A stretch of 64,000 nucleotides of DNA from Fibrella aestuarina BUZ 2. GTDB taxonomy: Bacteria; Bacteroidota; Bacteroidia; Cytophagales; Spirosomataceae. The notes beneath the pieces are model-generated. The model was not told the origin of the DNA and did no database searches. It saw only the letters and a list, made by a program, of their open reading frames with translations. The translations under genes were made by a program, and so were the position numbers. How positions within the stretch are numbered: position 1 is the first letter of the stretch; each line of letters opens with the position of its first letter. This document shows positions 1 through 64,000 of the stretch, one piece after another. The DNA lies in assembly GCF_000331105.1 (NCBI RefSeq), contig NC_020054.1, forward strand, positions 1,539,698-1,603,697, in the 5' to 3' direction.

Positions 1-80
1 AAGGCGCCGCCGTTAAAAAGAAAGACGATACGCACCGTATGGCCGAAGCCAACAAGGCGTTCTCTCACTTCCGGTTCTAA
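1..80 (+). CDS. C-terminal end of an unidentified protein (partial)
   Basis: The window opens inside a reading frame that ends at a TAA at 78-80. The visible tail is about 25 residues and ends in AFSHFRF; it has a basic and acidic patch (KKKDD) before it. Nothing in this short tail identifies the protein. A terminator follows 55 bases later, so the frame is likely real and is the last gene of its unit. Confidence 0.45.
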   Translation, partial: GAAVKKKDDTHRMAEANKAFSHFRF

Positions 81-134
81 CACAGACCGCTTATAAACCG
101 ACAAGGTTTTCAAAACCTTATAGGTTTAACAAGG

Positions 135-166
135 AAAGCCCCCCGCCCAAAGCAGGGGGCTTTTTT
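135..166 (+). terminator. Intrinsic terminator after the partial gene
   Basis: An AAGCCCCC / GGGGGCTT stem is followed directly by a run of six T. It closes the unit upstream of glyA and separates it from the glyA promoter region. Confidence 0.85.
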
Positions 167-332
167 AATGCACGGTCAATCGCATCTGCCTGAAACGCCG
201 TACCTTTGAGGGGTATAAAAAGCGGTTTGCCGTTTGGCCTTTTTGGGCAAGCGTTGTTTCCCGGAAAGTTAGCTGACTGGTTCAGGCAGTAACGCCCACC
301 GAGAAACGCCAAACGACAAACTTACCTTCAAC

Positions 333-1643
333 ATGACCGCTGCAACGACAACCACCCGCACACGTGACGCGCAGATTTTCGATCTGATTGCCAAAGAACA
401 ACACCGTCAGGAGTCAGGCATTGAACTGATTGCTTCTGAGAATTTCGTATCGCCGCAGGTGATGGAAGCCGCCGGTAGCGTTTTGACCAACAAATATGCC
501 GAGGGCCTGCCCGGCAAACGGTATTATGGTGGTTGCGAAGTGGTTGATCAGGTGGAGCAGATTGCCATCGACCGGGCCAAAGAATTGTTTGGCGCGACCT
601 GGGCCAACGTACAGCCGCACTCCGGTGCCCAGGCCAACACGGCTGTGTTCCTGGCCACGCTCAAACCCGGCGATACTATCCTCGGTTTTGACTTAAGCCA
701 TGGCGGCCACCTCACCCACGGTTCGCCGGTTAATATTTCCGGTAAATATTTCCGCCCGACGTTCTACGGCGTTGAGCAGGAAACGGGCGTAATTAATTAC
801 GATGTCGTTGAAGAAACAGCGCAACGCGAGAAGCCCAAAATGCTCATCTGTGGTGCCTCGGCCTACAGCCGCGACTGGGACTACGCCCGCCTGCGCGCCA
901 TTGCCGATTCGGTAGGGGCACTGATGCTGGCCGACGTGTCGCACCCCGCCGGGCTCATTGCCAAAGGGCTGCTGAATGATCCCCTCGAACATGCCCACAT
1001 CGTCACGACCACCACGCACAAGACCTTGCGCGGTACGCGGGGCGGGATGATCATGATGCGGAACGATTTCGAGAATCCGTTTGGGCTGAAAACGCCGAAG
1101 GGCGACCTGCGCATGATGTCGTCGCTGCTCGACTCGGGCGTGTTTCCGGGCACGCAGGGTGGGCCGCTTGAGCATATCATTGCGGCAAAAGCCGTTGCGT
1201 TTGGGGAGGCCCTCACCGACGATTTCTACGATTACGCCGTTCAGGTACGTGCCAATGCGCTCGCTATGGCGAAAGCCTTTACCGAAAAAGGCTACCGGAT
1301 TATCTCGGGCGGTACGGATAACCACTTGATGTTGATCGATTTGCGCACCAAAGGGGGCGCCGCTACCAGCCTGACGGGCAAGCTGGCCGAAAACACCCTG
1401 ATTAAGGCTGATATTACCATTAACAAAAACATGGTTCCGTTCGATGACAAGTCGCCGATGGTAACGTCGGGGATGCGGGTTGGTACGGCGGCCATGACAA
1501 CGCGCGGTCTGAAAGAAGCGGATATGGAGTTGATTGTGGATTACATCGATGAAGTGTTGATGAACCACGACAACGACGTTAAAATCAGCGCCGTTCGGGA
1601 GAAAATTAACGCCTGGATGAAGGCGTTTCCGTTATACGCATAA
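333..1643 (+). CDS. glyA: Serine hydroxymethyltransferase
   Basis: This cytoplasmic PLP enzyme interconverts serine and glycine and passes a one-carbon unit to tetrahydrofolate. The 436-residue product has the normal family length. The N-terminus has the typical [10 protein letters not shown] and [15 protein letters not shown] blocks. The PLP-binding lysine is K230 in [11 protein letters not shown]; the usual Pro of the LRGPRGG motif is Thr here, a common substitution. The C-terminal block [15 protein letters not shown] is also typical. The ATG at 333 gives the expected short N-terminal extension. The gene stands alone, between a terminator and a short hairpin upstream of tatC. Confidence 0.97.
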
Positions 1644-1655
1644 CTAATTGCGACT

Positions 1656-1726
1656 GCGTGAATGAATGACTAGTTGCCAGCCTATCGGCAACGACTCGGG
1701 CGTTAGTTGCTAGTCGTACATTCACG
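1656..1726. repeat. Imperfect inverted repeat between glyA and tatC
   Basis: GCGTGAATG and GACTAG at 1656-1674 pair with CTAGTC and CATTCACGC at 1710-1726, with a three-base mismatch in the stem. The sequence lies wholly between the glyA stop and the tatC start. A further CATTCACTCGTTCAC follows it. It may act as a transcript-end hairpin or be a small dispersed repeat; only one copy was seen here. Confidence 0.6.
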
Positions 1727-1750
1727 CATTCACTCGTTCACTTCTTAGAG

Positions 1751-2647
1751 ATGGCTTTAGATCAGTCGTTTGACGACAAATTTTACAATTACGACGAAGA
1801 CAGCGAGAGCGCACTGCCTGATCCTGACAGTGATGGCACCGAAATGAGCTTCCTCGAACACCTGGAAGAACTTCGGTGGCATTTGCTGCGGGCCTTTGCG
1901 TCGATCTTTGTGTTCGCCGTCATTGCCTTTATCTTCATCAAAGACATCTTTGCGGTTGTAGTGTTGGGTCCGGCGAAAGCGGATTTCTGGACGTACAAGC
2001 AGATGTGTAAGTTGTCTGACTACACGGGCTATGCCGATCTCTGCGTAAAGAAACTTGACTTCGAATTGCAGGCGCTGGGCGTGTCGGATCAGTTCACGAT
2101 GTCGCTGACGTCGTCATTTATCATCGGCCTGTGCTTTGCGTTCCCGTATGCGTTCTGGGAGATTTGGCGGTTTATCAAACCGGGGCTGCGTACTTCGGAA
2201 ACGAAAGCGGCCCGTGGGGCCGTATTCTACGTGTCGTCATTGTTTCTGATGGGGCTGCTGTTTGGCTACTTCATTGTGTCACCGCTGGCGATCAACTTTC
2301 TGGCCAATTACCAACTCACGCCGGAGATTAAGAACCAATTTGACATTACCTCATACATGGGGGTGATTGCCACCTTGTCGTTGGGTTGCGCCCTGATGTT
2401 TCAGATGCCAATTGTGGCGTTTGTACTCTCGAAAGTGGGCATCTTGACGCCTGGTTTCATGCGCGAATACCGGAAACACGCCTGGATTGTTATTCTGGTG
2501 ATCGCCGGGGTCATTACACCATCGCCTGACATATACAGCCAGGTACTGGTTGCGCTGCCACTGGCTTTGCTCTATGAAGTAAGTATTCTGGTTTCACGCT
2601 CTATTCAGCGCGCCCGCCTGAAAGACGCTCAGGAGCTGGCTAACTAA
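1751..2647 (+). CDS. tatC: Sec-independent protein translocase subunit TatC
   Basis: TatC is the multi-spanning inner-membrane receptor for twin-arginine signal peptides. The product has 298 residues with the conserved cytoplasmic entry MSFLEHLEELRWHLLRAF at about residues 32-49, then about six membrane segments, and the late block AGVITPSPDIYSQ. The N-terminal acidic extension of about 30 residues and the periplasmic loop with two Cys (residues about 84 and 97) are typical of Bacteroidota. Two Tat-type signals (SRRLF, RRRFL) occur on the Gfo/Idh/MocA proteins later in this window. No tatA is adjacent in the window. Confidence 0.95.
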   Translation: MALDQSFDDKFYNYDEDSESALPDPDSDGTEMSFLEHLEELRWHLLRAFASIFVFAVIAFIFIKDIFAVVVLGPAKADFWTYKQMCKLSDYTGYADLCVKKLDFELQALGVSDQFTMSLTSSFIIGLCFAFPYAFWEIWRFIKPGLRTSETKAARGAVFYVSSLFLMGLLFGYFIVSPLAINFLANYQLTPEIKNQFDITSYMGVIATLSLGCALMFQMPIVAFVLSKVGILTPGFMREYRKHAWIVILVIAGVITPSPDIYSQVLVALPLALLYEVSILVSRSIQRARLKDAQELAN

Positions 2648-2666
2648 TTCCTGATTTACTCAACCC

Positions 2667-2702
2667 CAAAAAGCCGCTGGAAGCAATTCGGGCGGCTTTT
2701 TT
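2667..2702 (+). terminator. Intrinsic terminator after tatC
   Basis: AAAAAGCCGC pairs with GCGGCTTTTTT about 20 bases after the tatC stop. The stem is flanked by A and T runs, so it is a normal rho-independent terminator. Confidence 0.85.
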
Positions 2703-2773
2703 CGTGCAGCAGGTGGCGATAAAATGAATGGGCTTACTTTATCGTTTTAGTGGGTGTGTTAACCCACTTACCC

Positions 2774-3754
2774 ATGAAGATCACCGCGCCGCTGCTCGTT
2801 GTAGCCACGTTAGGCGTTGGCTCGGCACTGGCCCAATCGCAGACTGCCGAGGCTTTCGTTTGTAATTACTCGGGCAATGCTGCCCCTACTGTTCGCTGTA
2901 CCGACCGGGCCAGCGGGTCGAACCGTCACGCTGAAAAAGTGGTCGACCGGATTCTTCGGCCCATCGGGCTGATGCGCAATTTCAAGATTATGGAGTGCCC
3001 CGAGACACGTAACTGTTTTGCGGCGGTGATGAACGGGCAGCGGTTCATCCTGTATGATGGCGTGTTTATGCAACAGCTGGAAGATGAAACCGAAACCGAC
3101 TGGTCGGCAGTCAGCATCATGGCGCATGAAATTGGCCATCACCTGCAAGGACATACCCTGAATTCGGGGGGAAGCTCGCATCAGAAAGAGTTGGAAGCTG
3201 ATCGGTTTTCGGGCTTTGTGTTGCATCAGCTCGGCGCCACGTTGAGTGAGGCTACCGTAGCGATTCGTACGATTGGCAGCTATAGTGCGTCGACCTCGCA
3301 CCCCGGCCGCTCGTCTCGCCTAGAGGCAATCACCAAAGGCTGGACTGAGGCCGACGCGATTTATCCCCGCACGAAATCGGTAGCACCCAGTCGGCCAGCT
3401 TCGCCGGTGGTAGCTAGTGCCCCGAAACCAACCTCCGAAGCTGCACCAGCGCCGGCGGGAGTGACCCCTACGCTGGTTACCCAAACGTACCCAGGTGGTA
3501 AACTGAAATACAAAGGAGGCGTGCTGATGGGGCTACGTACAGGATACGGTGTCTACTACTATCCCAATGGCGACCGGTATGCAGGTCAGTTTGCTTATGA
3601 TCAGCCCCACGGAAAAGGCACCTACTACTTTTCGGACGGTGACCGCTTCGTAGGTACGTTCCGAAACGGGAAGCGGAGCGGTCCAGGTACGTTGTACGAT
3701 GCAGAAGGGGGCGTTGAAGAGGAAGGTACCTACGCCAATGACGTACTACGCTGA
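2774..3754 (+). CDS. Secreted M48-like metalloprotease fused to MORN repeats
   Basis: The ATG at 2774 gives a clear signal peptide ending in ALAQ at about residue 21; an upstream GTG at 2750 would add eight residues and spoil it. Residues 115-145 carry the zinc-protease signature HEIGHH (H118, E119, H122) followed by ELEAD (E139, D143), the ExxxD third-ligand pattern of M48 peptidases. Unlike FtsH- or HtpX-type M48 proteins there is no membrane segment, so the protein should be periplasmic or secreted. Four Cys in residues 30-81 could form disulfides. After a Pro/Ala-rich linker (about 205-240), three or so MORN repeats (G-x-G-x-Y-Y-x-x-G-D-x-Y-x-G) fill residues about 245-320. The substrate is unknown. 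Confidence 0.8.
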   Translation: MKITAPLLVVATLGVGSALAQSQTAEAFVCNYSGNAAPTVRCTDRASGSNRHAEKVVDRILRPIGLMRNFKIMECPETRNCFAAVMNGQRFILYDGVFMQQLEDETETDWSAVSIMAHEIGHHLQGHTLNSGGSSHQKELEADRFSGFVLHQLGATLSEATVAIRTIGSYSASTSHPGRSSRLEAITKGWTEADAIYPRTKSVAPSRPASPVVASAPKPTSEAAPAPAGVTPTLVTQTYPGGKLKYKGGVLMGLRTGYGVYYYPNGDRYAGQFAYDQPHGKGTYYFSDGDRFVGTFRNGKRSGPGTLYDAEGGVEEEGTYANDVLR

Positions 3755-3766
3755 CACCTGTACAAC

Positions 3767-3802
3767 GAAGACGGCCCCAACTCTAGAGCCGGGGCCGTCT
3801 TC
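3767..3802. terminator. Bidirectional hairpin between convergent genes
   Basis: GAAGACGGCCCC at 3767-3778 pairs perfectly with GGGGCCGTCTTC at 3791-3802. It sits between the protease gene and the convergent LanC-like gene. There is no T-run on either side, so termination would rely on the strong 12-bp GC stem alone. Confidence 0.7.
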
Positions 3803-3866
3803 GCTATCATTCGATAGGTATAAGGTCGATGTTCGTAATTCCTTCGCTTCGGGATCAAGATCAGCG

Positions 3867-4916
3867 TTACAGCAACAGGCTACGAAGCGGCAAGTCGCTG
3901 CCGTCGTATCTGGTCTGCATGGCACCGTAGAGGCCCAGTAAGCCGTCAAATAAGGAGTAATCGGGTGCTGTTGCTCCTTCCAAAGTCGGTAACAGCGTAT
4001 GCAGTTGTTGGCGCCAGAGTTGGGCTTCGAGTTCGATGGTTGGCTCGCCAGTGAGTTCGTATACCCGCTGATAGAGCCGCATCATGCCAGCCATACCATA
4101 TCGAATGCCCGGAGTGTCAATCTGCATTTGCCCGATCTTCCGACGGTGGATCGTATACGCCGCCACGCGGATGGCCCATTTGAGCAAATCGGGCTGGTTG
4201 AGCCAGCGGCCGCACTGAGCCAGCAACATGGCCTGCCCCAGATCACCTTCGGCCCAGCCCCCGTGTTCGGGCTCTTCCCAAAGGTTATCGGTTTTCGAAA
4301 TCAGGTTCGGGAATTGGACGAATTGCTCCAGGCTGGCATCAATCGGTAGCCGGCTTTGTTGCAACAGTCGTATATATTGGCGCAGTAACCGGTCAATTTC
4401 GGGCATGACCGGGTGCGAAAAATTGTCGAAGAGTTCGTTGTCATACACACTACCCACGCTAAGCAATTTGCCCGTCAGGCCTGTCGCCAATGACAGATCA
4501 ATGGTAGCCGCGTCCAAAGCCGTGCTGAGATACGCAAGCGCGCCTTCGATCAGCGGTTTTTCGTAGGTGTCGTATTGGAGGTGTCCCCGGGTACGTCGGC
4601 TGGCGAAATGGCCAATCAGCGGCGCAGTGCCATCGGCAACAGCCCATTGGTTATTCGCAATCGGGCCTTGTACCGTGCTGAACAGGTAGGCATCGAGCGC
4701 CTGTTGCTCGGGAGTAAAGCGGGATGTGCTGGTGATTTCTTCACCCAACAGCAGCAAAAGCCGGTTGGTTGGATCTTGCCCCAAATCATCGGTTATCGCC
4801 TGCTTGCGTACTTGATACCAAGCCGCATAACTTCCCTGCCATGCCTGCATCAGTGCTGCTTCAAGCAGAGGCATCGTAGAAATAGGATACTTGGGGGAAC
4901 CAACAGTTGGAACCAT
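3867..4916 (-). CDS. LanC-like cyclase homologue lacking the zinc ligands
   Basis: The 349-residue product has the alternating Gly-rich pattern of the LanC alpha/alpha barrel: LIEGALAYL (about 122-130), SLATGLTGKLLS (142-153), GGWAEGDLGQAML (219-231), TPGIRYGMAGMMRLY (268-282) and SLFDGLLGLYGAM (321-333). In LanC enzymes the zinc is held by a Cys in WCYG and by the Cys-His of CHG; here these positions read W221-A-E-G and R272-Y273-G, so all three ligands are absent. LanC enzymes normally add Cys thiols to dehydrated residues. This protein probably cannot do so and may serve as a scaffold, recognition or non-Cys-dependent factor. It lies 21 bases downstream of the last precursor gene and is likely co-transcribed with the array. 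Family assignment rests on pattern recognition, not a search. Confidence 0.75.
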   Translation of the reverse strand: MVPTVGSPKYPISTMPLLEAALMQAWQGSYAAWYQVRKQAITDDLGQDPTNRLLLLLGEEITSTSRFTPEQQALDAYLFSTVQGPIANNQWAVADGTAPLIGHFASRRTRGHLQYDTYEKPLIEGALAYLSTALDAATIDLSLATGLTGKLLSVGSVYDNELFDNFSHPVMPEIDRLLRQYIRLLQQSRLPIDASLEQFVQFPNLISKTDNLWEEPEHGGWAEGDLGQAMLLAQCGRWLNQPDLLKWAIRVAAYTIHRRKIGQMQIDTPGIRYGMAGMMRLYQRVYELTGEPTIELEAQLWRQQLHTLLPTLEGATAPDYSLFDGLLGLYGAMQTRYDGSDLPLRSLLL

Positions 4917-4937
4917 AAGTGCAAAACAACAAAAAGT

Positions 4938-5066
4938 TTAACCAATTACAGTAGCAATAGCAGGCCAAGTTGACGACCGACCACTGTTAATGCGTTGACA
5001 GACGTTGAGGCTAACCACTTGACGTTTGCTGAAAGATAAACGGGCAAAGGCGGTCAACGTTGTCAT
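4938..5066 (-). CDS. RiPP precursor peptide, copy 1 (42 aa, divergent)
   Basis: This is the copy nearest the LanC-like gene and the most divergent of six. The 42-residue peptide keeps the leader pattern (RLSFSKRQVVSLN, residues 9-21) and the core (GRSSTWPAIATVIG, 29-42). It differs from the others in a longer N-terminus, an S/V-altered leader, INSG for ANG, and a Cys at residue 23, the only Cys found in the whole family. The start ATG (complement of 5064-5066) begins MTT like copies 3-6. Bacteroidota lanthipeptide leaders often carry an L-x-L-x-K-x-x-I-A-x-L-N pattern, which this resembles. It was found by comparison with the other copies, as it is too short for ordinary gene calls. Confidence 0.75.
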   Translation of the reverse strand: MTTLTAFARLSFSKRQVVSLNVCQRINSGRSSTWPAIATVIG

Positions 5067-5196
5067 CCTATTCAGTTGTTTTAACTTTTATGGGTTACTT
5101 GGGGGAATGCCTTCGGTGTCACAGTAATCGTACCAAGTATTCTGGTAGATGAATAAACTGTTAACCAATCAATGGATAAAGCTTTTAAGCGGTAAC

Positions 5197-5319
5197 TTAA
5201 CCAATGACAGTGGCGACGGTAGGCCAGGTCGATGAGCGACCATTGGCGCGCTGACGGACGTTGAGGGTCGCTACCTGACGCTTGTTAAACTGAAGACGGG
5301 GTGCATTGATCGTTGCCAT
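5197..5319 (-). CDS. RiPP precursor peptide, copy 2 (40 aa)
   Basis: The 40-residue peptide begins MATINAP and continues with the shared leader RLQFNKRQVATLN (residues 8-20) and core ANGRSSTWPTVATVIG (25-40). The frame stays open upstream to an ATG at 5388, but the internal ATG at 5319 lines up with all other copies, so it was chosen. The core holds S29, S30, T31, T34 and T37 as possible dehydration sites and has no Cys. It is separated by 122-130 bases from its neighbours, more than copies 3-6. Confidence 0.82.
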   Translation of the reverse strand: MATINAPRLQFNKRQVATLNVRQRANGRSSTWPTVATVIG

Positions 5320-5441
5320 ATTGGTCAATTGATGGAAATTTATTATCGGGTTACTTAAGGCTGGTGAAATTTTTGTTGTCGCAGACAATTAGTTTTATAT
5401 CCGTAAGTTGGCTGCTGACGCGGATAAAGCCGATGGCTGAA

Positions 5442-5564
5442 CTAGCCGATAACGGTAGCGACGGTAGGCCAAGTCGATGAGCGGCCGTTGGCGCGCTGAC
5501 GGACGTTGAGGGTCGCTACTTGGCGTTTGTTGAACTGGAGACGGGGTGATGCAGACGTTGTCAT
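5442..5564 (-). CDS. RiPP precursor peptide, copy 3 (40 aa)
   Basis: The peptide begins MTTSASP and is otherwise the consensus: leader RLQFNKRQVATLN, then VRQR, then core ANGRSSTWPTVATVIG. It ends in TAG. Its protein sequence is identical to copy 5, with which it shares a 296-bp duplicated unit. Codon differences between copies are mostly silent, which supports translation of this frame rather than the longer frame on the same strand. Confidence 0.82.
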   Translation of the reverse strand: MTTSASPRLQFNKRQVATLNVRQRANGRSSTWPTVATVIG

Positions 5565-5739
5565 GAGGTGTACTAATGCTAGAGTGATGGACTGAATATG
5601 AATGAATTAACCGATAACCGTGGCGACAGTGGGCCAAGTCGATGAGCGGCCGTTGGCACGCTGACGAGTGTTGAGGGTAGCGACTTGACGCTTGTTAAAC
5701 TGAAGCCGGGGTGTGTTGATCGTTGTCATGATGATTGCT
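5444..5739. repeat. Tandem duplication unit A (precursor copies 3 and 4)
   Basis: This 296-bp block is repeated at 5775-6070, offset by 331 bases. I count four base differences between the two. It spans copies 3 and 4 with their spacer and nine or so bases before copy 4. All differences inside the genes are silent. Confidence 0.93.
5607..5729 (-). CDS. RiPP precursor peptide, copy 4 (40 aa)
   Basis: The peptide begins MTTINTP and has TRQR in place of VRQR after the leader; the core ANGRSSTWPTVATVIG is unchanged. It is identical in protein sequence to copy 6. The frame extends upstream into copy 5 in another phase, but the ATG at 5729 matches the other family starts. It lies 42 bases upstream of copy 3 in transcription order. 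Confidence 0.82.
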   Translation of the reverse strand: MTTINTPRLQFNKRQVATLNTRQRANGRSSTWPTVATVIG

Positions 5740-5772
5740 GTCTTTGGGGTGAACGTGTCAGTGTGTGGAAAA

Positions 5773-5895
5773 TTAGCCGATAACGGTAGCAACGGTAGGC
5801 CAGGTCGATGAGCGGCCATTGGCGCGCTGACGGACGTTGAGGGTCGCTACTTGGCGTTTGTTGAACTGGAGACGGGGTGATGCAGACGTTGTCAT
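5773..5895 (-). CDS. RiPP precursor peptide, copy 5 (40 aa)
   Basis: The protein is identical to copy 3 (MTTSASP start). At DNA level it differs from copy 3 within the shared block at three sites, all silent, and ends in TAA rather than TAG. It sits in the second half of the tandem duplication, 42 bases from copy 6 and 43 from copy 4. Confidence 0.82.
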   Translation of the reverse strand: MTTSASPRLQFNKRQVATLNVRQRANGRSSTWPTVATVIG

Positions 5896-6070
5896 GAGGT
5901 GTACTAATGCTAGAGTGATGGACTGAATATGAATGAATTAACCGATAACCGTGGCGACAGTGGGCCAAGTCGATGAGCGGCCGTTGGCACGCTGACGAGT
6001 GTTAAGGGTAGCGACTTGACGCTTGTTAAACTGAAGCCGGGGTGTGTTGATCGTTGTCATGATGATTGCT
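5775..6070. repeat. Tandem duplication unit B (precursor copies 5 and 6)
   Basis: This is the second copy of the 296-bp unit at 5444-5739. The spacer between the two genes is identical in both units. The match stops at 6070, so the duplication took two precursor genes as one piece and did not include the divergent promoter region beyond. Confidence 0.93.
5938..6060 (-). CDS. RiPP precursor peptide, copy 6 (40 aa), first in the array
   Basis: This is the promoter-proximal copy of the minus-strand array. The protein equals copy 4; one silent base (CTT for CTC in the leader LN) separates them. The region 6061-6183 between this start and the divergent kinase should hold the promoters for both units. 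A weak minus-strand match to the Bacteroidota -7 element (CAACTTTG, complement of 6100-6107) is present but I do not rely on it. Confidence 0.82.
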   Translation of the reverse strand: MTTINTPRLQFNKRQVATLNTRQRANGRSSTWPTVATVIG

Positions 6071-6183
6071 TGTTTATGGGTGTCGTTAAACTTGACAATG
6101 CAAAGTTGAGCGTGAAAATCAGAGCTGTGAAATCAATTATACCAGGGTCAGATTGGCCTATACGAATCCCGCACTTGCCCCGT

Positions 6184-7284
6184 ATGTTGGCTTGGTTCCA
6201 GCGTTACGGGCGGACGATTCTACTGCATTTATTAGCCTGGTTTCTGCATTTCACGGTTAATAATCTGCTGCTCTTTATCGGTGATTATCATCAAATCACC
6301 CCTCAGCGAACTCTATTTACTTATTCGTTAGCAGCCCTGCTTTTTTATGCAAATACTTATCTGGTCGTTCAGCCACAAGTAGCTCGTAAGCAGTATATCA
6401 GGCTTTTACTATACACCGTGGTCCTGTTGGCCGTATTTATCGGGCTACGGTATCTGTTGTTTTACTATTACTTCCCGGCGGTGGGGTACGTGAACGAATA
6501 CAGCAGTTTCAGTACCATGTTCTCCAAATTTTTGCCTGACTCAATCTGGATTGCGCTACAATATTTGCTGTTCAGTTACGGCTACTGGTTCGCGCTCGAT
6601 ACCATCCGTCTTGAACGGCAGAAACAGCGGATGCAGCACGACATGCTTCAACTCGAACAGGCCAAAGTTCAGTCAGAATTAGCCTTTCTTCGGGTACAGC
6701 TAAATCCACATTTTATATTCAATACGTTGAATTTTTTTTACTCCGAAGCGCTGAACACTTCCACGCGGCTAGCCGACGCTATTTTTGAATTGGCCACGAT
6801 GATGCGTACGGTAATGCAGTTAAGTAGCAAGTCGTTAGTAACGGTTGAGCACGAGTTGAATTACATACGGCATTACATCAACCTGCAACGACTACGCTTT
6901 GGCGATCAGATGAACCTTGAACTGACGGTCGAAGGTGATGAACTGGAGGCACACTTGTCGATTCTGCCGTTAATCCTGATTTCGCTTATTGAAAATATAT
7001 TTAAATACGGTGACCTCTCCGACGTGAACAACCCGGCCACCGTTCGCATTGTGCTGGACGACAACTCGTTATCGTATTATGGGAATAATGCTAAAAAAGA
7101 GTTTCCAACCTATTCGCAGGGAGGCGTTGGCATGAAGAACATCGAAAAGCAGTTAACAATTTTTTACGATGATATGTATGACCTTAAGGTGCAGGAAACG
7201 AAGAATTTCTACGCTGTTGAGATTCATATAAATTTTACAGAAGTAGATAAAAAAGTAGCCAAACACCAAGTCGTGCATGAGTGA
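6184..7284 (+). CDS. LytS-family sensor histidine kinase next to the RiPP array
   Basis: The product is an inner-membrane kinase with about four membrane segments in residues 10-130, a short coiled coil (LERQKQRMQHDMLQLEQ) and a His_kinase domain with H176 in LNPHFIFNTLN. The ATP-binding N-box reads LIENIFKYG (the common form is LVENAIKHG) and the G-box GGVGMKNIEKQL. The ATG at 6184 gives a typical length (366 aa) and leaves a 123-base divergent promoter region; ATGs at 6076 and an upstream frame overlapping precursor copy 6 are less likely. The LytTR regulator follows. It probably controls the precursor array or lanB, by position only. Confidence 0.88.
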   Translation: MLAWFQRYGRTILLHLLAWFLHFTVNNLLLFIGDYHQITPQRTLFTYSLAALLFYANTYLVVQPQVARKQYIRLLLYTVVLLAVFIGLRYLLFYYYFPAVGYVNEYSSFSTMFSKFLPDSIWIALQYLLFSYGYWFALDTIRLERQKQRMQHDMLQLEQAKVQSELAFLRVQLNPHFIFNTLNFFYSEALNTSTRLADAIFELATMMRTVMQLSSKSLVTVEHELNYIRHYINLQRLRFGDQMNLELTVEGDELEAHLSILPLILISLIENIFKYGDLSDVNNPATVRIVLDDNSLSYYGNNAKKEFPTYSQGGVGMKNIEKQLTIFYDDMYDLKVQETKNFYAVEIHINFTEVDKKVAKHQVVHE

Positions 7285-7392
7285 TATTATGCAAAAAGAG
7301 CGATAATTGTAGTCAATTCGCCAGCTCATCGTCTAAACGCCTCTATACGCATCACCTGCGTAGTCAATTTTCACGTTACCTACTCGTTGGTT

Positions 7393-8127
7393 ATGATCAA
7401 TTGCCTGATTCTGGATGACGAACACGCTGCAATCAACATCCTCAAGCGTTATGTGAACGATACCCCTTATCTTAAACTGGTTGGGGCAACGACCAACGTA
7501 TTTGAGGCGGCTGATATGCTGGAATGGGGCGGTATTGATCTGTTATTCCTTGATATTCAGATGCCGCGGCTGACAGGCCTGCAATTTCTGGATCTATATA
7601 GTGGTAATTACCGGGTAATTATGACTACTGCCTACAGTGAGTATGCACTGGAAGGATTTGAAAGAAACGTAGTTGATTATCTGCTTAAACCAATTCCATA
7701 CCAGCGGTTCCTGAAGGCCACTGAAAAGGTATTTAATCAGATTGCCCGCCCGGTCCCTGCTTCCGTAGCGGCGGAAAAAGACGAAGAGCCCGATTTCATT
7801 CTGGTCAAAACTGAACATAAGGGGAAATACCGTAAAATCGATTTAGCCGAAATCGTGTACGTTGAGGGTTTGAAAAATTACGTGTCGATTTATACGGACA
7901 AGAAAGAGCGTATAGTCACGTACATTGGCATTTCGGATCTGGAAGAGCGATTACCCGACCGGCTCTTTACCCGCGTTCACCGGTCCTATATCGTAGCTAC
8001 CCGCATGATCACGGCTATCGACGGGAACGAGATCCTGATGAAAGGAGCGCCGCGGATTCCCACGTCTGGCAAGTATAAGGAAGACTTGCTGCTGAAGTTT
8101 AGTAAACAGCTTATCCAGACTAAATAG
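7393..8127 (+). CDS. LytTR-family response regulator
   Basis: The 244-residue product has a receiver domain (acidic pocket D8-D9, phospho-acceptor D54 in FLDIQMP, T/K switch positions in TTAYSEYA and LLKPI) and a C-terminal LytTR DNA-binding domain (KYRKIDLAEIVYVEGLKNYVSI, RVHRSYIV). The ATG at 7393 is preferred to a TTG two codons earlier. It lies 108 bases after the kinase and 69 before the dehydratase gene, in the same direction, so kinase, regulator and dehydratase probably form one unit. Confidence 0.92.
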   Translation: MINCLILDDEHAAINILKRYVNDTPYLKLVGATTNVFEAADMLEWGGIDLLFLDIQMPRLTGLQFLDLYSGNYRVIMTTAYSEYALEGFERNVVDYLLKPIPYQRFLKATEKVFNQIARPVPASVAAEKDEEPDFILVKTEHKGKYRKIDLAEIVYVEGLKNYVSIYTDKKERIVTYIGISDLEERLPDRLFTRVHRSYIVATRMITAIDGNEILMKGAPRIPTSGKYKEDLLLKFSKQLIQTK

Positions 8128-8196
8128 CCCTTGCCGATCAGGGGTTTACCCGATTGATGGCTGCCGCTTCTGGCAATACGTCAGCCGATTGTTTCC

Positions 8197-11100
8197 ATGC
8201 AACTGCATCCGTTCTATGTGCTGCGTCGGCCACTGTTGCCTGTTGAGACCTATTTTCAGGTCCAACACCGACTACGGCAAGGACACGCACTGATTGATGT
8301 GCTGAAAGCCTATTATCAACACCCATACGCTCAACAAGCCCTTTTTTTTGCGTCCAGTGATGTGTACCAACAATGCCAGCAATGGTTAGCAGGTACGTTA
8401 TCGCCGTCGGATAAGGTGCAAAAGACCCTGTACCGCTACCTGATTCGGATGTCGACCCGCGCCACGCCCTTTGGCTTGTGTTCAGGGATTTCGCTGGGAA
8501 AATGGGGGACCGTATCGGGCGTTACGTTTGATGAAGCTGCACCAGTACGAACGTACCTGCGACTCGATGCAATGGCTATGCAGCAACTGTTGCACTACGT
8601 CAGTCAACTACCCGCTATCTGGCCGACGGTGCGCTACCGATCCAACACCACGACCTATGCCATTGGCGCCGATCTGCGCTACGTAGAGGCCAATCAGCAG
8701 GGGGGATTGCCCGGAAGTTACGCGTTGAGTGTCACCGACAATACGGAGTATCTGCAACAAATTCTGGAAAGAGCCCGCCACGGCGCTACGCTTCCTGACC
8801 TGATTACCCTGTTGATGCAAGACGGGATCGAGGCGGAAGACGCCCAAGGTTTTCTTGACAATCTGATTGATAATCAGCTAATCCAGTCTGAATTCGATCC
8901 GAGTCTGACGGCCCAGGATGAATTGGGACGCCTATTAGAGCGACTACGTCCATTTGCTGAGCAGCAGCCCGCCATCGACTTACTGACTGATGTCCACGAG
9001 ACGCTACGCCGCGCCAGCCCAGCCAGCAACGTACCTGACTGCCAGCGGTTAGATGAATTGCTGGCCCCCATTCTCGCTATCGAAAACCGGCTGCTGGTGC
9101 AGTGCGACACGTACTTCCCCGCCAGTCAGAACACGATTGGGGAAGCCGTGCGTGAGCAGTTGAGCCAGACACTACAGCAGATTCTGCGCCTTAGCCCAGC
9201 CGAGCAAACGTACCTGCCCACCTTCCGGGAGCGTTTCTACGAACGCTACGAAGAGCAGGAAGTGCCGCTGCTATTGGCACTTGACCCGGATATCGGCGTT
9301 GGTTACGGGGGGAGTTCGCTCACAGCCGCCTTGTTGGACGGTATCGACTGGCCCGAAATGGCCGCGGGTGACGTTCCGTTCACGGTGGCGCAACAGACGA
9401 TGCTCCGGCTTTTTACCGAAGCAATGCGCCTTGACGAACCCCGGCTGGACCTGTTGGATGCTGATCTGGCCACCCTGACCGACGGGCAACCTGAGCCTGC
9501 TTTACCGGCCAGTGGTTACTGGATGGGCCACTTGCTGGCCAGCTCAGCCGAGGCGCTCGACGCGGGCGACTGGCAGTTTCATCTGGTAGCGGGCGGGGGG
9601 CCGTCGGCGGCCAACCTGCTGGGCCGTATGGCTCACCTGGACGATGAACTGAAAGCCCAACTGCAAGCAAGCCTGCAACAGGAAGAGGCCTCGGAAGCCG
9701 ACGCCATTTGGGCCGAAATCGTCCATCTGCCCGAAGCCAAACTCGCCAACGTGCTGACCCGCCCGGCGCTGCGTTCTTACGAAATTCCGATTCTATCCGT
9801 TAGTGGCGTACCTGACGCCTATCAAATCCCGCTCGATGATCTGCTGATTTCGGCCCCGCGTGGACAACGTATTGTGCTGCGATCGAGGCGGCTGAATAAG
9901 CGGGTTATCCCCCGGCTATCGACGGCGCACAATTTCTCGATGGGGCTGGCCCACTACCGGTTTCTCTGTGATCTGCAAAAGCAGGAGGGCACCCTGCGCG
10001 TTGGCTGGGATTGGGGACCCTTGTCCTCACAGCCGTATTTGCCGCAGGTTCGTTACCGCAACGTCATCCTGAGCCGAGCGGCCTGGCAACTGACGAAAGG
10101 CGTGGCGCCAACCAGCCAAGCCGATTGGCTGGCTAGTTGGCGGAGTCGTTACCACGTGCCCCGGTATGTCGTTATGATGAATGCCGACAACGAACTACCG
10201 CTTGACCTGGAAAACGGCCTGAATGTTGAGTTGTTGGTTGACGAGTTGACTAAGCACGGCACCGTCAAACTGAAAGAGTGGCTGTTGAACGAACAGACGT
10301 GCTGGGTGGGTGGCCCAACGCAGCATTGGGTCGGTGAATTGATTCTTCCCGCCAGTTTCACCTCCAAGCGATCCGCGACAAACACGTACGCCCGAGCAAC
10401 CAGCGACGTGCAACGCATTTTTGCGCCGGGTAGCGAGTGGGTTTATCTGAAGATTGTAACGGGCGAACAGGCGAGTGAGCGGTTGCTCCTCACCGAACTA
10501 CCCATCCTGACTGAAGACCTGCGCGAAGCCGGCAGCCTGAGCCAATGGTTTTACGTTCGGTACAATCATCCCGAACCGCAGCTACGGGTACGTTTTCAGA
10601 GCTTTCCCGGTCAGGATGGGCAATTGCTGGGTCAGGTGCTGGCCTGGGTGCAACGCCTGACGGCCGACTACGGCACGCTGTATCGGGTGCAACTTGATAC
10701 GTATCAGCGGGAAGTGGAGCGGTATGGAGCCGCCCGCATAGCGCTTTGCGAAGCCTGGTTCTGCACAGAAAGCGAGATGCTGCTGCCCGTGTTGCAGCTC
10801 GTCAGTCAGGAAGGCGAAACGAGTCGGCTCTTCTATGCCTGCGCACTGGTCGATCGCCTCTTCGAAGCCTGGCAACTGCCCCTCGACCAGCGAGATGGCC
10901 TCATCACCCGACTGCGGGATGCATTCAGCCGGGAGTTTCGGGCCGATACGGCGCTGCTCGTGCAACTGGACAAGAGTTATCGGCTATACCGCCCGGTCGT
11001 CCATGACGCGCTGTCGGCGTTCGACGCCCCGGCTGAACTCGCGTCATTTGCCCCTCAGTTCCGGCAGCTGGCTAGTGAGTTACAGACTACCCTCGCCGAT

Positions 11101-11262
11101 CAGAACGAGCGTGACGACTTGCTAGCCTCGCTGATTCACATGCTCCTGAACCGCATATTCCCGACCGAGAACCGTCGACACGAGTACCTACTGTATCACC
11201 TGCTGAAGAAAGAATACACGTCGTTACTGAAGCGGAACCGCCCAGCGCCAAACCGAGCTTAG
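8197..11262 (+). CDS. Full-length LanB-type lantibiotic dehydratase
   Basis: Enzymes of this family use glutamyl-tRNA to activate Ser/Thr of a precursor peptide and then eliminate glutamate to give dehydroalanine or dehydrobutyrine. The 1021-residue product has the N-terminal glutamylation region with [14 protein letters not shown] (residues 81-94), a block found in LanB proteins, and the C-terminal SpaB_C/thiopeptide-type elimination domain from about 743 ([26 protein letters not shown]) to the end, with the conserved HMLLNR near residue 985. Both halves are present, so it is not a short ligase-type LanB. The stop overlaps that of the convergent rocD. Its likely substrates are the six precursors 2 kb upstream. 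Confidence 0.93.
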
Positions 11263-12509
11263 AAAGCCCGGATGGTTTGCTCGATAATGTCGCAGGCCTC
11301 GTTCATCTGGGCTTCGGTAATCACGAGCGGTGGGGCAAAACGGATCTTGTCACCATGGGTGGGTTTGCAAAGCAGCCCGTTGTCGCGGAAGCGGAGGCAA
11401 AGCTCCCAGGCCGTTTCTTCCCCAAACTCGGGGCGCTCACTGATGACAATGGCGTTGAGCAACCCTTTGCCACGTACCTGACGGATCAGATCGGTTTCGG
11501 CCGCCAGCGCGTTTAGTCGGCTGCGGAAGAGTTGGCCCATCGCCTCGGCATTCTCCGCCAATCGCTCGTCGCGCACCACGTCGAGCGCCGCTACGGCTAC
11601 CGCACAGCCCAGCGGGTTGCCGCCAAAGGTGCTGCCGTGTTCACCAGGCCGGATCGTCAGCATGATTTCGTCAGACGCCAGCACGGCCGATACGGGCATA
11701 ACCCCACCCGACAGTGCTTTCCCCAGTACCAGAATATCGGGTTTCACGTCTTCGTGGTCGCAGGCAAGGCGGCGTCCCGTACGGCCGATGCCCGTTTGCA
11801 CCTCGTCGGCAATGAAAAGGACATTGTATTGGGTGCAAAGGGCCCGTACCCCGCGCAGGTAACCATCGGAGGGTACCAATACGCCCGCTTCGCCCTGAAT
11901 GGGCTCGACCATGAAACCGGCAATGTTCGGGTCGGCAGCAAACGTAGCTTCCAGCGCAGCGAGGTCATCATAAGGCACCAAGACGTACCCAGGCAACAGG
12001 GGGCCGTAGTCGTTGGTGCTGCTGGGATCGGTCGACGACGAAATGGCGGCGAGCGTACGTCCCCAGAAATTGCCGGTTGCGTAAACCGTTTTGGCCTGGT
12101 CCTGCGCGATACCTTTCACTTTGTAGGCCCATTTTCGCGTCAGTTTCAGGGCCGTTTCGCCAGCTTCCACGCCTGAGTTCATCATTAGCACCTTATCAAA
12201 GCCAAAATACTCGCAGAGGTATTTCTCGGCCTTGCCCAACTGATCGTTATGAAACGCCCGCGACGTGAGCGTCAGCCGCCCGGCCTGTTCAATCAGGGCC
12301 TTGATAATACGTGGATGGCAATGGCCCTGACTAACAGCACTGTAGGCCGACAGGAAATCGTAATAACGCCGCCCGTCCACATCCCACACAAACACTCCCT
12401 CGCCCCGCGTCAAGACAACGGGTAGCGGATGGTAGTTGTGAGCGCCATACTGGTCTTCAAGTTGAATGGCCTGTTCGGCGAGTGAGGTTATCAGCGTGGT
12501 GGTGGTCAT
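11259..12509 (-). CDS. rocD: Ornithine aminotransferase
   Basis: This class III PLP aminotransferase converts ornithine and 2-oxoglutarate to glutamate-5-semialdehyde and glutamate. The 416-residue product has the N-terminal [13 protein letters not shown] typical of ornithine aminotransferases, the cofactor-binding [12 protein letters not shown] and the PLP lysine in [14 protein letters not shown]. The [15 protein letters not shown] block is also intact. The stop codon overlaps the dehydratase stop by three bases, with no terminator between them. It has no functional link to the RiPP genes. Confidence 0.95.
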
Positions 12510-12616
12510 AATTTAACTCTGTTTTAATGTCGCTCCGTGTGTATACGTCAAAACCATAAGCGTAAACACGGCGTTTGTTTTTCAAAGCTATTCAAAAAAG
12601 TAGCCGCCGTACTAGT

Positions 12617-12787
12617 ATGCAGGGAGAAGGAAGCAAGAAACGAAAAATCGTCGGTTTGGCCGATGAAGACTACTACTTTACCGAGGAAGGCTTCGTTGTT
12701 TTCACGGCAGCTTACCACCTGAAGCGGGGCTATTGCTGCAAAAACGGGTGTCGCCATTGCCCTTACGGCTTTAAAAAGGAAAAATAA
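12617..12787 (+). CDS. DUF5522-family Cys-rich small protein
   Basis: The 56-residue product has DEDYYFTEEGFVVFTAAYHL then RGYCCKNGCRHCPYG, the motif of DUF5522, a small Bacteroidota family of unknown function. Four Cys and one His in CCxxGCxHCP suggest a metal site. The ATG at 12617 was chosen because conserved sequence begins soon after; an upstream ATG at 12575 adds a basic, unconserved stretch. It lies 60 bases upstream of rpmB. Confidence 0.82.
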   Translation: MQGEGSKKRKIVGLADEDYYFTEEGFVVFTAAYHLKRGYCCKNGCRHCPYGFKKEK

Positions 12788-12847
12788 TTTGCACATCCCC
12801 AGGCTTTTCACCAATTTTGCACCCTCATACGGAAAACGAGTACGGTC

Positions 12848-13087
12848 ATGGCCAGAGTTTGTCAAATTACAGGAAAGCGGACGCAGGTTGGTAACAATGT
12901 ATCGCACGCCAACAATAGAACGAAACGTAAATTCTATCCCAACCTTCAGACGAAGCGGTTCTTTGTTGAATCGACGGGCGAGTGGATTACGTTGAAAGTT
13001 TCTACGTCGGCCATCAAGACCATCAATAAAAAAGGTCTGGAAGCGACTTTGCTCGATGCCTACAAGAAAGGCACACTGTCGGCGTAA
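12848..13087 (+). CDS. rpmB: 50S ribosomal protein L28
   Basis: The 79-residue product begins [22 protein letters not shown] and contains [14 protein letters not shown], both classic for L28. The length is normal. In many Bacteroidota rpmB is followed by rpmG and a DUF4295 gene; here a terminator follows at once, so rpmB ends its unit. Confidence 0.97.
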
Positions 13088-13122
13088 CCGACCGGAGCAC
13101 TCAATCTGTGCCCGTCCGACAT

Positions 13123-13156
13123 AGCCTCTCTCCTGATGGAGGGAGGCTTCTTTTTT
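13123..13156 (+). terminator. Intrinsic terminator after rpmB
   Basis: AGCCTCTCTCC pairs with GGAGGGAGGCT (one wobble) around a TGAT loop and is followed by TCTTTTTT. This is a strong rho-independent terminator. Confidence 0.92.
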
Positions 13157-13173
13157 GCCGGTAAACCAATGGC

Positions 13174-14433
13174 TTAGATAATACGCTTGAGGGCAAACTG
13201 AGCCACGACAATACTGCCATTTCGGCGCACCACGAGCGTTACTTCTTTGCCTTCGCCCCGTTGCAGCGTTTTATAGATATCACTGATGTTGAGCGTATTC
13301 ACGCTGTCGTTGTTGACAAAGACGAGTTCGTCGCCTTCCAGCAGCCCCGCCTGATCGGCGGGTGATTCGGCCACAATTTTCTCGATGTAATACGTCCGGA
13401 AATTTTGCCCCTTGGCGCGGAGTTCCATACCACTCATGTCGTGCTCAAAACGCTCACGTAGCAATCGTTTCACGGGCTTCAGCACGATATATTGCTCCGG
13501 GTAATTGAACGTCACGGTAAATCGGCGGAGCAGTTCGCACCCAATATTGCCCTGCCGGTCGGAGGCGTTGACGAGCTTCATACCAAACGAGGTACTATCG
13601 GGAAAAGAGGCTATGATCTGTTGCAACTCGTGCCGCCCCACCTTCAGGCCCTGTATGCGGCCCAAACTACCGTTGATAACGCCGTTGAGCCCGCGCCCCA
13701 GCTGCGCCCGGATCACTTTTTCGGGTAGGGGCAGGGCGCAGGTACTGGGTTGCCCGTCGAGCATCAAGGCATGGCCCGCGCCGGTATCGAGTACCACGCG
13801 CAGGGGCACGCTGCGTTCGCCGGGCAGCATGGCCACCACGTCCAAGTAAGGCTTAGTGTTCTGAATGACGATCGGATAGCGATCGCCAAAGCGGCGTTTG
13901 TAGGTGTATTTCTTCGGCTTGGTAAGGGTCAGTTCGCGGTTGATGAAATCGATCGAGACCACGAAATTGTTGAAGAGGTCGTAGCCGAAGATGCCGTGTA
14001 CGGGCACACCCACATACTCCGAAAGTTTGAGGATGTCATCGTCGAGCAAAACCAGGTTCTGATGCGAGGCGCGCATGTGTCCCATCGACAGTTCATTATC
14101 GATCGCGATTGAAGCCGTCAGTTGGGCGCCCTCGCCCACACCTGATAGTTTCACTTTGCGCGACAGTTGAAGCCGCTGCCGATTTAGTGCCTTAGGGTCG
14201 GTAATGATGGTATTACTGACACCGGTGTCCAGAATGAAATTCAGCGTATCGGAATTATTAACCTGCATCTTCACCAGGATGAGGTTGGAGTGCAGTTGAA
14301 AAGGCAGACGCGTAAACGACCGGCCGCCGGCCAGATAAAAACCGAAGTGGTCTTTTTCGGGCTTTGGTTTGTCGGTAGCCCACGCCGACCCACTCACGTA
14401 GAGGATAGCAATCAATAGGCTCAGCGTTTTCAT
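13174..14433 (-). CDS. Exported retropepsin-like aspartic protease with PDZ domain
   Basis: The 419-residue product has a signal peptide ending near GSAWA (residue 19). Two retropepsin-type half-sites are visible, FILDTGVSNTI (about 66-76) and VVLDTGAGHAL (about 211-221), which would form one active site within a single chain or two domains. A C-terminal PDZ domain carries SPADQAGLLEGDELVFVNN (about 357-375). Bacteroidota have many such 'aspartyl protease family' proteins of unknown substrate. It is convergent with rpmB. Confidence 0.85.
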   Translation of the reverse strand: MKTLSLLIAILYVSGSAWATDKPKPEKDHFGFYLAGGRSFTRLPFQLHSNLILVKMQVNNSDTLNFILDTGVSNTIITDPKALNRQRLQLSRKVKLSGVGEGAQLTASIAIDNELSMGHMRASHQNLVLLDDDILKLSEYVGVPVHGIFGYDLFNNFVVSIDFINRELTLTKPKKYTYKRRFGDRYPIVIQNTKPYLDVVAMLPGERSVPLRVVLDTGAGHALMLDGQPSTCALPLPEKVIRAQLGRGLNGVINGSLGRIQGLKVGRHELQQIIASFPDSTSFGMKLVNASDRQGNIGCELLRRFTVTFNYPEQYIVLKPVKRLLRERFEHDMSGMELRAKGQNFRTYYIEKIVAESPADQAGLLEGDELVFVNNDSVNTLNISDIYKTLQRGEGKEVTLVVRRNGSIVVAQFALKRII

Positions 14434-14644
14434 GATGAGTGTGTAGAATGTACCAGTAAATTATTATAAAAAAACCATATAATCTACAAAAAGTTAGCGA
14501 TGAAGCGACTGATTGCCAACCGGTTCGGCGGTTTAGGCGAAAGGTTTTAGTTTTGGGCTCCGAAACAGTGATTTGGCCTCCCTGAGACAACGTACCCAGG
14601 TGCTACAGACCCGGTTTCTGTTCGGTAGTTCAAACCAAAGATGT

Positions 14645-15406
14645 ATGCGTAAGAAGATTGTTGCAGGCAACTGGAAAATGAATAAGACGGCCGACGAAGG
14701 CCTTGCCCTGGTGTCGGAAGTGGTCAACATGGTCAATGCTGAAGTGACCGGCGACGTAACGGTTGTGCTGTGCCCCCCCGCCCTTTACCTAACCACCTAC
14801 AAGCCGTACCTGACAGGCAATAAGCTGGCCCTGGGTGCGCAGAACTGCCACGAGAAAGCGTCGGGTGCTTATACCGGTGAGATTTCGGCCCCCATGCTCA
14901 AATCGATCGGTGTAGACTACGTCATTCTGGGCCATAGCGAGCGGCGCCAGTATTTTGGCGAAACCAATGCGCAACTGGCCGAGAAAGTAAACAGCGCCCT
15001 CGAAAACGGCCTGACGCCGATCTTCTGCTGCGGCGAGTCGCTGGAGATGCGCGAGAACGGCGATTACCTCGGCTTCGTAAAAGCCCAGATTACCGAAAGC
15101 CTGTTTCACCTGACCGACGAGCAGATTACGAAAGTTGTGATTGCCTACGAACCCATCTGGGCGATCGGGACGGGCCTCACCGCTACGTCGGCACAGGCGC
15201 AGGACATGCACTTCGAACTGCGGCAACACCTGGCTGGCCAATACGGCGATGCGGTTGCGCAGGAAATCAGCATTCTGTACGGTGGTAGCGCCAACGCCCA
15301 GAACGCCGCTGAACTCTTCGCCCAGCCCGATGTAGACGGTGGCCTGATTGGCGGCGCCTCGCTCAAATCGCGCGATTTCGTTACCGTCGTGAAAGCAAGA
15401 GCTTAA
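14645..15406 (+). CDS. tpiA: Triosephosphate isomerase
   Basis: This glycolytic enzyme interconverts dihydroxyacetone phosphate and glyceraldehyde-3-phosphate. The 253-residue product has the substrate lysine in AGNWKMNK, the catalytic His in ILGHSERRQYFGE, the catalytic Glu in VIAYEPIWAIGTG, and the phosphate loop YGGSANAQNA. The frame is open to 14573, but the ATG at 14645 gives the standard MRKKIVAGNWKMN start; an ATG at 14641 is out of frame and stops after three codons. Confidence 0.97.
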   Translation: MRKKIVAGNWKMNKTADEGLALVSEVVNMVNAEVTGDVTVVLCPPALYLTTYKPYLTGNKLALGAQNCHEKASGAYTGEISAPMLKSIGVDYVILGHSERRQYFGETNAQLAEKVNSALENGLTPIFCCGESLEMRENGDYLGFVKAQITESLFHLTDEQITKVVIAYEPIWAIGTGLTATSAQAQDMHFELRQHLAGQYGDAVAQEISILYGGSANAQNAAELFAQPDVDGGLIGGASLKSRDFVTVVKARA

Positions 15407-15415
15407 CGAATTAAG

Positions 15416-15472
15416 AGTTATGAACCATGAATGACGAAATAATACCAGTGTTGTATTTCATCGTTCATAACT
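15416..15472. repeat. Imperfect hairpin between tpiA and the cupin gene
   Basis: AGTTATGAACCATGAATGACGAAAT (25 bases, given here by its ends AGTTATGAAC and ACGAAAT) at 15416-15440 pairs with ATTTCATCGTTCATAACT at 15455-15472 with a bulge. It may end the tpiA transcript or reduce read-through into the next gene. Confidence 0.65.
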
Positions 15473-15485
15473 CCTATTTGACACC

Positions 15486-15992
15486 ATGACCGCTGCCGAG
15501 TACATACAGGCGTTTGCCATGGCGCCTCATCCCGAAGGTGGCTATTATGCCGAAACCTACCGGGCTGCGGAGCAGGTTGCCCAGGCGGCGTTGCCCGATC
15601 GCTTTTCGGGTGATCGGCCTTTTAGTACGGCTATCTATTTTTTGCTGGAAAATCAGCACCGTTCTACCCTGCACCGGATCCAGAGCGACGAGGCCTGGCA
15701 TTTTTACGCGGGCGGCCCCCTCAACGTCTATGTGATTGAGCCAACGTCAGGTACGTTGTCGGTAATCCGGTTGGGCAATCGGCCCGATCGGGGAGAGGTT
15801 TTTCAGGCAGTTGTGCCGGCGGGGTGCTGGTTTGGGTCTAAGCCCGTTGGTGAAGCCGACACGCCTCCGTTTTCTCTGGTCGGTTGCACAGTCGCGCCCG
15901 GCTTTGATTTCGCCGACTTCGTCCTCGCCGACCCCGCGGCCATGCTGACCCAATTCCCGCAACACAGCGAAGTAATTGAGTTACTTCGGTGA
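15486..15992 (+). CDS. DUF985-family cupin protein
   Basis: The 168-residue product has the family blocks MAPHPEGGYYAETYR, FSTAIYFLL, HRIQSDEAWHFYAGGPL and a late GCTVAPGFDFADFVLA. DUF985 proteins are single-domain cupins related to sugar epimerases; their activity is mostly unknown. The gene is followed by a 41-bp hairpin shared with the convergent neighbour. Confidence 0.88.
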   Translation: MTAAEYIQAFAMAPHPEGGYYAETYRAAEQVAQAALPDRFSGDRPFSTAIYFLLENQHRSTLHRIQSDEAWHFYAGGPLNVYVIEPTSGTLSVIRLGNRPDRGEVFQAVVPAGCWFGSKPVGEADTPPFSLVGCTVAPGFDFADFVLADPAAMLTQFPQHSEVIELLR

Positions 15993-16008
15993 GGATTGGT
16001 ACCTTCAC

Positions 16009-16100
16009 AATGTATAATGAACAATGTAGGATGTACAATGAGCTGACGCGTCTGTTCTTGCGTCAGCTCATTGTACATCCTACATTGTTCATTATACATT
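16009..16100. terminator. Perfect 41-bp inverted repeat between convergent genes
   Basis: The 41 bases at 16009-16049 pair perfectly with 16060-16100 around a 10-base loop. The right arm abuts the stop codon of the DUF1080 gene. There is no long T-run, so it is a long hairpin acting on both converging transcripts, or a mobile palindrome that has settled at a gene end. The outer part (AATGTATAATGAACAATG) is AT-rich; the tip (GAGCTGACGC) is GC-rich. Confidence 0.85.
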
Positions 16101-16873
16101 CAAAAATTAGTATCAGCTTTTTGCAGGTTTAGCGGCTGAATCCAGATGTTGCGGTACATCACGTTATGGCCTTCAGCCTGTAGTTTCAGGCCGCCGGGTG
16201 TGTCGGTGATGCCTTTGCCGCCGTCGTTTCCGCCATCGATCCCTGAGTTTGGCCCGCCCCATACCTGATTGATCGGCTGGTTGGTGTGCACCTTCTTCCC
16301 GTTGAAATACATAGTCACCATAGCTGGCTGGGTACGTTTCCCATTCTCGAAGCGAGCAGCCCGGAACACGATGTCGTAGGCATTCCACTTACCAAGGCCG
16401 TTGTACGCATAATACGGGGAGGGCGATTCGTTGATGACCGCGGCCATGCCGTGGCTGGTGGTATCGCCGTCGAGCACCTGAATCTCGTAGCGGCATTGCA
16501 GATAAACGCCGCTGTTGCCCCCCGCTTCCGGGATAAAGAATTCAACGTGGATACGGGCGTCTTTAAACTCATCGTTCGTGACAATATCCGCCGCGCCGTA
16601 TTTGCCACCCGCCGAAGCTGGGTCGTTGCTGCTCACGGCAGTGCCTTTGCCCGTTGGGTCGGGTACGATCTGCCATTTGATGGGAGGCGTAGCGGCCAGG
16701 CGGGGTCCTTTCCAATACGTCCATTTCTGGTCGAGCATCTGGCGGGTACCGTCGAAGTAAACGGTAGCTCCTTTGGGTGCTTTGGTACCCACGCCAACCT
16801 GGGCCTGAGCAGTGGTGAGCGCGCCAAGGAATAAAGCCAGCGCGAGGCGATAAGAGGCAGAATACGATTTCAT
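16100..16873 (-). CDS. Exported DUF1080 (3-keto-disaccharide hydrolase-type) protein
   Basis: The 257-residue product starts at 16873, giving a signal peptide that ends at AQAQ (about residue 25). The frame is open further but has no sensible upstream start. It has the concanavalin-like DUF1080 fold markers FKDARIHVEFFIP, GNSGVYLQCRYEIQVLD and KWNAYDIVFRAARF. Members of this family are linked to hydrolysis of 3-keto-glycosides. It is not next to oxidoreductase genes here, unlike the second DUF1080 gene at 47962. Confidence 0.87.
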   Translation of the reverse strand: MKSYSASYRLALALFLGALTTAQAQVGVGTKAPKGATVYFDGTRQMLDQKWTYWKGPRLAATPPIKWQIVPDPTGKGTAVSSNDPASAGGKYGAADIVTNDEFKDARIHVEFFIPEAGGNSGVYLQCRYEIQVLDGDTTSHGMAAVINESPSPYYAYNGLGKWNAYDIVFRAARFENGKRTQPAMVTMYFNGKKVHTNQPINQVWGGPNSGIDGGNDGGKGITDTPGGLKLQAEGHNVMYRNIWIQPLNLQKADTNF

Positions 16874-17044
16874 ACAGACACGATTAGAACGAGCCCAGCC
16901 GGTTGGGCCGACGCTGTCTGAGCAAAAGCAGCCAGCGTCGGCTTTATAACGCTTTTGTACGATCCCGAAAAAAGAGTGACGAACGTACCCAGCGTTTGGG
17001 AGCGGCCTCTCGTCTTTGGCAAAAAGCACAAAACAGCGCAGGCC

Positions 17045-18133
17045 ATGCAGCAGGTTAAACGGGTAGTGGTAGGAGGGCAGCGTGTTCTTCTTTTTTGGGT
17101 ACTGGCAATCCTGACGAGTCACTGTACAGAGCCGTCGGTAGAATCACAGGCGAGTGGATCGTGTCGTATCCGGCAGGAAGATGTCGTCGAAACCGTAAAT
17201 GGCGGTAGCAACCTCACGCCCACCGAAACGACGGACAGGAAAACGTATGACTACGACACCGATGGGCGGATCACCCACACGGTGTTGCAACGCGAGCAGC
17301 GCCAGCAGGGCAAAAGCATCAACACCTATGGCGTCGAGACTAGCTATACCTATGATGCGGCTGGTTTCCTGACGACGATGGGGCAAAAGACGCGCTGGCA
17401 AACCGCTATCGACGGTGGCTCGTATGAAGAACGGACCAGTTATAGCTACACCGATGGTCGCTTGGCGGAGTCGGTTCGTCGGTATCAGGGTGATGCCAAA
17501 GGCGTGGTCAGCCAACTGACAAGCACCTATACCTATGATGCCACCGGGCAGCTTACCCGGCTGACGGAGTTGACCACGTACCCCGTTTTGCCCGATTCGC
17601 TAAAAGGGGAGCTGTTGTACCAGAACGGGTCGCTGGCTACCATCACCTACCAGAATGGGCGGTTGGTCGATTATGTACGTAAGGAGGGAAGTACGGAAAC
17701 GCGACCCTACACGTTTCAGAATGGATTGGTAAGCAGCGAAACGTTGGGCAATGTACGGTATGCATACGGCTACGACCAGCAAGACCGGGTGACTAAGACT
17801 GAGGTCTGGCAAGACGGGCAGCTGAAACGTGAAACGGCCTACACCTATGCCGACGCCAAATCGCCCACCGATACGTGGCCACCATTCAAGGGTTTCCCAA
17901 CGGTGCTCGCTTTGTCGGGTCGGCCGGGCGTCTGGGCGACTAACACCTATCGGTCGAAGCTGCCAGATGGTGCTTTTTACACGGCTGCTCAGCAGATGCA
18001 ATATACGCTGACGGGCGCGGGCTTTATCCGGTCGGCTACGGGCACAACAACCCACACCAACTATGATTCGCGCAACTCAGTGTATCAGGTGAAGACGGTG
18101 AGTACCTACGCTTACGACGGCCTTTGTGACTAA
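17045..18133 (+). CDS. Exported YD-repeat protein upstream of an ECF sigma factor
   Basis: The ATG at 17045 gives a 362-residue product with an N-terminal hydrophobic segment (VLLFWVLAILT) and a Cys at about residue 26 (TSHC), which could be a poor lipobox, as His before Cys is unusual. Repeats of the YD/RHS type follow (YDYDTDGRITH, YTYDAAGFLT, YSYTDGRLAE, YTYDATGQLTR, YGYDQQDRVTK, YTYADA). There is no RHS core or toxin tip. Its stop lies 8 bases inside the sigma factor gene, so the two are translationally linked. Confidence 0.8.
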   Translation: MQQVKRVVVGGQRVLLFWVLAILTSHCTEPSVESQASGSCRIRQEDVVETVNGGSNLTPTETTDRKTYDYDTDGRITHTVLQREQRQQGKSINTYGVETSYTYDAAGFLTTMGQKTRWQTAIDGGSYEERTSYSYTDGRLAESVRRYQGDAKGVVSQLTSTYTYDATGQLTRLTELTTYPVLPDSLKGELLYQNGSLATITYQNGRLVDYVRKEGSTETRPYTFQNGLVSSETLGNVRYAYGYDQQDRVTKTEVWQDGQLKRETAYTYADAKSPTDTWPPFKGFPTVLALSGRPGVWATNTYRSKLPDGAFYTAAQQMQYTLTGAGFIRSATGTTTHTNYDSRNSVYQVKTVSTYAYDGLCD

Positions 18134-18695
18134 CCCAACCACCGCCAGCCTGATTGACGGTTGCCGCCGTGGAAAGGAGGCAGCCATGAGTGCGTTTTAC
18201 GAACGCTTCTATGGCTATGCCTTGTCGGTTTGCCTGGCCTACGCTAACGACCGCGAAGATGCCCGTGAACTGTTGAACGACGGGTTCATGAAGGTATTCC
18301 GGCGGATTGGGGAGTTGAAAAACGAGGCGGCCTTAAAACCCTGGCTCCGAACGATTATGGTGAACACGGCTATTGATCAGTACCGAAAACGGAAACCGGC
18401 CACTCTATCGACCGATCAAGTTGACCAGACGCTGACCGAGCCATACCACAACGACGAGGCCATTCTGGCCCAGCTGTCGGCCGAGCATATTCTGGCGGTG
18501 TTGCATACGCTGCCTCCGGCTTGCCGCATGGTATTTAGCCTCTATGTGCTGGAAGGATACCCTCACCGCGACATCGCCGAGCAGTTGCACGTTACGGAAA
18601 GCACGTCGCGCGCCTACCTCTCTGAAGCCAATCGGCGGCTGCGCCGGGCGCTGGCTTCACAAACGGACCAAACTTATGAGCGAGATCGACAATAA
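18126..18695 (+). CDS. ECF-type RNA polymerase sigma factor
   Basis: The 189-residue product has region 2 (AYANDREDARELLNDGFMKVFRRI, PWLRTIMVNTAIDQYRK) and region 4 (LPPACRMVFSLYVLEGYPHRDIAEQL, STSRAYLSEANRRLRRAL). It starts with GTG at 18126 inside the end of the preceding gene and ends 20 bases inside the next. It belongs to an overlapping three-gene operon. There is no FecR-type anti-sigma gene; the membrane-anchored vWA protein takes that position. Confidence 0.93.
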   Translation: MTNPTTASLIDGCRRGKEAAMSAFYERFYGYALSVCLAYANDREDARELLNDGFMKVFRRIGELKNEAALKPWLRTIMVNTAIDQYRKRKPATLSTDQVDQTLTEPYHNDEAILAQLSAEHILAVLHTLPPACRMVFSLYVLEGYPHRDIAEQLHVTESTSRAYLSEANRRLRRALASQTDQTYERDRQ

Positions 18696-19875
18696 ACCGC
18701 TACACGACTGGGTTCGGCAGACGCTACACCAATATGAACCACCCTACGATCCGCAAGACTGGCAAGCTCTGCGCCGTCAACTACGTGAGCGGCGGCGGTG
18801 GCGGCTGACCGGTTTGGTTGCGCTCTTCTTGTTGTGCGCTGTCGGTGGGTACGTAGTGTTGCTGAACGTACCCAGCCATCGCAACGTAACGTACCCGGTA
18901 AAAAAGGCTAGCGCCAGAGCCGATCGCAAAAAAAAGGTGGAGGTATTCCACCCGCAGGCTACTCAGGCAGAAGCGGCTACAGTCATCAAAACGCCAACGT
19001 ACCCAAGGCAACGTACCCAGCCCAATGCTGACCTGCCTGTGGCTGATCGTCGGCCTGTATCGTTGCGTTTGTTGGCGCCAGTTCAACTCGTTGGGCAACG
19101 TACCCAGCCGTTGCCCGAGATCCGGTATCAACCACCTTCAGTGAAGGAAATTGCGCTGTTACAACATGTATTGACCCCAACAGCCGGTCCCGATTCAACG
19201 GTGTTGGAAGTCCTTAGCCGAAACCTACGCTATTGGAATAAGGCAGTTATCGTCTGTGATCTGACAACCAGCATGGACCCCTACGCCGCTCAGCTATATG
19301 CCTGGTTTCGGCGGAATACCCGCAACCCAAACGTGTTGGGGACGGTCTTTTTCACCGACTGCGACAGTCTCGGACAGGAAACCCGCCCCGGTGGTCTGCC
19401 GGGTGCCTTTTTCGTTACGCGTGAACAGGAACTGAACGCGGCCCTGCCCACCATGTTGGCGGCCGCCCGCAATACCGCCCATAACGATCTTGACCCTGAG
19501 AATGTGGTTGAGGCGTTGCAGTATGCCCAACGCACCTTCCCGCAGGCAAACCACCTGGTACTGCTCACCGACAACGGCAGCCGCGTAAAGGATATGGATC
19601 GGTTACCGGGCCTCATCAAACCGGTACATGTAGTTGCCTGTGGCGGGGCGGCTACCGAAACCGACGCTTTCCAGCCTGATCAGTACCAGATTGCCCTCCG
19701 TACGGGCGGCAGTATCCACACACTTGACGATGACCTTATGCAGCCAGACCCGGCCACTAACCACACGTTCGTGCGCTTGGGCAACAACTATTATCGCTAC
19801 GTAGCCCACAAAGGACGGTTTATCAAAACCAGACGTAAGCACCGCCCGTTGCGCTTTTTAGGCATAAACTGGTAA
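18676..19875 (+). CDS. Membrane-anchored vWA-like protein, possible anti-sigma partner
   Basis: The 399-residue product starts within the sigma gene. Residues 1-48 are cytosolic with an aromatic, charged stretch (HDWVRQTLHQYEPPYDPQDW); one membrane segment follows (LTGLVALFLLCAVGGYVVLL, about 50-69). The rest is outside: a Thr/Arg/Gln-rich linker encoded by several AACGTACCC words, then a von Willebrand A-like domain from about 190 (KAVIVCDLTTSMDPY) with a MIDAS-like D-x-T-x-S, and a late HLVLLTDNGS. Position and topology match Bacteroidota anti-sigma factors, but no known anti-sigma domain was recognised. Function is an inference. Confidence 0.72.
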   Translation: MSEIDNKPLHDWVRQTLHQYEPPYDPQDWQALRRQLRERRRWRLTGLVALFLLCAVGGYVVLLNVPSHRNVTYPVKKASARADRKKKVEVFHPQATQAEAATVIKTPTYPRQRTQPNADLPVADRRPVSLRLLAPVQLVGQRTQPLPEIRYQPPSVKEIALLQHVLTPTAGPDSTVLEVLSRNLRYWNKAVIVCDLTTSMDPYAAQLYAWFRRNTRNPNVLGTVFFTDCDSLGQETRPGGLPGAFFVTREQELNAALPTMLAAARNTAHNDLDPENVVEALQYAQRTFPQANHLVLLTDNGSRVKDMDRLPGLIKPVHVVACGGAATETDAFQPDQYQIALRTGGSIHTLDDDLMQPDPATNHTFVRLGNNYYRYVAHKGRFIKTRRKHRPLRFLGINW

Positions 19876-19877
19876 CC

Positions 19878-19908
19878 AAAACGCCCGGCCAATCTGGCCG
19901 GGCGTTTT
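19878..19908. terminator. Bidirectional terminator hairpin
   Basis: AAAACGCCCGGCC and GGCCGGGCGTTTT form a perfect 13-bp stem around AATCT. A and T tracts lie at both ends, so it can end both the vWA operon and the convergent transporter gene. Confidence 0.92.
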
Positions 19909-19929
19909 GCTGGGTACGTTTCTGGTCGA

Positions 19930-21471
19930 TCAGTGACCGCCGCCACCGCCAACGGCACCCGCGCTAGCCACGGTGCTGCTGTTTTCCTTTACCAGAAAAC
20001 ATGAAGCCGCTGCCAGTACCAGACAGATGCCGCAGAGAATCAGCGCGTTGCGAGGGTCGTTGCCGAGCAGGGTTTTGTAATAAAGCGGAACAGTGAGCAT
20101 GCCAATGAATTGCGGCACGCAGATGAAACCGTTGAAAATACCCATGTACACGCCCATTTTGGCGGGCGGTACGGCTCCGGCCAGAATCAGATACGGCATC
20201 GACATAATAGACCCCCAGGCTAGTCCCATGATCGACATCGCCACCAGGTAGATCATTCTGTCGTTGGACGTGAGCGTCAGGAAGAAGCCGACGGCGCCAA
20301 TGCACAGGAAGAGGGCGTGGGTCGCGCGGGCACTGCCGATCGCTTTGGCAATACGCGGAATGAAGATGGAAATAACGGCGCAGGAGATACTGAACATGGC
20401 GAAGCACAGGCCACCCCATTTGGTCCCTTCCTCAAAACCGGCCGGGTTAGACGTCGTGTCGGGGGCGTTGAAGGCGTATTTGGCTACCGATAGCGAGAGG
20501 TATTGCCACATAAGCGGCAAGCCATACCAGGTAAAAAATTTCACCCACCAAAGCTGCCGCATCGCCGTTGGCATCGACGACAGAGAGGCCAGAATTTCTT
20601 TGAATACCGGCAGCATCAAGACCAGGTAGCCCCCAGCCAGCACGCCCATGCCCCACTTGAGGCCGTTGATCCACCCACCCGAACCAGCCGCGAAACAAAA
20701 CGCCAGCACTGCCGCGCCAATGGCCATAGCCAGGTGCCAGAACGAGATCGACTTCTTTTCTTCCTCGGTAAAGACATGGGCGTTTTTATAGCTTTCATCA
20801 TGCGGCGGATACTCTTTCGTGGTGCGCATGGTCCAGAGCACCGAGAGCACAATGGCCGCTCCACCAATGTAGAATGGATACCGGACCGAGTTGGGAATGC
20901 CATTGGCCAGCTGCCCTTCCGACATCACCATCGAAATGCCCAGCATGGGCAGAATGTAGGGCATCAGGTTAGCCAGCGTCTGCCCGAACCCCACCATGAA
21001 TGATTGCACCGCGAAGCCCGTGGGCCGTTGCTCCTTATTGAGCATATCGCCCACAAAGGCCCGAAAGGGCTCCATCGCCGAGTTGAGGCCCGCGTCGAGC
21101 ATCCACATCAGCCCCGCCGCCATCCAGACAACCGAGGAGTTGGGCATCAGAATCATGGCGATGCTGCCCAGCAGGGCTCCCACCAAGATAAAGGGCTTGC
21201 GGCGCCCCCACGTTGGTGACCAGCTCCGGTCAGATACCGCGCCAATGATGGGTTGCAGCAGCAAACCGGTGAGGGGTCCCGCCAGCCAAAGCCCCGGAAT
21301 GGACGCTTCGTCGGCGCCCAGATACCGATAAATTGGGCTCATGTTGGCTTGTTGCAAGCCAAATCCGTATTGGATGCCCAGGAAGCCGAAGCTCATGTTC
21401 CAGATCTGCCAGAACGTGAGACTGGGCTTATCGGGAGCTACGGTTGGTGAAGGGACTTGTTCCGTTTGCAT
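19930..21471 (-). CDS. MFS sugar transporter (SLC45/GPH-like)
   Basis: The ATG at 21471 gives 513 residues with twelve likely membrane segments. The segment-2/3 loop reads SDRSWSPTWGRRKPFI, the D-R-x-x-x-x-x-G-R-R-P motif shared by SLC45 and sucrose-type transporters. FRAFVGDMLNKEQRPTGFAVQSF is also typical of this family. The likely role is proton-coupled glucoside or disaccharide uptake across the inner membrane. A Gly/His tail (GGGGGH) ends the protein. Confidence 0.88.
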   Translation of the reverse strand: MQTEQVPSPTVAPDKPSLTFWQIWNMSFGFLGIQYGFGLQQANMSPIYRYLGADEASIPGLWLAGPLTGLLLQPIIGAVSDRSWSPTWGRRKPFILVGALLGSIAMILMPNSSVVWMAAGLMWMLDAGLNSAMEPFRAFVGDMLNKEQRPTGFAVQSFMVGFGQTLANLMPYILPMLGISMVMSEGQLANGIPNSVRYPFYIGGAAIVLSVLWTMRTTKEYPPHDESYKNAHVFTEEEKKSISFWHLAMAIGAAVLAFCFAAGSGGWINGLKWGMGVLAGGYLVLMLPVFKEILASLSSMPTAMRQLWWVKFFTWYGLPLMWQYLSLSVAKYAFNAPDTTSNPAGFEEGTKWGGLCFAMFSISCAVISIFIPRIAKAIGSARATHALFLCIGAVGFFLTLTSNDRMIYLVAMSIMGLAWGSIMSMPYLILAGAVPPAKMGVYMGIFNGFICVPQFIGMLTVPLYYKTLLGNDPRNALILCGICLVLAAASCFLVKENSSTVASAGAVGGGGGH

Positions 21472-21691
21472 AGGTTGTTTAAAAAACGTTAAATACCGGA
21501 CACTATACGTTAACCCTAGATTGGGCGTTTGACTCAGAAAAAGGCTCACACTTACCGGGTTACCTGAATTAGCGAGACCTTTGTCTTTTGGCCTGTTTGA
21601 ATTGCCCAGCGTCCAATTACAATTATACGCAGCCATTGCATCTTTTAGTGAAGGAGTTGGGTTATTTTCTTACTTTCAACGTTTCATATCT

Positions 21692-23137
21692 ATGCGTCTA
21701 CAGTCTACTCGTGTGTTGATGGGCTTCTTGTTGACGGCGTCGTTGCTAACCAGCGCAGCGGGGCAGCCGCGACGGTATGAGCCTGATTCAGCCGTAGTGG
21801 TTCGCTCGGTAACGTTGAAAGGTAACTTCCGCACCCGCGACCGCATCGTGTTGCGCGAAATGGCCCTGCATGTGGGCGATACAATCCGACGGGGCGAATT
21901 GACCCAGAAAACCGCCTGGGATCAGCGGAAAATTTCCAACACCAACCTGTTCGTTACCGTCGACATGGCGGCGGTCGAAGACTCGTCGCAGTCGACGGCG
22001 TTTCGCCCCATTGACATTACGGTTTCGATGAAAGAGCGGTGGTACATCTTCGTGGTGCCGATCTTTGAACTGGCCGACCGAAATTTCAACGAGTGGTGGT
22101 ATGAACGGGGCCGCGACCTGAGCCGGACCAACTACGGCCTGCGCGTCGACTGGAAAAACTTTACAGGCCGCAACGACCGGTTCTCGGCGCTGGCACAATC
22201 CGGCTTTACACCCAAATACATTGTTTCCTACGACCGCCCGTACATAGACAAAGCGCAGCGCTTCGGGGCCAATGCCGATTTCTATTACGCCTCAAACCGC
22301 GAAATCGCCTATCGCCCGCTTTTCGACAAGTGGGAGTACATCAGCCCGGCGGGGCTGTCTAGGTTACGTACCCGGCTCACAACCAGCCTGTCGGTTACCC
22401 GGCGCGACGGCTTTTACCATTTTCACGAACTCGAAGCCCGTTACACGCAAAACAACATCGCCGACACCGTAGCTCAACTCAATCCAGATTACTTTCTGGA
22501 CGGACGTACCCGGCAACGGTTTATCTCGCTGACCTACAGCTACCGCTATGACCGGCGCGATAACGTGGCCTATGCCCTGCAAGGCAATCTGCTCACCGCC
22601 TCGCTGGTGCGCCATGGTTGGCTCGCCGACGCCGACCTGCGCCAAACCGAAGCGGCCATCAGTTACAGCCGTTATTACCCACTCGGCAAACGATTTTTTG
22701 CGGCCCACACGCTGCGGCTACGAAACACCTGGGCGCCCAATGAGCGGATTCCCTATTTCGGCGTTCGTGGGCTGGGTGGTGGCGATGACGTGCTGCGGGG
22801 CTATGAACTCTACATTGTCGAAGGGCAGCGGCACATTCTGTTTCGCAACAACATTCGCTACCGGCTGTTCGATGTAAAAAAACAGTTGAAATGGATTCCG
22901 CTGCGCCAGTTCAACACCGTACCCATCGCCGCGTACCTGTCGCTAATTGGTGATACTGGGTACGTCGACAGCAACATCGCCGAGCGCTACCAGAGCCGGC
23001 TGGCCAACCGGTGGCTGTACGGCACCGGCCTGAGCCTCGACGTAGTTACCTACTACAACCTGGTGTTCCGGTTTAGCGCTACCTACAACTCACAAGGCCA
23101 AACGGGCTTTTTCCTGAACCTGCAGCGTGAGCTGTAG
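21692..23137 (+). CDS. Omp85/BamA-family outer-membrane protein
   Basis: The ATG at 21692 gives 481 residues with a signal peptide ending at TSAAGQ (about residue 25). A POTRA-like segment follows (VVVRSVTLKGNFRTRDRIVLREM ... NTNLFVTVDMAAVE), then a surface-antigen-type beta barrel with the characteristic GLGGGDDVLRGYE (loop 6-type, V/IRGF equivalent LRGYE). It has one POTRA domain, far shorter than BamA, so it resembles the small TamA/ShlB-like or metalloprotease-linked Omp85 proteins of Bacteroidota. Substrate unknown. Confidence 0.83.
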   Translation: MRLQSTRVLMGFLLTASLLTSAAGQPRRYEPDSAVVVRSVTLKGNFRTRDRIVLREMALHVGDTIRRGELTQKTAWDQRKISNTNLFVTVDMAAVEDSSQSTAFRPIDITVSMKERWYIFVVPIFELADRNFNEWWYERGRDLSRTNYGLRVDWKNFTGRNDRFSALAQSGFTPKYIVSYDRPYIDKAQRFGANADFYYASNREIAYRPLFDKWEYISPAGLSRLRTRLTTSLSVTRRDGFYHFHELEARYTQNNIADTVAQLNPDYFLDGRTRQRFISLTYSYRYDRRDNVAYALQGNLLTASLVRHGWLADADLRQTEAAISYSRYYPLGKRFFAAHTLRLRNTWAPNERIPYFGVRGLGGGDDVLRGYELYIVEGQRHILFRNNIRYRLFDVKKQLKWIPLRQFNTVPIAAYLSLIGDTGYVDSNIAERYQSRLANRWLYGTGLSLDVVTYYNLVFRFSATYNSQGQTGFFLNLQREL

Positions 23138-23215
23138 TCGCTCGTGAGTAGCCAACGCCAACCAAGCCATTTTATTCGTGCAGGCTTGTCCCTTGCCAGC
23201 CTGCTCCGCCTGACT

Positions 23216-24775
23216 ATGACAACCTACCTTCGTACTGCCGGCTTTGTCCTGTTGGCCCTGATGGGGTTCACCGCGTTTGCGCCCATCGGCGAAACGGCAC
23301 GAATCACCGATACTAAAGACGGTCTCCTGTCGGGTACGGCCAGTGCCGACGGGAAAATTTCGATCTTCAAAGGTATTCCGTTTGCGGCACCGCCCGTTGG
23401 CAACCTGCGTTGGAAAGCGCCGCAGCCCGTGGTGAAGTGGTCAGGTGTACGGAAGTGCGAGCAGTTTGCCGCCAGCCCGATGCAGGGGACGCCCAATCCT
23501 TTTGGCCCCTGGAGCGCTGAATACCTCATACCCAAAGAGCCGATCAGCGAAGACTGCCTGTACCTGAACGTCTGGACGGAAGCAAATTCGCCAACGAAAA
23601 AACGGCCGGTGCTCGTCTGGATTTATGGGGGTGGTTTCAACAGTGGGGGTAGCGGCGTGCCCATCTATGACGGCGAGGCCATGGCCCGTAAAGGCATCGT
23701 GTTTGTCAGCATCAACTACCGCGTGGGGGCGTTTGGCTTTATGGCCCACCCTGAGCTTACGAAAGAATCGGGCAACAAAGGATCGGGCAACTACGGCCTG
23801 CTCGATCAGATCGCGGCCCTCCGCTGGGTGAACTATAACATCGCGGGTTTTGGTGGCGATCCGGCCAACGTCACGATTGCCGGGCAGTCGGCCGGGTCGA
23901 TGAGCGTCAACTGCCTGGTGGCATCGCCGTTGGCCAAAGGGTTATTTAACAAAGCCATCGGGCAGAGTGGGGCCAATTTCAGCCGCCCCCGGACCACCTT
24001 ACCGCAGGCCGAAGAAACCGGGCTGTCGATTATGCGGGCACTGGGAGCGTCGTCGCTGGCCGAACTCCGTGCCAAGCCAGCGGCCGAGATCCTGCAAAAA
24101 GCACAGGGAACCCGTGGCCCCGTGATCGACGGCTACGTGCTGCCCAAACCCGTCGCCACGATTTTTGCCGAAGGCAAACAGAACCCGGTCACCCTGCTGA
24201 CGGGCTGGAACGAAGACGAAGGGATGCAGTTTGGCACGCCCAAAACTGCAGTTGAATTCCAAAAACAGGTCGAACAGCAGTACAACGCCGACGCCGCAAC
24301 GTACCTGAAACAGTATCCCGCCACAAGCGATGAGGAAGCTGCCCGGTCGCAGATCGACGCTTCACGCGATCAGAGCTTTGGCGTGCAGAACTATGCCTGG
24401 GCAACCGTTCAGAGCAAGCAGGGCAAGCCGGTCTACGTGTACCGGTTTACCCGCAAGCTGCCCGCCACGGGCTCGTACGCGACCTACGGCGCTTTCCACA
24501 CGGGCGAAGTGGCCTATGCCTATGATAATCTTCGCTTCATCGACCGGCAGCTACGCCCCCTCACCGCAACCGACGATGAGTTGGCCCGCCAGATGTCGGC
24601 CTATTGGGCTAACTTCGTTAAAACGGGTAACCCAAACGGGATCGGGCTACCGACATGGCCAGCTTATACCAATAGCAAAAAGCAGATGATGGTGCTGGGC
24701 GACGAGGTACAGGCCAAACCCCTGCCCGATGCCGCCCGGCTCGACTTTCTGCTGGGCCTCATGAGTCGGCCTTAA
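23216..24775 (+). CDS. Type-B carboxylesterase
   Basis: The ATG at 23216 gives 519 residues with a signal peptide (about 1-27). The active-site Ser lies in AGQSAGSMS, the oxyanion loop is YGGGFNSGGSG, the acidic residue is in GWNEDEG and the His in GAFHTGEV. EDCLYLNVWT is the second family signature. It should be a secreted or periplasmic esterase of unknown substrate. It lies 78 bases downstream of the Omp85 gene. Confidence 0.93.
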   Translation: MTTYLRTAGFVLLALMGFTAFAPIGETARITDTKDGLLSGTASADGKISIFKGIPFAAPPVGNLRWKAPQPVVKWSGVRKCEQFAASPMQGTPNPFGPWSAEYLIPKEPISEDCLYLNVWTEANSPTKKRPVLVWIYGGGFNSGGSGVPIYDGEAMARKGIVFVSINYRVGAFGFMAHPELTKESGNKGSGNYGLLDQIAALRWVNYNIAGFGGDPANVTIAGQSAGSMSVNCLVASPLAKGLFNKAIGQSGANFSRPRTTLPQAEETGLSIMRALGASSLAELRAKPAAEILQKAQGTRGPVIDGYVLPKPVATIFAEGKQNPVTLLTGWNEDEGMQFGTPKTAVEFQKQVEQQYNADAATYLKQYPATSDEEAARSQIDASRDQSFGVQNYAWATVQSKQGKPVYVYRFTRKLPATGSYATYGAFHTGEVAYAYDNLRFIDRQLRPLTATDDELARQMSAYWANFVKTGNPNGIGLPTWPAYTNSKKQMMVLGDEVQAKPLPDAARLDFLLGLMSRP

Positions 24776-24799
24776 TGGCTGGGTACATTGCCGGGTTGC

Positions 24800-25255
24800 T
24801 CAGGCGTTGGTAATCAGCAGGCTGTTGCCGTCGTTGCTCAGCGTAGTTTTATACTGCGTAAGCGAGCGTGTTGCCGGTCTTTGTGTGACGGTTCCACTGG
24901 TGGTATACTGGGCTCCGTGTTCAGGGCAGTACAGATTGTCGGCGCTGGCAACGTACCTGACGGTAGAGCCCTCGTGCGTGCAAATTTTTGACACGGCGAT
25001 GTAGCTGCCATTCTTGATATGCGCTACCAGAATGTTACCGCTGTAGGCATAGTTTCCTACTGTTTTTAACCCCGAAAAAGCCGACGAGCTTAGGTCCAGC
25101 GTGACACCATCGGCACTAAGTGGGGTGACGGTATCTTCGGCTTTTGAGCATGCCGAGAGTGAACCTACGCAGTAGAATGCCAGGAGAGCCGAGCCGCTAA
25201 GCCCAAGTTGCTTTAAAAACTGTAGCCGATTGATGGCGCCGCCGGTGTTGTCCAT
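24800..25255 (-). CDS. Small Rieske [2Fe-2S] lipoprotein
   Basis: The 151-residue product has a hydrophobic N-terminus with a possible lipobox (SLSAC, Cys36). The cluster ligands are C92-x-H94 and C110-x-x-H113 (CTHEGS ... YCPEHGAQY). It is one domain with no oxygenase partner nearby. Proteins of this size in Bacteroidota are electron carriers of unknown pathway. It is convergent with the esterase gene, 24 bases away. Confidence 0.9.
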   Translation of the reverse strand: MDNTGGAINRLQFLKQLGLSGSALLAFYCVGSLSACSKAEDTVTPLSADGVTLDLSSSAFSGLKTVGNYAYSGNILVAHIKNGSYIAVSKICTHEGSTVRYVASADNLYCPEHGAQYTTSGTVTQRPATRSLTQYKTTLSNDGNSLLITNA

Positions 25256-25518
25256 TGGTTTGGTTGGTTAAGAATAGGTACAATAGAACCATGCGCAAAC
25301 TCGGAGAAGCGATGAAAACAGGCAGGCAAAGCAGGGTAGCGCCTGTTGCGTAACCAACGCTACGCCTATTCGCCTCAATACACCATACGTCTGTTTTGCG
25401 GCGAACGTGGCAGATGTTGCGGTGAGAAGGAGGACGTATAAGTCGATATGTAGCTGCCTGACGGGCAAAGCCAGTGAAAGCCGTTGCGTCTTTGCGGCTA
25501 AACCTGCACTTTCGCGGC

Positions 25519-26061
25519 ATGAGAAAGCTATCCATTGTGTTGCTTGGCCTGTCGCTGCTGGCAACGGCCTGTGAGTCACGCAAAACCACCGACGCAACCC
25601 AAACCAGCGATACGGCCACAGCTACACCGGTCACCGACAACAGCGCCAGTAACGTTGCAACCCTGACACCGCGTTTGCAAGCACTTGGCCTGACTCCCGA
25701 CCATGCCTGGCAGAACGTCAATCTGGGCGACGACTTCTCGGCTCTGAAAGCCAACGCCAAAGCCGAGCCATTTGAGCAGGACGTAAAGCACGTTGGCTAC
25801 ACGACCGAGTTTGACAACCTCGAATCGGTAGATTACCAGTATTTTCAGGACAACGGGAAAATCAACAAGATTCAGGTTGATCTGTACCTGAACACGGCGC
25901 AAAGTGTGGCCGATTACAAAAAAGACCTGATCACGTACCTGACCGGCAAATACGGCTCTGCCGCCAGCATAGCGCAGGGCAGCAGCTGGCAGCAAGGCAA
26001 AGTCACGCTCCTCGACGTATCGAAAGGAAAAGACTTCGGCTTGCGACTGGTGATTAAATAA
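25519..26061 (+). CDS. Lipoprotein of unknown function
   Basis: The 180-residue product has a clear lipobox (LLATAC, Cys18) followed by a Thr/Ser-rich linker and a folded domain (from about residue 60) with alternating charged and aromatic residues, LESVDYQYFQDNGKINKIQVDLYL and GKYGSA. I do not recognise the family. It ends at a bidirectional hairpin. Confidence 0.75.
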   Translation: MRKLSIVLLGLSLLATACESRKTTDATQTSDTATATPVTDNSASNVATLTPRLQALGLTPDHAWQNVNLGDDFSALKANAKAEPFEQDVKHVGYTTEFDNLESVDYQYFQDNGKINKIQVDLYLNTAQSVADYKKDLITYLTGKYGSAASIAQGSSWQQGKVTLLDVSKGKDFGLRLVIK

Positions 26062-26076
26062 ACACGAAGACCAGCA

Positions 26077-26145
26077 AAAAGCCAGCGTTGCGGGCTCATC
26101 TGGATGTTTTTAAGACAACCTGATGAATCCGCAACGCTGGCTTTT
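26077..26145. terminator. Bidirectional hairpin between convergent genes
   Basis: AAAAGCCAGCGTTGCGG at 26077-26093 pairs perfectly with 26129-26145 around a 35-base loop. A-run and T-run ends allow it to act on the lipoprotein gene and on the convergent kinase gene. Confidence 0.85.
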
Positions 26146-26163
26146 GCCGGTTAGCGAGCCGTC

Positions 26164-27645
26164 TTATTTGGGAAACGAAATCTTGAACAACGTACCCTGG
26201 CCCGCCTCACTTTCAACGTCAATATGGCCTTTATGGCTGTTGACGATGTTCTGAGTGGCCGTCAGGCCAAGGCCCATGCCGCTTTGTTTGCCCGTAAAGA
26301 ACGGATCGAACAGGCGCTGCACGTTTTCGGGTGGAATACCACTGCCGTTATCGCGAATTTCCACGCAAACCTGCGTGTCATCGATACAATGGGTCTTGAC
26401 AATCAGCTTACCGCGTTCCGGCTCCATCGCCTCCACGGCGTTGATCAAAATGTTGGTCAGCGCCACCCGTACCTGTTCGCGGTCGAGTAGGGCGGTGCAG
26501 TCTTCGGTCGAGAACTGCGTGACCAGCTGCATTTGCTTCAGCTTGATCCGGTCAGTGACCAGATTGAGCGTGTCACGCACCACATCGTTCAGGCTCTGCG
26601 GCTGACGGTCCAGTTCGCGGGGCTTCGATGAGTTGAGCATGTCGGTGATCAAGGCACCAATGCGCTCCACGTTCCGCCCGATGATGTCGGTATATAGCTG
26701 CGTTTCTTCGTTACCGACCAGTTCCTCACGGAGCTGATCGAGAGCCAGACTCAGGTTGGTGAGCGGGTTACGTACCTCGTGGGCAATACTGCGGGCGAGC
26801 TTACCGGTCATCGTCAGCTTTTCGGCGATAATCAGTTCCTGCTGCGCTTTCTTCTGATCGGTGATGTCGCGAACAATCCCCTGGTACCACATGGGACGGC
26901 CGTTGGCATCGTCGACGGCCCAAACCGAAATCAGGCAGATCCGCTTGCGACCTAGCTTGCTCACCAGGGTCGTTTCAAAATCTTTGATCTGATTGAACTC
27001 GCGCACCGAAAACCGCAACTGCCGTAGCGTATCGAGGCGGTCGAAGAGGCGGGCGGGGTTCATCTTCAACAGTTCGTCGCGCGTGTAGCCCAGCAACTGC
27101 TCCACCGACGGGTTAACATCGCGAAACGCCATGTTGCTGTTAGCTACGAAAATGGCATCGATGGACCGCTCAAACAGCGAACGGTATTTCTTCTCCTGCT
27201 CGATCGACTTCGCCAGCGATTCAGCTTGCCGCAACGCATACCGGATACTACGCCCCAGCAACTGCGCATCAATTCGCCCCTTGACGAGGTAATCCGATGC
27301 CCCGATGGCCATGGCCGAGTAGTCGACCGACTGATCGTCCTGGCCGGTTAGCAGAATCATCGGGGAGCGACACCCGTTTTCGGTGGCCTCCTGAATCAGT
27401 TCAATCCCTGTGCGTTCGCCCAGGCGATAGTCGATCAGGTAGACGTCATACTCATTGGCGTAAATGCGTTCGAGTGCCTCCTCGTAACCTTCCACCCAAT
27501 CGAGGCGGAGATTTCGGTTTTCGGGAGCGCCCATGAGCGTGCGAGTCAGAATGTAATCATCTTCGTCGTCTTCGACCAGCAACACGCGAATGATGCTGGT
27601 CTTTTCCTGGATCTCAGGAGTAGTAGCGGGAGCAACGGTAAGCAT
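26164..27645 (-). CDS. REC-PAS histidine kinase
   Basis: The ATG at 27645 gives 493 residues; a TTG seven codons upstream is less likely. Order: receiver domain (VLLVEDDEDDY, phospho-Asp in YLIDYRLGERTG, K in YLVKGR, about 20-140), PAS domain (FERSIDAIFVANSNMAFRDVN, about 155-270), HisKA with the phospho-His in SIAHEVRNPL and HATPase with N-box NILINAVEA and G-boxes DNGSGIPPEN, GMGLGLT. There is no membrane segment, so it is cytosolic and is probably fed by another sensor through its receiver. The single-domain regulator at 27668 is 22 bases upstream. Confidence 0.93.
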   Translation of the reverse strand: MLTVAPATTPEIQEKTSIIRVLLVEDDEDDYILTRTLMGAPENRNLRLDWVEGYEEALERIYANEYDVYLIDYRLGERTGIELIQEATENGCRSPMILLTGQDDQSVDYSAMAIGASDYLVKGRIDAQLLGRSIRYALRQAESLAKSIEQEKKYRSLFERSIDAIFVANSNMAFRDVNPSVEQLLGYTRDELLKMNPARLFDRLDTLRQLRFSVREFNQIKDFETTLVSKLGRKRICLISVWAVDDANGRPMWYQGIVRDITDQKKAQQELIIAEKLTMTGKLARSIAHEVRNPLTNLSLALDQLREELVGNEETQLYTDIIGRNVERIGALITDMLNSSKPRELDRQPQSLNDVVRDTLNLVTDRIKLKQMQLVTQFSTEDCTALLDREQVRVALTNILINAVEAMEPERGKLIVKTHCIDDTQVCVEIRDNGSGIPPENVQRLFDPFFTGKQSGMGLGLTATQNIVNSHKGHIDVESEAGQGTLFKISFPK

Positions 27646-27667
27646 AACGTGAGTGTTGCTAAGCAAG

Positions 27668-28117
27668 TTAATGAGGTAATTGAACGGTCTCCAGCCAATA
27701 ATTCTTCAGGGAGCCGATCATCTCGGTAAGGCGGTTGAAACTGCTGGGTTTAACCATGTAGGAGTTAACGCCCATGGCATAGGTGCGATCTACATCGTCG
27801 CGCGATGATGACGTAGACAGAATGACTACCGGAACCCGTTTCAGATTCGGATGTGATTTGATCTCCGCCAGCGCCTGAAAGCCATTTTTTCGGGGCATAT
27901 TCAGGTCGAGCAGAATGAGGCTCGGCTGCGGGGCATTCTGATCGGAAAACCCATTTTTATGTGTCAGGTAATCCATCAATTCTTCTCCATCTTCTACAAA
28001 CTTCACCTGCGACGTGTATTGATGATGACGTAGCGCTTCATTCAGAAACAGCCGGTCGTCGGCGTCGTCATCGGCAATCAAAATCGTCTTGTGAACGTCA
28101 AAAGTAGGTGTTGTCAT
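27668..28117 (-). CDS. Single-domain response regulator (Rcp1-like)
   Basis: The 149-residue product is a receiver domain only: ILIADDDADDRLF, phospho-Asp in LILLDLNMPRKNG, Thr/Ser switch in VVILSTSSSRDD and Lys in YMVKPSSF. The insert in DYLTHKNGFSDQNAPQP is typical of the Rcp1-like family. With the REC-PAS kinase directly downstream it likely forms a phosphorelay. Confidence 0.93.
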   Translation of the reverse strand: MTTPTFDVHKTILIADDDADDRLFLNEALRHHQYTSQVKFVEDGEELMDYLTHKNGFSDQNAPQPSLILLDLNMPRKNGFQALAEIKSHPNLKRVPVVILSTSSSRDDVDRTYAMGVNSYMVKPSSFNRLTEMIGSLKNYWLETVQLPH

Positions 28118-28443
28118 TCCGGTATTGGCTGAATATGTAACAGTTAGCTACGTTAACGCACGTAGGCTGGTTAACCTATGGGTAAACTCGACTGACAAAG
28201 CAACCCGGTAGTTTTTTAAAAAGTGCTGCGCAGCCCAGGTAATTGTGGCTATTCGGGCCCGAAACTGTGGAATTCCGTCCGCATAGATTTGCTCTTTGTA
28301 AAAAACCGTACTTACTCATTTGTCCAAAAAACAGTTATGTAAGCTTGTTGATAATCAGTTAATTAGACAACGATCGGGCCGTATTAATTATATACTGGCA
28401 CGAAATTGTTAGGTAAGAGGACAACACAAGTACACTCAACGTT
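28118..28443. other. Divergent promoter region, 326 bases
   Basis: No gene is seen. It lies between a minus-strand regulator and a plus-strand barrel gene and should hold both promoters. TAGATTTG at 28284-28291 matches the Bacteroidota -7 consensus TAnnTTTG on the plus strand, though a clean -33 TTG is not at the right spacing. The 3' half is AT-rich. Confidence 0.4.
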
Positions 28444-29088
28444 ATGAAAAACTCTGTTAAAACCATCGCTGCAGCCGCCCTAATGACTCTGGGCTTTTTA
28501 GCTACCAATCACACTGCTCAAGCACAAACTCGCGTCAGAACGGGTATCAAAGGTGGTCTTTCGGCCAGTACGCTCCAATTCAACAATATTGACTTGACCG
28601 ACCGTAAGGAACGCATTGGTTTCCACGCCGGCTTATTCACTCAAATCCCGGTTGGTTCAGCCTTCGCCATTCAACCCGAATTGCTTTATTCAAATAAGGG
28701 CGCCTCGTCGAACTACCGTGCCTTAGCCCAAGACAGCCGCGCTTCGTTCAACCTGAATTACGTTGAACTACCCGTACTAGCTACCATCAAGCTCGGCAAC
28801 GCTGCCGAAATTCAAGCCGGTCCGTACGTAAGCTACCTGCTCAATTCGAACGTTAGCAATACGGGCGGGATACTGGGCAATTCGTCAATCAATCTCAACG
28901 CCGACCAATTTAACCGCGTCGATTACGGCCTCGCCGGTGGTGTCAACGTTTACTTTGGTCAACTGCTGTTAGGCCTGCGTTATGCACAGGGTCTGCAACC
29001 CATTGCGAACACAACAGCGTCTAAAGCTGTATTCGACAATGCCAAAAATGGTGTTGGCTACCTGTCGGTAGGGTACAGCTTTAACTAA
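28444..29088 (+). CDS. Porin-family outer-membrane beta-barrel protein
   Basis: The 214-residue product has a signal peptide ending at AQAQ (about residue 28) and an eight-strand type barrel pattern (GIKGGLSASTL, FHAGLFTQIPVG, FAIQPELLYSNKG, YVELPVLATIKLG, AGPYVSYLL, YGLAGGVNVYF, LLLGLRYAQGL) ending in YLSVGYSFN with the aromatic C-terminus of barrel proteins. Such PorT/OmpX-like proteins are common in Bacteroidota; function unknown. Confidence 0.88.
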   Translation: MKNSVKTIAAAALMTLGFLATNHTAQAQTRVRTGIKGGLSASTLQFNNIDLTDRKERIGFHAGLFTQIPVGSAFAIQPELLYSNKGASSNYRALAQDSRASFNLNYVELPVLATIKLGNAAEIQAGPYVSYLLNSNVSNTGGILGNSSINLNADQFNRVDYGLAGGVNVYFGQLLLGLRYAQGLQPIANTTASKAVFDNAKNGVGYLSVGYSFN

Positions 29089-29115
29089 ACAGCCAAGTAG
29101 ACTGGAAGTCACAGC

Positions 29116-29178
29116 AATCGTGTGCGAAACGCTCTATGTCAACCCGCAATGGAATCATAAAGCGCTTCGTACACGATT
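29116..29178. terminator. Imperfect hairpin between convergent genes
   Basis: Bases 29116-29138 (AATCGTGTGCGAAACGC...) pair with 29156-29178 with three mismatches in 23. It lies between the barrel gene and the convergent sigma-54 activator. Confidence 0.7.
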
Positions 29179-29185
29179 TGGCGTT

Positions 29186-30664
29186 TTACAAATGAATGTC
29201 GTACGCCTTTAGCTTGTTGTACAACGTTTTGCGATCAATATTCAAAACCTCAGCGGCCTTCGTTTTGTTATAACCCGTTTTTTCGAGCACTTTCAAAATG
29301 GCTACTCGCTCAGCACTTTCTGAGACAGACTTCAGGTTATTGCCACTACCCTGAGCTGCCTGCTGGACAACCGGCGGTGAACCCGGCCGAACCGAATCGA
29401 CAACGTAGCTCACGGTTTCCTCAGGTGTGATGTAGGTAGGCGAAACAATCTCGTGGGGAAGCACATCAACAGTGATGTAATCGCCCTGGGTCAGCAGCAC
29501 CGCCCGCTTCACCACGTTTTGCAGTTCGCGAAGGTTACCATGCCAGTAATAGTCTCTGAACTTGTCCCGGGCCTCATCGTCGAAGCCTAGCACGTCTTTC
29601 TCAAGCTGTTGATTAGCGATTTCGAGGAAATGCTCGGCAAACAACATGATATCGGCGCGTCGCTCGCGTAGGGCTGGCAGATCGATCCGAAATTCATCGA
29701 GCCGGTGGTAGATGTCTTCCCGGAAGCGGCCCTGCCGCACGGCATCACGAAGGTCTTCGTTGGTGGCACACAGGATGCGCACATCGACGCTGATGTCGGT
29801 ATTGCCACCTACCCGCTTGATTTTCCGCTCCTGCAAGACGCGCAACAGCTTGATCTGATTCTCGTAAGAGAGGTTGCCAATTTCATCGAGAAACAACGTA
29901 CCGCCGTTAGCTACCTCAAACGAACCGATCTTGTCCGACATGGCACCCGTAAAGGCACCTTTTACGTGACCAAATAGTTCGCTTCCGGCCAGTTCTTTAG
30001 ACAGCGCTCCGCAATCGATGGCTACAAACGGCTTATCGGCGCGTTTGCTGCTCAGGTGAATGGCGTTGGCGACAAATTCTTTGCCAGTGCCGGTTTCGCC
30101 CGTAATGATCACCGACATATTGGTGGGGGCGATCAGTTCGATGTGTTTTTGAAGCTGTTCGGCCGCGCGGCTTTTTCCGAAGATAAACCGTTTGCCCGAG
30201 GGGGCCAATTCGCGGCTGCGGCTGGACTTTGGGGCGGTAGCCGATTTGGCAGGCTCGATAGCAGAAGGCTGCGTCTGAGCCGTGGTTTTGGCTGTAGGTA
30301 CGTTCCGTTTCTCCAGTGCCCCCCGAATCGTGTAAAGAATTTCGTCGGGGAGAAGCGGTTTGGTTACGTAATCGTATGCGCCATATTTGAGGGCCTGTAC
30401 GGCAATGCGTACATCGGAATAGCCGGTGATGATAATAACTGCCGTAGCTGGGCTGAGTACTTTTATGCGCCGCAGCATATCGAGGCCATCGGTATCGGGA
30501 AGCTTAAAATCACAAATGACCAGATCGTACGATTCTTTGCGCAGGAGCGAGAGACCATCTTCGCCCCGCTGAGCCGACGCCGTTTTGTACTTCTGTTTGC
30601 CCAGGAATTTCTCTAGCAACACACAGATGTCATTATTGTCGTCGATTATCAGGATTTTTTCCAT
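29186..30664 (-). CDS. Sigma-54-dependent NtrC-family response regulator
   Basis: The ATG at 30664 gives 492 residues. A receiver domain (ILIIDDNNDI, phospho-Asp in VICDFKLPDTDG) is followed by a linker, a sigma-54 AAA+ domain with Walker A GETGTGKE, the sigma-54 contact loop GAFTGA, Walker B GGTLFLDEIG and the arginine-finger region RFREDIYHRL, and a C-terminal Fis-type helix-turn-helix (AILKVLEKTGYNKTKAAEVLNIDRKTLYNKL). All key motifs are intact. Its cognate kinase may be one of those nearby. Confidence 0.95.
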   Translation of the reverse strand: MEKILIIDDNNDICVLLEKFLGKQKYKTASAQRGEDGLSLLRKESYDLVICDFKLPDTDGLDMLRRIKVLSPATAVIIITGYSDVRIAVQALKYGAYDYVTKPLLPDEILYTIRGALEKRNVPTAKTTAQTQPSAIEPAKSATAPKSSRSRELAPSGKRFIFGKSRAAEQLQKHIELIAPTNMSVIITGETGTGKEFVANAIHLSSKRADKPFVAIDCGALSKELAGSELFGHVKGAFTGAMSDKIGSFEVANGGTLFLDEIGNLSYENQIKLLRVLQERKIKRVGGNTDISVDVRILCATNEDLRDAVRQGRFREDIYHRLDEFRIDLPALRERRADIMLFAEHFLEIANQQLEKDVLGFDDEARDKFRDYYWHGNLRELQNVVKRAVLLTQGDYITVDVLPHEIVSPTYITPEETVSYVVDSVRPGSPPVVQQAAQGSGNNLKSVSESAERVAILKVLEKTGYNKTKAAEVLNIDRKTLYNKLKAYDIHL

Positions 30665-30808
30665 AAGCAAATGCCCGAACTAACCTTGACAGGAATTCGG
30701 GCCTTGTTAGCCATTGATGGGTACAGTGGGTAAGGTGTAAAAGTAGCCCGCTGGGGGAACGCCTTTGATTCGTTGACTAATCTACAAAATTAATCGTCTG
30801 CAAATGCG

Positions 30809-31177
30809 CTAGACCTGAATTGATTCCAGAGCCTGCTCTACGGTCTTACGTGTAAATGGTTTACCCATGAAATAATCGGCACCCTGATCGCTGGCACGTT
30901 TTCGCTCGGCAATGCCGTCGAATGCGCTGATCATCACGACTTTAGGGTTGGAAACGCTGTCTTTTTTGATGGTTGGTAATAGATCGAAACCGACACCGTC
31001 GGGAAGATTTAAGTCCAAAAAGATAGCGTCAAAATGCTGTTGTGATAAACATTGACGACCTTCTTCCAACATGTGTGCGCAAGTAGGTTGGTACCCGAGC
31101 CGACGAAGTAAGCCAGAAAGAAGCAGACATATGTCGGCCTCGTCGTCCACGATCAGCACGTGCTTCGACTGATTCAT
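30809..31177 (-). CDS. Single-domain response regulator
   Basis: The 122-residue product starts at the ATG at 31177. It has VLIVDDEADICLLL, phospho-Asp in AIFLDLNLPDG, the switch Ser in VVMISAFDG and Lys in YFMGKPF. Nothing follows the receiver domain. It is transcribed toward the sigma-54 activator, 144 bases away, so the two may share a signalling pathway. Confidence 0.88.
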   Translation of the reverse strand: MNQSKHVLIVDDEADICLLLSGLLRRLGYQPTCAHMLEEGRQCLSQQHFDAIFLDLNLPDGVGFDLLPTIKKDSVSNPKVVMISAFDGIAERKRASDQGADYFMGKPFTRKTVEQALESIQV

Positions 31178-31682
31178 AATTGTTTGTGTAGTCGGTCTTA
31201 ACGGATACCCTTGTGCTGAGCCGCCTACTCGTGTGCCGGTCATGTTAAAAGTATGTTACGTTTTTAAATTTCTATTGTATAGTGTACCATATAAAATATA
31301 GTGCCTGAATTTGCAACCTGGTCTGTATTTCAGAATATTACCAACCTAAATGGCCGTTACAGAACCACTTAAGGGGCTGGCGACTTCAGAAATAAATATA
31401 CTCAGCCTAAACGGCATCTGCGCGATTGGGGAAAAGTGTGGATTTGTTTACTAGGTAGGCCGCTTAAGTTGGGGAATATTTTCTACACTACTTGTGTGGT
31501 AACGTTGCTGATATCGATTGCAGAAAAAAAGTTTTTGGGGTGTATATGCCTCATTTCTACGCTTATGAGTACTTCAGTCCACACAGAACATATGTCGGGT
31601 GCAGAATTGGCATAATTTTCTCCTACTCAGTAACAGAACGCGAGACAAGTTGTTCTGATTTACTCAACACACAACGAACGTT
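31178..31682. other. AT-rich intergenic region, 505 bases
   Basis: No gene or strong RNA structure was seen. It lies between a minus-strand regulator and the plus-strand DUF5670 gene and should hold their promoters. It is clearly more AT-rich than the flanks. I looked for TAnnTTTG with a TTG about 20 bases upstream and found only partial matches (for example TGAATTTG near 31304). Confidence 0.4.
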
Positions 31683-31844
31683 ATGGGAAATTTGCTGTAC
31701 ACAATAGCTGTGATTCTGGTCATCATCTGGGCGCTTGGATTCTTAGGATTCAATAGCTTCGGTATGGGTGGGCTTATCCATGCTTTGTTAGTTATAGCGA
31801 TCATAGCGGTCCTGTTCCGGCTAATTAGCGGACGTGGCGTTTGA
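31683..31844 (+). CDS. DUF5670/lmo0937-family small membrane protein (53 aa)
   Basis: The 53-residue product reads MGNLLYTIAVILVIIWALG, a Gly-rich turn, then HALLVIAIIAVLFRLISGR: two membrane segments with a short basic end. This is the pattern of the lmo0937/DUF5670 family, often stress-induced. It is short enough to be missed by standard gene calling. The ATG is at 31683 and the TGA at 31842. Confidence 0.85.
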   Translation: MGNLLYTIAVILVIIWALGFLGFNSFGMGGLIHALLVIAIIAVLFRLISGRGV

Positions 31845-31993
31845 TACACGCCCCTGTTCGGTCTATGCAGCCCTTCGGGCCAAGGCATCACGGAAGTGAC
31901 CTAAGCCTGACTCCAAAGTAGACACTTAGTAAGTGGTACGTTTAGGTTTAGGTGGTTTCATTTTAGGTTAAGTACAAGTTACGGTGGGTACGG

Positions 31994-32029
31994 AATCCCT
32001 GCATCAGTTTGAGTGCAGGGATTTTTATT
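31994..32029 (+). terminator. Intrinsic terminator
   Basis: AATCCCTGCA pairs with TGCAGGGATT around a 10-base loop, followed by TTTATTT. It ends the DUF5670 transcript, 150 bases after its stop. Confidence 0.87.
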
Positions 32030-32049
32030 TGTATACAGTCATCGTCTGG

Positions 32050-32160
32050 AAAGTCATCAGAAAAAAGGGTCCGTAGTCTGGAAAGTCGGTCAAGTGTTGC
32101 TCACGCGAAGCAATCAACTTAACAACTCTCCAGACTACGGACCCTTTTTCTGATGACTTT
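32050..32160. terminator. Long hairpin between convergent genes
   Basis: Bases 32050-32082 pair with 32129-32160 over about 32 bp with a single one-base bulge in the A/T run. The loop is 46 bases. It lies just after the stop of the LytTR gene, so it likely ends that transcript. Confidence 0.85.
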
Positions 32161-32168
32161 CTAGGCAC

Positions 32169-32915
32169 TCAAAGAGACATCATCTCCTTGAAGCGAATGG
32201 CTTGTCGGCGGCTGATTTCGATTTTGTCGTTGCTGCCCCGGAGCGTCACGAGCAGTCCGCCACTAAACCAGGGCTCAATCTTATCAATCCATTGCAGGTT
32301 GATGATGTGTTTCCGGTTGGCCCGGAAATAGGTAGCCGGGTCGAGGCGATCTTCCAGCGCATTGAGCGATTTGAGCACCAGCGGTTTCTGATCATCGAAA
32401 TACAGCCGGACGTAGTTGCCCATCGACTCAAAGAGGCGCACCTTGCCCAGTTTCACAAACCAGCATTTCTCACCGTCTTTGACAAAGACCTGATCGTTTT
32501 CGCCCAATAGCTTGGTTGCGTCCTTGGGTACGTTCGGCGTACGTTCGGCCGTTGACCCGTGCAGTAGTTCTTCCTCGACGCGGTGGATCGCCTCGCTGAG
32601 CCGGGCCAGATCAACTGGCTTCAGCAGGTAATCGAGCGCATTGAATTCAAAGGCTTTGATGGCATACTCGTCATAGGCTGTCGTAAACACGACCTCGGGC
32701 GTGCGGCCCTCAATCGATTGCAGGAGTTCGAAGCCGTTCTTGCCCGGCATCTGAATGTCCAGAAACAGCAAATCGGGTTGCAGGTCGTCGATCATGGGCA
32801 GCGCTTCGTCGGCGTTGGCGGCTTCGCCAATGATATCTACTTTGGGAAAGTTCTCCAGCAGGCGGCGCAGTTCGTTGCGGGCCAGCCGCTCATCGTCGAT
32901 GATCAGGGTTTTCAT
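32169..32915 (-). CDS. LytTR-family response regulator (second pair)
   Basis: The 248-residue product has a receiver domain (IIDDERLARNELRRLL, phospho-Asp in LLFLDIQMPGKNG, K in YLLKPVDL) and a LytTR domain (VKLGKVRLFESMGNYVRLYF, FRANRKHIINLQWIDKIEPWF). It sits 36 bases downstream of the LytS-type kinase below, with which it forms a standard pair. Confidence 0.95.
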   Translation of the reverse strand: MKTLIIDDERLARNELRRLLENFPKVDIIGEAANADEALPMIDDLQPDLLFLDIQMPGKNGFELLQSIEGRTPEVVFTTAYDEYAIKAFEFNALDYLLKPVDLARLSEAIHRVEEELLHGSTAERTPNVPKDATKLLGENDQVFVKDGEKCWFVKLGKVRLFESMGNYVRLYFDDQKPLVLKSLNALEDRLDPATYFRANRKHIINLQWIDKIEPWFSGGLLVTLRGSNDKIEISRRQAIRFKEMMSL

Positions 32916-32951
32916 AAAAGGGAGTTTACTGGGCGGTTAGCGTTGGGAGCC

Positions 32952-34046
32952 TCATACATGCTGCAAGTGATCGCGCTTGAAGACACCTTCAGACTGCTGC
33001 GGAACCACAACGTCGGCGGCCACGATACCAGCCGTTTCCTGCTGAATGGCAAAGTGGGCGTCGGTGCCATACAGCAGTTCGAGGCGTTGGGCAGTGTTTT
33101 TCAAGCCAAAACCGCCCGAAGCCGTTTCTTTGGTCATGGCATCGGGTTGTAACGTACCTGTGTTCCGAATGCAGATGTGAAGTTGGTCGCGGCCCGACGT
33201 ACCCGTTTCGATGCGGCCGATAAGCTCCACGAAGCCGCCACTAACGGCTTTCGACACGCCGTGTTTGATGGCGTTTTCGACCAGTGTCTGAAGCATCATC
33301 GGCGGCACCTGCCAGTAGTTGGCCTGCGGATCGACGCTGATGCGGCATTCGAGGCGGTCTTCATACCGGATCTTTTCCAGCGACAGGTAGTCCTGCACGG
33401 TTTTCACTTCTTCGCGCAGTTCAACGGTCTTGCGGCGGTCGGCGAGTAGTGAGTTACGCAGCAGATTCGACAGTTGAGTAATCCCCTGCTGCGCTTTCTG
33501 CGGATTCTCGTAGACCAGCGCCCGAATGCTGTTGAGGGCGTTGAACATGAAGTGCGGGTTCATCTGCGACCGTAGCACTTTGGCTTCCGTTTCCCGGATC
33601 GACGTTTTCAGGAGGATCTTCTCGATTTCGGCATCCCGCGAGCGTTCCACATAATGGTAGGCCGTGTAGCTTAGAATCCAGGCCATCATCGTTTTGACCC
33701 AGTTGACCATATTGGCGATAAAGGTCGACACGGTGCTCATGCGCAGGTCGGTGATCAGGCTCAGGTCGAATGGGAAATTGACGAAGGTCATGATAAACGC
33801 CAGCACGATAACGGAGCCCAATACACGCGGTGCCAGTTTGTAGAACGGCAACCGAACCCAGTTCCAACGTTTGATGGTGAGGCGGTATAGGTGCGTCAGG
33901 CTGATGCCAAGCAGAATATTGGCCAGCGTGAGGTAGAATATTTCTGGTACGAACCCCTCGTCGATCCAATAGATGATGAACTCGGTCATCATCAGGAGCG
34001 TCCAGCCGACGATTTGGCAAAACCAGTAAACACGTTGCTTCGACAT
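32952..34046 (-). CDS. LytS-family sensor histidine kinase (second pair)
   Basis: The 364-residue product has about four membrane segments in residues 5-130, a His_kinase domain with the phospho-His in MNPHFMFNALN, N-box LVENAIKHGVSKA and G-box GGFGLKNTAQRLELL. It matches the canonical motifs more closely than the kinase beside the RiPP array. No sensor domain is seen, so the signal is probably membrane-borne. Confidence 0.94.
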   Translation of the reverse strand: MSKQRVYWFCQIVGWTLLMMTEFIIYWIDEGFVPEIFYLTLANILLGISLTHLYRLTIKRWNWVRLPFYKLAPRVLGSVIVLAFIMTFVNFPFDLSLITDLRMSTVSTFIANMVNWVKTMMAWILSYTAYHYVERSRDAEIEKILLKTSIRETEAKVLRSQMNPHFMFNALNSIRALVYENPQKAQQGITQLSNLLRNSLLADRRKTVELREEVKTVQDYLSLEKIRYEDRLECRISVDPQANYWQVPPMMLQTLVENAIKHGVSKAVSGGFVELIGRIETGTSGRDQLHICIRNTGTLQPDAMTKETASGGFGLKNTAQRLELLYGTDAHFAIQQETAGIVAADVVVPQQSEGVFKRDHLQHV

Positions 34047-34230
34047 AGGATAAAGTGGCTTGCGAGAGCCTGCTAACGAAACTACGTAAAAAATGCCCGT
34101 AGCGGGGCCCCCTTTATGCGAAGCCCGCCGATCGCTGGATAAGGCTCGACATTCGGCGGATGAACGGGCTTAAACACCAACGACCAGCTTTTGCGTAAAA
34201 GCTGGTCGTTGGTGTTGGGTATGAACGTAC

Positions 34231-34875
34231 TTACAGTTCGAGGTAGCTGTTGACTGCGAAGAGGTGTGCCGTATCGTTGGCAACGTCCAGCGTAAAGGTG
34301 CCAGACTGATAGGTATAGGTTAGCTTATAGAGGCATAGGTTACTGTGTTCAAACTGATCCATGCGCGCCAGCGGATAGCCAAGCAGCCACGACAGCAAAA
34401 TCCGCATCGCCCGCCCGTGCATGGCAACCAGCACCGGCGATTCGTCGGTCTGGGCTAGAATGTGGTCGATAGCCGGGCGTTGACGGGCCATTACCTGCTC
34501 GGGGCTTTCGCCCTGCTCGGTGGGCATCGCCGTGTTGCCAGCCGACCAGTTCTCGATCAGCGTCCGGTAATAGTCGTCGTCGAGCGTGTTGGGGACTTTG
34601 CCCTCCATGATGCCCCAGCTGATCTCGTTCAGGCCGGAGAGCTTCTCAAAAGGAATGCCCAACTCGATAAACGATTCGACGGTCTGGTACGTCCGAATCA
34701 GCGTTGAGGTGTAAATCTTGGCAAAGGGTACATGCTGATAAGCCTGGAAAAACGCCGCCGCCTGCGCCCGTCCCATGTCGTTAAGGCTGGCGTCGACCCC
34801 GCTGCCCTGCACAACCCCCCGGCGATTATAGTCCGTTTCGCCGTGTCGAATAATATATAGCTCCTTCTTAGCCAA
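34231..34875 (-). CDS. Histidine phosphatase superfamily protein
   Basis: The 214-residue product has the phosphoglycerate-mutase-like catalytic motif IIRHGETDYNRRG at residues 8-20 and the second His in VLVAMHGRAMRILLSWLLG. The gene must start with TTG at 34875, as no in-frame ATG lies close enough upstream of the RHG motif. The substrate may be a small phosphorylated sugar or nucleotide. Confidence 0.92.
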   Translation of the reverse strand: MAKKELYIIRHGETDYNRRGVVQGSGVDASLNDMGRAQAAAFFQAYQHVPFAKIYTSTLIRTYQTVESFIELGIPFEKLSGLNEISWGIMEGKVPNTLDDDYYRTLIENWSAGNTAMPTEQGESPEQVMARQRPAIDHILAQTDESPVLVAMHGRAMRILLSWLLGYPLARMDQFEHSNLCLYKLTYTYQSGTFTLDVANDTAHLFAVNSYLEL

Positions 34876-34940
34876 AAGCGATTGGTGTTCCGGTTTCGGA
34901 ACCTAAATTGGCCGCAAAAGTACGGAAAAATCAGTTGATT

Positions 34941-35357
34941 ATGAACGCTAACGTCAACTTAGCCAACTTAGCCGAGTTTCACCAGCAGTCGATCGTTGGC
35001 CATCTGGGAATCGAATTCCTGGAAGCGACCGACGCCCACCTGACAGCCCGTATGCCGGTAGACGAACGTACCCAGCAGCCGTTTGGCATTCTGCACGGCG
35101 GGGCTTCGGTCGTGTTGGCCGAATCGTTGGGCAGCGTGGCATCGGTGCTGCGAATCGACACGAACACTCACCGGGCCGTGGGGCTTGAGATCAACGCCAA
35201 CCATATCCGGTCGGTATCGTCGGGTTGGGTTTATGGCAAATGCACGCCCATTCATCTGGGCCGTACCACTCACGTCTGGGACATTCGGATCACCGACGAA
35301 GCCGAACGCCTCGTGTGCGTCAGCCGACTAACGATTGCCATCATTGCCGCAAGATGA
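34941..35357 (+). CDS. PaaI-type hotdog thioesterase
   Basis: The ATG at 34941 gives 138 residues with the hotdog-fold active-site block PFGILHGGASVVLAESLGS and a later AVGLEINANHIRSV. Such proteins hydrolyse acyl- or aryl-CoA thioesters, often DHNA-CoA in menaquinone synthesis. The substrate is not shown by the neighbours. Confidence 0.92.
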   Translation: MNANVNLANLAEFHQQSIVGHLGIEFLEATDAHLTARMPVDERTQQPFGILHGGASVVLAESLGSVASVLRIDTNTHRAVGLEINANHIRSVSSGWVYGKCTPIHLGRTTHVWDIRITDEAERLVCVSRLTIAIIAAR

Positions 35358-35605
35358 TAAAAATCAGTTTATCGGAATAATACAAAAATGGCTTCGTTGG
35401 GGTCAATGCTGGAGCTTATCCACGCATAAAGGCCTAAATTTTGGGCAAGCGTATCTCAATAAAGTGCATTTGCGCGCCACGAAGGCCCATGTTAATAGAT
35501 GGTATCAATGCCTGATTGATAGAACCGATAAGACAGGTATTCATTTTCGCCTCAATTTTGTGCTGAAAACGCATCGTTTACAGAGACAACCTGTCTATCA
35601 ACTCT

Positions 35606-36160
35606 ATGAAAAATCATATTATTTCCGTTGGTTCGGAATTTCCTGAATTCAAAAAACTGGCCGTTGTTTCACTGGAGAAAGACAACGAGTTCTACGAGAT
35701 TTCATCAAACGATCACCGCGAAGCTGGTAAGTGGCTGGTGATGTTCTGGTGGCCGAAAGATTTCACGTTTGTGTGCCCCACCGAAATCGCTGAGTTCAAC
35801 AAGAAAGTAGAGGATTTTGAAGACCGTGATACGGTGCTGATCGGCGCGTCGACCGACAGCGAGTTTGTGCACCTGGCGTGGCGCAAAAACCACGACGATC
35901 TGCGTGGACTGAAATTCCCGATGCTGGCCGATACGTCGAAGTCGCTGGCCGAAGAGCTGGGCATCCTGGAAGCCAACGAGAAAGTTGCCTACCGGGTTAC
36001 CTATATCGTCGACCCGCAAGGGATTGTACGCTGGGTAAGCGTCAACGATTTGTCGGTAGGCCGCAACGTAAACGAGGTGATCCGGGTACTCGACGCCCTT
36101 CAGACCGACGAACTTTGCCCCTGTAACTGGACCAAAGGCGAAGCAACGATCAACGCTTAA
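35606..36160 (+). CDS. AhpC-type peroxiredoxin
   Basis: The 184-residue product has the peroxidatic Cys57 in FTFVCPTEIAEF and two Cys near the C-terminus (C171 and C173 in ELCPCNW) as resolving candidates. The length and the C-terminal CPCNW block match the AhpC family paired with AhpD. It reduces hydroperoxides in the cytosol. The AhpD-like gene follows after a GC-rich hairpin. Confidence 0.93.
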   Translation: MKNHIISVGSEFPEFKKLAVVSLEKDNEFYEISSNDHREAGKWLVMFWWPKDFTFVCPTEIAEFNKKVEDFEDRDTVLIGASTDSEFVHLAWRKNHDDLRGLKFPMLADTSKSLAEELGILEANEKVAYRVTYIVDPQGIVRWVSVNDLSVGRNVNEVIRVLDALQTDELCPCNWTKGEATINA

Positions 36161-36168
36161 TTAGCTAA

Positions 36169-36224
36169 GGGCGTGGGGCTCGGGGCAGGAGAGCCTATAG
36201 GTTCCTGCCCCGAGCCCCACGCCC
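36169..36224. terminator. GC-rich 22-bp perfect hairpin between peroxiredoxin and AhpD-like genes
   Basis: Bases 36169-36190 pair perfectly with 36203-36224 around a 12-base loop. It lies between two genes of an apparent operon and has no T-run on the plus strand until TTTTTC at 36229-36234. It may cause partial termination, so that peroxiredoxin is made in excess over its partner, or stabilise the upstream RNA. Confidence 0.75.
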
Positions 36225-36239
36225 AGGCTTTTTCAAACC

Positions 36240-36821
36240 ATGACAATCACACGAACCGATACCGCTACCTCAATTCTGGCGAACCTGGGTCTGGCTCCTG
36301 AAGCCGATTACCCGGTGCTCGACGCGATGGGCGACAGCAAATACCTGCGTGATCTGAAGATCAATGTGGGTAACGTGCTGAACAATAGCACAAACCTGAA
36401 TGCCAAGGAAAGCCGCTTGCTGGCCCTGTCGGTAGCTGCTAACGAAAAGCATCAGCCGCTGATCGACGCGTTTTCGGAGGCCGCTAAACAGGCAGGTGCC
36501 ACTGACGCCGAAGTAGCCGAAACCCTGGCCTGCACGTCATTGCTTAGCACCAACAACATCTACTACCGCTTCCGGCATTTTGCCAACAAAGACGCATACA
36601 CCAATGCGCAGGCGGGCATCCGTATGAGCATCATGATGACACCGGTACTGGGCAAAGAGTTTTTTGAGCTGATGAGCCTCGTTGTATCGGCTATCAATGG
36701 CTGCGAAATGTGCGTTCGTTCACACGAAGAGAGCGTACTCAAACACGGGGCTTCCGAAGCGCGTGTGCTTGACGCCATTCGGCTGGGCGCCGTCATCAAG
36801 GGCTTGCTCGTCGTCGTGTAA
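36240..36821 (+). CDS. AhpD-like alkylhydroperoxidase (carboxymuconolactone decarboxylase family)
   Basis: The 193-residue product has the redox pair C155-x-x-C158 with H162 (NGCEMCVRSHE), the core of AhpD-type proteins. It likely recycles the peroxiredoxin in the preceding gene. The first half is helical and lacks other conserved sites. The start ATG is 15 bases past the hairpin. Confidence 0.92.
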   Translation: MTITRTDTATSILANLGLAPEADYPVLDAMGDSKYLRDLKINVGNVLNNSTNLNAKESRLLALSVAANEKHQPLIDAFSEAAKQAGATDAEVAETLACTSLLSTNNIYYRFRHFANKDAYTNAQAGIRMSIMMTPVLGKEFFELMSLVVSAINGCEMCVRSHEESVLKHGASEARVLDAIRLGAVIKGLLVVV

Positions 36822-36986
36822 GGTCACTAGCCCCCGTTTAACTGGTTCACTATGAGCCGTTAAACGGGGATTTTTCAGATTTGGCTTACCTTCTGGTAAA
36901 TATTCGGCTACGTTCACGCAATGCAGGCGCTATGACTGCCTGAATCCAATCATATTAAGGGATTGAACCAAAAATCTATTCCTTCT

Positions 36987-37985
36987 ATGAAACGAGCGTT
37001 ACGGATCGTCGGCGTTCTGCTACTTGGATTGATTGTCGTGGCTGGTGCCGGCTTGGCCTACGTAAAGTGGGCACTACCTAATGTGGGGGAAGCTCCCCAG
37101 CTGACCATTCAGGCCGATTCGGCGCAGATCGCTCACGGACGCTATCTGGCCAATCACGTGGCTCTTTGCGTAGACTGCCACTCAACCCGCGACTGGACAA
37201 AGCTGAACGGTCCCATGGTGGCCGGTACGGAAGGTAAAGGCGGCGAGGGGTTTCTGCGCACGATGGGCTTTCCGGGCAACTTCTACGCCCGCAACATTAC
37301 CCCGGCTCACCTTGGCGACTGGACCGATGGCGAGCTCTACCGGGCCATCACGACGGGCGTAAGCCGCGACGGCCGGGCGCTGTTCCCGGTGATGCCTTAC
37401 CTCAACTACGCCCGCATGGACCCCCGCGACATCAAGGCAATTATTGCTTATGTCCGCTCGCTGCAACCCATCAAAAACACGTCGATTCCGGCGCCTGAGG
37501 TCGATTTTCCGGTCAATTTTATCCTCAATACCATGCCCAAACCAGCCGAGCCCGGCACCCGTCCCGACCCGTCGGACAAGCTGGCTTACGGCCGTTACCT
37601 GACCACCTTCGCTAATTGCTCAGACTGCCACACACCCGTGGATGGGCAGGGACAACCCCTGCCGGGGAAATTTATGGCGGGTGGGCGCGAGTTTCCAATG
37701 CCCGGCGGCACGGTGCGATCGGCCAACCTGACCCCCGACCACACCGGCCTGATGCATTACACCGAGGATGCCTTCGTGGCTAAGTTCAAGAGCTACGCCG
37801 ACCCGGCTACCCAACACGTAGCTGTGGGCGAAGATGGCTACAACTCGATTATGCCCTGGGCTATGTATGCGGGCATGACCGAGTCGGATTTGCGGGCGAT
37901 TTACACGTACCTGAAGACCCTGACGCCGGTGCCGAATACGGTAACGAAGTTTACGCCTAAAGGCAACGTGCTGGCGGCTCGTTGA
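36987..37985 (+). CDS. Membrane-anchored dihaem cytochrome c
   Basis: The ATG at 36987 gives 332 residues with an N-terminal membrane anchor (VGVLLLGLIVVAGAGLAYV). Two haem-binding motifs are visible, CVDCHSTRDW (about 62-71) and CSDCHTPVDG (about 211-220), in tandem cytochrome c domains. A first axial His is in each CxxCH; Met candidates include MPYLNY and MPWAMY. It resembles alcohol/sugar dehydrogenase-linked cytochromes; the electron partner is not nearby. Confidence 0.9.
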   Translation: MKRALRIVGVLLLGLIVVAGAGLAYVKWALPNVGEAPQLTIQADSAQIAHGRYLANHVALCVDCHSTRDWTKLNGPMVAGTEGKGGEGFLRTMGFPGNFYARNITPAHLGDWTDGELYRAITTGVSRDGRALFPVMPYLNYARMDPRDIKAIIAYVRSLQPIKNTSIPAPEVDFPVNFILNTMPKPAEPGTRPDPSDKLAYGRYLTTFANCSDCHTPVDGQGQPLPGKFMAGGREFPMPGGTVRSANLTPDHTGLMHYTEDAFVAKFKSYADPATQHVAVGEDGYNSIMPWAMYAGMTESDLRAIYTYLKTLTPVPNTVTKFTPKGNVLAAR

Positions 37986-37997
37986 TACTAAAAAAGT

Positions 37998-38054
37998 GGT
38001 GGGGTACAGGTACGTTAACTGATCAGGCAACGTACCTGTACCCCACCGCTTTTT
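37998..38054 (+). terminator. Hairpin terminator containing the AACGTACC word in both arms
   Basis: GGTGGGGTACAGGTACGTT at 37998-38016 pairs with AACGTACCTGTACCCCACC at 38029-38047, followed by GCTTTTT. It ends the cytochrome gene. Both arms carry the over-represented octamer. Confidence 0.85.
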
Positions 38055-38175
38055 GGTAGAGATCTTGTACCGTGTCTGACCAGAAGCAACGCAGCAGGCT
38101 ATTGTAGTTGTTGATCGGGCAAGTAATCGTAGCGGTATAACGCTGGACGATGGAGTTGGTAAATAAGCAAAAAAA

Positions 38176-38209
38176 GAACGCCCGCCTCTGATACCAGAGG
38201 CGGGCGTTC
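38176..38209 (-). terminator. Intrinsic terminator after the cold-shock gene
   Basis: GAACGCCCGCCTCTG at 38176-38190 pairs perfectly with 38195-38209 around ATAC. On the minus strand the stem is followed by a T-run (complement of 38170-38175), so it is a strong rho-independent terminator for the cold-shock gene. Confidence 0.92.
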
Positions 38210-38238
38210 GGCAAGTGATTCAGCGTAGGGGAATACCC

Positions 38239-38433
38239 TTACATCTTTTTCACGTTAACAGCGTTGAGGCCTTTTTTGCCGTCAACGATGTCGTACGACA
38301 CCTGATCGTTTTCACGGATCGTCAGGCCGTTCAGGCCAGTGATGTGTACAAAGATGTCTTTTTTCGACTCGTCGTCAACGATGAAGCCGAAGCCTTTGCT
38401 TTCGTTAAAGAATTTAACTACTCCTGTTTGCAT
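38239..38433 (-). CDS. Cold-shock domain protein
   Basis: The 64-residue product begins MQTGVVKFFNESKGFGFIVDD, with RNP1 (KGFGFI) and RNP2 (DIFVHI) both intact. It is an RNA chaperone of standard CspA length. The ATG at 38433 was chosen; upstream sequence in frame is AT-rich leader. The leader up to about 38560 is likely a long 5' untranslated region, as is usual in cold-shock genes. Confidence 0.95.
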   Translation of the reverse strand: MQTGVVKFFNESKGFGFIVDDESKKDIFVHITGLNGLTIRENDQVSYDIVDGKKGLNAVNVKKM

Positions 38434-38847
38434 GATTGTATGAGGTAAAAAACAAAAAAATGAACAAAAACACTCTTCTACAAAAAATGCTAAACAGGGG
38501 ACTAAAGACGCAAAGCGGGTATTTAGTAAGAACTGCGCGCAATTTGTCAGATAGTGCAACTAATTATCCGAGGTGTTAGGCTCAGAAGGACAGTACTCTA
38601 AACGACAATTTGCAAAATAGGTTCTTACAAACCCAATAAATTATACTGGAAGGTCAAAAAATAGTTAAATACACGCTTTTTTAGTGTAAAAAGGGGTTGA
38701 AACGCGTCGAAATAGGCCAATGTGGTTCGTTAATTCGTTCCCCAATCTCGGTAACAAGTGAGTTCGACGTTTGGGTGGAATGCCAATTAAACCTTGTGAT
38801 CGTTGCCGTCTCTAAGGGGTATACAACACGTAACACGCTACGCAACG
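38434..38847. other. Divergent AT-rich leader and promoter region, 414 bases
   Basis: No gene was seen. The part next to the cold-shock gene is rich in A/T tracts and probably holds its long mRNA leader and promoter; the part from about 38650 should hold the promoter of the secreted protein gene at 38848. A short A/T-rich palindrome (ACACGCTTTTTTAGTGT) lies near 38670. Confidence 0.45.
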
Positions 38848-39264
38848 ATGAAAACAAATTGGATTTTTGCCACCCTTTTCGTGCTGCTGGCTACTGCCTC
38901 GATGGCTCAGCCCGGCCGGAGGCCCGCCCCCGATTGGGGCAACGATTACCGCGAGGATGTCTTCCGGATCGAGCGCCTCGACCGGATCGTCAATCTGAAC
39001 GGTGGCCAGAAGCGCGAGCTGTTCCGCATCGAACAGTTCTACGACCGGGAGTTTACTCTGGCCCCGCGCTATCCCGACACCTATCGCCAGCTGATGTGGC
39101 GGAAGAGCCAGGATGTGCTCGCGGTGCTGTCGCCGCGCCAACGCGATCGGCTCTTCACGTTCGAGCAGTATCGCCAATATGGCGGCAATCAGTACAACAA
39201 TGGCTATAATAACGGCTACGGCAATCGGGGCAATGGTCAGCCCGGCTGGGGCCGCCGTTGGTAA
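38848..39264 (+). CDS. Small secreted protein with Asn/Gly-rich tail
   Basis: The 138-residue product has a signal peptide ending at SMAQ (about residue 20), a helical, charged middle (FRIERLDRIVNLNGGQKRELFRIEQFYDREF, residues about 40-70) and a low-complexity tail of Asn, Gly and Tyr (NQYNNGYNNGYGNRGNG). I do not recognise the family. An acid-rich, RE-rich helix and secretion recall periplasmic chaperone-like proteins, but this is not shown. Confidence 0.75.
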   Translation: MKTNWIFATLFVLLATASMAQPGRRPAPDWGNDYREDVFRIERLDRIVNLNGGQKRELFRIEQFYDREFTLAPRYPDTYRQLMWRKSQDVLAVLSPRQRDRLFTFEQYRQYGGNQYNNGYNNGYGNRGNGQPGWGRRW

Positions 39265-39296
39265 AGGCTTTCCGATCAACTCCATTCCTACATGAA

Positions 39297-39329
39297 CGAA
39301 GCCCGCCCCAAATGTTGGAGCGGGCTTCG
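39297..39329. terminator. Hairpin between convergent genes
   Basis: CGAAGCCCGC pairs with GCGGGCTTCG around a 13-base loop between the small secreted protein gene and the convergent SusD gene. Confidence 0.8.
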
Positions 39330-39369
39330 CTGTTACGTACCCAGGCGCAGTAAGCGCCGATGCACAGGC

Positions 39370-41073
39370 TTAATAGCCGGGGTTCTGTGGGAAACCAGGC
39401 GACCCGTCGGCGTTCTTCTCCGTCCGGTCGATCTGCGTCTGCGGAATTGGGCGCAGGTTGTTGGTTTCTTTTACGTTAGCCGCCGCATCCGGGTTGTATC
39501 TCTTCACCCGATCGACCAGGTTGCCCCAGCGCTTCAGGTCAAACCAGCGTAGTTGCTCGCCGGCCAGCTCGCGGGCGCGCTCTTCGTAGATCGTTTCCAT
39601 GGTTACGTCGGCGGCATTGAGTTCCATGGCGGCTTCTTTACCCGGCCAGGCAGCGCGGCGGCGCACCACGTTGAGGGCGGCGGTGGCCTCGGTCGTCTTG
39701 TTTTGCTTCAGTTGGGCTTCGGCCAGAATCAGGTACGTTTCGGCGAGGCGGAAGGCCAGAAAATCACGGCTGCCCTGTTCGTAAGTCAGGTCGGGGCGGA
39801 GCGGATCGAGAAACTTCTGGAGCGTCGGGAACAGGGCCGCGTTGTAGAGACTCGGCACCAGCACCTGATACGGCTTGGCCGCCCGTTGCGCCACTGTCCA
39901 CTCCACGCCGGGAATGTAGATGGCCGTGTCGCCCGCTTTCAGCGTAATCTTCGCTTTGCTATTGTCGAAAGAGGTATTCAGGCCGGTGCCTGGGTTGTTG
40001 CTCAGCCAGGTGTCTTTAAACGTCTTCTTGTAGCGCGAGTCGTTGGTGCGGTCCTTGAAAACCGTTTCGAGCAGGTACGTGGTCGGGCGCAGGCGCTTGA
40101 AGGGGCGGTCATTGGCAATGTCGCGCTTCATACCGGGCTGCACGTCATACTGCATCCCAAAATACAGGTGCAGTTTGTTACCGTCGCCGTTGTTCGTATT
40201 GGCCGTGTTGATGTTGGTCAGCGGGTCGGAGGTATACTGGATTGAATAGATCACCTCGTCGTTGATTTCACCGGCACCCTGGGCAAATACGCTGGCAAAG
40301 TCGGGCAGCAGTTTGAACCCATAGTTGTTGATCACGCTCTGCGCCAGGGTCGCCGCTTTGGCGTAATCGTCGGCCGCTTTCGCCGATGACGTTGCTTTGG
40401 TCAGGTAGACACGGGCCAACAAATGTTCGGCTGCAGCTTTGGTGGCGCGGCCGTAGTCGCTCGACCGGATTTTGTTGTCCAAGTCGGGGATGGCCGCTTC
40501 CAGATCCGCCACGATCGCCTTGTACATGTCGGCCTCGGTAGCCCGGGCGATTTTCTTCGTGGGCCCGAGGGTTTCCGTCAGGCGCAGGTCGATACCCCCA
40601 AACAGCTGGGTCAGGATGAAATAGTAATGCGCCCGCAGAAATTTCACTTCAGCTACGCGCAGCTTTTTAGTTGCATCCGTAACGCCCGCCGTGGTCGGGG
40701 CTCGTTCGACAACCGCGTTGCAGGTGTTGATACCCCGGTATAGCTCTTCCCAGAGCTGCTGGATGATATCATACGAGCTGTTGAGCTGGCTATCGTAGAA
40801 GTGGAAGCCTTTGTAGCTACCGTCGGCCCCGGCCTGATAGATGTCGGTGCCATATTCGGTCATAGTCAGGCCGCGTTCGCTGGCGTAGAAGGCCCGTTGC
40901 GACGAATAGGCCGCCCGGACGGCATCCTCGAAGCCTTTGGGTGTATTGATGTAGTCATTCCCGATATTGGCAATAACTTTTTCGTCCAGGATATCCTTGC
41001 ACGACTGGCCCGTGAGGAGCAGGACCGTCAGGCCTAGTACCCGAACACTATTGGTGATGATGTTTGCTTTCAT
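39370..41073 (-). CDS. SusD/RagB-family outer-membrane nutrient-binding lipoprotein
   Basis: The 567-residue product has a lipobox (LLTGQSC, Cys25) followed by KDILDEK, a usual SusD start. Later blocks DFLAFRLAETYLILAEAQLKQNK, RRRAAWPGKEA and IYEERARELAGEQLRWFDLKRWG are typical. It is the surface lid of the SusC transporter whose gene lies 30 bases upstream, and captures an unknown sugar or glycan. Confidence 0.96.
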   Translation of the reverse strand: MKANIITNSVRVLGLTVLLLTGQSCKDILDEKVIANIGNDYINTPKGFEDAVRAAYSSQRAFYASERGLTMTEYGTDIYQAGADGSYKGFHFYDSQLNSSYDIIQQLWEELYRGINTCNAVVERAPTTAGVTDATKKLRVAEVKFLRAHYYFILTQLFGGIDLRLTETLGPTKKIARATEADMYKAIVADLEAAIPDLDNKIRSSDYGRATKAAAEHLLARVYLTKATSSAKAADDYAKAATLAQSVINNYGFKLLPDFASVFAQGAGEINDEVIYSIQYTSDPLTNINTANTNNGDGNKLHLYFGMQYDVQPGMKRDIANDRPFKRLRPTTYLLETVFKDRTNDSRYKKTFKDTWLSNNPGTGLNTSFDNSKAKITLKAGDTAIYIPGVEWTVAQRAAKPYQVLVPSLYNAALFPTLQKFLDPLRPDLTYEQGSRDFLAFRLAETYLILAEAQLKQNKTTEATAALNVVRRRAAWPGKEAAMELNAADVTMETIYEERARELAGEQLRWFDLKRWGNLVDRVKRYNPDAAANVKETNNLRPIPQTQIDRTEKNADGSPGFPQNPGY

Positions 41074-41103
41074 TGGAAAAAGAAGTCTTCGTGTGGGGAC
41101 GAA

Positions 41104-44100
41104 TCAGAATTTAACGTTCAGGCCAACGGTAGCCACACGGGTAGCCGGCACAAAGCCATTGTCGACTGTACCGTTCGTCGATTCGGGGTCAACCCCGTTG
41201 TACTTCGTGCGGTACGTCGAGAAGATGAACGGTTGCTGAATGCTCGAGTATAACCGCAACGACTGAAGGCCTAAGCGCTGTACCAGACCTCCCGACGGGA
41301 AAGTATAACCGAAGTTGATGTTCCTCACTTTTACGAACGAGCCGTCGAAGTAGATCAGCGCCGTATTATACAGCGGGAACTCCTGGTTGGCGTTGGGGCG
41401 CGGGAACTCGTTGGTCGGGTTGTTGGGCGTCCAGTAGTCGACCTTGATCTGCTGATACCGGCCCGCCAGCGCGTTGTTGTTCTGGTGGAAACCGCTCAGG
41501 ATGGTCTGACCAATCCGGGCGTAGATAAAGAACGACAGGTCGAAGCCTTTGTAGTTGAAGCGGTTGGTGATACCACCGCTCCAGGTCGGGATATCAGAGC
41601 CCAGGAAGGTCCGGTCGTTGGTAACCGAAAACTTACCGTCGCCATCGATATCAGCCAGTTTAACCTGCCCCGGTAGGAAGTTGCCATACGCTTTGGCGGC
41701 ATCGGCTTCGTTCGACTGCCAGATCCCGATCTTCTTAAAATCGTAGTAGGCCGTGAGGGGTTTGCCAATGAACCACTTGTTGCCGATATCGTCGACGGCC
41801 CCGTTATAAAGTGACAGAATAGCTTCGTTGTTCTTCGTAAACTGCAGATCGGTGCTCCATTTGAAGCCGCCCGGTGTATTCACGTTGATGGTCGAGATGC
41901 TGATCTCAACGCCCCGGTTGCGGGTCTCGCCGATGTTACGCGTTACAGCGTTGAAGCCCGTAGAGGTCGGCAGCTGATCCGACAGCAGCAGATCGGTGGT
42001 GTTGGTCTGGTAGACTTCCAGCGAACCCGACACGCGACCACGCCACAGGCTGAAATCTACCCCGACGTTCGACGAGGTTGAGGTTTCCCATTTCAGGTCG
42101 GCGTTGCCAATCGTGTTCGGGCGGTAGCCATAAGCCGGGTTGTTCCCCCAAGCATACACCGTGCGACCCAACAAACCCTGCGTTTGGTAAGGCGCTACAC
42201 CTTGGTTACCCACGGCACCCCGGCTCACGCGCAGTTTCAGCAGGTCGATCCAGGTGGCGCCTTTCATGAACTCCTCGTTGTTGATGTTCCAGCCCAACGC
42301 AATGCCAGGGAAGTTACCATACTTGGTGTTCTCGCCGAACCGGCTCGATCCATCCCGGCGCAGTGTAGCCGTAATCAGGTACTTGTCTTTGTAGTCGTAG
42401 TTGATACGGCCCATGTACGAGTTGATCGTCCACTCAACCAGGTTGCTCCCCACGCCCAGCACTGAGCTGGCGTTACCGGCGTTGTAGAACGACTGCGACT
42501 CCGCCGGAATACCCTGTACATTGATGTTGTTGGTCTCGAAGTTGTCGCGCTGAATCGACTGGAGCGCCGTGACGTTCAGGTTGTGGCCTTTGCCAAACGT
42601 TTTGGTGTAGGTCAGGATGTTTTCGAGCGTGTAGTTGAACCCAAATGAGGTGTTGAACTCACCCTGCGGGTCGCCGCCTTTGCGGGCGTTGGTCTGCGCA
42701 CCAATGAACCGCCCGTAGCGCTGAAGCGTGAAGTCGGGCCCGAAGTTTACCCGGTATTTCAATCCGTCGAAGATGTTGGCTTCGATGTAGAGGCTGTTAT
42801 AAATCCGGTATTTCTTACGTTCCTGGATCTGAGCCCCCGGCGCAATCTCTGCCAAGGGATTGGTCAGCAGGGCGTCGTTGGTGGGGAAGAAGATCATGTT
42901 GCCGTTGTCGTCGAACGGCCGACCGAGCGGGTTCTGTTGCAGCGTGAAGCTATACGGGTTCAGGCTTTCGCCGTTGCGCAGGCTGTACATCAGGTACGAC
43001 GATAGCCCCACCCGGAACATTTTGTTGATCTGGTGATCGACGTTGGCGCGCAACGAGTAACGGGTGTAATCGAGGCCCGGGATAATGCCTTTATCCTGGA
43101 AATAACCGGCTGAAATGTAGAACTGCGTCTTCTCGTTACCGCCCTGAATACCCAGCGAATGGTTTTGCTGGAACCCCTGCTTCAGAATCAACGACTGGTA
43201 ATCCGTGTTGCGCCCGGCAGCGATACCGGCGGCCACGTTGGGGTCACCACCCAGTACCGAAATCTTCGCATCGGCAACCGGGTCCGATTGGCCCGTCGGT
43301 ACGACTTTCCCGTCGGCACCGGTGTATTGCCCCGTTGTGCGGTAGGCTTCGCGGACAAACTCGGTAAACTCAGCCCCGTTGAACAGCTTGATCTTGTCGA
43401 GCGCGTCGGTAACACCCACGTAGTTGTCGTAGCTGATCGTGGTCTTGTTGTTGGTGTTGCCGCGTTTGGTCGAAATCAGCACGACGCCGTTGGCACCCCG
43501 CGCCCCGTAAATCGCCGTGGCGGTGGCATCTTTCAGGATTTCCATCGAGGCCACATCGTTGGGGTTGAAATCTTCGTACCCCGCCGAGAGTGGAATCCCA
43601 TCCACCACATAAAGTGGGTCGTTACCGGCGTTGAACGACCGGCGACCACGTACCCGGATGGTGGGCACTGTGCCCGGCCGGCTACCCGACTGCGCTACGT
43701 CGACACCCGCCACCCGGCCCTGCAAGGCCTGCCCGAGGTTGGTGATGGGCATCTCGGTAATCTGCTTGGCGCTGACCGACGAGATAGCCCCCGTTGTTTG
43801 GCTTTTCTTCTGGGTACCGTAGCCCACCACGATCACCTCCTGCAAGGCGCGCTCGTCGGATTTCAACGTCAGATCGACGGTAGCCCGGTTCCCCACGGCC
43901 ACTTCCTGCGAGAGAAAACCCAGCGACGAAATGACCAGCGTAGCCTGATCGTTGGGTACGTTGATCCGGTACGTTCCGTTGGCATCGGTCGACGTACCCC
44001 GCGAGGTACCTTTCACGGTTACGTTGGCACCCGGCAGCGGCGATTGGTCGTCGCCCGACAGGATCCGGCCGGTCACCGTGCGTTCCTGGGCATAGGCCCG

Positions 44101-44196
44101 GCTGAATGGGCTGCTCACCAGCCAGAGTAAAACGCACCATACCAGCAGATGTCGGTGGTACTGATGTGTTGAAAACTGCGTAAAAACGTGCTTCAT
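41104..44196 (-). CDS. SusC/RagA-family TonB-linked outer-membrane transporter
   Basis: The 1030-residue product has a signal peptide (ending near AYAQ), an N-terminal carboxypeptidase-like domain (VTGRILSGDDQSPLPGANV), the TonB-box-plug region (VVVGYGTQKKSQTTGAISSVS, IRVRGRRSF, PLYVVDGIP, ILKDATATAIYGARGANGVVLI) and a long barrel. It imports an oligosaccharide through the outer membrane with energy from TonB. It pairs with the SusD gene downstream. Confidence 0.96.
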   Translation of the reverse strand: MKHVFTQFSTHQYHRHLLVWCVLLWLVSSPFSRAYAQERTVTGRILSGDDQSPLPGANVTVKGTSRGTSTDANGTYRINVPNDQATLVISSLGFLSQEVAVGNRATVDLTLKSDERALQEVIVVGYGTQKKSQTTGAISSVSAKQITEMPITNLGQALQGRVAGVDVAQSGSRPGTVPTIRVRGRRSFNAGNDPLYVVDGIPLSAGYEDFNPNDVASMEILKDATATAIYGARGANGVVLISTKRGNTNNKTTISYDNYVGVTDALDKIKLFNGAEFTEFVREAYRTTGQYTGADGKVVPTGQSDPVADAKISVLGGDPNVAAGIAAGRNTDYQSLILKQGFQQNHSLGIQGGNEKTQFYISAGYFQDKGIIPGLDYTRYSLRANVDHQINKMFRVGLSSYLMYSLRNGESLNPYSFTLQQNPLGRPFDDNGNMIFFPTNDALLTNPLAEIAPGAQIQERKKYRIYNSLYIEANIFDGLKYRVNFGPDFTLQRYGRFIGAQTNARKGGDPQGEFNTSFGFNYTLENILTYTKTFGKGHNLNVTALQSIQRDNFETNNINVQGIPAESQSFYNAGNASSVLGVGSNLVEWTINSYMGRINYDYKDKYLITATLRRDGSSRFGENTKYGNFPGIALGWNINNEEFMKGATWIDLLKLRVSRGAVGNQGVAPYQTQGLLGRTVYAWGNNPAYGYRPNTIGNADLKWETSTSSNVGVDFSLWRGRVSGSLEVYQTNTTDLLLSDQLPTSTGFNAVTRNIGETRNRGVEISISTINVNTPGGFKWSTDLQFTKNNEAILSLYNGAVDDIGNKWFIGKPLTAYYDFKKIGIWQSNEADAAKAYGNFLPGQVKLADIDGDGKFSVTNDRTFLGSDIPTWSGGITNRFNYKGFDLSFFIYARIGQTILSGFHQNNNALAGRYQQIKVDYWTPNNPTNEFPRPNANQEFPLYNTALIYFDGSFVKVRNINFGYTFPSGGLVQRLGLQSLRLYSSIQQPFIFSTYRTKYNGVDPESTNGTVDNGFVPATRVATVGLNVKF

Positions 44197-44275
44197 AGGA
44201 AATTAGCAATTAGGTTTGGAATAAATGGCACTCGGGTAATTATCAGGTACGTACTCTTGAGTAATACGTTGTTGG

Positions 44276-45097
44276 TCAGCGGATAGCGTCGTCGCGGTGG
44301 GTGGCGTAGGCCTGTTTGTAGTCAAGGCCACGTACCTGCGAGGCCACGTAGCGAATGCCCTGAAACAGATGCTGCACAAACGTGGCTTCGTTGTAATCTT
44401 CCTTGGCGTGGCCCAGCGCCGTGCACCAGGTGTAGCCCCCGTCGAAATGGTAATACCAGGCGGCCGGATAGAGCGCGGTGTAGGAGCCCGCTGCGGTTCT
44501 GATCTTCTGGGCCTCGGTGGTGTCGAGCGAGGTCAGGTCATGCGCCAATAGGGTCGTTGGCCCCGGCGACATCTCTTTCATGAAATAGCACTCATCTTCC
44601 CGCTGCCAGGTTTTGGGCAGGCCGGCCATGCTCGGGTGGCGCGCGTCGATCAGCTGGAGGCGGTACGGTTGCCGCTTTGGGTGCCACAAAAACGACCCAC
44701 CCAGCATCCGTTTGAACCACACCCAGTTGCGCTCGGTCCCGATCACCGAATGAACGCCTACGAAGCCGCCACCGGCCTCGATGTAGCGCCGGAACGCCAG
44801 CCGTTGGTCATCGGTGTCGAAGACGTCGTTGTTGGTGCTGGGGAAGATCAGCAGGGTAAACCGCCGCAGGTTCTGCTCCGTAAACACCGTTGGCTGGTCT
44901 GACACCTCAACCGCAAAACCGTGCTCACGACCCAGTTGCTGAAAGCGGGCTACCGCCGTCGGGATGTTATCGTGGACGTAGCCTTTGCCGTTTTTGGTGA
45001 ATACCAGTACGCGTATCTTCTTCCAGTTTACGCCATCGTCGGCGTGGCTCAGGCGAGCCAATAGGCAGAGGGTTACCAGGAGGGAAAAACGAAACAT
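44276..45097 (-). CDS. Exported ThuA-domain protein
   Basis: The ATG at 45097 gives 273 residues with a signal peptide (MFRFSLLVTLCLLARLSHA). The ThuA-like fold is shown by RVLVFTKNGKGYVHDNIPTAV, LIFPSTNNDVF, GGGFVGVHSVIGTER and YYHFDGGYTWCTALGHAKEDY. ThuA proteins are linked to trehalose/keto-sugar breakdown. It is in an operon with two oxidoreductases upstream and SusCD downstream. Confidence 0.92.
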   Translation of the reverse strand: MFRFSLLVTLCLLARLSHADDGVNWKKIRVLVFTKNGKGYVHDNIPTAVARFQQLGREHGFAVEVSDQPTVFTEQNLRRFTLLIFPSTNNDVFDTDDQRLAFRRYIEAGGGFVGVHSVIGTERNWVWFKRMLGGSFLWHPKRQPYRLQLIDARHPSMAGLPKTWQREDECYFMKEMSPGPTTLLAHDLTSLDTTEAQKIRTAAGSYTALYPAAWYYHFDGGYTWCTALGHAKEDYNEATFVQHLFQGIRYVASQVRGLDYKQAYATHRDDAIR

Positions 45098-45129
45098 GGA
45101 TGGGTTTAGGGAGGATCGGCGCAAGGGCG

Positions 45130-46293
45130 TTATACTTTCACGTCGGATGCCTGCTTTTGAGCCTTTAGGGCCAGTTCCGTTGCCAGGAAGCAGTGCGCCT
45201 GCGTCATGGCGGTTTCGGTTCGGTTCAGCACGTCGTCGATCAACTGCCGCCCGAAGGGTAAATCACCCTGGCTGCAATCCACATAACGTGTCTCTTTCTG
45301 ATCGACCAGAAACAGGTGCTCGCCATTAGGGCGCCCCGCCACGTCGACATACTTCCGCAGTTCGATGTAGCCATCAGTACCCAGAATCGTCAGGCGGCCA
45401 TCCCCCCAGGTGCTTAGGCCGTTGGGCGTAAACCAGTCGAGGCGAACGTATCCGGTGCCGCCATTTCCGCGCAGCATCATATCGCCAAAATCCTGGAAAT
45501 TGGGGTATTGTGGGTGGTTGACGTTACGGACCTGCGAGGCCACGACGCCCGCCTCGGTGGAGCCGGTGAAAAACAAAAACTGCTCGCACTGATGCGCGCC
45601 AATGTCGCAGAGGATACCGCCGAACCGTTTTTTATCGAAAAACCAGTCGGGGCGCGGGTTCAGGCCGATGCGGTGTGGCCCCAGCCCGATCGTCTGAATC
45701 ACCTTGCCGATGGCCCCGGCTTTCACCAACTCGCCCGCCCGCACCGTAGCGCGTACGTCGAAATGTTCGCTATAGCTGATGGAGTAAATGCGCTTGGTTT
45801 CTTTCTGCACGCGACGTACCTCCGCCAATTGCTCGAGCGAGGTGATGCCCGGTTTATCTGCCAGGTAATCCTGCCCGGCTTTCATCACCCGAATGCCCAG
45901 CGGCGCGCGCTCGTCGGGGATGGCGGCGCTGAGAATGAGTTGAATCTGCGAATTGCCAATCAGTTCGTCTTCCGACTTGGCTACTTTGGCCTGCGGGTAT
46001 TTTTTGGTATAAGCCGCCAGCAAATCGGGTTCTTTGGCATACACACCCACCAGCTCGCCACCGCCGCGGAGTACGGCCTCGGTCATGCCATAGATGTGCG
46101 GGTGATTGAGGCCAATCGCGGCGAACTTGAGGCGTCCGGCCATACCGGTCGTGGGTACAGGCTGAAGCGTTTCATGCCGAACGGGCTGATGGCCAAAAGC
46201 AGGGACGTCGAGCGCCGAAAACGCGGTCAATCCCGCTGTCGCAGCGAGCGATTCGCGCAGAAAGCGGCGACGGTTAGCATTTGAGGAGGGCAT
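45130..46293 (-). CDS. Exported Gfo/Idh/MocA oxidoreductase 1 (Tat signal)
   Basis: The 387-residue product has a twin-arginine-like signal (NRRRFLRESLAATAG). The Rossmann region is altered (FAAIGLNHPHIYGMTEAV) compared with GxGxxG. The motif DYLADKPG replaces the usual EKP sugar-binding lysine motif (K kept). GGILCDIGAHQCEQFLFF carries the family's conserved D-x-G-x-H. It probably oxidises a sugar with a bound NAD(P) cofactor in the periplasm. It lies 32 bases upstream of ThuA. Confidence 0.92.
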   Translation of the reverse strand: MPSSNANRRRFLRESLAATAGLTAFSALDVPAFGHQPVRHETLQPVPTTGMAGRLKFAAIGLNHPHIYGMTEAVLRGGGELVGVYAKEPDLLAAYTKKYPQAKVAKSEDELIGNSQIQLILSAAIPDERAPLGIRVMKAGQDYLADKPGITSLEQLAEVRRVQKETKRIYSISYSEHFDVRATVRAGELVKAGAIGKVIQTIGLGPHRIGLNPRPDWFFDKKRFGGILCDIGAHQCEQFLFFTGSTEAGVVASQVRNVNHPQYPNFQDFGDMMLRGNGGTGYVRLDWFTPNGLSTWGDGRLTILGTDGYIELRKYVDVAGRPNGEHLFLVDQKETRYVDCSQGDLPFGRQLIDDVLNRTETAMTQAHCFLATELALKAQKQASDVKV

Positions 46294-46363
46294 ATAGGTC
46301 TAGGTTGTATAGGAAAGTGAGGGAAGCGTAAGCGGCGGAGCCAATTCGGGAAAGAATCGGGGG

Positions 46364-47770
46364 TTATCTGGCTTTGGCCAGTGCGGGGACAGCGTAGGCG
46401 GCCCGTTGGGGACGCGACAGCAGGGCGTTGGCTTCGGGATCGTTTTTGAACTGCTCGCGGGCTGGGTCCCAATACAGCTTGCGCTTCAGCTTCATGGTGG
46501 CATGATGAAGCAGACAGGCCGAGCACGACCGATGCCCCACTTCGATCGGGGCAATTGGCGGCTTGCGACTTTGGATGCTTTGCAGCCAGTTACCATGCTG
46601 ATCGTCGCTGACGGGCAGGTGCACCTCGTTGGGCCCCAGTTTCGACGTCAGGATGCGCGGATCACTCGCATCCAGCGCTTTTGTGTTACCCGCTGCGGCG
46701 ACGGGATCGCTGGCGGTGGCGGTGTAGTTACCCCGCGTCACGAAAATCCAGCCCTCGGTGCCCTCAAAGCGGATGCCATTGGGTAGTTCGTTGCTGACGA
46801 CCATGTGTACCCCATTGGCGTAGTTGGCCTCGGTCCGGAAGATGCCGTGAACATCCCACAGCCCACTCGTCGGGAACTGCGCCGTGCCCCAGATTTCGAC
46901 GGGGCCGGTGCGTTCGGTATCCATGGCCCAGTGGGCCGAGTCGATGTGGTGCGAGCCCCAGCCGGTGATCATGCCGGCGCCAAACTGTTCGCAACGCAGC
47001 CAGCCGGGGCGGTCGTAGTCGGCCTGTGGGTGCACCCGTTTTTCGGTATAATACACTTCCGGCGTGGTGCCGAGCCACATGTCGTAGTTCAACGTAGCGG
47101 GTATGGGCATCGCCGGTTCTTCGTTCCCTGAGGGGTCGCCGGGCAGGCCTACGTAAACGGTTTTTAACTGACCGATCCGCCCGTTACGGACCAACTCGGC
47201 GGCAATCCTGAATTGCGCCCACGACCGCTGTTGGCTGCCGACCTGATAAATTCGGTTGGTCGCCTGCACGGCATTGCTCAAGGCGCGGCCTTCCGAAATG
47301 GTTAGCGAGGCGGGTTTCTGCATGTACACATCTTTCCCGGCCTGCACGGCTGCCATTCCGATGGGGGAGTGCCAGTGATCGGGTGTGCTGATGAGCACAG
47401 CGTCGATGTCTTTGTTTTGTAGCAGCTCGCGGTAGTCGCCGTAGGTACGTACCCCGTCGTAGGGTTTGCCTTCTTTCTTGCTGTAATACTCGTTGACCAG
47501 CTTCTTGGCATCCTGCACGCGGCGGCTATCCACATCGCATACGGCAACGATCCGGGCCGTGTCGTACTTCCAGACGCCGGGCATGTCGTGCCCCCGCGAA
47601 ATGCGCCCCGTACCGATAGCCCCTATGTTAATGCGATTACTTGGAGCGTTTTTACCAAAGACGGAGGCGGGAACGATCGTCGGAAAGCCCATTAATAACG
47701 TACCCGAAGCGGCTGTTTGCGCGGCTTTTTGGAGAAAAAGCCGCCGTGATACCTGTGACTGATTTGGCAT
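46364..47770 (-). CDS. Exported Gfo/Idh/MocA oxidoreductase 2 (Tat signal)
   Basis: The 468-residue product has SRRLFLQKAAQTAASG at its N-terminus, a Tat signal. The cofactor region is INIGAIGTGRISRGHDMPG, the sugar-site Lys is in DVYMQKPASLTISEGRAL, and GWGSHHIDSAHWAM corresponds to the D-x-x-H catalytic region. The first gene of the five-gene operon, it reads away from the divergent DUF1080 gene, and there are about 190 bases of promoter region between them. Confidence 0.93.
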   Translation of the reverse strand: MPNQSQVSRRLFLQKAAQTAASGTLLMGFPTIVPASVFGKNAPSNRINIGAIGTGRISRGHDMPGVWKYDTARIVAVCDVDSRRVQDAKKLVNEYYSKKEGKPYDGVRTYGDYRELLQNKDIDAVLISTPDHWHSPIGMAAVQAGKDVYMQKPASLTISEGRALSNAVQATNRIYQVGSQQRSWAQFRIAAELVRNGRIGQLKTVYVGLPGDPSGNEEPAMPIPATLNYDMWLGTTPEVYYTEKRVHPQADYDRPGWLRCEQFGAGMITGWGSHHIDSAHWAMDTERTGPVEIWGTAQFPTSGLWDVHGIFRTEANYANGVHMVVSNELPNGIRFEGTEGWIFVTRGNYTATASDPVAAAGNTKALDASDPRILTSKLGPNEVHLPVSDDQHGNWLQSIQSRKPPIAPIEVGHRSCSACLLHHATMKLKRKLYWDPAREQFKNDPEANALLSRPQRAAYAVPALAKAR

Positions 47771-47961
47771 ACGAGTGCGCTAAAAAGAAAGGTTGGTCAG
47801 CAATAGAGTACAAACACAAGATAATTTACTGAAAATTTTGGCTTTTTTTAATTTAGCAGTTCGTCAACGGTCAGGCCTATTTCATTCGATTGCATAAACT
47901 ACTCAGGGCGGTGGGGGTAATCTGGGGGGGCGGTGCCCTTTACAGTCAAAACAAACGACGT

Positions 47962-48603
47962 ATGAAACACCTGATTCTGCTAGTATCAGTAGCCTTGCTG
48001 ACAGCCTGCTCTGGTTCCAAACGAGCCACCTCGACGGATGAGAAGGGCTGGCAACGCCTTTTCGATGGCAAAACCCTGACCGGCTGGAAAGTGGCCGAAA
48101 ATCCGGCTACGTTCAGTGTGCAGGATGGCGCTATTGTGGTGTTCGGCCCGCGGGCGCACCTCTTCTATGATGGTCCGGTTGGCAACCACGACTTCACCAA
48201 CTTCGAATGGAAGGCCACTGTAAAAACGGCCCCTGGTGCCAACTCAGGTATGTTTATTCACACTACCTACCAGGATAAAGGGTGGCCGGCACAGGGCTAC
48301 GAAATTCAGGTAAACCAAACCCACTCAGACTGGCGCAAAACGGGTAGCGTGTACTCGTTTCAGGATGTGAAAGAGGTATTCGTGAAAGACGATGAATGGT
48401 ACACCGAACAGATTACCGTGCAGGGCAAAACCGTCACGGTACGTATCAACGGTAAGGTTATCAACGAGTATACCGAACCCGATAATCTGGACCGCAAAGG
48501 TGGCGACGCGCAACACCGCCTCAGCCACGGCACCGTTGCCTTGCAGGGACACGACCCCAAGAGCAAAGTGATGTTCAAAGACATCATGATCCGGCCGTTG
48601 TAA
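47962..48603 (+). CDS. DUF1080 lipoprotein (3-keto-glycoside hydrolase-type)
   Basis: The ATG at 47962 gives 213 residues with a lipobox (LLTAC, Cys16). The family blocks WQRLFDGKTLTGWKV, FTNFEWKATVKTAPGANSGMF, GYEIQVNQTH and VMFKDIMIRPL are complete. DUF1080 proteins hydrolyse 3-keto-glycosides made by Gfo/Idh/MocA-type enzymes. The divergent position next to two such enzymes fits that role, though the reaction is inferred here. Confidence 0.93.
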   Translation: MKHLILLVSVALLTACSGSKRATSTDEKGWQRLFDGKTLTGWKVAENPATFSVQDGAIVVFGPRAHLFYDGPVGNHDFTNFEWKATVKTAPGANSGMFIHTTYQDKGWPAQGYEIQVNQTHSDWRKTGSVYSFQDVKEVFVKDDEWYTEQITVQGKTVTVRINGKVINEYTEPDNLDRKGGDAQHRLSHGTVALQGHDPKSKVMFKDIMIRPL

Positions 48604-48611
48604 TCGAATGC

Positions 48612-48686
48612 AAGACCGCGAAGGGTAACGCAAAGGGCGCCAAGAAATTAACTCTTGGCGCCCTTTGCGTTACCCTTCGCGGTCTT
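48612..48686. terminator. Perfect 34-bp hairpin between convergent genes
   Basis: Bases 48612-48645 pair perfectly with 48653-48686 around a 7-base loop. The arms contain GCGAAGGGTAACGCAAAG and its complement, a word of the type 'CTTTGCG...TTACCCTTCGCGG' seen as a dispersed palindrome in many bacteria. It lies between the DUF1080 and RND genes. Confidence 0.9.
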
Positions 48687-48695
48687 CGCGTCTAC

Positions 48696-51600
48696 CTATA
48701 CTAATTCTGCCTCGGGCTCGGCTACCGCCGTTACGTCAACGCGTGGCGGTAGCAATTTGTACAGCACTGGCGTCACCACCCGCGAGAGCAACGTACTGGA
48801 AACCAGGCCGCCGATGAGCACCCAGGCCAGGGGGCTGTAGAGCGGATTGTTCTCGATAGCGAGCGGAATGAGCCCGCCGATGGCCGTGAGCGAGGTCAGT
48901 ACAATCGGCACGAAACGAACCTCGCCCGCTTCCTGAATAGCTTCGTCGAGCGGGATGCCCTGCTCGCGTAGCTGATTGGTGAAATCAACCAGCAGAATGG
49001 AGTTCTTTACCTCGATGCCGATCAGCGCGATCAGACCGATCACGGCAACGAATGAAAACGGATTGCCCGTCAGCAGCAGCGCGACAATGGCCCCGATAAT
49101 GCCCAACGGAATCACCGACAGCACAATCAACGAACTTTTGAAGGTGCCGAATTCCAGAATCAGTACGGCCAGAAAACCGAACGCCGTAATCAGGATGATG
49201 GTGCCCAGCCCTCCGAACGACTTTTCACGGCTTTCCAACTCCCCGGCCGCTTTATACGTGAACCCCTTGGGGAACGTCATTTTGCCCAGTTTGGCCAGCA
49301 CGTCGGTGAAGACGTTGTCGACTAGATAACCCGTTTTGACGAAGCCCGTAATGGTCACGTAGCGGTCTTTGTCATAATGCAAAATCTGGTTGGTGCCCGA
49401 TTCGAACTGCAAATCGGCGATCTGCCGCAGCGGTACGGCGCTCCCGGTCAGGCTGTTGATGTAGAGGTTACTCAGCGCGCTTTGGTCGGTCGAAGCACCC
49501 TTGGGCAGCGTGACGTTGATGGTGTAATCGTCCGAAGTTTCGGGGTCTTTGAACGTACCCACGTTGAGCCCCGCTACCGCCAGCCGGATGGTGCGGTTTA
49601 CGTCGGCAATAGACAGGCCCAGTAGGCCCGCTTTCTCTTTGTTGATCTTCACGCGCAGGTCGGTGCGGCGCGTTGCCAGCGGGTTGTTTACGTACAGCAA
49701 ACCCGGCGTCTGGCGGAAAACGGCCTCGACCCGCGCAGCCTGGGTACGTAGCGAATCGAGGTTTTCGCCGAAAACGCGCACCGCCACCGGCGCCTCCTGG
49801 GCGGGCCCCTGCTCAAAATCTTTCACCTCGATTTTGGCGTTAGGATAGCTGGCCAGTCGCTCACGCAGTCGGTCGATGATCACCCGCTTCTGGTCGGGGC
49901 GCGTGTCGGGCTGAAGCTGCACCAGCACCTGCGCAAAGTTGGGCGACTCGCTCCGTTGCACGATGTTGTAATAGATGCGCGGATTGCCCTTGCCCACATT
50001 GCTGGTGAAATACTGGATCGTCGGCTCGCGCTTCAGCACGCTTTCGACAAAGCGCGTGACCGTGTTGGTTTCCGACAGGTTGCTGCCGTCGCCGGTTTCA
50101 ATATTGACCAGAAACTGCGGTTTTTCGGAGGCTGGAAAGAGCGCAAACCCAACTTGTTTGAACAGCGACAGCGACCCGATGAATAAGGCAACGGCCGTCA
50201 GCAGCGTCAGCACCGGATGGCGCAGGCCCCACACCAGCAGCTTGCTGTACGACGCGCCGATTACCCGCTTCAGACCCCGCAGAAACCAGTTGCCTTCGGG
50301 GTTGTGGTTGTGGCTCAGCAGGCGGCTGCTTAGGAACGGGACGATCGTGAGCGACACCACCATCGAGGCCAACACCGTCGTCACCACGGCCATCGGCAGC
50401 GACCGGATGAAATCGCCGGAGCCTTCGGGCAAAAAGATGAGTGGCAAAAAGGCCAGCACCAGCGTGGTCGTGCAACCGATTACGGCGGTGGTAATCTGGC
50501 TGGTAGCCTGAATGGCGGCGTCGCGTTTGCTGTAGCCTTCGCGCAGGTACCGCTCGATGTTTTCGACCACCACAATGCTGTCGTCGACCAGAATACCCAG
50601 CGCCACGATGAACCCGACAATGCTCAACTGGTTAATGCTGAAACCAAAGGCACCGAGCAACGCCAGCCCGATGGCCAGCGACAGCGGAATGGAAATCATG
50701 ACGACGGAAGCCGCCCGGAACCCCAAGGGTAGCAGCGTGATCGACACCAGCAGAATGGCGATGCCGAAATCCTTGGCAAAGCGCGAGAGTCGCTTGCTCA
50801 CGCTCGCCGCCTGATCGAAGTTTTTGGTCAGGACGATGTGCGACGGCAACGTTTTGGCAAACTCGCTGATCACGGGCCGAAGCTGTTGCCCTACTTTCTC
50901 GATGTTGGCGCCCGTTTTCTGAGCCGCCGTAACGAGCACCGCCCGGTGGCCGTTCAGGCGCGTCAGGTACGTTGCTTCTTCGTAATTGAGCGCAACGTCG
51001 GCGATGTCGCGGAGGTAGATGGTTTTCTGTCCATTGGTCGAAACGATGGTATTCCGAATGTCGTCGAGCGATTGGTAATCGCCGCTGGTTTTGACGTTGA
51101 ACTTGCGCGTACCGGCCAGCAGGCTACCCGCCGGAATGTTCAGGTTTTCGGCCTGAAGTGCGCCCAACACTCGGTTAACGGCGATGCCCGCCTGCGCCAT
51201 CTTCTCAATGTTAAGCGACACCCGCACGGTGGTCTTTGGGAAGCCCCAACTCGCTACGTTTTTCAGCGTCTTTACCTTTTCCAGCTGTTCGCGTAGGCGG
51301 TCTGCCTGCTCGCCCAACTCCTTGTCGGTGGCTACTTCCGACTGCAACGCCACTTGTACGATGCTGACGTCGGTGGGTGAAAACTTCCGGATTTCGATGC
51401 GGAAAATGTCGGCGGGTAGTTCGGCGCGCAGGGCGTTGACTTCGCGCACCATTTCCTGGTACTTCTCATCGGGATCCTGGCTGTATTCATATTCGACCCG
51501 CGCCACTACCAGCCCGTCTTCGATGCTGGTAATGACGTGATCCATGTTGTCGAGGGCGTTGAATCGGGCCTCTACGGGGTCGGCTACGAGTTCTTCCATA

Positions 51601-51773
51601 TCCTCAGCGTCGGTGCCGGGATACACGAAAATGACGGCAAATTGCGGGGCCGTAAACTCGGGGTCCTCGCCCCGCGGCATATTCACCAATGCGTTGATGC
51701 CAAGTGCAAACACGGCGATGAACAGCACCAGCATAAACTGCCAGTTCTTGACGGAAAATTGAGCTAAGTTCAT
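48696..51773 (-). CDS. RND-family efflux pump, inner-membrane permease
   Basis: The 1025-residue product has two halves of six membrane segments, with first-segment region FMLVLFIAVFALGINALVNMPRGEDPEF, GILVDDSIVVVENIERYLREG in the fourth/fifth-segment region, and ALIGIEVKNSILLVDFTNQLREQG in the second half. The acidic D-D of segment 4 (VDDS) is present. It is an AcrB/MexF-type proton antiporter of the metal- or drug-efflux class. It is the last gene of the operon. Confidence 0.95.
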   Translation of the reverse strand: MNLAQFSVKNWQFMLVLFIAVFALGINALVNMPRGEDPEFTAPQFAVIFVYPGTDAEDMEELVADPVEARFNALDNMDHVITSIEDGLVVARVEYEYSQDPDEKYQEMVREVNALRAELPADIFRIEIRKFSPTDVSIVQVALQSEVATDKELGEQADRLREQLEKVKTLKNVASWGFPKTTVRVSLNIEKMAQAGIAVNRVLGALQAENLNIPAGSLLAGTRKFNVKTSGDYQSLDDIRNTIVSTNGQKTIYLRDIADVALNYEEATYLTRLNGHRAVLVTAAQKTGANIEKVGQQLRPVISEFAKTLPSHIVLTKNFDQAASVSKRLSRFAKDFGIAILLVSITLLPLGFRAASVVMISIPLSLAIGLALLGAFGFSINQLSIVGFIVALGILVDDSIVVVENIERYLREGYSKRDAAIQATSQITTAVIGCTTTLVLAFLPLIFLPEGSGDFIRSLPMAVVTTVLASMVVSLTIVPFLSSRLLSHNHNPEGNWFLRGLKRVIGASYSKLLVWGLRHPVLTLLTAVALFIGSLSLFKQVGFALFPASEKPQFLVNIETGDGSNLSETNTVTRFVESVLKREPTIQYFTSNVGKGNPRIYYNIVQRSESPNFAQVLVQLQPDTRPDQKRVIIDRLRERLASYPNAKIEVKDFEQGPAQEAPVAVRVFGENLDSLRTQAARVEAVFRQTPGLLYVNNPLATRRTDLRVKINKEKAGLLGLSIADVNRTIRLAVAGLNVGTFKDPETSDDYTINVTLPKGASTDQSALSNLYINSLTGSAVPLRQIADLQFESGTNQILHYDKDRYVTITGFVKTGYLVDNVFTDVLAKLGKMTFPKGFTYKAAGELESREKSFGGLGTIILITAFGFLAVLILEFGTFKSSLIVLSVIPLGIIGAIVALLLTGNPFSFVAVIGLIALIGIEVKNSILLVDFTNQLREQGIPLDEAIQEAGEVRFVPIVLTSLTAIGGLIPLAIENNPLYSPLAWVLIGGLVSSTLLSRVVTPVLYKLLPPRVDVTAVAEPEAELV

Positions 51774-51804
51774 GGTGTATGTAGCGCCGAGGCGGCGCGT
51801 TTAC

Positions 51805-52884
51805 CTATTTTACAGCCACGCGCGAATCTTCGGTCAGGAAAGCTGAACCGCTTGTAACTACTTGGTTTACGGATTGTAATCCCCCCGTCAGTAAGACCTT
51901 AGTGCCGCTGATGTAGCCGATCTGAATTGGTTGCTTACGCACCCGCTGTGGGCCTGTTGCGGCCTGACGGGTTGCCAGCACGTATACGAATCCGTCTTTG
52001 CCATTGCCCTCCACGATCGCTTCGATCGGCACCATCGCGTAGGTACGTCGTTGGGTGGGGGTAAGGGTCGCCTTGGCGAACAGCCCCGGCGCTAATCTGG
52101 CACCGGCCGGGTTCAGCCGAATCTCGACCTCATAGAGTTTGTTCATGGGGTCAGCGGCCTGCCCCAGTTCGGTGATCGTGCCCGAAAAGGACCGGTCAGG
52201 ATAGGCGTCGAGCGCTATGGTTGCCCGATCGCCGAGCTTGAGCCGGGCCCAGTCTTTGTCAGCCACGCCCACGCGCACTACCCAATCGTTGCGGCGGTTA
52301 CCCGATAGCAGGTATACGCCTGCACCGGCAGCGACAAACTCACCTTCGTTAACCAGTTTACGCGTGACGGTGCCATCCACCGACGCCCGAATCTGGGCAT
52401 ACCCCCGGTTGAATTGCGCAATCGTCAGGTTCTGCCGCGCTACGTTGCTGCCCGTCGTGGCGTTCTGGAGCTGTTCGAGCGTGGCGGCGGTGTCGGCGTA
52501 CAGCTTTTTAACGCGTGCTAGATCGCGCTCGGCTTTTTCCTGCCCCAGTTGAGCCTGCGATACCTGCGCATCGATTTCGGTCAGATTGAGCGTAGCGAGC
52601 AGTTGGCCTTTCCGTACGGTCTGCCCTTCGTCGACGTAGAGTTTGTTGACGATGCCGCCAATCTTGAACGAGAGCCGCGCCTCTTCCGACGATGACACCA
52701 GCCCGGAGGCGACCACCGGTTCGGCCCGTTCAACCTGCTCGACTGCCGCCAGCCGAACGGGAATGATCGTGGCGTCGGTTACCGAGTCGGCTGCGGCGGT
52801 TTCCGTTGCCTGTTCGGTCTTGCTGTGGCAGCCCCATACGGTAGCGAGCGCAACCAGCGCAATGAGTAAATAAGTCGGTTTCAT
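51805..52884 (-). CDS. RND efflux periplasmic adaptor lipoprotein
   Basis: The ATG at 52884 gives 359 residues with a lipobox (VWGC, Cys19). Membrane-fusion-protein features follow: lipoyl half-motifs (RLSFKIGGIVNKLYVDEGQTVRKGQLLATLN), an alpha-hairpin, the second lipoyl part IRASVDGTVTRKLVNEGEFVAAG and the beta-barrel. It links the permease to TolC. It is 31 bases upstream of the permease gene. Confidence 0.95.
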   Translation of the reverse strand: MKPTYLLIALVALATVWGCHSKTEQATETAAADSVTDATIIPVRLAAVEQVERAEPVVASGLVSSSEEARLSFKIGGIVNKLYVDEGQTVRKGQLLATLNLTEIDAQVSQAQLGQEKAERDLARVKKLYADTAATLEQLQNATTGSNVARQNLTIAQFNRGYAQIRASVDGTVTRKLVNEGEFVAAGAGVYLLSGNRRNDWVVRVGVADKDWARLKLGDRATIALDAYPDRSFSGTITELGQAADPMNKLYEVEIRLNPAGARLAPGLFAKATLTPTQRRTYAMVPIEAIVEGNGKDGFVYVLATRQAATGPQRVRKQPIQIGYISGTKVLLTGGLQSVNQVVTSGSAFLTEDSRVAVK

Positions 52885-52898
52885 GTGTATGATGGTTG

Positions 52899-53321
52899 TT
52901 AGAGAACTGCTGTCCAGAAGGCGCAGATGCTGAGAATCAGACACAGCGGAATGTAGAAGGCCGTGTCGAGGCGGGCGAATGCGGTTTCGGTCGTGGTTTT
53001 GAAGAAGCCGACGTACCTGAAATCGCCAACGACGCGCAGGAAGAAAATACCCCCCACGCCAAGCAGACCATACTGGGTGAGCCAACTAGGCAACGTACCT
53101 GGCAACCAGCCGATTCGGTACAGATGCAAGACGGCCATCGCGGCGAGCCCCGCCGCCACAAGCAGCGTCAACCCCCGGCCTGGCTGGAACGCTTTCTGCC
53201 CGGCGCGGTCAGGTCGTTCGGGGAGGGCCGCGGACAGGCCCCAGGTGCCGCCGAACGCCCAGTAGACGTGGATGCCACTGATCAGCAGCAGCAGGGCGGT
53301 ATTGAGTAGCGCAGGGAGCAT
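52899..53321 (-). CDS. DUF3995 membrane protein
   Basis: The 140-residue product has four membrane segments and the family motif GIHVYWAFGGTWG near the N-terminus. DUF3995 has no known role. Its place between tolC-like and adaptor genes, with only 14 bases to the adaptor and 2 bases to the tolC-like gene, says it is co-transcribed with the pump, perhaps by chance insertion. Confidence 0.85.
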   Translation of the reverse strand: MLPALLNTALLLLISGIHVYWAFGGTWGLSAALPERPDRAGQKAFQPGRGLTLLVAAGLAAMAVLHLYRIGWLPGTLPSWLTQYGLLGVGGIFFLRVVGDFRYVGFFKTTTETAFARLDTAFYIPLCLILSICAFWTAVL

Positions 53322-53323
53322 AG

Positions 53324-54712
53324 TCAGGGCGTTGGTTGGGGAACTGCCGTGACTCGATCGAGCGCGGCGCGTTTGGCGAGTACCTCTTCGCGGGCAAGCG
53401 ACTGCTGAAGCTGAGCCGTCAGGCGGTCGTTTTGCACACGCAACAGTTCGATGAGCAGTGCCTGCCCATTGCGGTATTTGCTGTCGATAATACGGAAGGT
53501 CTGCTCAGCGTTGGTGAGGCCAGCTTGCGTAGCGGTGAGGCTTTGGTTGGCAGCGTCGAGTTCATAATAGGCCTGCAACACCTGTAGCTGAATCTGCCGC
53601 TCAACCTCGTTGATCCGATTTTGTACTGATTCCGCCTGAATTTTGGCCTGCTGAATCTTCGACCGTTTTTCGTAGCCCTTAAACAGATCCCATTGCAATC
53701 CAAGCTGCAACAGGGCGTACCCCTGGTTGCTGAACGTATAGCCAAATCCCTGAAAACCAGCGTTACCGCCCACATATAGATTCGGAATCATGGCGTTGGC
53801 TTCGTTGAGCTTGATGGCCAGCTGCGCGGCTTTCAGCGACTGCCCCAATTGCGTCAGCTCCTGCCGACTTTGTACGGCTGCCTGTTGCAGGTTGGGCAGC
53901 GCGTCTTCGCCTAGTGGCGTGGTTCGGGCCAGTGTCGAATCAATGGCGACGGGGGCAGTCAGGTCGCGGTTGAGCAGAAAGTTGAAGTAAGCCCTTGCCG
54001 TGGCCTGATTCTTATCCGCCGTCACCAGCTGCTGATCAATCTTGCTGAGTTCGTAGCGGGCCTGTGTCACCACTTCTTTGGTCGCCACGTTGTTGCTCAC
54101 CAGCTTTTCGTTCAGGCGCACCAACTCTCGCAAGGTGTTGCGGGCATTGTCGAATATCCGGCGGGCATCGAGCGTTTGCAGGTACTGGTAATAAGCCGTC
54201 TGGATACTGTAGCGAATTTCGTTTTCGACCACTCGCTGACGAGCCTGTTGTGCAGAGAGTAAACTTTTCTGAATCAGGTAGTTGTATTGAAGGTCGGTGT
54301 TGTACAGCGCATACTGCATGCTGACCTTTGTATCGTGAAAATTGTTGGGAGCCAGTTGCTCGTTGACGTTAGCGATGTTGGTGGGAAAGCGGTCCTGCCC
54401 CGTTAGTTTGTTGAGGGTACCGTAGACCGGATTGAGCAGATCGCCCACCGGAAACTGAAGCCGCCGCCCGCCCGCCGCCAGCGAATAGGTTGGGTTGAAC
54501 GCCACCCGCGGATAGAACAGAGCCTTCGCCTGCACCAGCGACTCGGCCACACGCCGAATCTCGTAGCCTTCCTGTTTTAAGGTCAGGTTATTGCGCAACC
54601 CCTCCTGAACGTAGCCGTCGAGTAGCGACGACGTACCCGGCGGGGCCGGTTGCGCCCAGCTAGCCGAATGGCAAACCAACAGGAAGAATATGTGGTAAAA
54701 GACCTTCTTCAT
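53324..54712 (-). CDS. TolC-family outer-membrane efflux channel
   Basis: The 462-residue product has a signal peptide (ending at SWAQ) and two TolC-like repeats rich in long coiled helices: LLDGYVQEGLRNNLTLKQEGYEIRR, and AVQSRQELTQLGQSLKAAQLAIKL later. It should form the outer-membrane channel for the pump. It is the first gene of the operon; an operator-like palindrome lies 18 bases upstream of its start. Confidence 0.93.
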   Translation of the reverse strand: MKKVFYHIFFLLVCHSASWAQPAPPGTSSLLDGYVQEGLRNNLTLKQEGYEIRRVAESLVQAKALFYPRVAFNPTYSLAAGGRRLQFPVGDLLNPVYGTLNKLTGQDRFPTNIANVNEQLAPNNFHDTKVSMQYALYNTDLQYNYLIQKSLLSAQQARQRVVENEIRYSIQTAYYQYLQTLDARRIFDNARNTLRELVRLNEKLVSNNVATKEVVTQARYELSKIDQQLVTADKNQATARAYFNFLLNRDLTAPVAIDSTLARTTPLGEDALPNLQQAAVQSRQELTQLGQSLKAAQLAIKLNEANAMIPNLYVGGNAGFQGFGYTFSNQGYALLQLGLQWDLFKGYEKRSKIQQAKIQAESVQNRINEVERQIQLQVLQAYYELDAANQSLTATQAGLTNAEQTFRIIDSKYRNGQALLIELLRVQNDRLTAQLQQSLAREEVLAKRAALDRVTAVPQPTP

Positions 54713-54729
54713 AATCAGTGCATAGTTTA

Positions 54730-54742
54730 TGAACAGTGTTTA
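54730..54742 (-). promoter_or_regulatory. Candidate TetR operator upstream of the efflux operon
   Basis: TGAACAGTGTTTA on the plus strand is a near-palindrome. On the minus strand the wider site ACTAAACACTGTTCATAAA matches the site upstream of the tetR gene (ACTGAACAGTGTTCATTA) at most positions. Confidence 0.65.
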
Positions 54743-54805
54743 GTAAATGGGTGTAGTCTAGTCTATCGCTGCCTTCCGAGGCTCATTCGGAATGCACCAA
54801 TGCGT

Positions 54806-55423
54806 TTATAAACCTTTACGCAGGGTGTTACAGAACAGCGTGAAGGCCTGCTGCATCAGCTCGGCACGGCGCTCATCGGTGAACATATTGAGGCGTTTTC
54901 GAACAAAGAGGGCCGTATAACCGTGAATCGTACTCCAGATCATCATAGCGGCTACTTCGGGATCCTGCGGTTGAAACACGCCTGCGCTAATACACTCCTG
55001 CACGACCTGCACGAGCATGCTGAACGCAATGCGCCCCTCCGACCAGATTTCTTCCCGGCATTCAAGGGTTTCCATCGGAGCCGTTATAATGAACATCACA
55101 TCGAACAATTCCGGGTTTTCGATTGCAAAATGGGTGTACTGTTTTCCCATCGCGATCAGTTTTTCAAATGGATCGGTAATGATCAGTATGGCCCGAAACT
55201 CATTCATCAGCTTGGCAAACGCCTGCTGATGAACGGCGTAGATCACTTCACTCTTATCTTTGAAATACAGGTAGATAGTAGCCGGGCTGTATTCAATCTC
55301 GTCGGCAATGGCCCGGATGCTGAGCTTCTCGTAGCCGTTCTGCACATATAGATGTTGGGCCGCGTCGATGATTCGCCGCCGCATTTCTTCTTTCTCCCGC
55401 TCTTTCCGTTCTACGATACCCAT
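54806..55423 (-). CDS. TetR/AcrR-family repressor
   Basis: The 205-residue product has an N-terminal helix-turn-helix (RRRIIDAAQHLYVQNGYEKLSIRAIADEIEYSPATIYLYFKDKSEV, about 20-64) and an all-helical ligand domain. The ATG at 55423 was chosen over a TTG three codons upstream. It lies directly upstream of the efflux operon, in the same direction, and a palindrome is found before its own start and before the tolC-like gene, so autoregulation and control of the pump are likely. Confidence 0.93.
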   Translation of the reverse strand: MGIVERKEREKEEMRRRIIDAAQHLYVQNGYEKLSIRAIADEIEYSPATIYLYFKDKSEVIYAVHQQAFAKLMNEFRAILIITDPFEKLIAMGKQYTHFAIENPELFDVMFIITAPMETLECREEIWSEGRIAFSMLVQVVQECISAGVFQPQDPEVAAMMIWSTIHGYTALFVRKRLNMFTDERRAELMQQAFTLFCNTLRKGL

Positions 55424-55450
55424 ACCAGTCAATTAACGGCTCAAACATAA

Positions 55451-55463
55451 TGAACACTGTTCA
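55451..55463 (-). promoter_or_regulatory. Candidate TetR operator upstream of tetR
   Basis: TGAACACTGTTCA is a perfect 6-1-6 palindrome 28 bases upstream of the repressor start. The wider minus-strand site ACTGAACAGTGTTCATTA is shared with the copy before the efflux operon. Two independent sites at regulated genes support a real operator. Confidence 0.72.
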
Positions 55464-55640
55464 GTGAATCAAAATCGGGCTGCTGTTTTTTTGTGAACGG
55501 TAGTTCTGAGCGAGGAACGGTAGTTGCTTTTGTGCCAATGGGGATTGTCGTCCACAAACGGAGGTAATCCGGACCGATCACTCACGATGGATTAATCTTT
55601 TGCCGTACTTCGTTGTCAAAGTAGTGTGAATACCAAACAA

Positions 55641-56270
55641 ATGAAATCGTTTCTGCTGGTTGCCTTGATAGGATTCGGCCTGCTGGGTACGTTCCCAACG
55701 GCCGTGGCCCAACGACCCAACGCCGGCTATACGCTTGGCGATATTGTAGCGCCTTTTTCGCTCAAAAACGTGGATAACCGCACCATCAGCCTGTCTGATT
55801 ATCAGGGCCAGCGGGGGCTGATTGTGATTTTTACGAGCAACCACTGCCCGTTCTCAAAGGCATACGAAGACCGTATTCTGGCGCTCGATCGCAAGTTTAG
55901 TGCGCAGGGCTTTCCGGTCATTGCGGTGCTGTCGAACAACGCGGCGATCTATGAAGACGATACGTTTGAGCGAATGCAGGCCCGCGCCCGTGAAAAAGGC
56001 TACACGTTCCCGTACCTGCAGGATGCTACGCAAGCCGTAGCCCACTCGTTTGGGGCAAACCGCACGCCGCAGGTATACGTGCTAAAACGCAACGGTGGTG
56101 CCGACGCAACCGCCCGCTTCACGGTAGAGTACATTGGTAGCATCGACGACAGCCCACAGGACCCCGCCGGGGTGCAACGTCAGTATGTCGACGAAGCCGT
56201 GACTAATCTGCTGGTTGGTCGGCCGGTGGTGACACCATTGACCAAAGCGGTTGGCTGCGCGATCAAGTAA
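55641..56270 (+). CDS. Exported thioredoxin-like (redoxin) protein
   Basis: The ATG at 55641 gives 209 residues with a signal peptide ending at AVAQ. Redoxin-fold blocks include VAPFSLKNVDNRTISLSDYQGQRGLIVIF and the active site SNHCPFSKAYEDR, which has one Cys only (CPFS instead of CxxC). A cis-Pro region FGANRTPQVYVL follows. It may be a peroxidase-like or thiol-exchange factor in the periplasm. Confidence 0.9.
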   Translation: MKSFLLVALIGFGLLGTFPTAVAQRPNAGYTLGDIVAPFSLKNVDNRTISLSDYQGQRGLIVIFTSNHCPFSKAYEDRILALDRKFSAQGFPVIAVLSNNAAIYEDDTFERMQARAREKGYTFPYLQDATQAVAHSFGANRTPQVYVLKRNGGADATARFTVEYIGSIDDSPQDPAGVQRQYVDEAVTNLLVGRPVVTPLTKAVGCAIK

Positions 56271-56284
56271 GCGAATGGAGTAGA

Positions 56285-56357
56285 AAACCAGGGCCAATGG
56301 CTGGCGAACTCTGCGCGGATAAAGGCGTGGAGCAACGCCAGCCGTTGGCCCTGGTTT
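56285..56357 (+). terminator. Long hairpin after the redoxin gene
   Basis: Bases 56285-56306 pair with 56336-56357 over 22 bp with one mismatch, with a 29-base loop. It separates the redoxin gene from the coiled-coil lipoprotein gene. Confidence 0.8.
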
Positions 56358-56428
56358 ATTAGGGCTTGTGTGGATATGGCACGGCCTTTGCCAATCACTT
56401 TGCCAACAAACCAATTCTTTACACAATC

Positions 56429-56977
56429 ATGATTACAAAACCACGTTCATTCGCTTACCTGTTTAGTGTTGGCCTGCTGGCAACGTCAATGACCTTGTTT
56501 CAGGCGTGTAGCTCAGATGGTAAGAAGGAATCGCGCACCGAAGATGCCATGGAGCAAACCGGCGATGCCATGAAAGCGGATGCCAAAGATGCTACTGCTG
56601 AAGCTCGTCAGGATGCCGCCGAGGCAGGCGACAAGATGGAGGCCGCTGGCGATGAGGCCGCTGCTGATTTCAAACGCGAACGCGATGAAGCCGTGGCCGA
56701 TATGAAGCGCCAGCGCGATAAACTGGACACCCGCATTGATGAAATGCAGGCCGATATCAAGCGGCAGGGTGCTAAAGCAAAGGCCGAATCGAAAGAGCAA
56801 CTGGCTAAGCTGGAAGCCGAGCGCAAAGAATTGGGCAATGACATCGACAAAGCCCAGAACGCAACCGAAGCAGCCTGGAAAGACATCAAAGCTGGTTTTA
56901 AATCGGCAGGCCGGTCAATCGGTAACGCGTTTGACAAGGCAGAAGATAAGGTTGATCCCGACGGGAAAGACGACTAA
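56429..56977 (+). CDS. Coiled-coil lipoprotein
   Basis: The ATG at 56429 gives 182 residues with a lipobox (LFQAC, Cys27). Residues about 40-165 are almost wholly charged and Ala-rich heptad repeats (DAMEQTGDAMKADAKDATAEA, DFKRERDEAVADMKRQRDKLD). It resembles stress-linked periplasmic spacer proteins in general shape; no family was recognised. A terminator follows. Confidence 0.82.
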   Translation: MITKPRSFAYLFSVGLLATSMTLFQACSSDGKKESRTEDAMEQTGDAMKADAKDATAEARQDAAEAGDKMEAAGDEAAADFKRERDEAVADMKRQRDKLDTRIDEMQADIKRQGAKAKAESKEQLAKLEAERKELGNDIDKAQNATEAAWKDIKAGFKSAGRSIGNAFDKAEDKVDPDGKDD

Positions 56978-57002
56978 TCCGCCCCACCGTAACTTGTAAG
57001 TG

Positions 57003-57049
57003 AAAGGAGTCGAGCCTGACTGATTTATCAGTTAAGCTCGACTCCTTTT
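57003..57049 (+). terminator. Intrinsic terminator after the coiled-coil lipoprotein gene
   Basis: AAGGAGTCGAGC pairs with GCTCGACTCCTT around a loop that itself holds ACTGAT/ATCAGT, and is followed by TTTCATTT. It is a strong terminator, probably double-stemmed. Confidence 0.88.
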
Positions 57050-57116
57050 CATTTGTTAAACGCTATTAACCACAGACCGTTTCAGTATGGAGCTCTACAG
57101 TTTCGTAGAATTACTG

Positions 57117-59447
57117 CTACAGTGGACTAAGTAGTAGTACTTCGCCTGCCTTGCAGTCGCGGATTATTTTTTCACCGGTTTGTGCCTGTCCATTCAGCTT
57201 ATAAGTAGCGCCGAACGGATGCACCAACGCGAGCTTGCCACCCGCCAGACTCTTCACACGCACTTCCGTAACCGTGCCTTCTTTTACAGTGGCCCCAACC
57301 AGAAAAGCGCCCTCGGTACGGACATCGTCAAAGTTCAGGTTTTGCCAGGTACGTGGTCGGTTGGGCAGCACATAGATGGCATCGTCGCGGTTTTGCACCA
57401 GCAGTTCCAGCACAGCGCTCAAGGCACCAAAGCCGGCATCGAGTTGCATCACTTCCCGGTTTTTGGCTTCCTTTTCCCAATCGGGTGCACCGAGCAGGCT
57501 GGTGCCGTTGGTATTGGCGTTGTGCAACGTACCCCGGCCTTCATTCACGTAGTTTTCTTTCCAATAGTGTAGCCATTTGATGGCGGCATCGGTCTGTCCG
57601 GTGCGGCTCAGCAGAATCGACGCCCACGGAATCGACCAGCCCGCCCAGCCCCCGGCTCCCTTGAAGCGCCACGCCTCCAGGCTGTTGTCGACCAGCTTGC
57701 GCTGCGCCGGGTCGTTCAGGTCGATGGTCGCGAACGGATACACACCGCCGAGGTGCGAGTGGTGCCGGTGGCTCTCGATGAGGTCCATGCCCTCCCACAG
57801 GGCGATGCGCTCATTGCTGAGGTTCCACTCGTCCATAAACTTGCCACTGATTACCGTGTAGGCCGGAAGGCGTTTGTCGACGTCGGCCCAACGCGGATCA
57901 ACGGGCTTGCCCAGCGCGGCAGCGGCCTGAGGCAGAATCCGGCAGATCCGGTGCAGGGCCGCCAACTGGAAGCTGGCATCGCGCCCCCAGGCATTCATGG
58001 CTGCTCCGCGATATTCCGGGCTCACCGACACGGGCAGGCTGAAGCGCTTGCCGCCTTGCCCGTCGCTCACTTCTTCCAGCATGGCATAATAGCCTTCGAA
58101 GGCCCCGTTGAGCATGGGCCAGACCGTTTCGTCGAGCAACTTGGGCGCATCGTATTGATCGAGGCCATACCGGTAATTTTGCCAGGCCATCATGGCCATC
58201 CAGGCGGTGCAGGCGTGGTCGATGGTGCCCGTCCAGAACGTACCCACCACGTGGCAGCGGTCATCTACGGCATGGGGGAGCATCAAAGCACCCGGTCGGC
58301 CAAAAAAGGCTTCACCGTTCTTTTTCAACTGTGGCATCCACCCGCCGATCATCCGCCACAGGGGCCGGAAATTGGCCAGCCGGTTGGTCGCCAGCGCAGG
58401 CGTGTAGATCATCTGCACGTTGATGTTGAAGTGGTAGTCGTTGCTCCAGGGGACCAGCTGCTGCTCTTCCATGAACGGCCCTTGCAAGGCGCAGGCCAGG
58501 CCGTTAGGCGAGGTCGCAATAGCCTGTTTATACAACCCGTAGTCGATGATTTCCTGCAAAAGCGGGTCGGGGAGGGCAATGCGCGGCACCACCCGGTAAT
58601 AGCTGGCCCAGAAGGTATCGGCGGTAGCAATCGCCGACGGCGCCCGGTCGAGCAACGCCTGCATGGCCGGGTAGTCGAACCGGCGTGTTTTCCGGTTGTA
58701 ATACAGGTTGCTGGTCTGGATGTAGACGTGCTGCTCGTTGACCTGATCGTAACCTACCAGCAAGGGGTCGTCTTCGGGCAGCGGCTGAATGAACGCGCCC
58801 TTACCATTATTTTCTTTTACGACCCAGGTGGGTTCTTCAATACTTGCCGCCCGCAGTTGATCAGCCACAAACGTGTAGTGCGGAATCAGTTTGAACGCCA
58901 GCTTACCACGCAGACCCTTGGGGATGTCGATGTCGGTAATCTCCAGACTGGCGGCCTGCCGGATGTTGATCACGTGGCTCAGTTGCTGCGGGTCGCGAAC
59001 CACCACCTGCAACAGCCCCCGGTCGGTAAAGAGGTTACCGTAGAGAATGAGCCAGCCTTTGGGCATCGTTACGTCGAGCCGCCCGCCACTTAGTTGCTGC
59101 GGGCGCCCCAATGAGGGTTGCCCCGATTTCGGCACCGTAAAAGCGGCCTTGATCCCGGCTTCATCGCCGGCCTGCAATTTGGCTTTCAGGTCGGGAAAAG
59201 TTGTCTTGGTGGTAAATTCGACCCCGCCCCGGTGGTCCCAGAAACCCGTACGACTGATGGTGAGGTGCAACACATTACCACCGCCCCAGACCATGATCCC
59301 CTGCGTACCATTGCCCAGCAGCACGCCCGTATGGGGCCGGGGCAGCGGAAACTGCCAGGTTAGCGTGCGGGGCGGCAACTGCGCCAGCAGCGGGGTGGTG
59401 TGGCAAAGAAGCAGTAAGGCAAGACAGAAACTAAGCAAAAAGCGCAT
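57117..59447 (-). CDS. Exported GH95-like glycoside hydrolase
   Basis: The ATG at 59447 gives 776 residues and a standard signal peptide (MRFLLSFCLALLLLCHTTPLLAQ shape, ends about residue 23); the ATG seven codons upstream would give a longer N-terminus. An N-terminal beta domain (LLGNGTQGIMVWGG) is followed by an (alpha/alpha)6 barrel with DYHFNINVQMIY, SVSPEYRG and HRHHSHLGGVYPF, which recall the NIN, SPE and HRHxSHL blocks of GH95 fucosidases/galactosidases. The aromatic after NINxQMxY differs, so the exact substrate may differ. It has no close operon partner. Confidence 0.82.
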   Translation of the reverse strand: MRFLLSFCLALLLLCHTTPLLAQLPPRTLTWQFPLPRPHTGVLLGNGTQGIMVWGGGNVLHLTISRTGFWDHRGGVEFTTKTTFPDLKAKLQAGDEAGIKAAFTVPKSGQPSLGRPQQLSGGRLDVTMPKGWLILYGNLFTDRGLLQVVVRDPQQLSHVINIRQAASLEITDIDIPKGLRGKLAFKLIPHYTFVADQLRAASIEEPTWVVKENNGKGAFIQPLPEDDPLLVGYDQVNEQHVYIQTSNLYYNRKTRRFDYPAMQALLDRAPSAIATADTFWASYYRVVPRIALPDPLLQEIIDYGLYKQAIATSPNGLACALQGPFMEEQQLVPWSNDYHFNINVQMIYTPALATNRLANFRPLWRMIGGWMPQLKKNGEAFFGRPGALMLPHAVDDRCHVVGTFWTGTIDHACTAWMAMMAWQNYRYGLDQYDAPKLLDETVWPMLNGAFEGYYAMLEEVSDGQGGKRFSLPVSVSPEYRGAAMNAWGRDASFQLAALHRICRILPQAAAALGKPVDPRWADVDKRLPAYTVISGKFMDEWNLSNERIALWEGMDLIESHRHHSHLGGVYPFATIDLNDPAQRKLVDNSLEAWRFKGAGGWAGWSIPWASILLSRTGQTDAAIKWLHYWKENYVNEGRGTLHNANTNGTSLLGAPDWEKEAKNREVMQLDAGFGALSAVLELLVQNRDDAIYVLPNRPRTWQNLNFDDVRTEGAFLVGATVKEGTVTEVRVKSLAGGKLALVHPFGATYKLNGQAQTGEKIIRDCKAGEVLLLSPL

Positions 59448-59609
59448 GGCGGTGTTGGTCGAATGCATTCGTCAAAAGTAGCATTCGCAGCCCCGTTGAA
59501 ACAAGCGGGGCAGAATTCCGATTTACGAAGTACGGCATACTGTTCTGCCTGCGCGGATACGCGTAGTTTGCGAGCAAAATCGTACATCGCCGTTTGTCAA
59601 TCAGACTAC

Positions 59610-60359
59610 ATGGTTACCCTTTCCGTACTGAAATTTGCCCCGGGCGACCGGTATCGAGCCTTTGCCAACATGGGTCGCTGGAGTATGAAGCCCTTTGACG
59701 CGCCGGGTCTGCAATTCCAGAAGATGATGGGTACGGGCAAAAACTTCGGCCTCTGGCCCGACTTTTCGCAATATGTTTTTTTGGCGACCTGGGCGAGCGA
59801 GGCCGATGCCATGCGCTTCTTCGCGTCTGATGCCTGGCAACCGTTTCTGCCCGTAACTCAATCAGGCGTACCCAGCCCCGGCGAATCCACGCGGGGCGAA
59901 TCCACGCCGGGCGCGGACTTGCCGGGGCTGGGTACGTTGTTTCTGGAGCCGTTCAAATCACATGGCCGATGGGGCGGTACAAACCCCTTTGAGGCCTCAG
60001 ACGAACGCCCGCAGGCCCCGCACCCCGCGCTGCCCGTGGCTGTACTCACCCGAGCGACCATCCGCACCAGCAAGCTGTTCGACTTCTGGCGGAACGTACC
60101 TGCCGCGCGGCAACGCCTGACCGGGCAGGGCGACAAGCTGTTACTGGCTATCGGATCCGGCGAGGTGCCGCTGGTGCAGCAATGCACGCTCAGTGTCTGG
60201 CGCGATGCCGCCACCGTCGATCAGTTTGCGTATCGGCAGAGCGGCCACAAAGAAATTGTGAAGAAAACCCGGCAGCGCAACTGGTACTCTGAAGAACTGT
60301 TTGCCCGGTTCTGGGTCGTCAGGGCGGAGGGGAGTTTGGGTAAACTCGTCGGCAACTAA
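59610..60359 (+). CDS. Spheroidene monooxygenase (CrtA)-like protein
   Basis: The ATG at 59610 gives 249 residues; the frame is open upstream but overlaps the divergent gene's start region. It shows RYRAFANMGRW, FQKMMGTGKNFGLWPDFSQYVFLATW, ATIRTSKLFDFWRNVPA, QCTLSVWRDAATVDQFAYR and RNWYSEELFARFWV, the pattern of CrtA-like haem-type carotenoid monooxygenases in Bacteroidota. No other carotenoid gene is near. A Gly/Pro/Ser/Thr insert (SGVPSPGESTRGESTPGADL) is encoded by a short direct DNA repeat. Confidence 0.75.
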   Translation: MVTLSVLKFAPGDRYRAFANMGRWSMKPFDAPGLQFQKMMGTGKNFGLWPDFSQYVFLATWASEADAMRFFASDAWQPFLPVTQSGVPSPGESTRGESTPGADLPGLGTLFLEPFKSHGRWGGTNPFEASDERPQAPHPALPVAVLTRATIRTSKLFDFWRNVPAARQRLTGQGDKLLLAIGSGEVPLVQQCTLSVWRDAATVDQFAYRQSGHKEIVKKTRQRNWYSEELFARFWVVRAEGSLGKLVGN

Positions 60360-60410
60360 CGCAGTCGATCGCATTTACTTTCAGTAAAAAGTCCTCACGC
60401 GCTTTGACAG

Positions 60411-60453
60411 GGGAGCCACGGGCTATGTATGTGAAACATAGCCCGTGGCTCCC
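60411..60453. terminator. Perfect 18-bp hairpin after the CrtA-like gene
   Basis: GGGAGCCACGGGCTATGT at 60411-60428 pairs perfectly with 60436-60453 around a 7-base loop. No U-tract follows. It lies in the gap before the next gene. Confidence 0.8.
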
Positions 60454-60605
60454 TACGCAGCAACTAAAAAGGGAGAGGTTGAACAGGGTGGATACTTATA
60501 GTCTGTTGTAGTAAGTCAACTATATCGCGAAAGTATATTGACCTAAGCTTACAGGGCCGTTTACATTTACGGTTATTTTTCCGTTTACTTCCCTTTTTGA
60601 TTGGT

Positions 60606-61403
60606 ATGAGTAATTCCGGCGAGTCACTAACGGTGACGGAGATGAGCGATCTGCGTGAAGCCATAAAAGCCAAGTACAGGACCTACCAGTCGCTGGACAG
60701 GGATCGCTTTCCTGATTTTGAGTACAATAGCAATCGGGCTAATTACCAGCCGCTCAAAGAATCATTCGAGGTAGAATTTTACGAAATCAGGAAGATTGAT
60801 CGGATAAACAATGCGCTTCACGTGCCCAGCACCAATACGCTGGCGCTGCTATTCACAAACCCAGATTTTATCCCCGGCAAAAAGATTCTTAATACCTGCC
60901 AGTCCTACGCAAAGGGACCGTCCACGTTAGTTGCCAACGAAGCCAACATGGGTGTTGCTCAGGCAAAGCCAGCAATAAGCCGCAATGGGGCGCTGGTACT
61001 CGCAGGCGTTGTGGTTGGTGCTGCCCTGCTCATCTACCAGACAACGCAGCAGGCATCGCCCGGCAGCCAATTGATCATCCATCGCCCTTATCACGATCAG
61101 ATTGTGCCGCGCCAGCTACTAGCTGAGGGCAGAGTGACCGGTCTGGATACGGTATGGGTCGTCGTGCGGGCAATTGGGCGTGGGCAGTATTGGGTACAGC
61201 CGCCGATTGGCGTAGAAGCGACGGGCAAATGGCTCGGACGAATCTATATAGGCAGTGTGGATAAGGGCGATATTGGCGTCAGGTCTCAGATTCGGGCATT
61301 TGGTCGCCCCGCCATTGCGCTGCAAGAAGGGCAAATCCTGACCAGTTGGCCTGAAGCCGACTACGCGTCAGAAACCATAGAGGTGGTTAGGGGAACAGAA
61401 TAA
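60606..61403 (+). CDS. Unknown protein with one membrane segment
   Basis: The ATG at 60606 gives 265 residues. Residues 1-130 are cytosolic and basic-acidic (VEFYEIRKIDRINNALHVPS, NPDFIPGKKILNTCQSYAK), one membrane segment follows (NGALVLAGVVVGAALLIYQ, about 129-147), then an outer domain (about 150-265) rich in beta-type residues (IIHRPYHDQIVPRQLLAEGRVTGLDTVWVVVRAI). I recognise no family. The outer half looks like a compact beta domain that could bind a ligand. Confidence 0.72.
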   Translation: MSNSGESLTVTEMSDLREAIKAKYRTYQSLDRDRFPDFEYNSNRANYQPLKESFEVEFYEIRKIDRINNALHVPSTNTLALLFTNPDFIPGKKILNTCQSYAKGPSTLVANEANMGVAQAKPAISRNGALVLAGVVVGAALLIYQTTQQASPGSQLIIHRPYHDQIVPRQLLAEGRVTGLDTVWVVVRAIGRGQYWVQPPIGVEATGKWLGRIYIGSVDKGDIGVRSQIRAFGRPAIALQEGQILTSWPEADYASETIEVVRGTE

Positions 61404-61538
61404 CCCCGACGGGCGCCGCGTCGATGGCTCGTCAACGCTCGTTTCGCGAGACAGATTATGCATTAACCTTTGGCTTCATTCTTGTATCCCAACGGGAAAG
61501 ATTGTTATTTTGCGGGCTAAATTCGTGTATAAACCGAG

Positions 61539-63656
61539 ATGTCATTAATTAACAAAATCCGTGAACGCTCCGGATTGGCAGTCGGCGTCATCGCCGTTAG
61601 TTTGATTCTGTTTATTGTGGGGAGCGATTTGTTGGGGGGGCGGAGTACGCTTTTCGGCCAAAACGATCAGGAAGTCGGCGAAATCGATGGAAAAACCATC
61701 GATAACCAGGATTTTCAGGCAAAAGTCGATCAGATTCGGGCTCAGTATGAACAACAAACGGGCCGCGCCCCTGGCGAGCAGGAAATGGTGCAGGTTCGTG
61801 AGCAGGCCTGGAACCAACTCATCTTCGAAACCGCCTACCAGAAAGAATTTGACAAGCTCGGTCTGACGGTGTCGCCCGACGAACTCGTCGACATGGTGCA
61901 GGGTGAGAACATCAGCCCCGAAGTGCGGCAGGCGTTTACCAACCCCCAGACGGGTCAGTTCGACAAAAACCAGATCATCCAGTACCTCAAAGGGCTGAAC
62001 AGCGTACCCCCGGCGCAAAAAGCGCAGTGGGCGAGCTTCGAGCAGCAATTGAGCGTCAACCGGGTGCGGGAAAAGTACAACAACATGCTCCAGATGACCA
62101 ACTACGTCACGTCGGCTGAGGCGCAGAAGGAGTACACGGCGCAGAATACCAAAGCAGACGCGAAATTCCTGTTTGTACCCTATTACTCGGTCAACGACAC
62201 CACGGTGAAAGTGACCGATTCGGAGCTGGAAGATTACCTGGGCAAGCATAAAGACGAGTTCCCCGGTGCTAACACCCGCTCGATTCAGTACGTAACGTTT
62301 GCGGTGAATCCATCGAAAGAGGACAGCGCATCGCTCTACAACGAAATCAAATCGCTGGCGCGTGGCCTGGGTGGTGCTAAAAACGACTCGACCTACGCGC
62401 GTCAGAATTCTGACGTGCCTGTTGCGCTGTATCAGACCATCGGTGAGATGCCGACGCAACTGCGCGCCGCCGTGCCGACGTTTGCGCCGGGTGGCGTATA
62501 CGGCCCCTTCCGCGAAGGCAACACGTACTTCATTTATAAGTACGGTGGCACGAAGAAAGACACCAACTTCACCGTTCGGGCCAGCCATATCCTGATCCGG
62601 GCAACGGCGAAAACCGATTCGGCCAAAGCACAGGCAAAACGCCGGGCTGAAGGTATTCTGAAGCAGATTCAGGGTGGTGCCAGCTTTGAAGCCCTGGCGC
62701 AAAGCAACAGCGAAGATGGCTCAGCCCAACAGGGTGGTGATCTGGGCTATTTCAAAAATAACGGTGGTATGGTGAAACCGTTCGAGGCCGCCGTATTTGG
62801 CTTTGCTGGAACCGGTCTGATTCCCCGCGTGGTCGAAACCGACTTTGGCTACCACATCATCAAGGTGACCGAGCCTAAGACCAACATCCTGTATCGGGTA
62901 GCTGGCATCGGTAAGACAATCACTCCGAGCGAGGCGACCACCAACGAAGCCTACCAGCGCGCGAGCCAGTTTGCGGCCAGCAGCAAAACAAAGGACGATT
63001 TTCTGGAAAATGCCAAGAAAGACAAGGCACTGGTCGTAGCCAATGCCGAGCGCATTCCTGAAACGGCGTCGAGCATCAACGCTTTGACCGATGCCCGCCA
63101 GATTGTACGTTGGGCATTCGATGACAAAACAGATATGAACGCTGTGTCGGAGCCTTTCCAGGTTGGCGACCAATATGTAGTGGCCGTTCTAACGGGTGAA
63201 ACTGACAAAGACAAGGTAACGATCAACGATTACCGCGCCGAACTAACCGCCAAAGTACGCAACCAGAAGAAAGCCGAGCAGATCCTGGCGAAACTGGGCA
63301 ACGCATCGGCCGGTACGCTGGAAGCAATGGCGCAGAAATACGGTGCTGGCGCTGTCGTTGAAACCGCCGAAGATATCAACCTGTCGACGGGCTTCCTCCG
63401 CTCAGCGGGCGTTGATCCGGTTGCGCTGGGTCGGGTGTTTGGGTTGAAAACCGGCAAACGGTCGAAGCCATTTGCGGGTGAAAGCGGTGTACTGATTGTT
63501 GAGCCTACGCGGATTGCCCCGGCTCCGAACGTAGCTGACTACGCCATGTACAAGACGCTGCTTCAGCAGAATCAGGCGCAACGTACCCCGGTCTACATGA
63601 ACGAGGCTATCAAAGAAGCCGCCAACATCGTTGACCGGCGCGCTAAACTCTATTAA
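61539..63656 (+). CDS. PpiD/SurA-like membrane-anchored peptidyl-prolyl isomerase
   Basis: The 705-residue product has an N-terminal membrane segment (LAVGVIAVSLILFIVGSDLL), a SurA_N-like helical region (about 45-200, NQDFQAKVDQIRAQYEQQTG) and a parvulin-type PPIase domain (about 345-450: VRASHILIRATAK, GGASFEALAQSNSEDGSAQQGGDLGYF, VETDFGYHIIKV). It assists folding of exported proteins in the periplasm. A perfect 50-base palindrome follows. Confidence 0.94.
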   Translation: MSLINKIRERSGLAVGVIAVSLILFIVGSDLLGGRSTLFGQNDQEVGEIDGKTIDNQDFQAKVDQIRAQYEQQTGRAPGEQEMVQVREQAWNQLIFETAYQKEFDKLGLTVSPDELVDMVQGENISPEVRQAFTNPQTGQFDKNQIIQYLKGLNSVPPAQKAQWASFEQQLSVNRVREKYNNMLQMTNYVTSAEAQKEYTAQNTKADAKFLFVPYYSVNDTTVKVTDSELEDYLGKHKDEFPGANTRSIQYVTFAVNPSKEDSASLYNEIKSLARGLGGAKNDSTYARQNSDVPVALYQTIGEMPTQLRAAVPTFAPGGVYGPFREGNTYFIYKYGGTKKDTNFTVRASHILIRATAKTDSAKAQAKRRAEGILKQIQGGASFEALAQSNSEDGSAQQGGDLGYFKNNGGMVKPFEAAVFGFAGTGLIPRVVETDFGYHIIKVTEPKTNILYRVAGIGKTITPSEATTNEAYQRASQFAASSKTKDDFLENAKKDKALVVANAERIPETASSINALTDARQIVRWAFDDKTDMNAVSEPFQVGDQYVVAVLTGETDKDKVTINDYRAELTAKVRNQKKAEQILAKLGNASAGTLEAMAQKYGAGAVVETAEDINLSTGFLRSAGVDPVALGRVFGLKTGKRSKPFAGESGVLIVEPTRIAPAPNVADYAMYKTLLQQNQAQRTPVYMNEAIKEAANIVDRRAKLY

Positions 63657-63680
63657 GCACTCGCAAACCGATACGGTTTA

Positions 63681-63730
63681 CAAAGCAAAGAAGCCGCTCA
63701 GGTACGTACCTGAGCGGCTTCTTTGCTTTG
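63681..63730. terminator. Perfect 50-base palindrome between convergent genes
   Basis: Bases 63681-63705 are the exact complement of 63706-63730, with no loop. Its centre is GGTACGTACC. It ends the ppiD-like gene and the convergent proB gene. Confidence 0.9.
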
Positions 63731-63746
63731 TAATGACGGCTATCTG

Positions 63747-64000
63747 CTACAGCAAGACGATATCATTGGCGTGAGCCACCTCCACATTCTGGCGTGAGGA
63801 CAAATTGGTCAGCGCCGCCGCCGATAACCGCGCCTGCGCGACGGCAACGGCTGTGCCTGCCTCGTCGATCAGCTCGATAACTTCGCCTGCTGAAAAATCG
63901 CCCAGAATCTCACGGATGCCCACCGCCAGCAGGCTACTACGCCGTTGCAGGGCCGCCACCGCCCCGGCATCGACACGTACCTGACCCACCGCCAGACTAC
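63747..64000 (-). CDS. proB: Glutamate 5-kinase, C-terminal PUA domain (partial)
   Basis: The last 84 residues or so of a protein are in the window; the rest runs off the edge. VDAGAVAALQRRSSLLAVGIREILGDFSAGEVIELID matches the PUA domain found at the C-terminus of glutamate 5-kinase, the first enzyme of proline synthesis. SSLLAVGI is close to the conserved SLLPxGI. The catalytic kinase domain is not visible, so the call rests on this domain alone. Confidence 0.78.
   Translation of the reverse strand, partial: SLAVGQVRVDAGAVAALQRRSSLLAVGIREILGDFSAGEVIELIDEAGTAVAVAQARLSAAALTNLSSRQNVEVAHANDIVLL

Follow-up and report, generated by a model that had tools for sequence, protein, structure and literature searches.

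What does a class I lanthipeptide dehydratase make when cysteine is absent from most of its substrates and its LanC-like neighbour lacks a zinc site? The locus that raises this question lies in the window, a 64,000-nucleotide stretch of the Fibrella aestuarina BUZ 2 genome. Judging from its genes and their conservation, we consider it probable that the product is a linear dehydropeptide made by LanB, with a LanC partner that would be non-catalytic and with LytS-LytTR control.

The initial annotation had described a compact RiPP-type locus with regulators adjoining a precursor array, and this was borne out: a LanC-like gene, six precursors, LytS, LytTR and LanB are all present and in place. The minus strand carries the gene for the LanC-like protein without a zinc site, here called LanC0 (3867..4916; 349 aa; PF05147, E 4e-9), a divergent precursor copy 1 with a single Cys (4938..5066), and the Cys-free copies 2 (5197..5319), 3 (5442..5564), 4 (5607..5729), 5 (5773..5895; peptide identical to copy 3) and 6 (5938..6060; peptide identical to copy 4). 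On the plus strand are a LytS-type membrane histidine kinase (6184..7284; PF06580, E 2e-21), a LytTR response regulator (7393..8127; PF00072; PF04397, E 1e-17), whose start is putative, and a full-length LanB dehydratase of 1021 aa (8197..11262; PF04738, E 9e-177; PF14028, E 1e-58). The identity of LytS stands, but the TTG at 6016 listed as its start overlaps precursor copy 6 on the opposite strand; the ATG at 6184 is the likely start. The divergent intergenic region (6061..6183) is presumed, by position only, to hold the promoters that drive lytS and the precursor-lanC0 operon; promoter and terminator scans gave counts near chance (8 versus 5.6 and 3 versus 4.6, respectively).

The precursors look like real genes because synonymous changes between copies outnumber non-synonymous ones. 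Copies 2 and 3 differ by 13 synonymous and 0 non-synonymous changes, copies 5 and 6 by 17 and 3, and all ten pairs among copies 2–6 fall within 1–17 synonymous and 0–3 non-synonymous changes. By these comparisons, copies 2–6 appear to be under purifying selection. The array has recently expanded, a two-gene unit being repeated with a 331-base step. A genome search with the precursor recovered the six window copies only (E 1.5e-21 to 1.4e-10; next matches E 0.83 and 0.88), and a protein database search with the 40-aa precursor gave no candidate with three words in common. Ser and Thr make up 31% of core residues (169/544 in 20 peptides, a rough pattern being used to divide leader from core), compared with 11% in the four cassette proteins of the window. 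Cys is absent from five of the six window precursors, and copy 1 has its one Cys where the other copies have Arg. The cores of copies 2–6 contain no Cys, Lys or His, and a Lys- or His-based macrocycle in these copies was dropped for lack of the latter two; the cores of some relatives do have Lys or His (e.g. L048, L049, L055 and L080). None of the window precursors has a GG. Their leader, LQFNKRQVATL, matches the LxLxKx5L pattern with F replacing the second L. It resembles leaders of the Bacteroidota class I lanthipeptide type, as had been proposed, though the NF038153 leader model, run on copies 1, 3 and 6, did not match copy 1 and scored copies 6 and 3 at 15.4 and 14.8 bits, below its cut-off of 22.

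The assignment of the 1021-residue protein to the LanB family is confirmed by PF04738, which covers positions 1–649 of 649, and by PF14028 (1–253 of 255). In an alignment with NisB (4wd9), the equivalents of Y80, R83, R87, R784, R786 and R826 are invariant in the window LanB and five relatives; for R786 and R826 we presume the same roles as in NisB. An HxxxNR motif is also invariant in these proteins and is taken as the NisB H961 site from the motif, the NisB alignment ending before it. Thus, the glutamylation and elimination domains are both present with the catalytic residues of a class I LanB (H961 by motif only). Small LanB-like peptide-aminoacyl-tRNA ligases (PEARLs) are not known to have an elimination domain; the window LanB has PF14028 and conserved Arg and His residues, and is not one of them. 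The choice of catalytic residues follows NisB mutants described in the available passages of PMC4341554. Three of seven LanBs failed a crude motif check, and their H and R residues were present on reinspection.

LanC0 belongs to the LanC fold family (PF05147) by sequence profile and by its alpha/alpha-toroid fold. It is a stand-alone protein with PF05147 as its sole domain, and does not have the fused architecture of class III LanKC. A phmmer search of PDB sequences returned nothing at E ≤ 1, and this kinship is visible from fold comparison only. NisC His212, Cys284, Cys330 and His331 correspond to LanC0 Thr144, Ala221, Arg271 and Tyr272 (numbered on a 348-residue query without Met1). The Cys-Cys-His zinc triad is thus replaced by Ala and Arg-Tyr, and the catalytic His by Thr. 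All four residues are gone in 20 of 21 LanC0 loci (L064 retains one Cys), and across the clade no single residue substitutes for the catalytic His or for the zinc ligands. The LanC0 proteins form one clade in the LanC tree (19 rows tested; support 100/97). Among the 20 LanC0 loci with a precursor, 16 have no core Cys and four have one, whereas 14 of 15 zinc LanC loci have Cys-containing precursors (Fisher p 2e-5, which overstates independence because the association comes mainly from one clade). A Cys-free precursor of the LanC0-module type also lies near a zinc LanC (L067).

The proposal that this is a class I lanthipeptide locus therefore holds for the LanB family and, as a resemblance, for the leader, but the locus is not an ordinary one, because Cys occurs in only one of six precursors and the LanC protein has neither the Cys-Cys-His triad nor the catalytic His. 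The missing Cys and the missing zinc site had been overlooked in the initial annotation.

The gene set is not unique, although the initial annotation knew of no described locus with all these features: a comparison with Spirosoma-like genomes, as had been suggested, found it in 21 LanC0 loci from Fibrella, Spirosoma and other members of the order Cytophagales. Two of these are incomplete: L066, at a contig end, has LanC and LytTR only, and the 20 kb of L055 contain no LanB. Of 18 loci compared, all have LytS and LytTR and 17 have LanB; any other gene family occurs in at most four of the stretches fetched. Thus, no exporter or leader protease is common to the module, and its earlier description as a self-contained pathway is doubtful. 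A protein search with the single LanC0 sequence found three proteins (the window's own, P0002 and P0003), and a LanC0 profile added P0004 from Cytophagaceae bacterium DM2B3-1; a pattern search of genome contigs gave 21 matches and no relatives. When 395 genomes of the phylum were searched by profile, 14 matched, LanC0 being confined to G033, G034 and the genome of the window. Among 16 other matched LanC loci inspected, three of them further G034 loci, ten have the zinc motif and five (L191, L196, L199, L202 and L203) have zinc ligands wholly or partly missing but keep the His, with L200 counted in neither group; partly degenerate LanCs therefore exist elsewhere. Searches with a precursor pattern gave no convincing precursor in six Sphingobacterium loci of plain LanB-LytTR-LytS order, two broken-LanB loci, L119 and Dyadobacter L117. 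A receiver-like protein without its Asp is found in 13 of 16 LanC-less loci compared; this protein or a zinc-less pseudo-LanC (21 loci) is the pseudo-domain partner in most units of what may be a LanB RiPP branch of its own.

Could LanC0 still be a cyclase? Class III LanKC enzymes form their rings without zinc, so the missing zinc is no proof of missing cyclase activity; metal-free LanC domains that form thioether rings exist (ThurKC, with Ser726, Phe770 and Asp771, in the available passages of PMC10604976). LanC0 might likewise form rings through a single Cys, which is kept in four of 20 LanC0 loci and in one window copy, or through another nucleophile, such as the Lys or His of some relatives. 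We consider this unlikely: the catalytic His is lost as well, without uniform replacement, the cores of copies 2–6 offer none of these residues, and L089 has LytS, LytTR, LanB and a Cys-free precursor with no LanC found in its 19.5 kb. It is very improbable that this is a decaying lantibiotic locus in which Cys and cyclase function have been lost. Such decay would fit the loss of catalytic residues and the low conservation of LanC0, the least conserved module protein (22–43% identical to the window protein across five relatives), but LanC0 ORFs are at least 329 aa long in 21/21 loci, the LanB residues are conserved, non-synonymous changes among precursor copies 2–6 are few, and the array has recently expanded.

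The regulators bear on another alternative, that the module is a signalling unit in which the modified peptide or LanC0 would act on LytS-LytTR. LytS-LytTR constantly accompanies LanB of the module type: LytTR is close to LanB in 18 of 20 LanB loci. LytTR is also the best conserved module part (59–79% identical to the window protein across six relatives, versus 35–59% for LanB), and in Clostridium the zinc-less LanC-domain protein CA_C0082 is tied to an Agr system (available passages of PMC10301443). By this analogy the idea is conceivable, but doubtful. The N-terminal half of LytS has three hydrophobic segments, and the protein carries an NPHFIFN motif. Pheromone receptors generally have a hypervariable sensor half, but that of LytS is not hypervariable (40–64% identity to the window's; kinase half 42–55%). 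Moreover, module loci share no exporter, and LytTR-type direct repeats, sought with a consensus across the divergent regions of 20 loci, did not rise above shuffles (lowest p 0.16). A somewhat less doubtful possibility is that these loci represent a separate, undescribed branch of Bacteroidota LanB RiPPs, with cysteine-poor, exporter-free, LytS-LytTR-wired dehydropeptides, in which a pseudo-domain would link the two-component system with the dehydrated peptide.

For the linear dehydropeptide that we favour, we propose the following model. The precursors would yield short, mostly Cys-free peptides of a conserved Cytophagales RiPP module. LanB, with glutamyl-tRNA, would dehydrate Ser and Thr in the Thr-rich hydrophobic C-terminal half, at up to six sites in NTRQRANGRSSTWPTVATVIG. 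Because this core lacks any Cys, Lys or His that could attack Dha or Dhb, the product would be a linear dehydropeptide without lanthionine; mostly Cys-free peptides beside a LanC without a metal site probably mean linear dehydrated peptides. LanC0 may serve as a metal-free, non-catalytic partner, most likely to hold or hand over the dehydrated peptide, which would presumably be released. Expression would be controlled by LytS-LytTR, whose genes stand back to back with the precursor array; in the window's genome, with its 30 LytTR genes, each of the four LanBs has a LytTR gene within 3 kb. The enzymes are class I lanthipeptide-like, yet most module precursors are unable to form lanthionine, and the module loci offer naturally occurring cases of LanB uncoupled from thioether chemistry. 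As a whole LanC clade has lost the zinc site and general acid and still stayed with LanB, a non-catalytic LanC role is directly testable. We predict that Spirosoma-like bacteria are a little-explored source of linear dehydropeptides.

In the open-access literature searched, we recognised no account of LanB loci that combine Cys-free peptides with LytTR. Linaridins of the cypemycin type are linear peptides rich in dehydrobutyrine, as is the expected window product, but they have their own dehydration genes and are not known to use LanB. The substrates of class III LanKC enzymes generally contain Cys. These enzymes, such as ThurKC, share a LanC-fold domain without zinc ligands (PMC10604976, in part), but there dehydration is by fused lyase and kinase domains rather than LanB. 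CA_C0082, also zinc-less, adjoins the Agr two-component system and acts downstream of it; it differs in being LanM-like with a degenerate dehydratase domain, its genome has no other lanthipeptide genes, and the Agr signal peptide is made without it (PMC10301443, in part). The ‘B-Unk’ synthetases in Table 1 of PMC11251773, LanB with a cyclase of undefined triad (14 peptides, given as a count), are the same enzyme combination on paper; the word stem ‘bacteroid’ is absent from the main text, and the available passages mention neither Cys-free LanB peptides nor LytTR. Finally, class I lanthipeptides of Bacteroidota, made by LanB and LanC, have yielded products from Chryseobacterium and Runella, whose LanBs dehydrate fully only when supplied with a Bacteroidota tRNA-Glu/GluRS pair (PMC9993889). 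Unlike them, the window has a Cys-free core in five of six precursors, no GG, a LanC without zinc or catalytic His, and a module with adjoining LytS-LytTR and no C39 exporter. What the two have in common is a full LanB of one family, the LanC fold and a leader resembling the LxLxKx5L type (PMC7268733, in part).

The gene layout in the initial annotation was confirmed throughout. Six short tandem precursor genes (4938..6060) and then a LanC-like gene run on the minus strand from 6060 to 3867; divergent from the array, the plus strand carries genes for a LytS kinase, a LytTR-type regulator and a LanB of 1021 residues. This LanC is the only one found in its genome, which contains three further full LanBs (L014, L015 and L016), each with an adjoining LytTR gene. 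The neighbouring genes encode an M48-peptidase/MORN-repeat protein (2750-3754) and a class III aminotransferase (11259-12509), with a four-base overlap between the stops of the latter and of LanB; both genes are absent from the families common to at least three of the compared loci.

The precursor genes appear genuine and under constraint. Almost one and the same peptide, RLQFNKRQVATLN[VT]RQRANGRSSTWPTVATVIG, is encoded by copies 2-6, and their ten pairwise comparisons gave 1-17 synonymous and 0-3 non-synonymous changes (13 and 0 for copies 2 and 3; 17 and 3 for copies 5 and 6); copy 1, of different length, was left out of these counts. Copies 3-4 and 5-6 are a unit repeated with a step of 331 bases, and no seventh copy was found in the genome. 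Five of the six copies have no cysteine; copy 1 carries a single cysteine, at a position occupied by arginine in the others. Ser/Thr make up 31% of the core in 20 peptides (L089 included, L060 left out), compared with 11% in the cassette's own proteins. Because the core of copies 2-6 contains five to six Ser/Thr but lacks Cys, Lys and His, the simplest reading is that their product would be a linear dehydropeptide.

The LanB looks active, judging by its residues. It does belong to the LanB family, as had been proposed, with both domains complete. NisB Y80, R83, R87, T89, R784, R786 and R826 align with Y81, R84, R88, T90, R797, R799 and R842, residues that do not vary across the window and five relatives; a C-terminal HxxxNR motif (H981) is equally invariant. 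We take this motif to be equivalent to NisB H961, although the NisB alignment stops short of it. In NisB, Y80F and H961A abolished dehydration, R83 and R87 mutants were impaired, and T89A and R784A had mild effects only (PMC4341554).

Its relatives mark the locus as a system. When the window LanC was searched against 390 genomes from the order, 46 matches were obtained, spread over 36 genomes, and the surroundings of 45 were fetched. The zinc/catalytic site is missing from the LanC of 19 loci, the window included; L088 and L091, added through the LanB search, bring these 'LanC0' loci to 21, with L052 and L060 as near-copies. All four site residues are gone in 20 of the 21, and L064 retains one Cys. 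Two database proteins outside this count, P0002 (83% identical) and P0003 (44%), also lack all four. In the tree, 19 LanC0 rows form one side of a single branch (support 100/97). A twentieth row with the same label, L079, was rejected as LanC0; it sits in another, independently degenerate clade. Other degenerate LanCs occur in L050, L068, L073, L079, L085 and L086, with a zinc-bearing LanC alongside in five of the six. Outside the order, the LanCs of L191, L196, L199, L202 and L203 lack zinc ligands wholly or partly, His being kept.

The initial annotation had suggested looking for the same gene order in other Spirosoma-like genomes, and the gene set recurs there. All-against-all comparison of 18 of the 21 loci found LytS and LytTR in 18/18 and LanB in 17/18 (L055 has none within its 20 kb). 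No other family (ORFs of at least 130 aa) occurs in more than four of the 18; two scanned members of the four-member family are outer-membrane beta-barrel proteins. Outside this comparison, L059 and L060 have the full gene set; at a contig end, L066 has LytTR, and no LytS, LanB or precursor was found. The same kind of locus is present in a genome of the window's genus (G002), probably Fibrella aquatilis (NZ_JAFMYU010000016.1). Among relatives whose neighbourhood is known, Spirosoma sordidisoli TY50 (L088, named as L108) is the closest, with identities of 79% (LytTR), 59% (LanB), 43% (LanC0), 64% (LytS sensor half) and 55% (LytS kinase half); its precursor is Cys-free and ends QASWPTGGTIIG. The module is minimal. 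No further family exceeds four of the 18 loci, and ORFs resembling ABC exporters were noted in two of the LanC0 stretches (L064, L065), so these 18 loci share no exporter or protease in the stretches fetched. The window precursors contain no Gly-Gly; in L048, L055, L061 and L088 it follows the leader motif and is a possible cleavage site.

Core cysteine and the LanC zinc site occur together. A precursor is present in 20 LanC0 loci. Its core is Cys-free in 16, a group in which the window is placed despite a Cys in one of its six copies, and contains one Cys in the other four (L053, L059, L063, L064). Of the 21 zinc-bearing loci, 15 have a precursor that could be recognised by pattern and eye; none was recognised in L056, L057, L074, L075, L076 or L084. 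Cys is present in 14 of the 15, two or more in 13 of these, and 12 of the 14 have a GG-type leader end, read by eye. The exception is L067, where a Cys-free, LanC0-type peptide (15519-15653) lies 1.4 kb from LanB, flanked by ORFs resembling transposase remnants; a Cys-bearing candidate precursor lies further away. Fisher's test gave p = 2e-6 without L067 and 2e-5 with it, both optimistic owing to relatedness. L077 (9244-10680) and L078 (8829-10262) may be intermediates: each stretch contains a zinc LanC together with LytS-LytTR, and their short precursors have two and one Cys, respectively.

LanC can also be dispensed with. Another 20 loci whose LanB is close to that of the window were taken from the top of the LanB match list, a non-random choice. 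LytTR is in the stretch in 18 (not L092 or L103), and in 16 no LanC was found within the 9-19.5 kb fetched. In these 16 plus L014, Cys after the leader motif numbers zero in eight loci and one in nine; five (L014, L096, L097, L100, L102) also have Cys inside the motif. L089, from S. fluviale, encodes a peptide like the window's, LSWPTTATMFGK, and no LanC was found in its 19.5 kb. The L014 precursor ends GGRTHPTVTITTY, and a possible precursor in L016 ends YPTTIDLTIIFTL. Near the L014 LanB, a protein (4076-5296) with a weak, below-cut-off peptidase M50 match is a candidate processing protease. An extra small gene, grouped with LytTR by receiver-like similarity, is present in 13 of 16 LanC-less loci (L014 counted, L092 not), L099 among them, and adjoins the precursor in L093 (7799-8164), L095, L097, L100, L104 and L107. 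Six aligned products are receiver-sized, 18-26% identical to the window receiver and missing the phospho-acceptor Asp, and could be pseudo-receivers; Pfam recognised no receiver domain in the seven scanned. LanB also adjoins LytTR-LytS in Sphingobacterium (L112, L115, L121, L124, L128, L133, L136, L183, L184) and Dyadobacter koreensis (L117), where the stretches fetched show no LanC; no convincing precursor was found in the nine of these ten that were checked (all except L124).

LytS-LytTR could sense the peptide as a pheromone, a reading that we favour less. The sensor half of LytS varies no more than the kinase half, which argues against a role as a fast-evolving peptide receptor. Our preferred reading is accordingly that a conserved cue controls the cassette. 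A LytTR site was looked for and none was found.

The locus is not an ordinary class I lanthipeptide locus, because five of its six precursors are Cys-free and the LanC site is lost. Several of its elements have precedents. Bacteroidota LxLxKx5L leaders and GG/C39 processing have been described (PMC7268733), as have class III cyclase domains without zinc (PMC10604976). A 2010 report on Spirosoma linguale counted four LanBs and five LanCs, of which just one LanB and one LanC belonged to an apparent lantibiotic cluster (PMC3091789), and a 2024 table places 14 peptides under LanB plus an undefined cyclase triad (PMC11251773). The portions of text available from these papers, supplements aside, do not describe the present combination. 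Compared with these systems, the locus likely represents a LanB-based RiPP variant that is both new and conserved, with putative chemistry and function.
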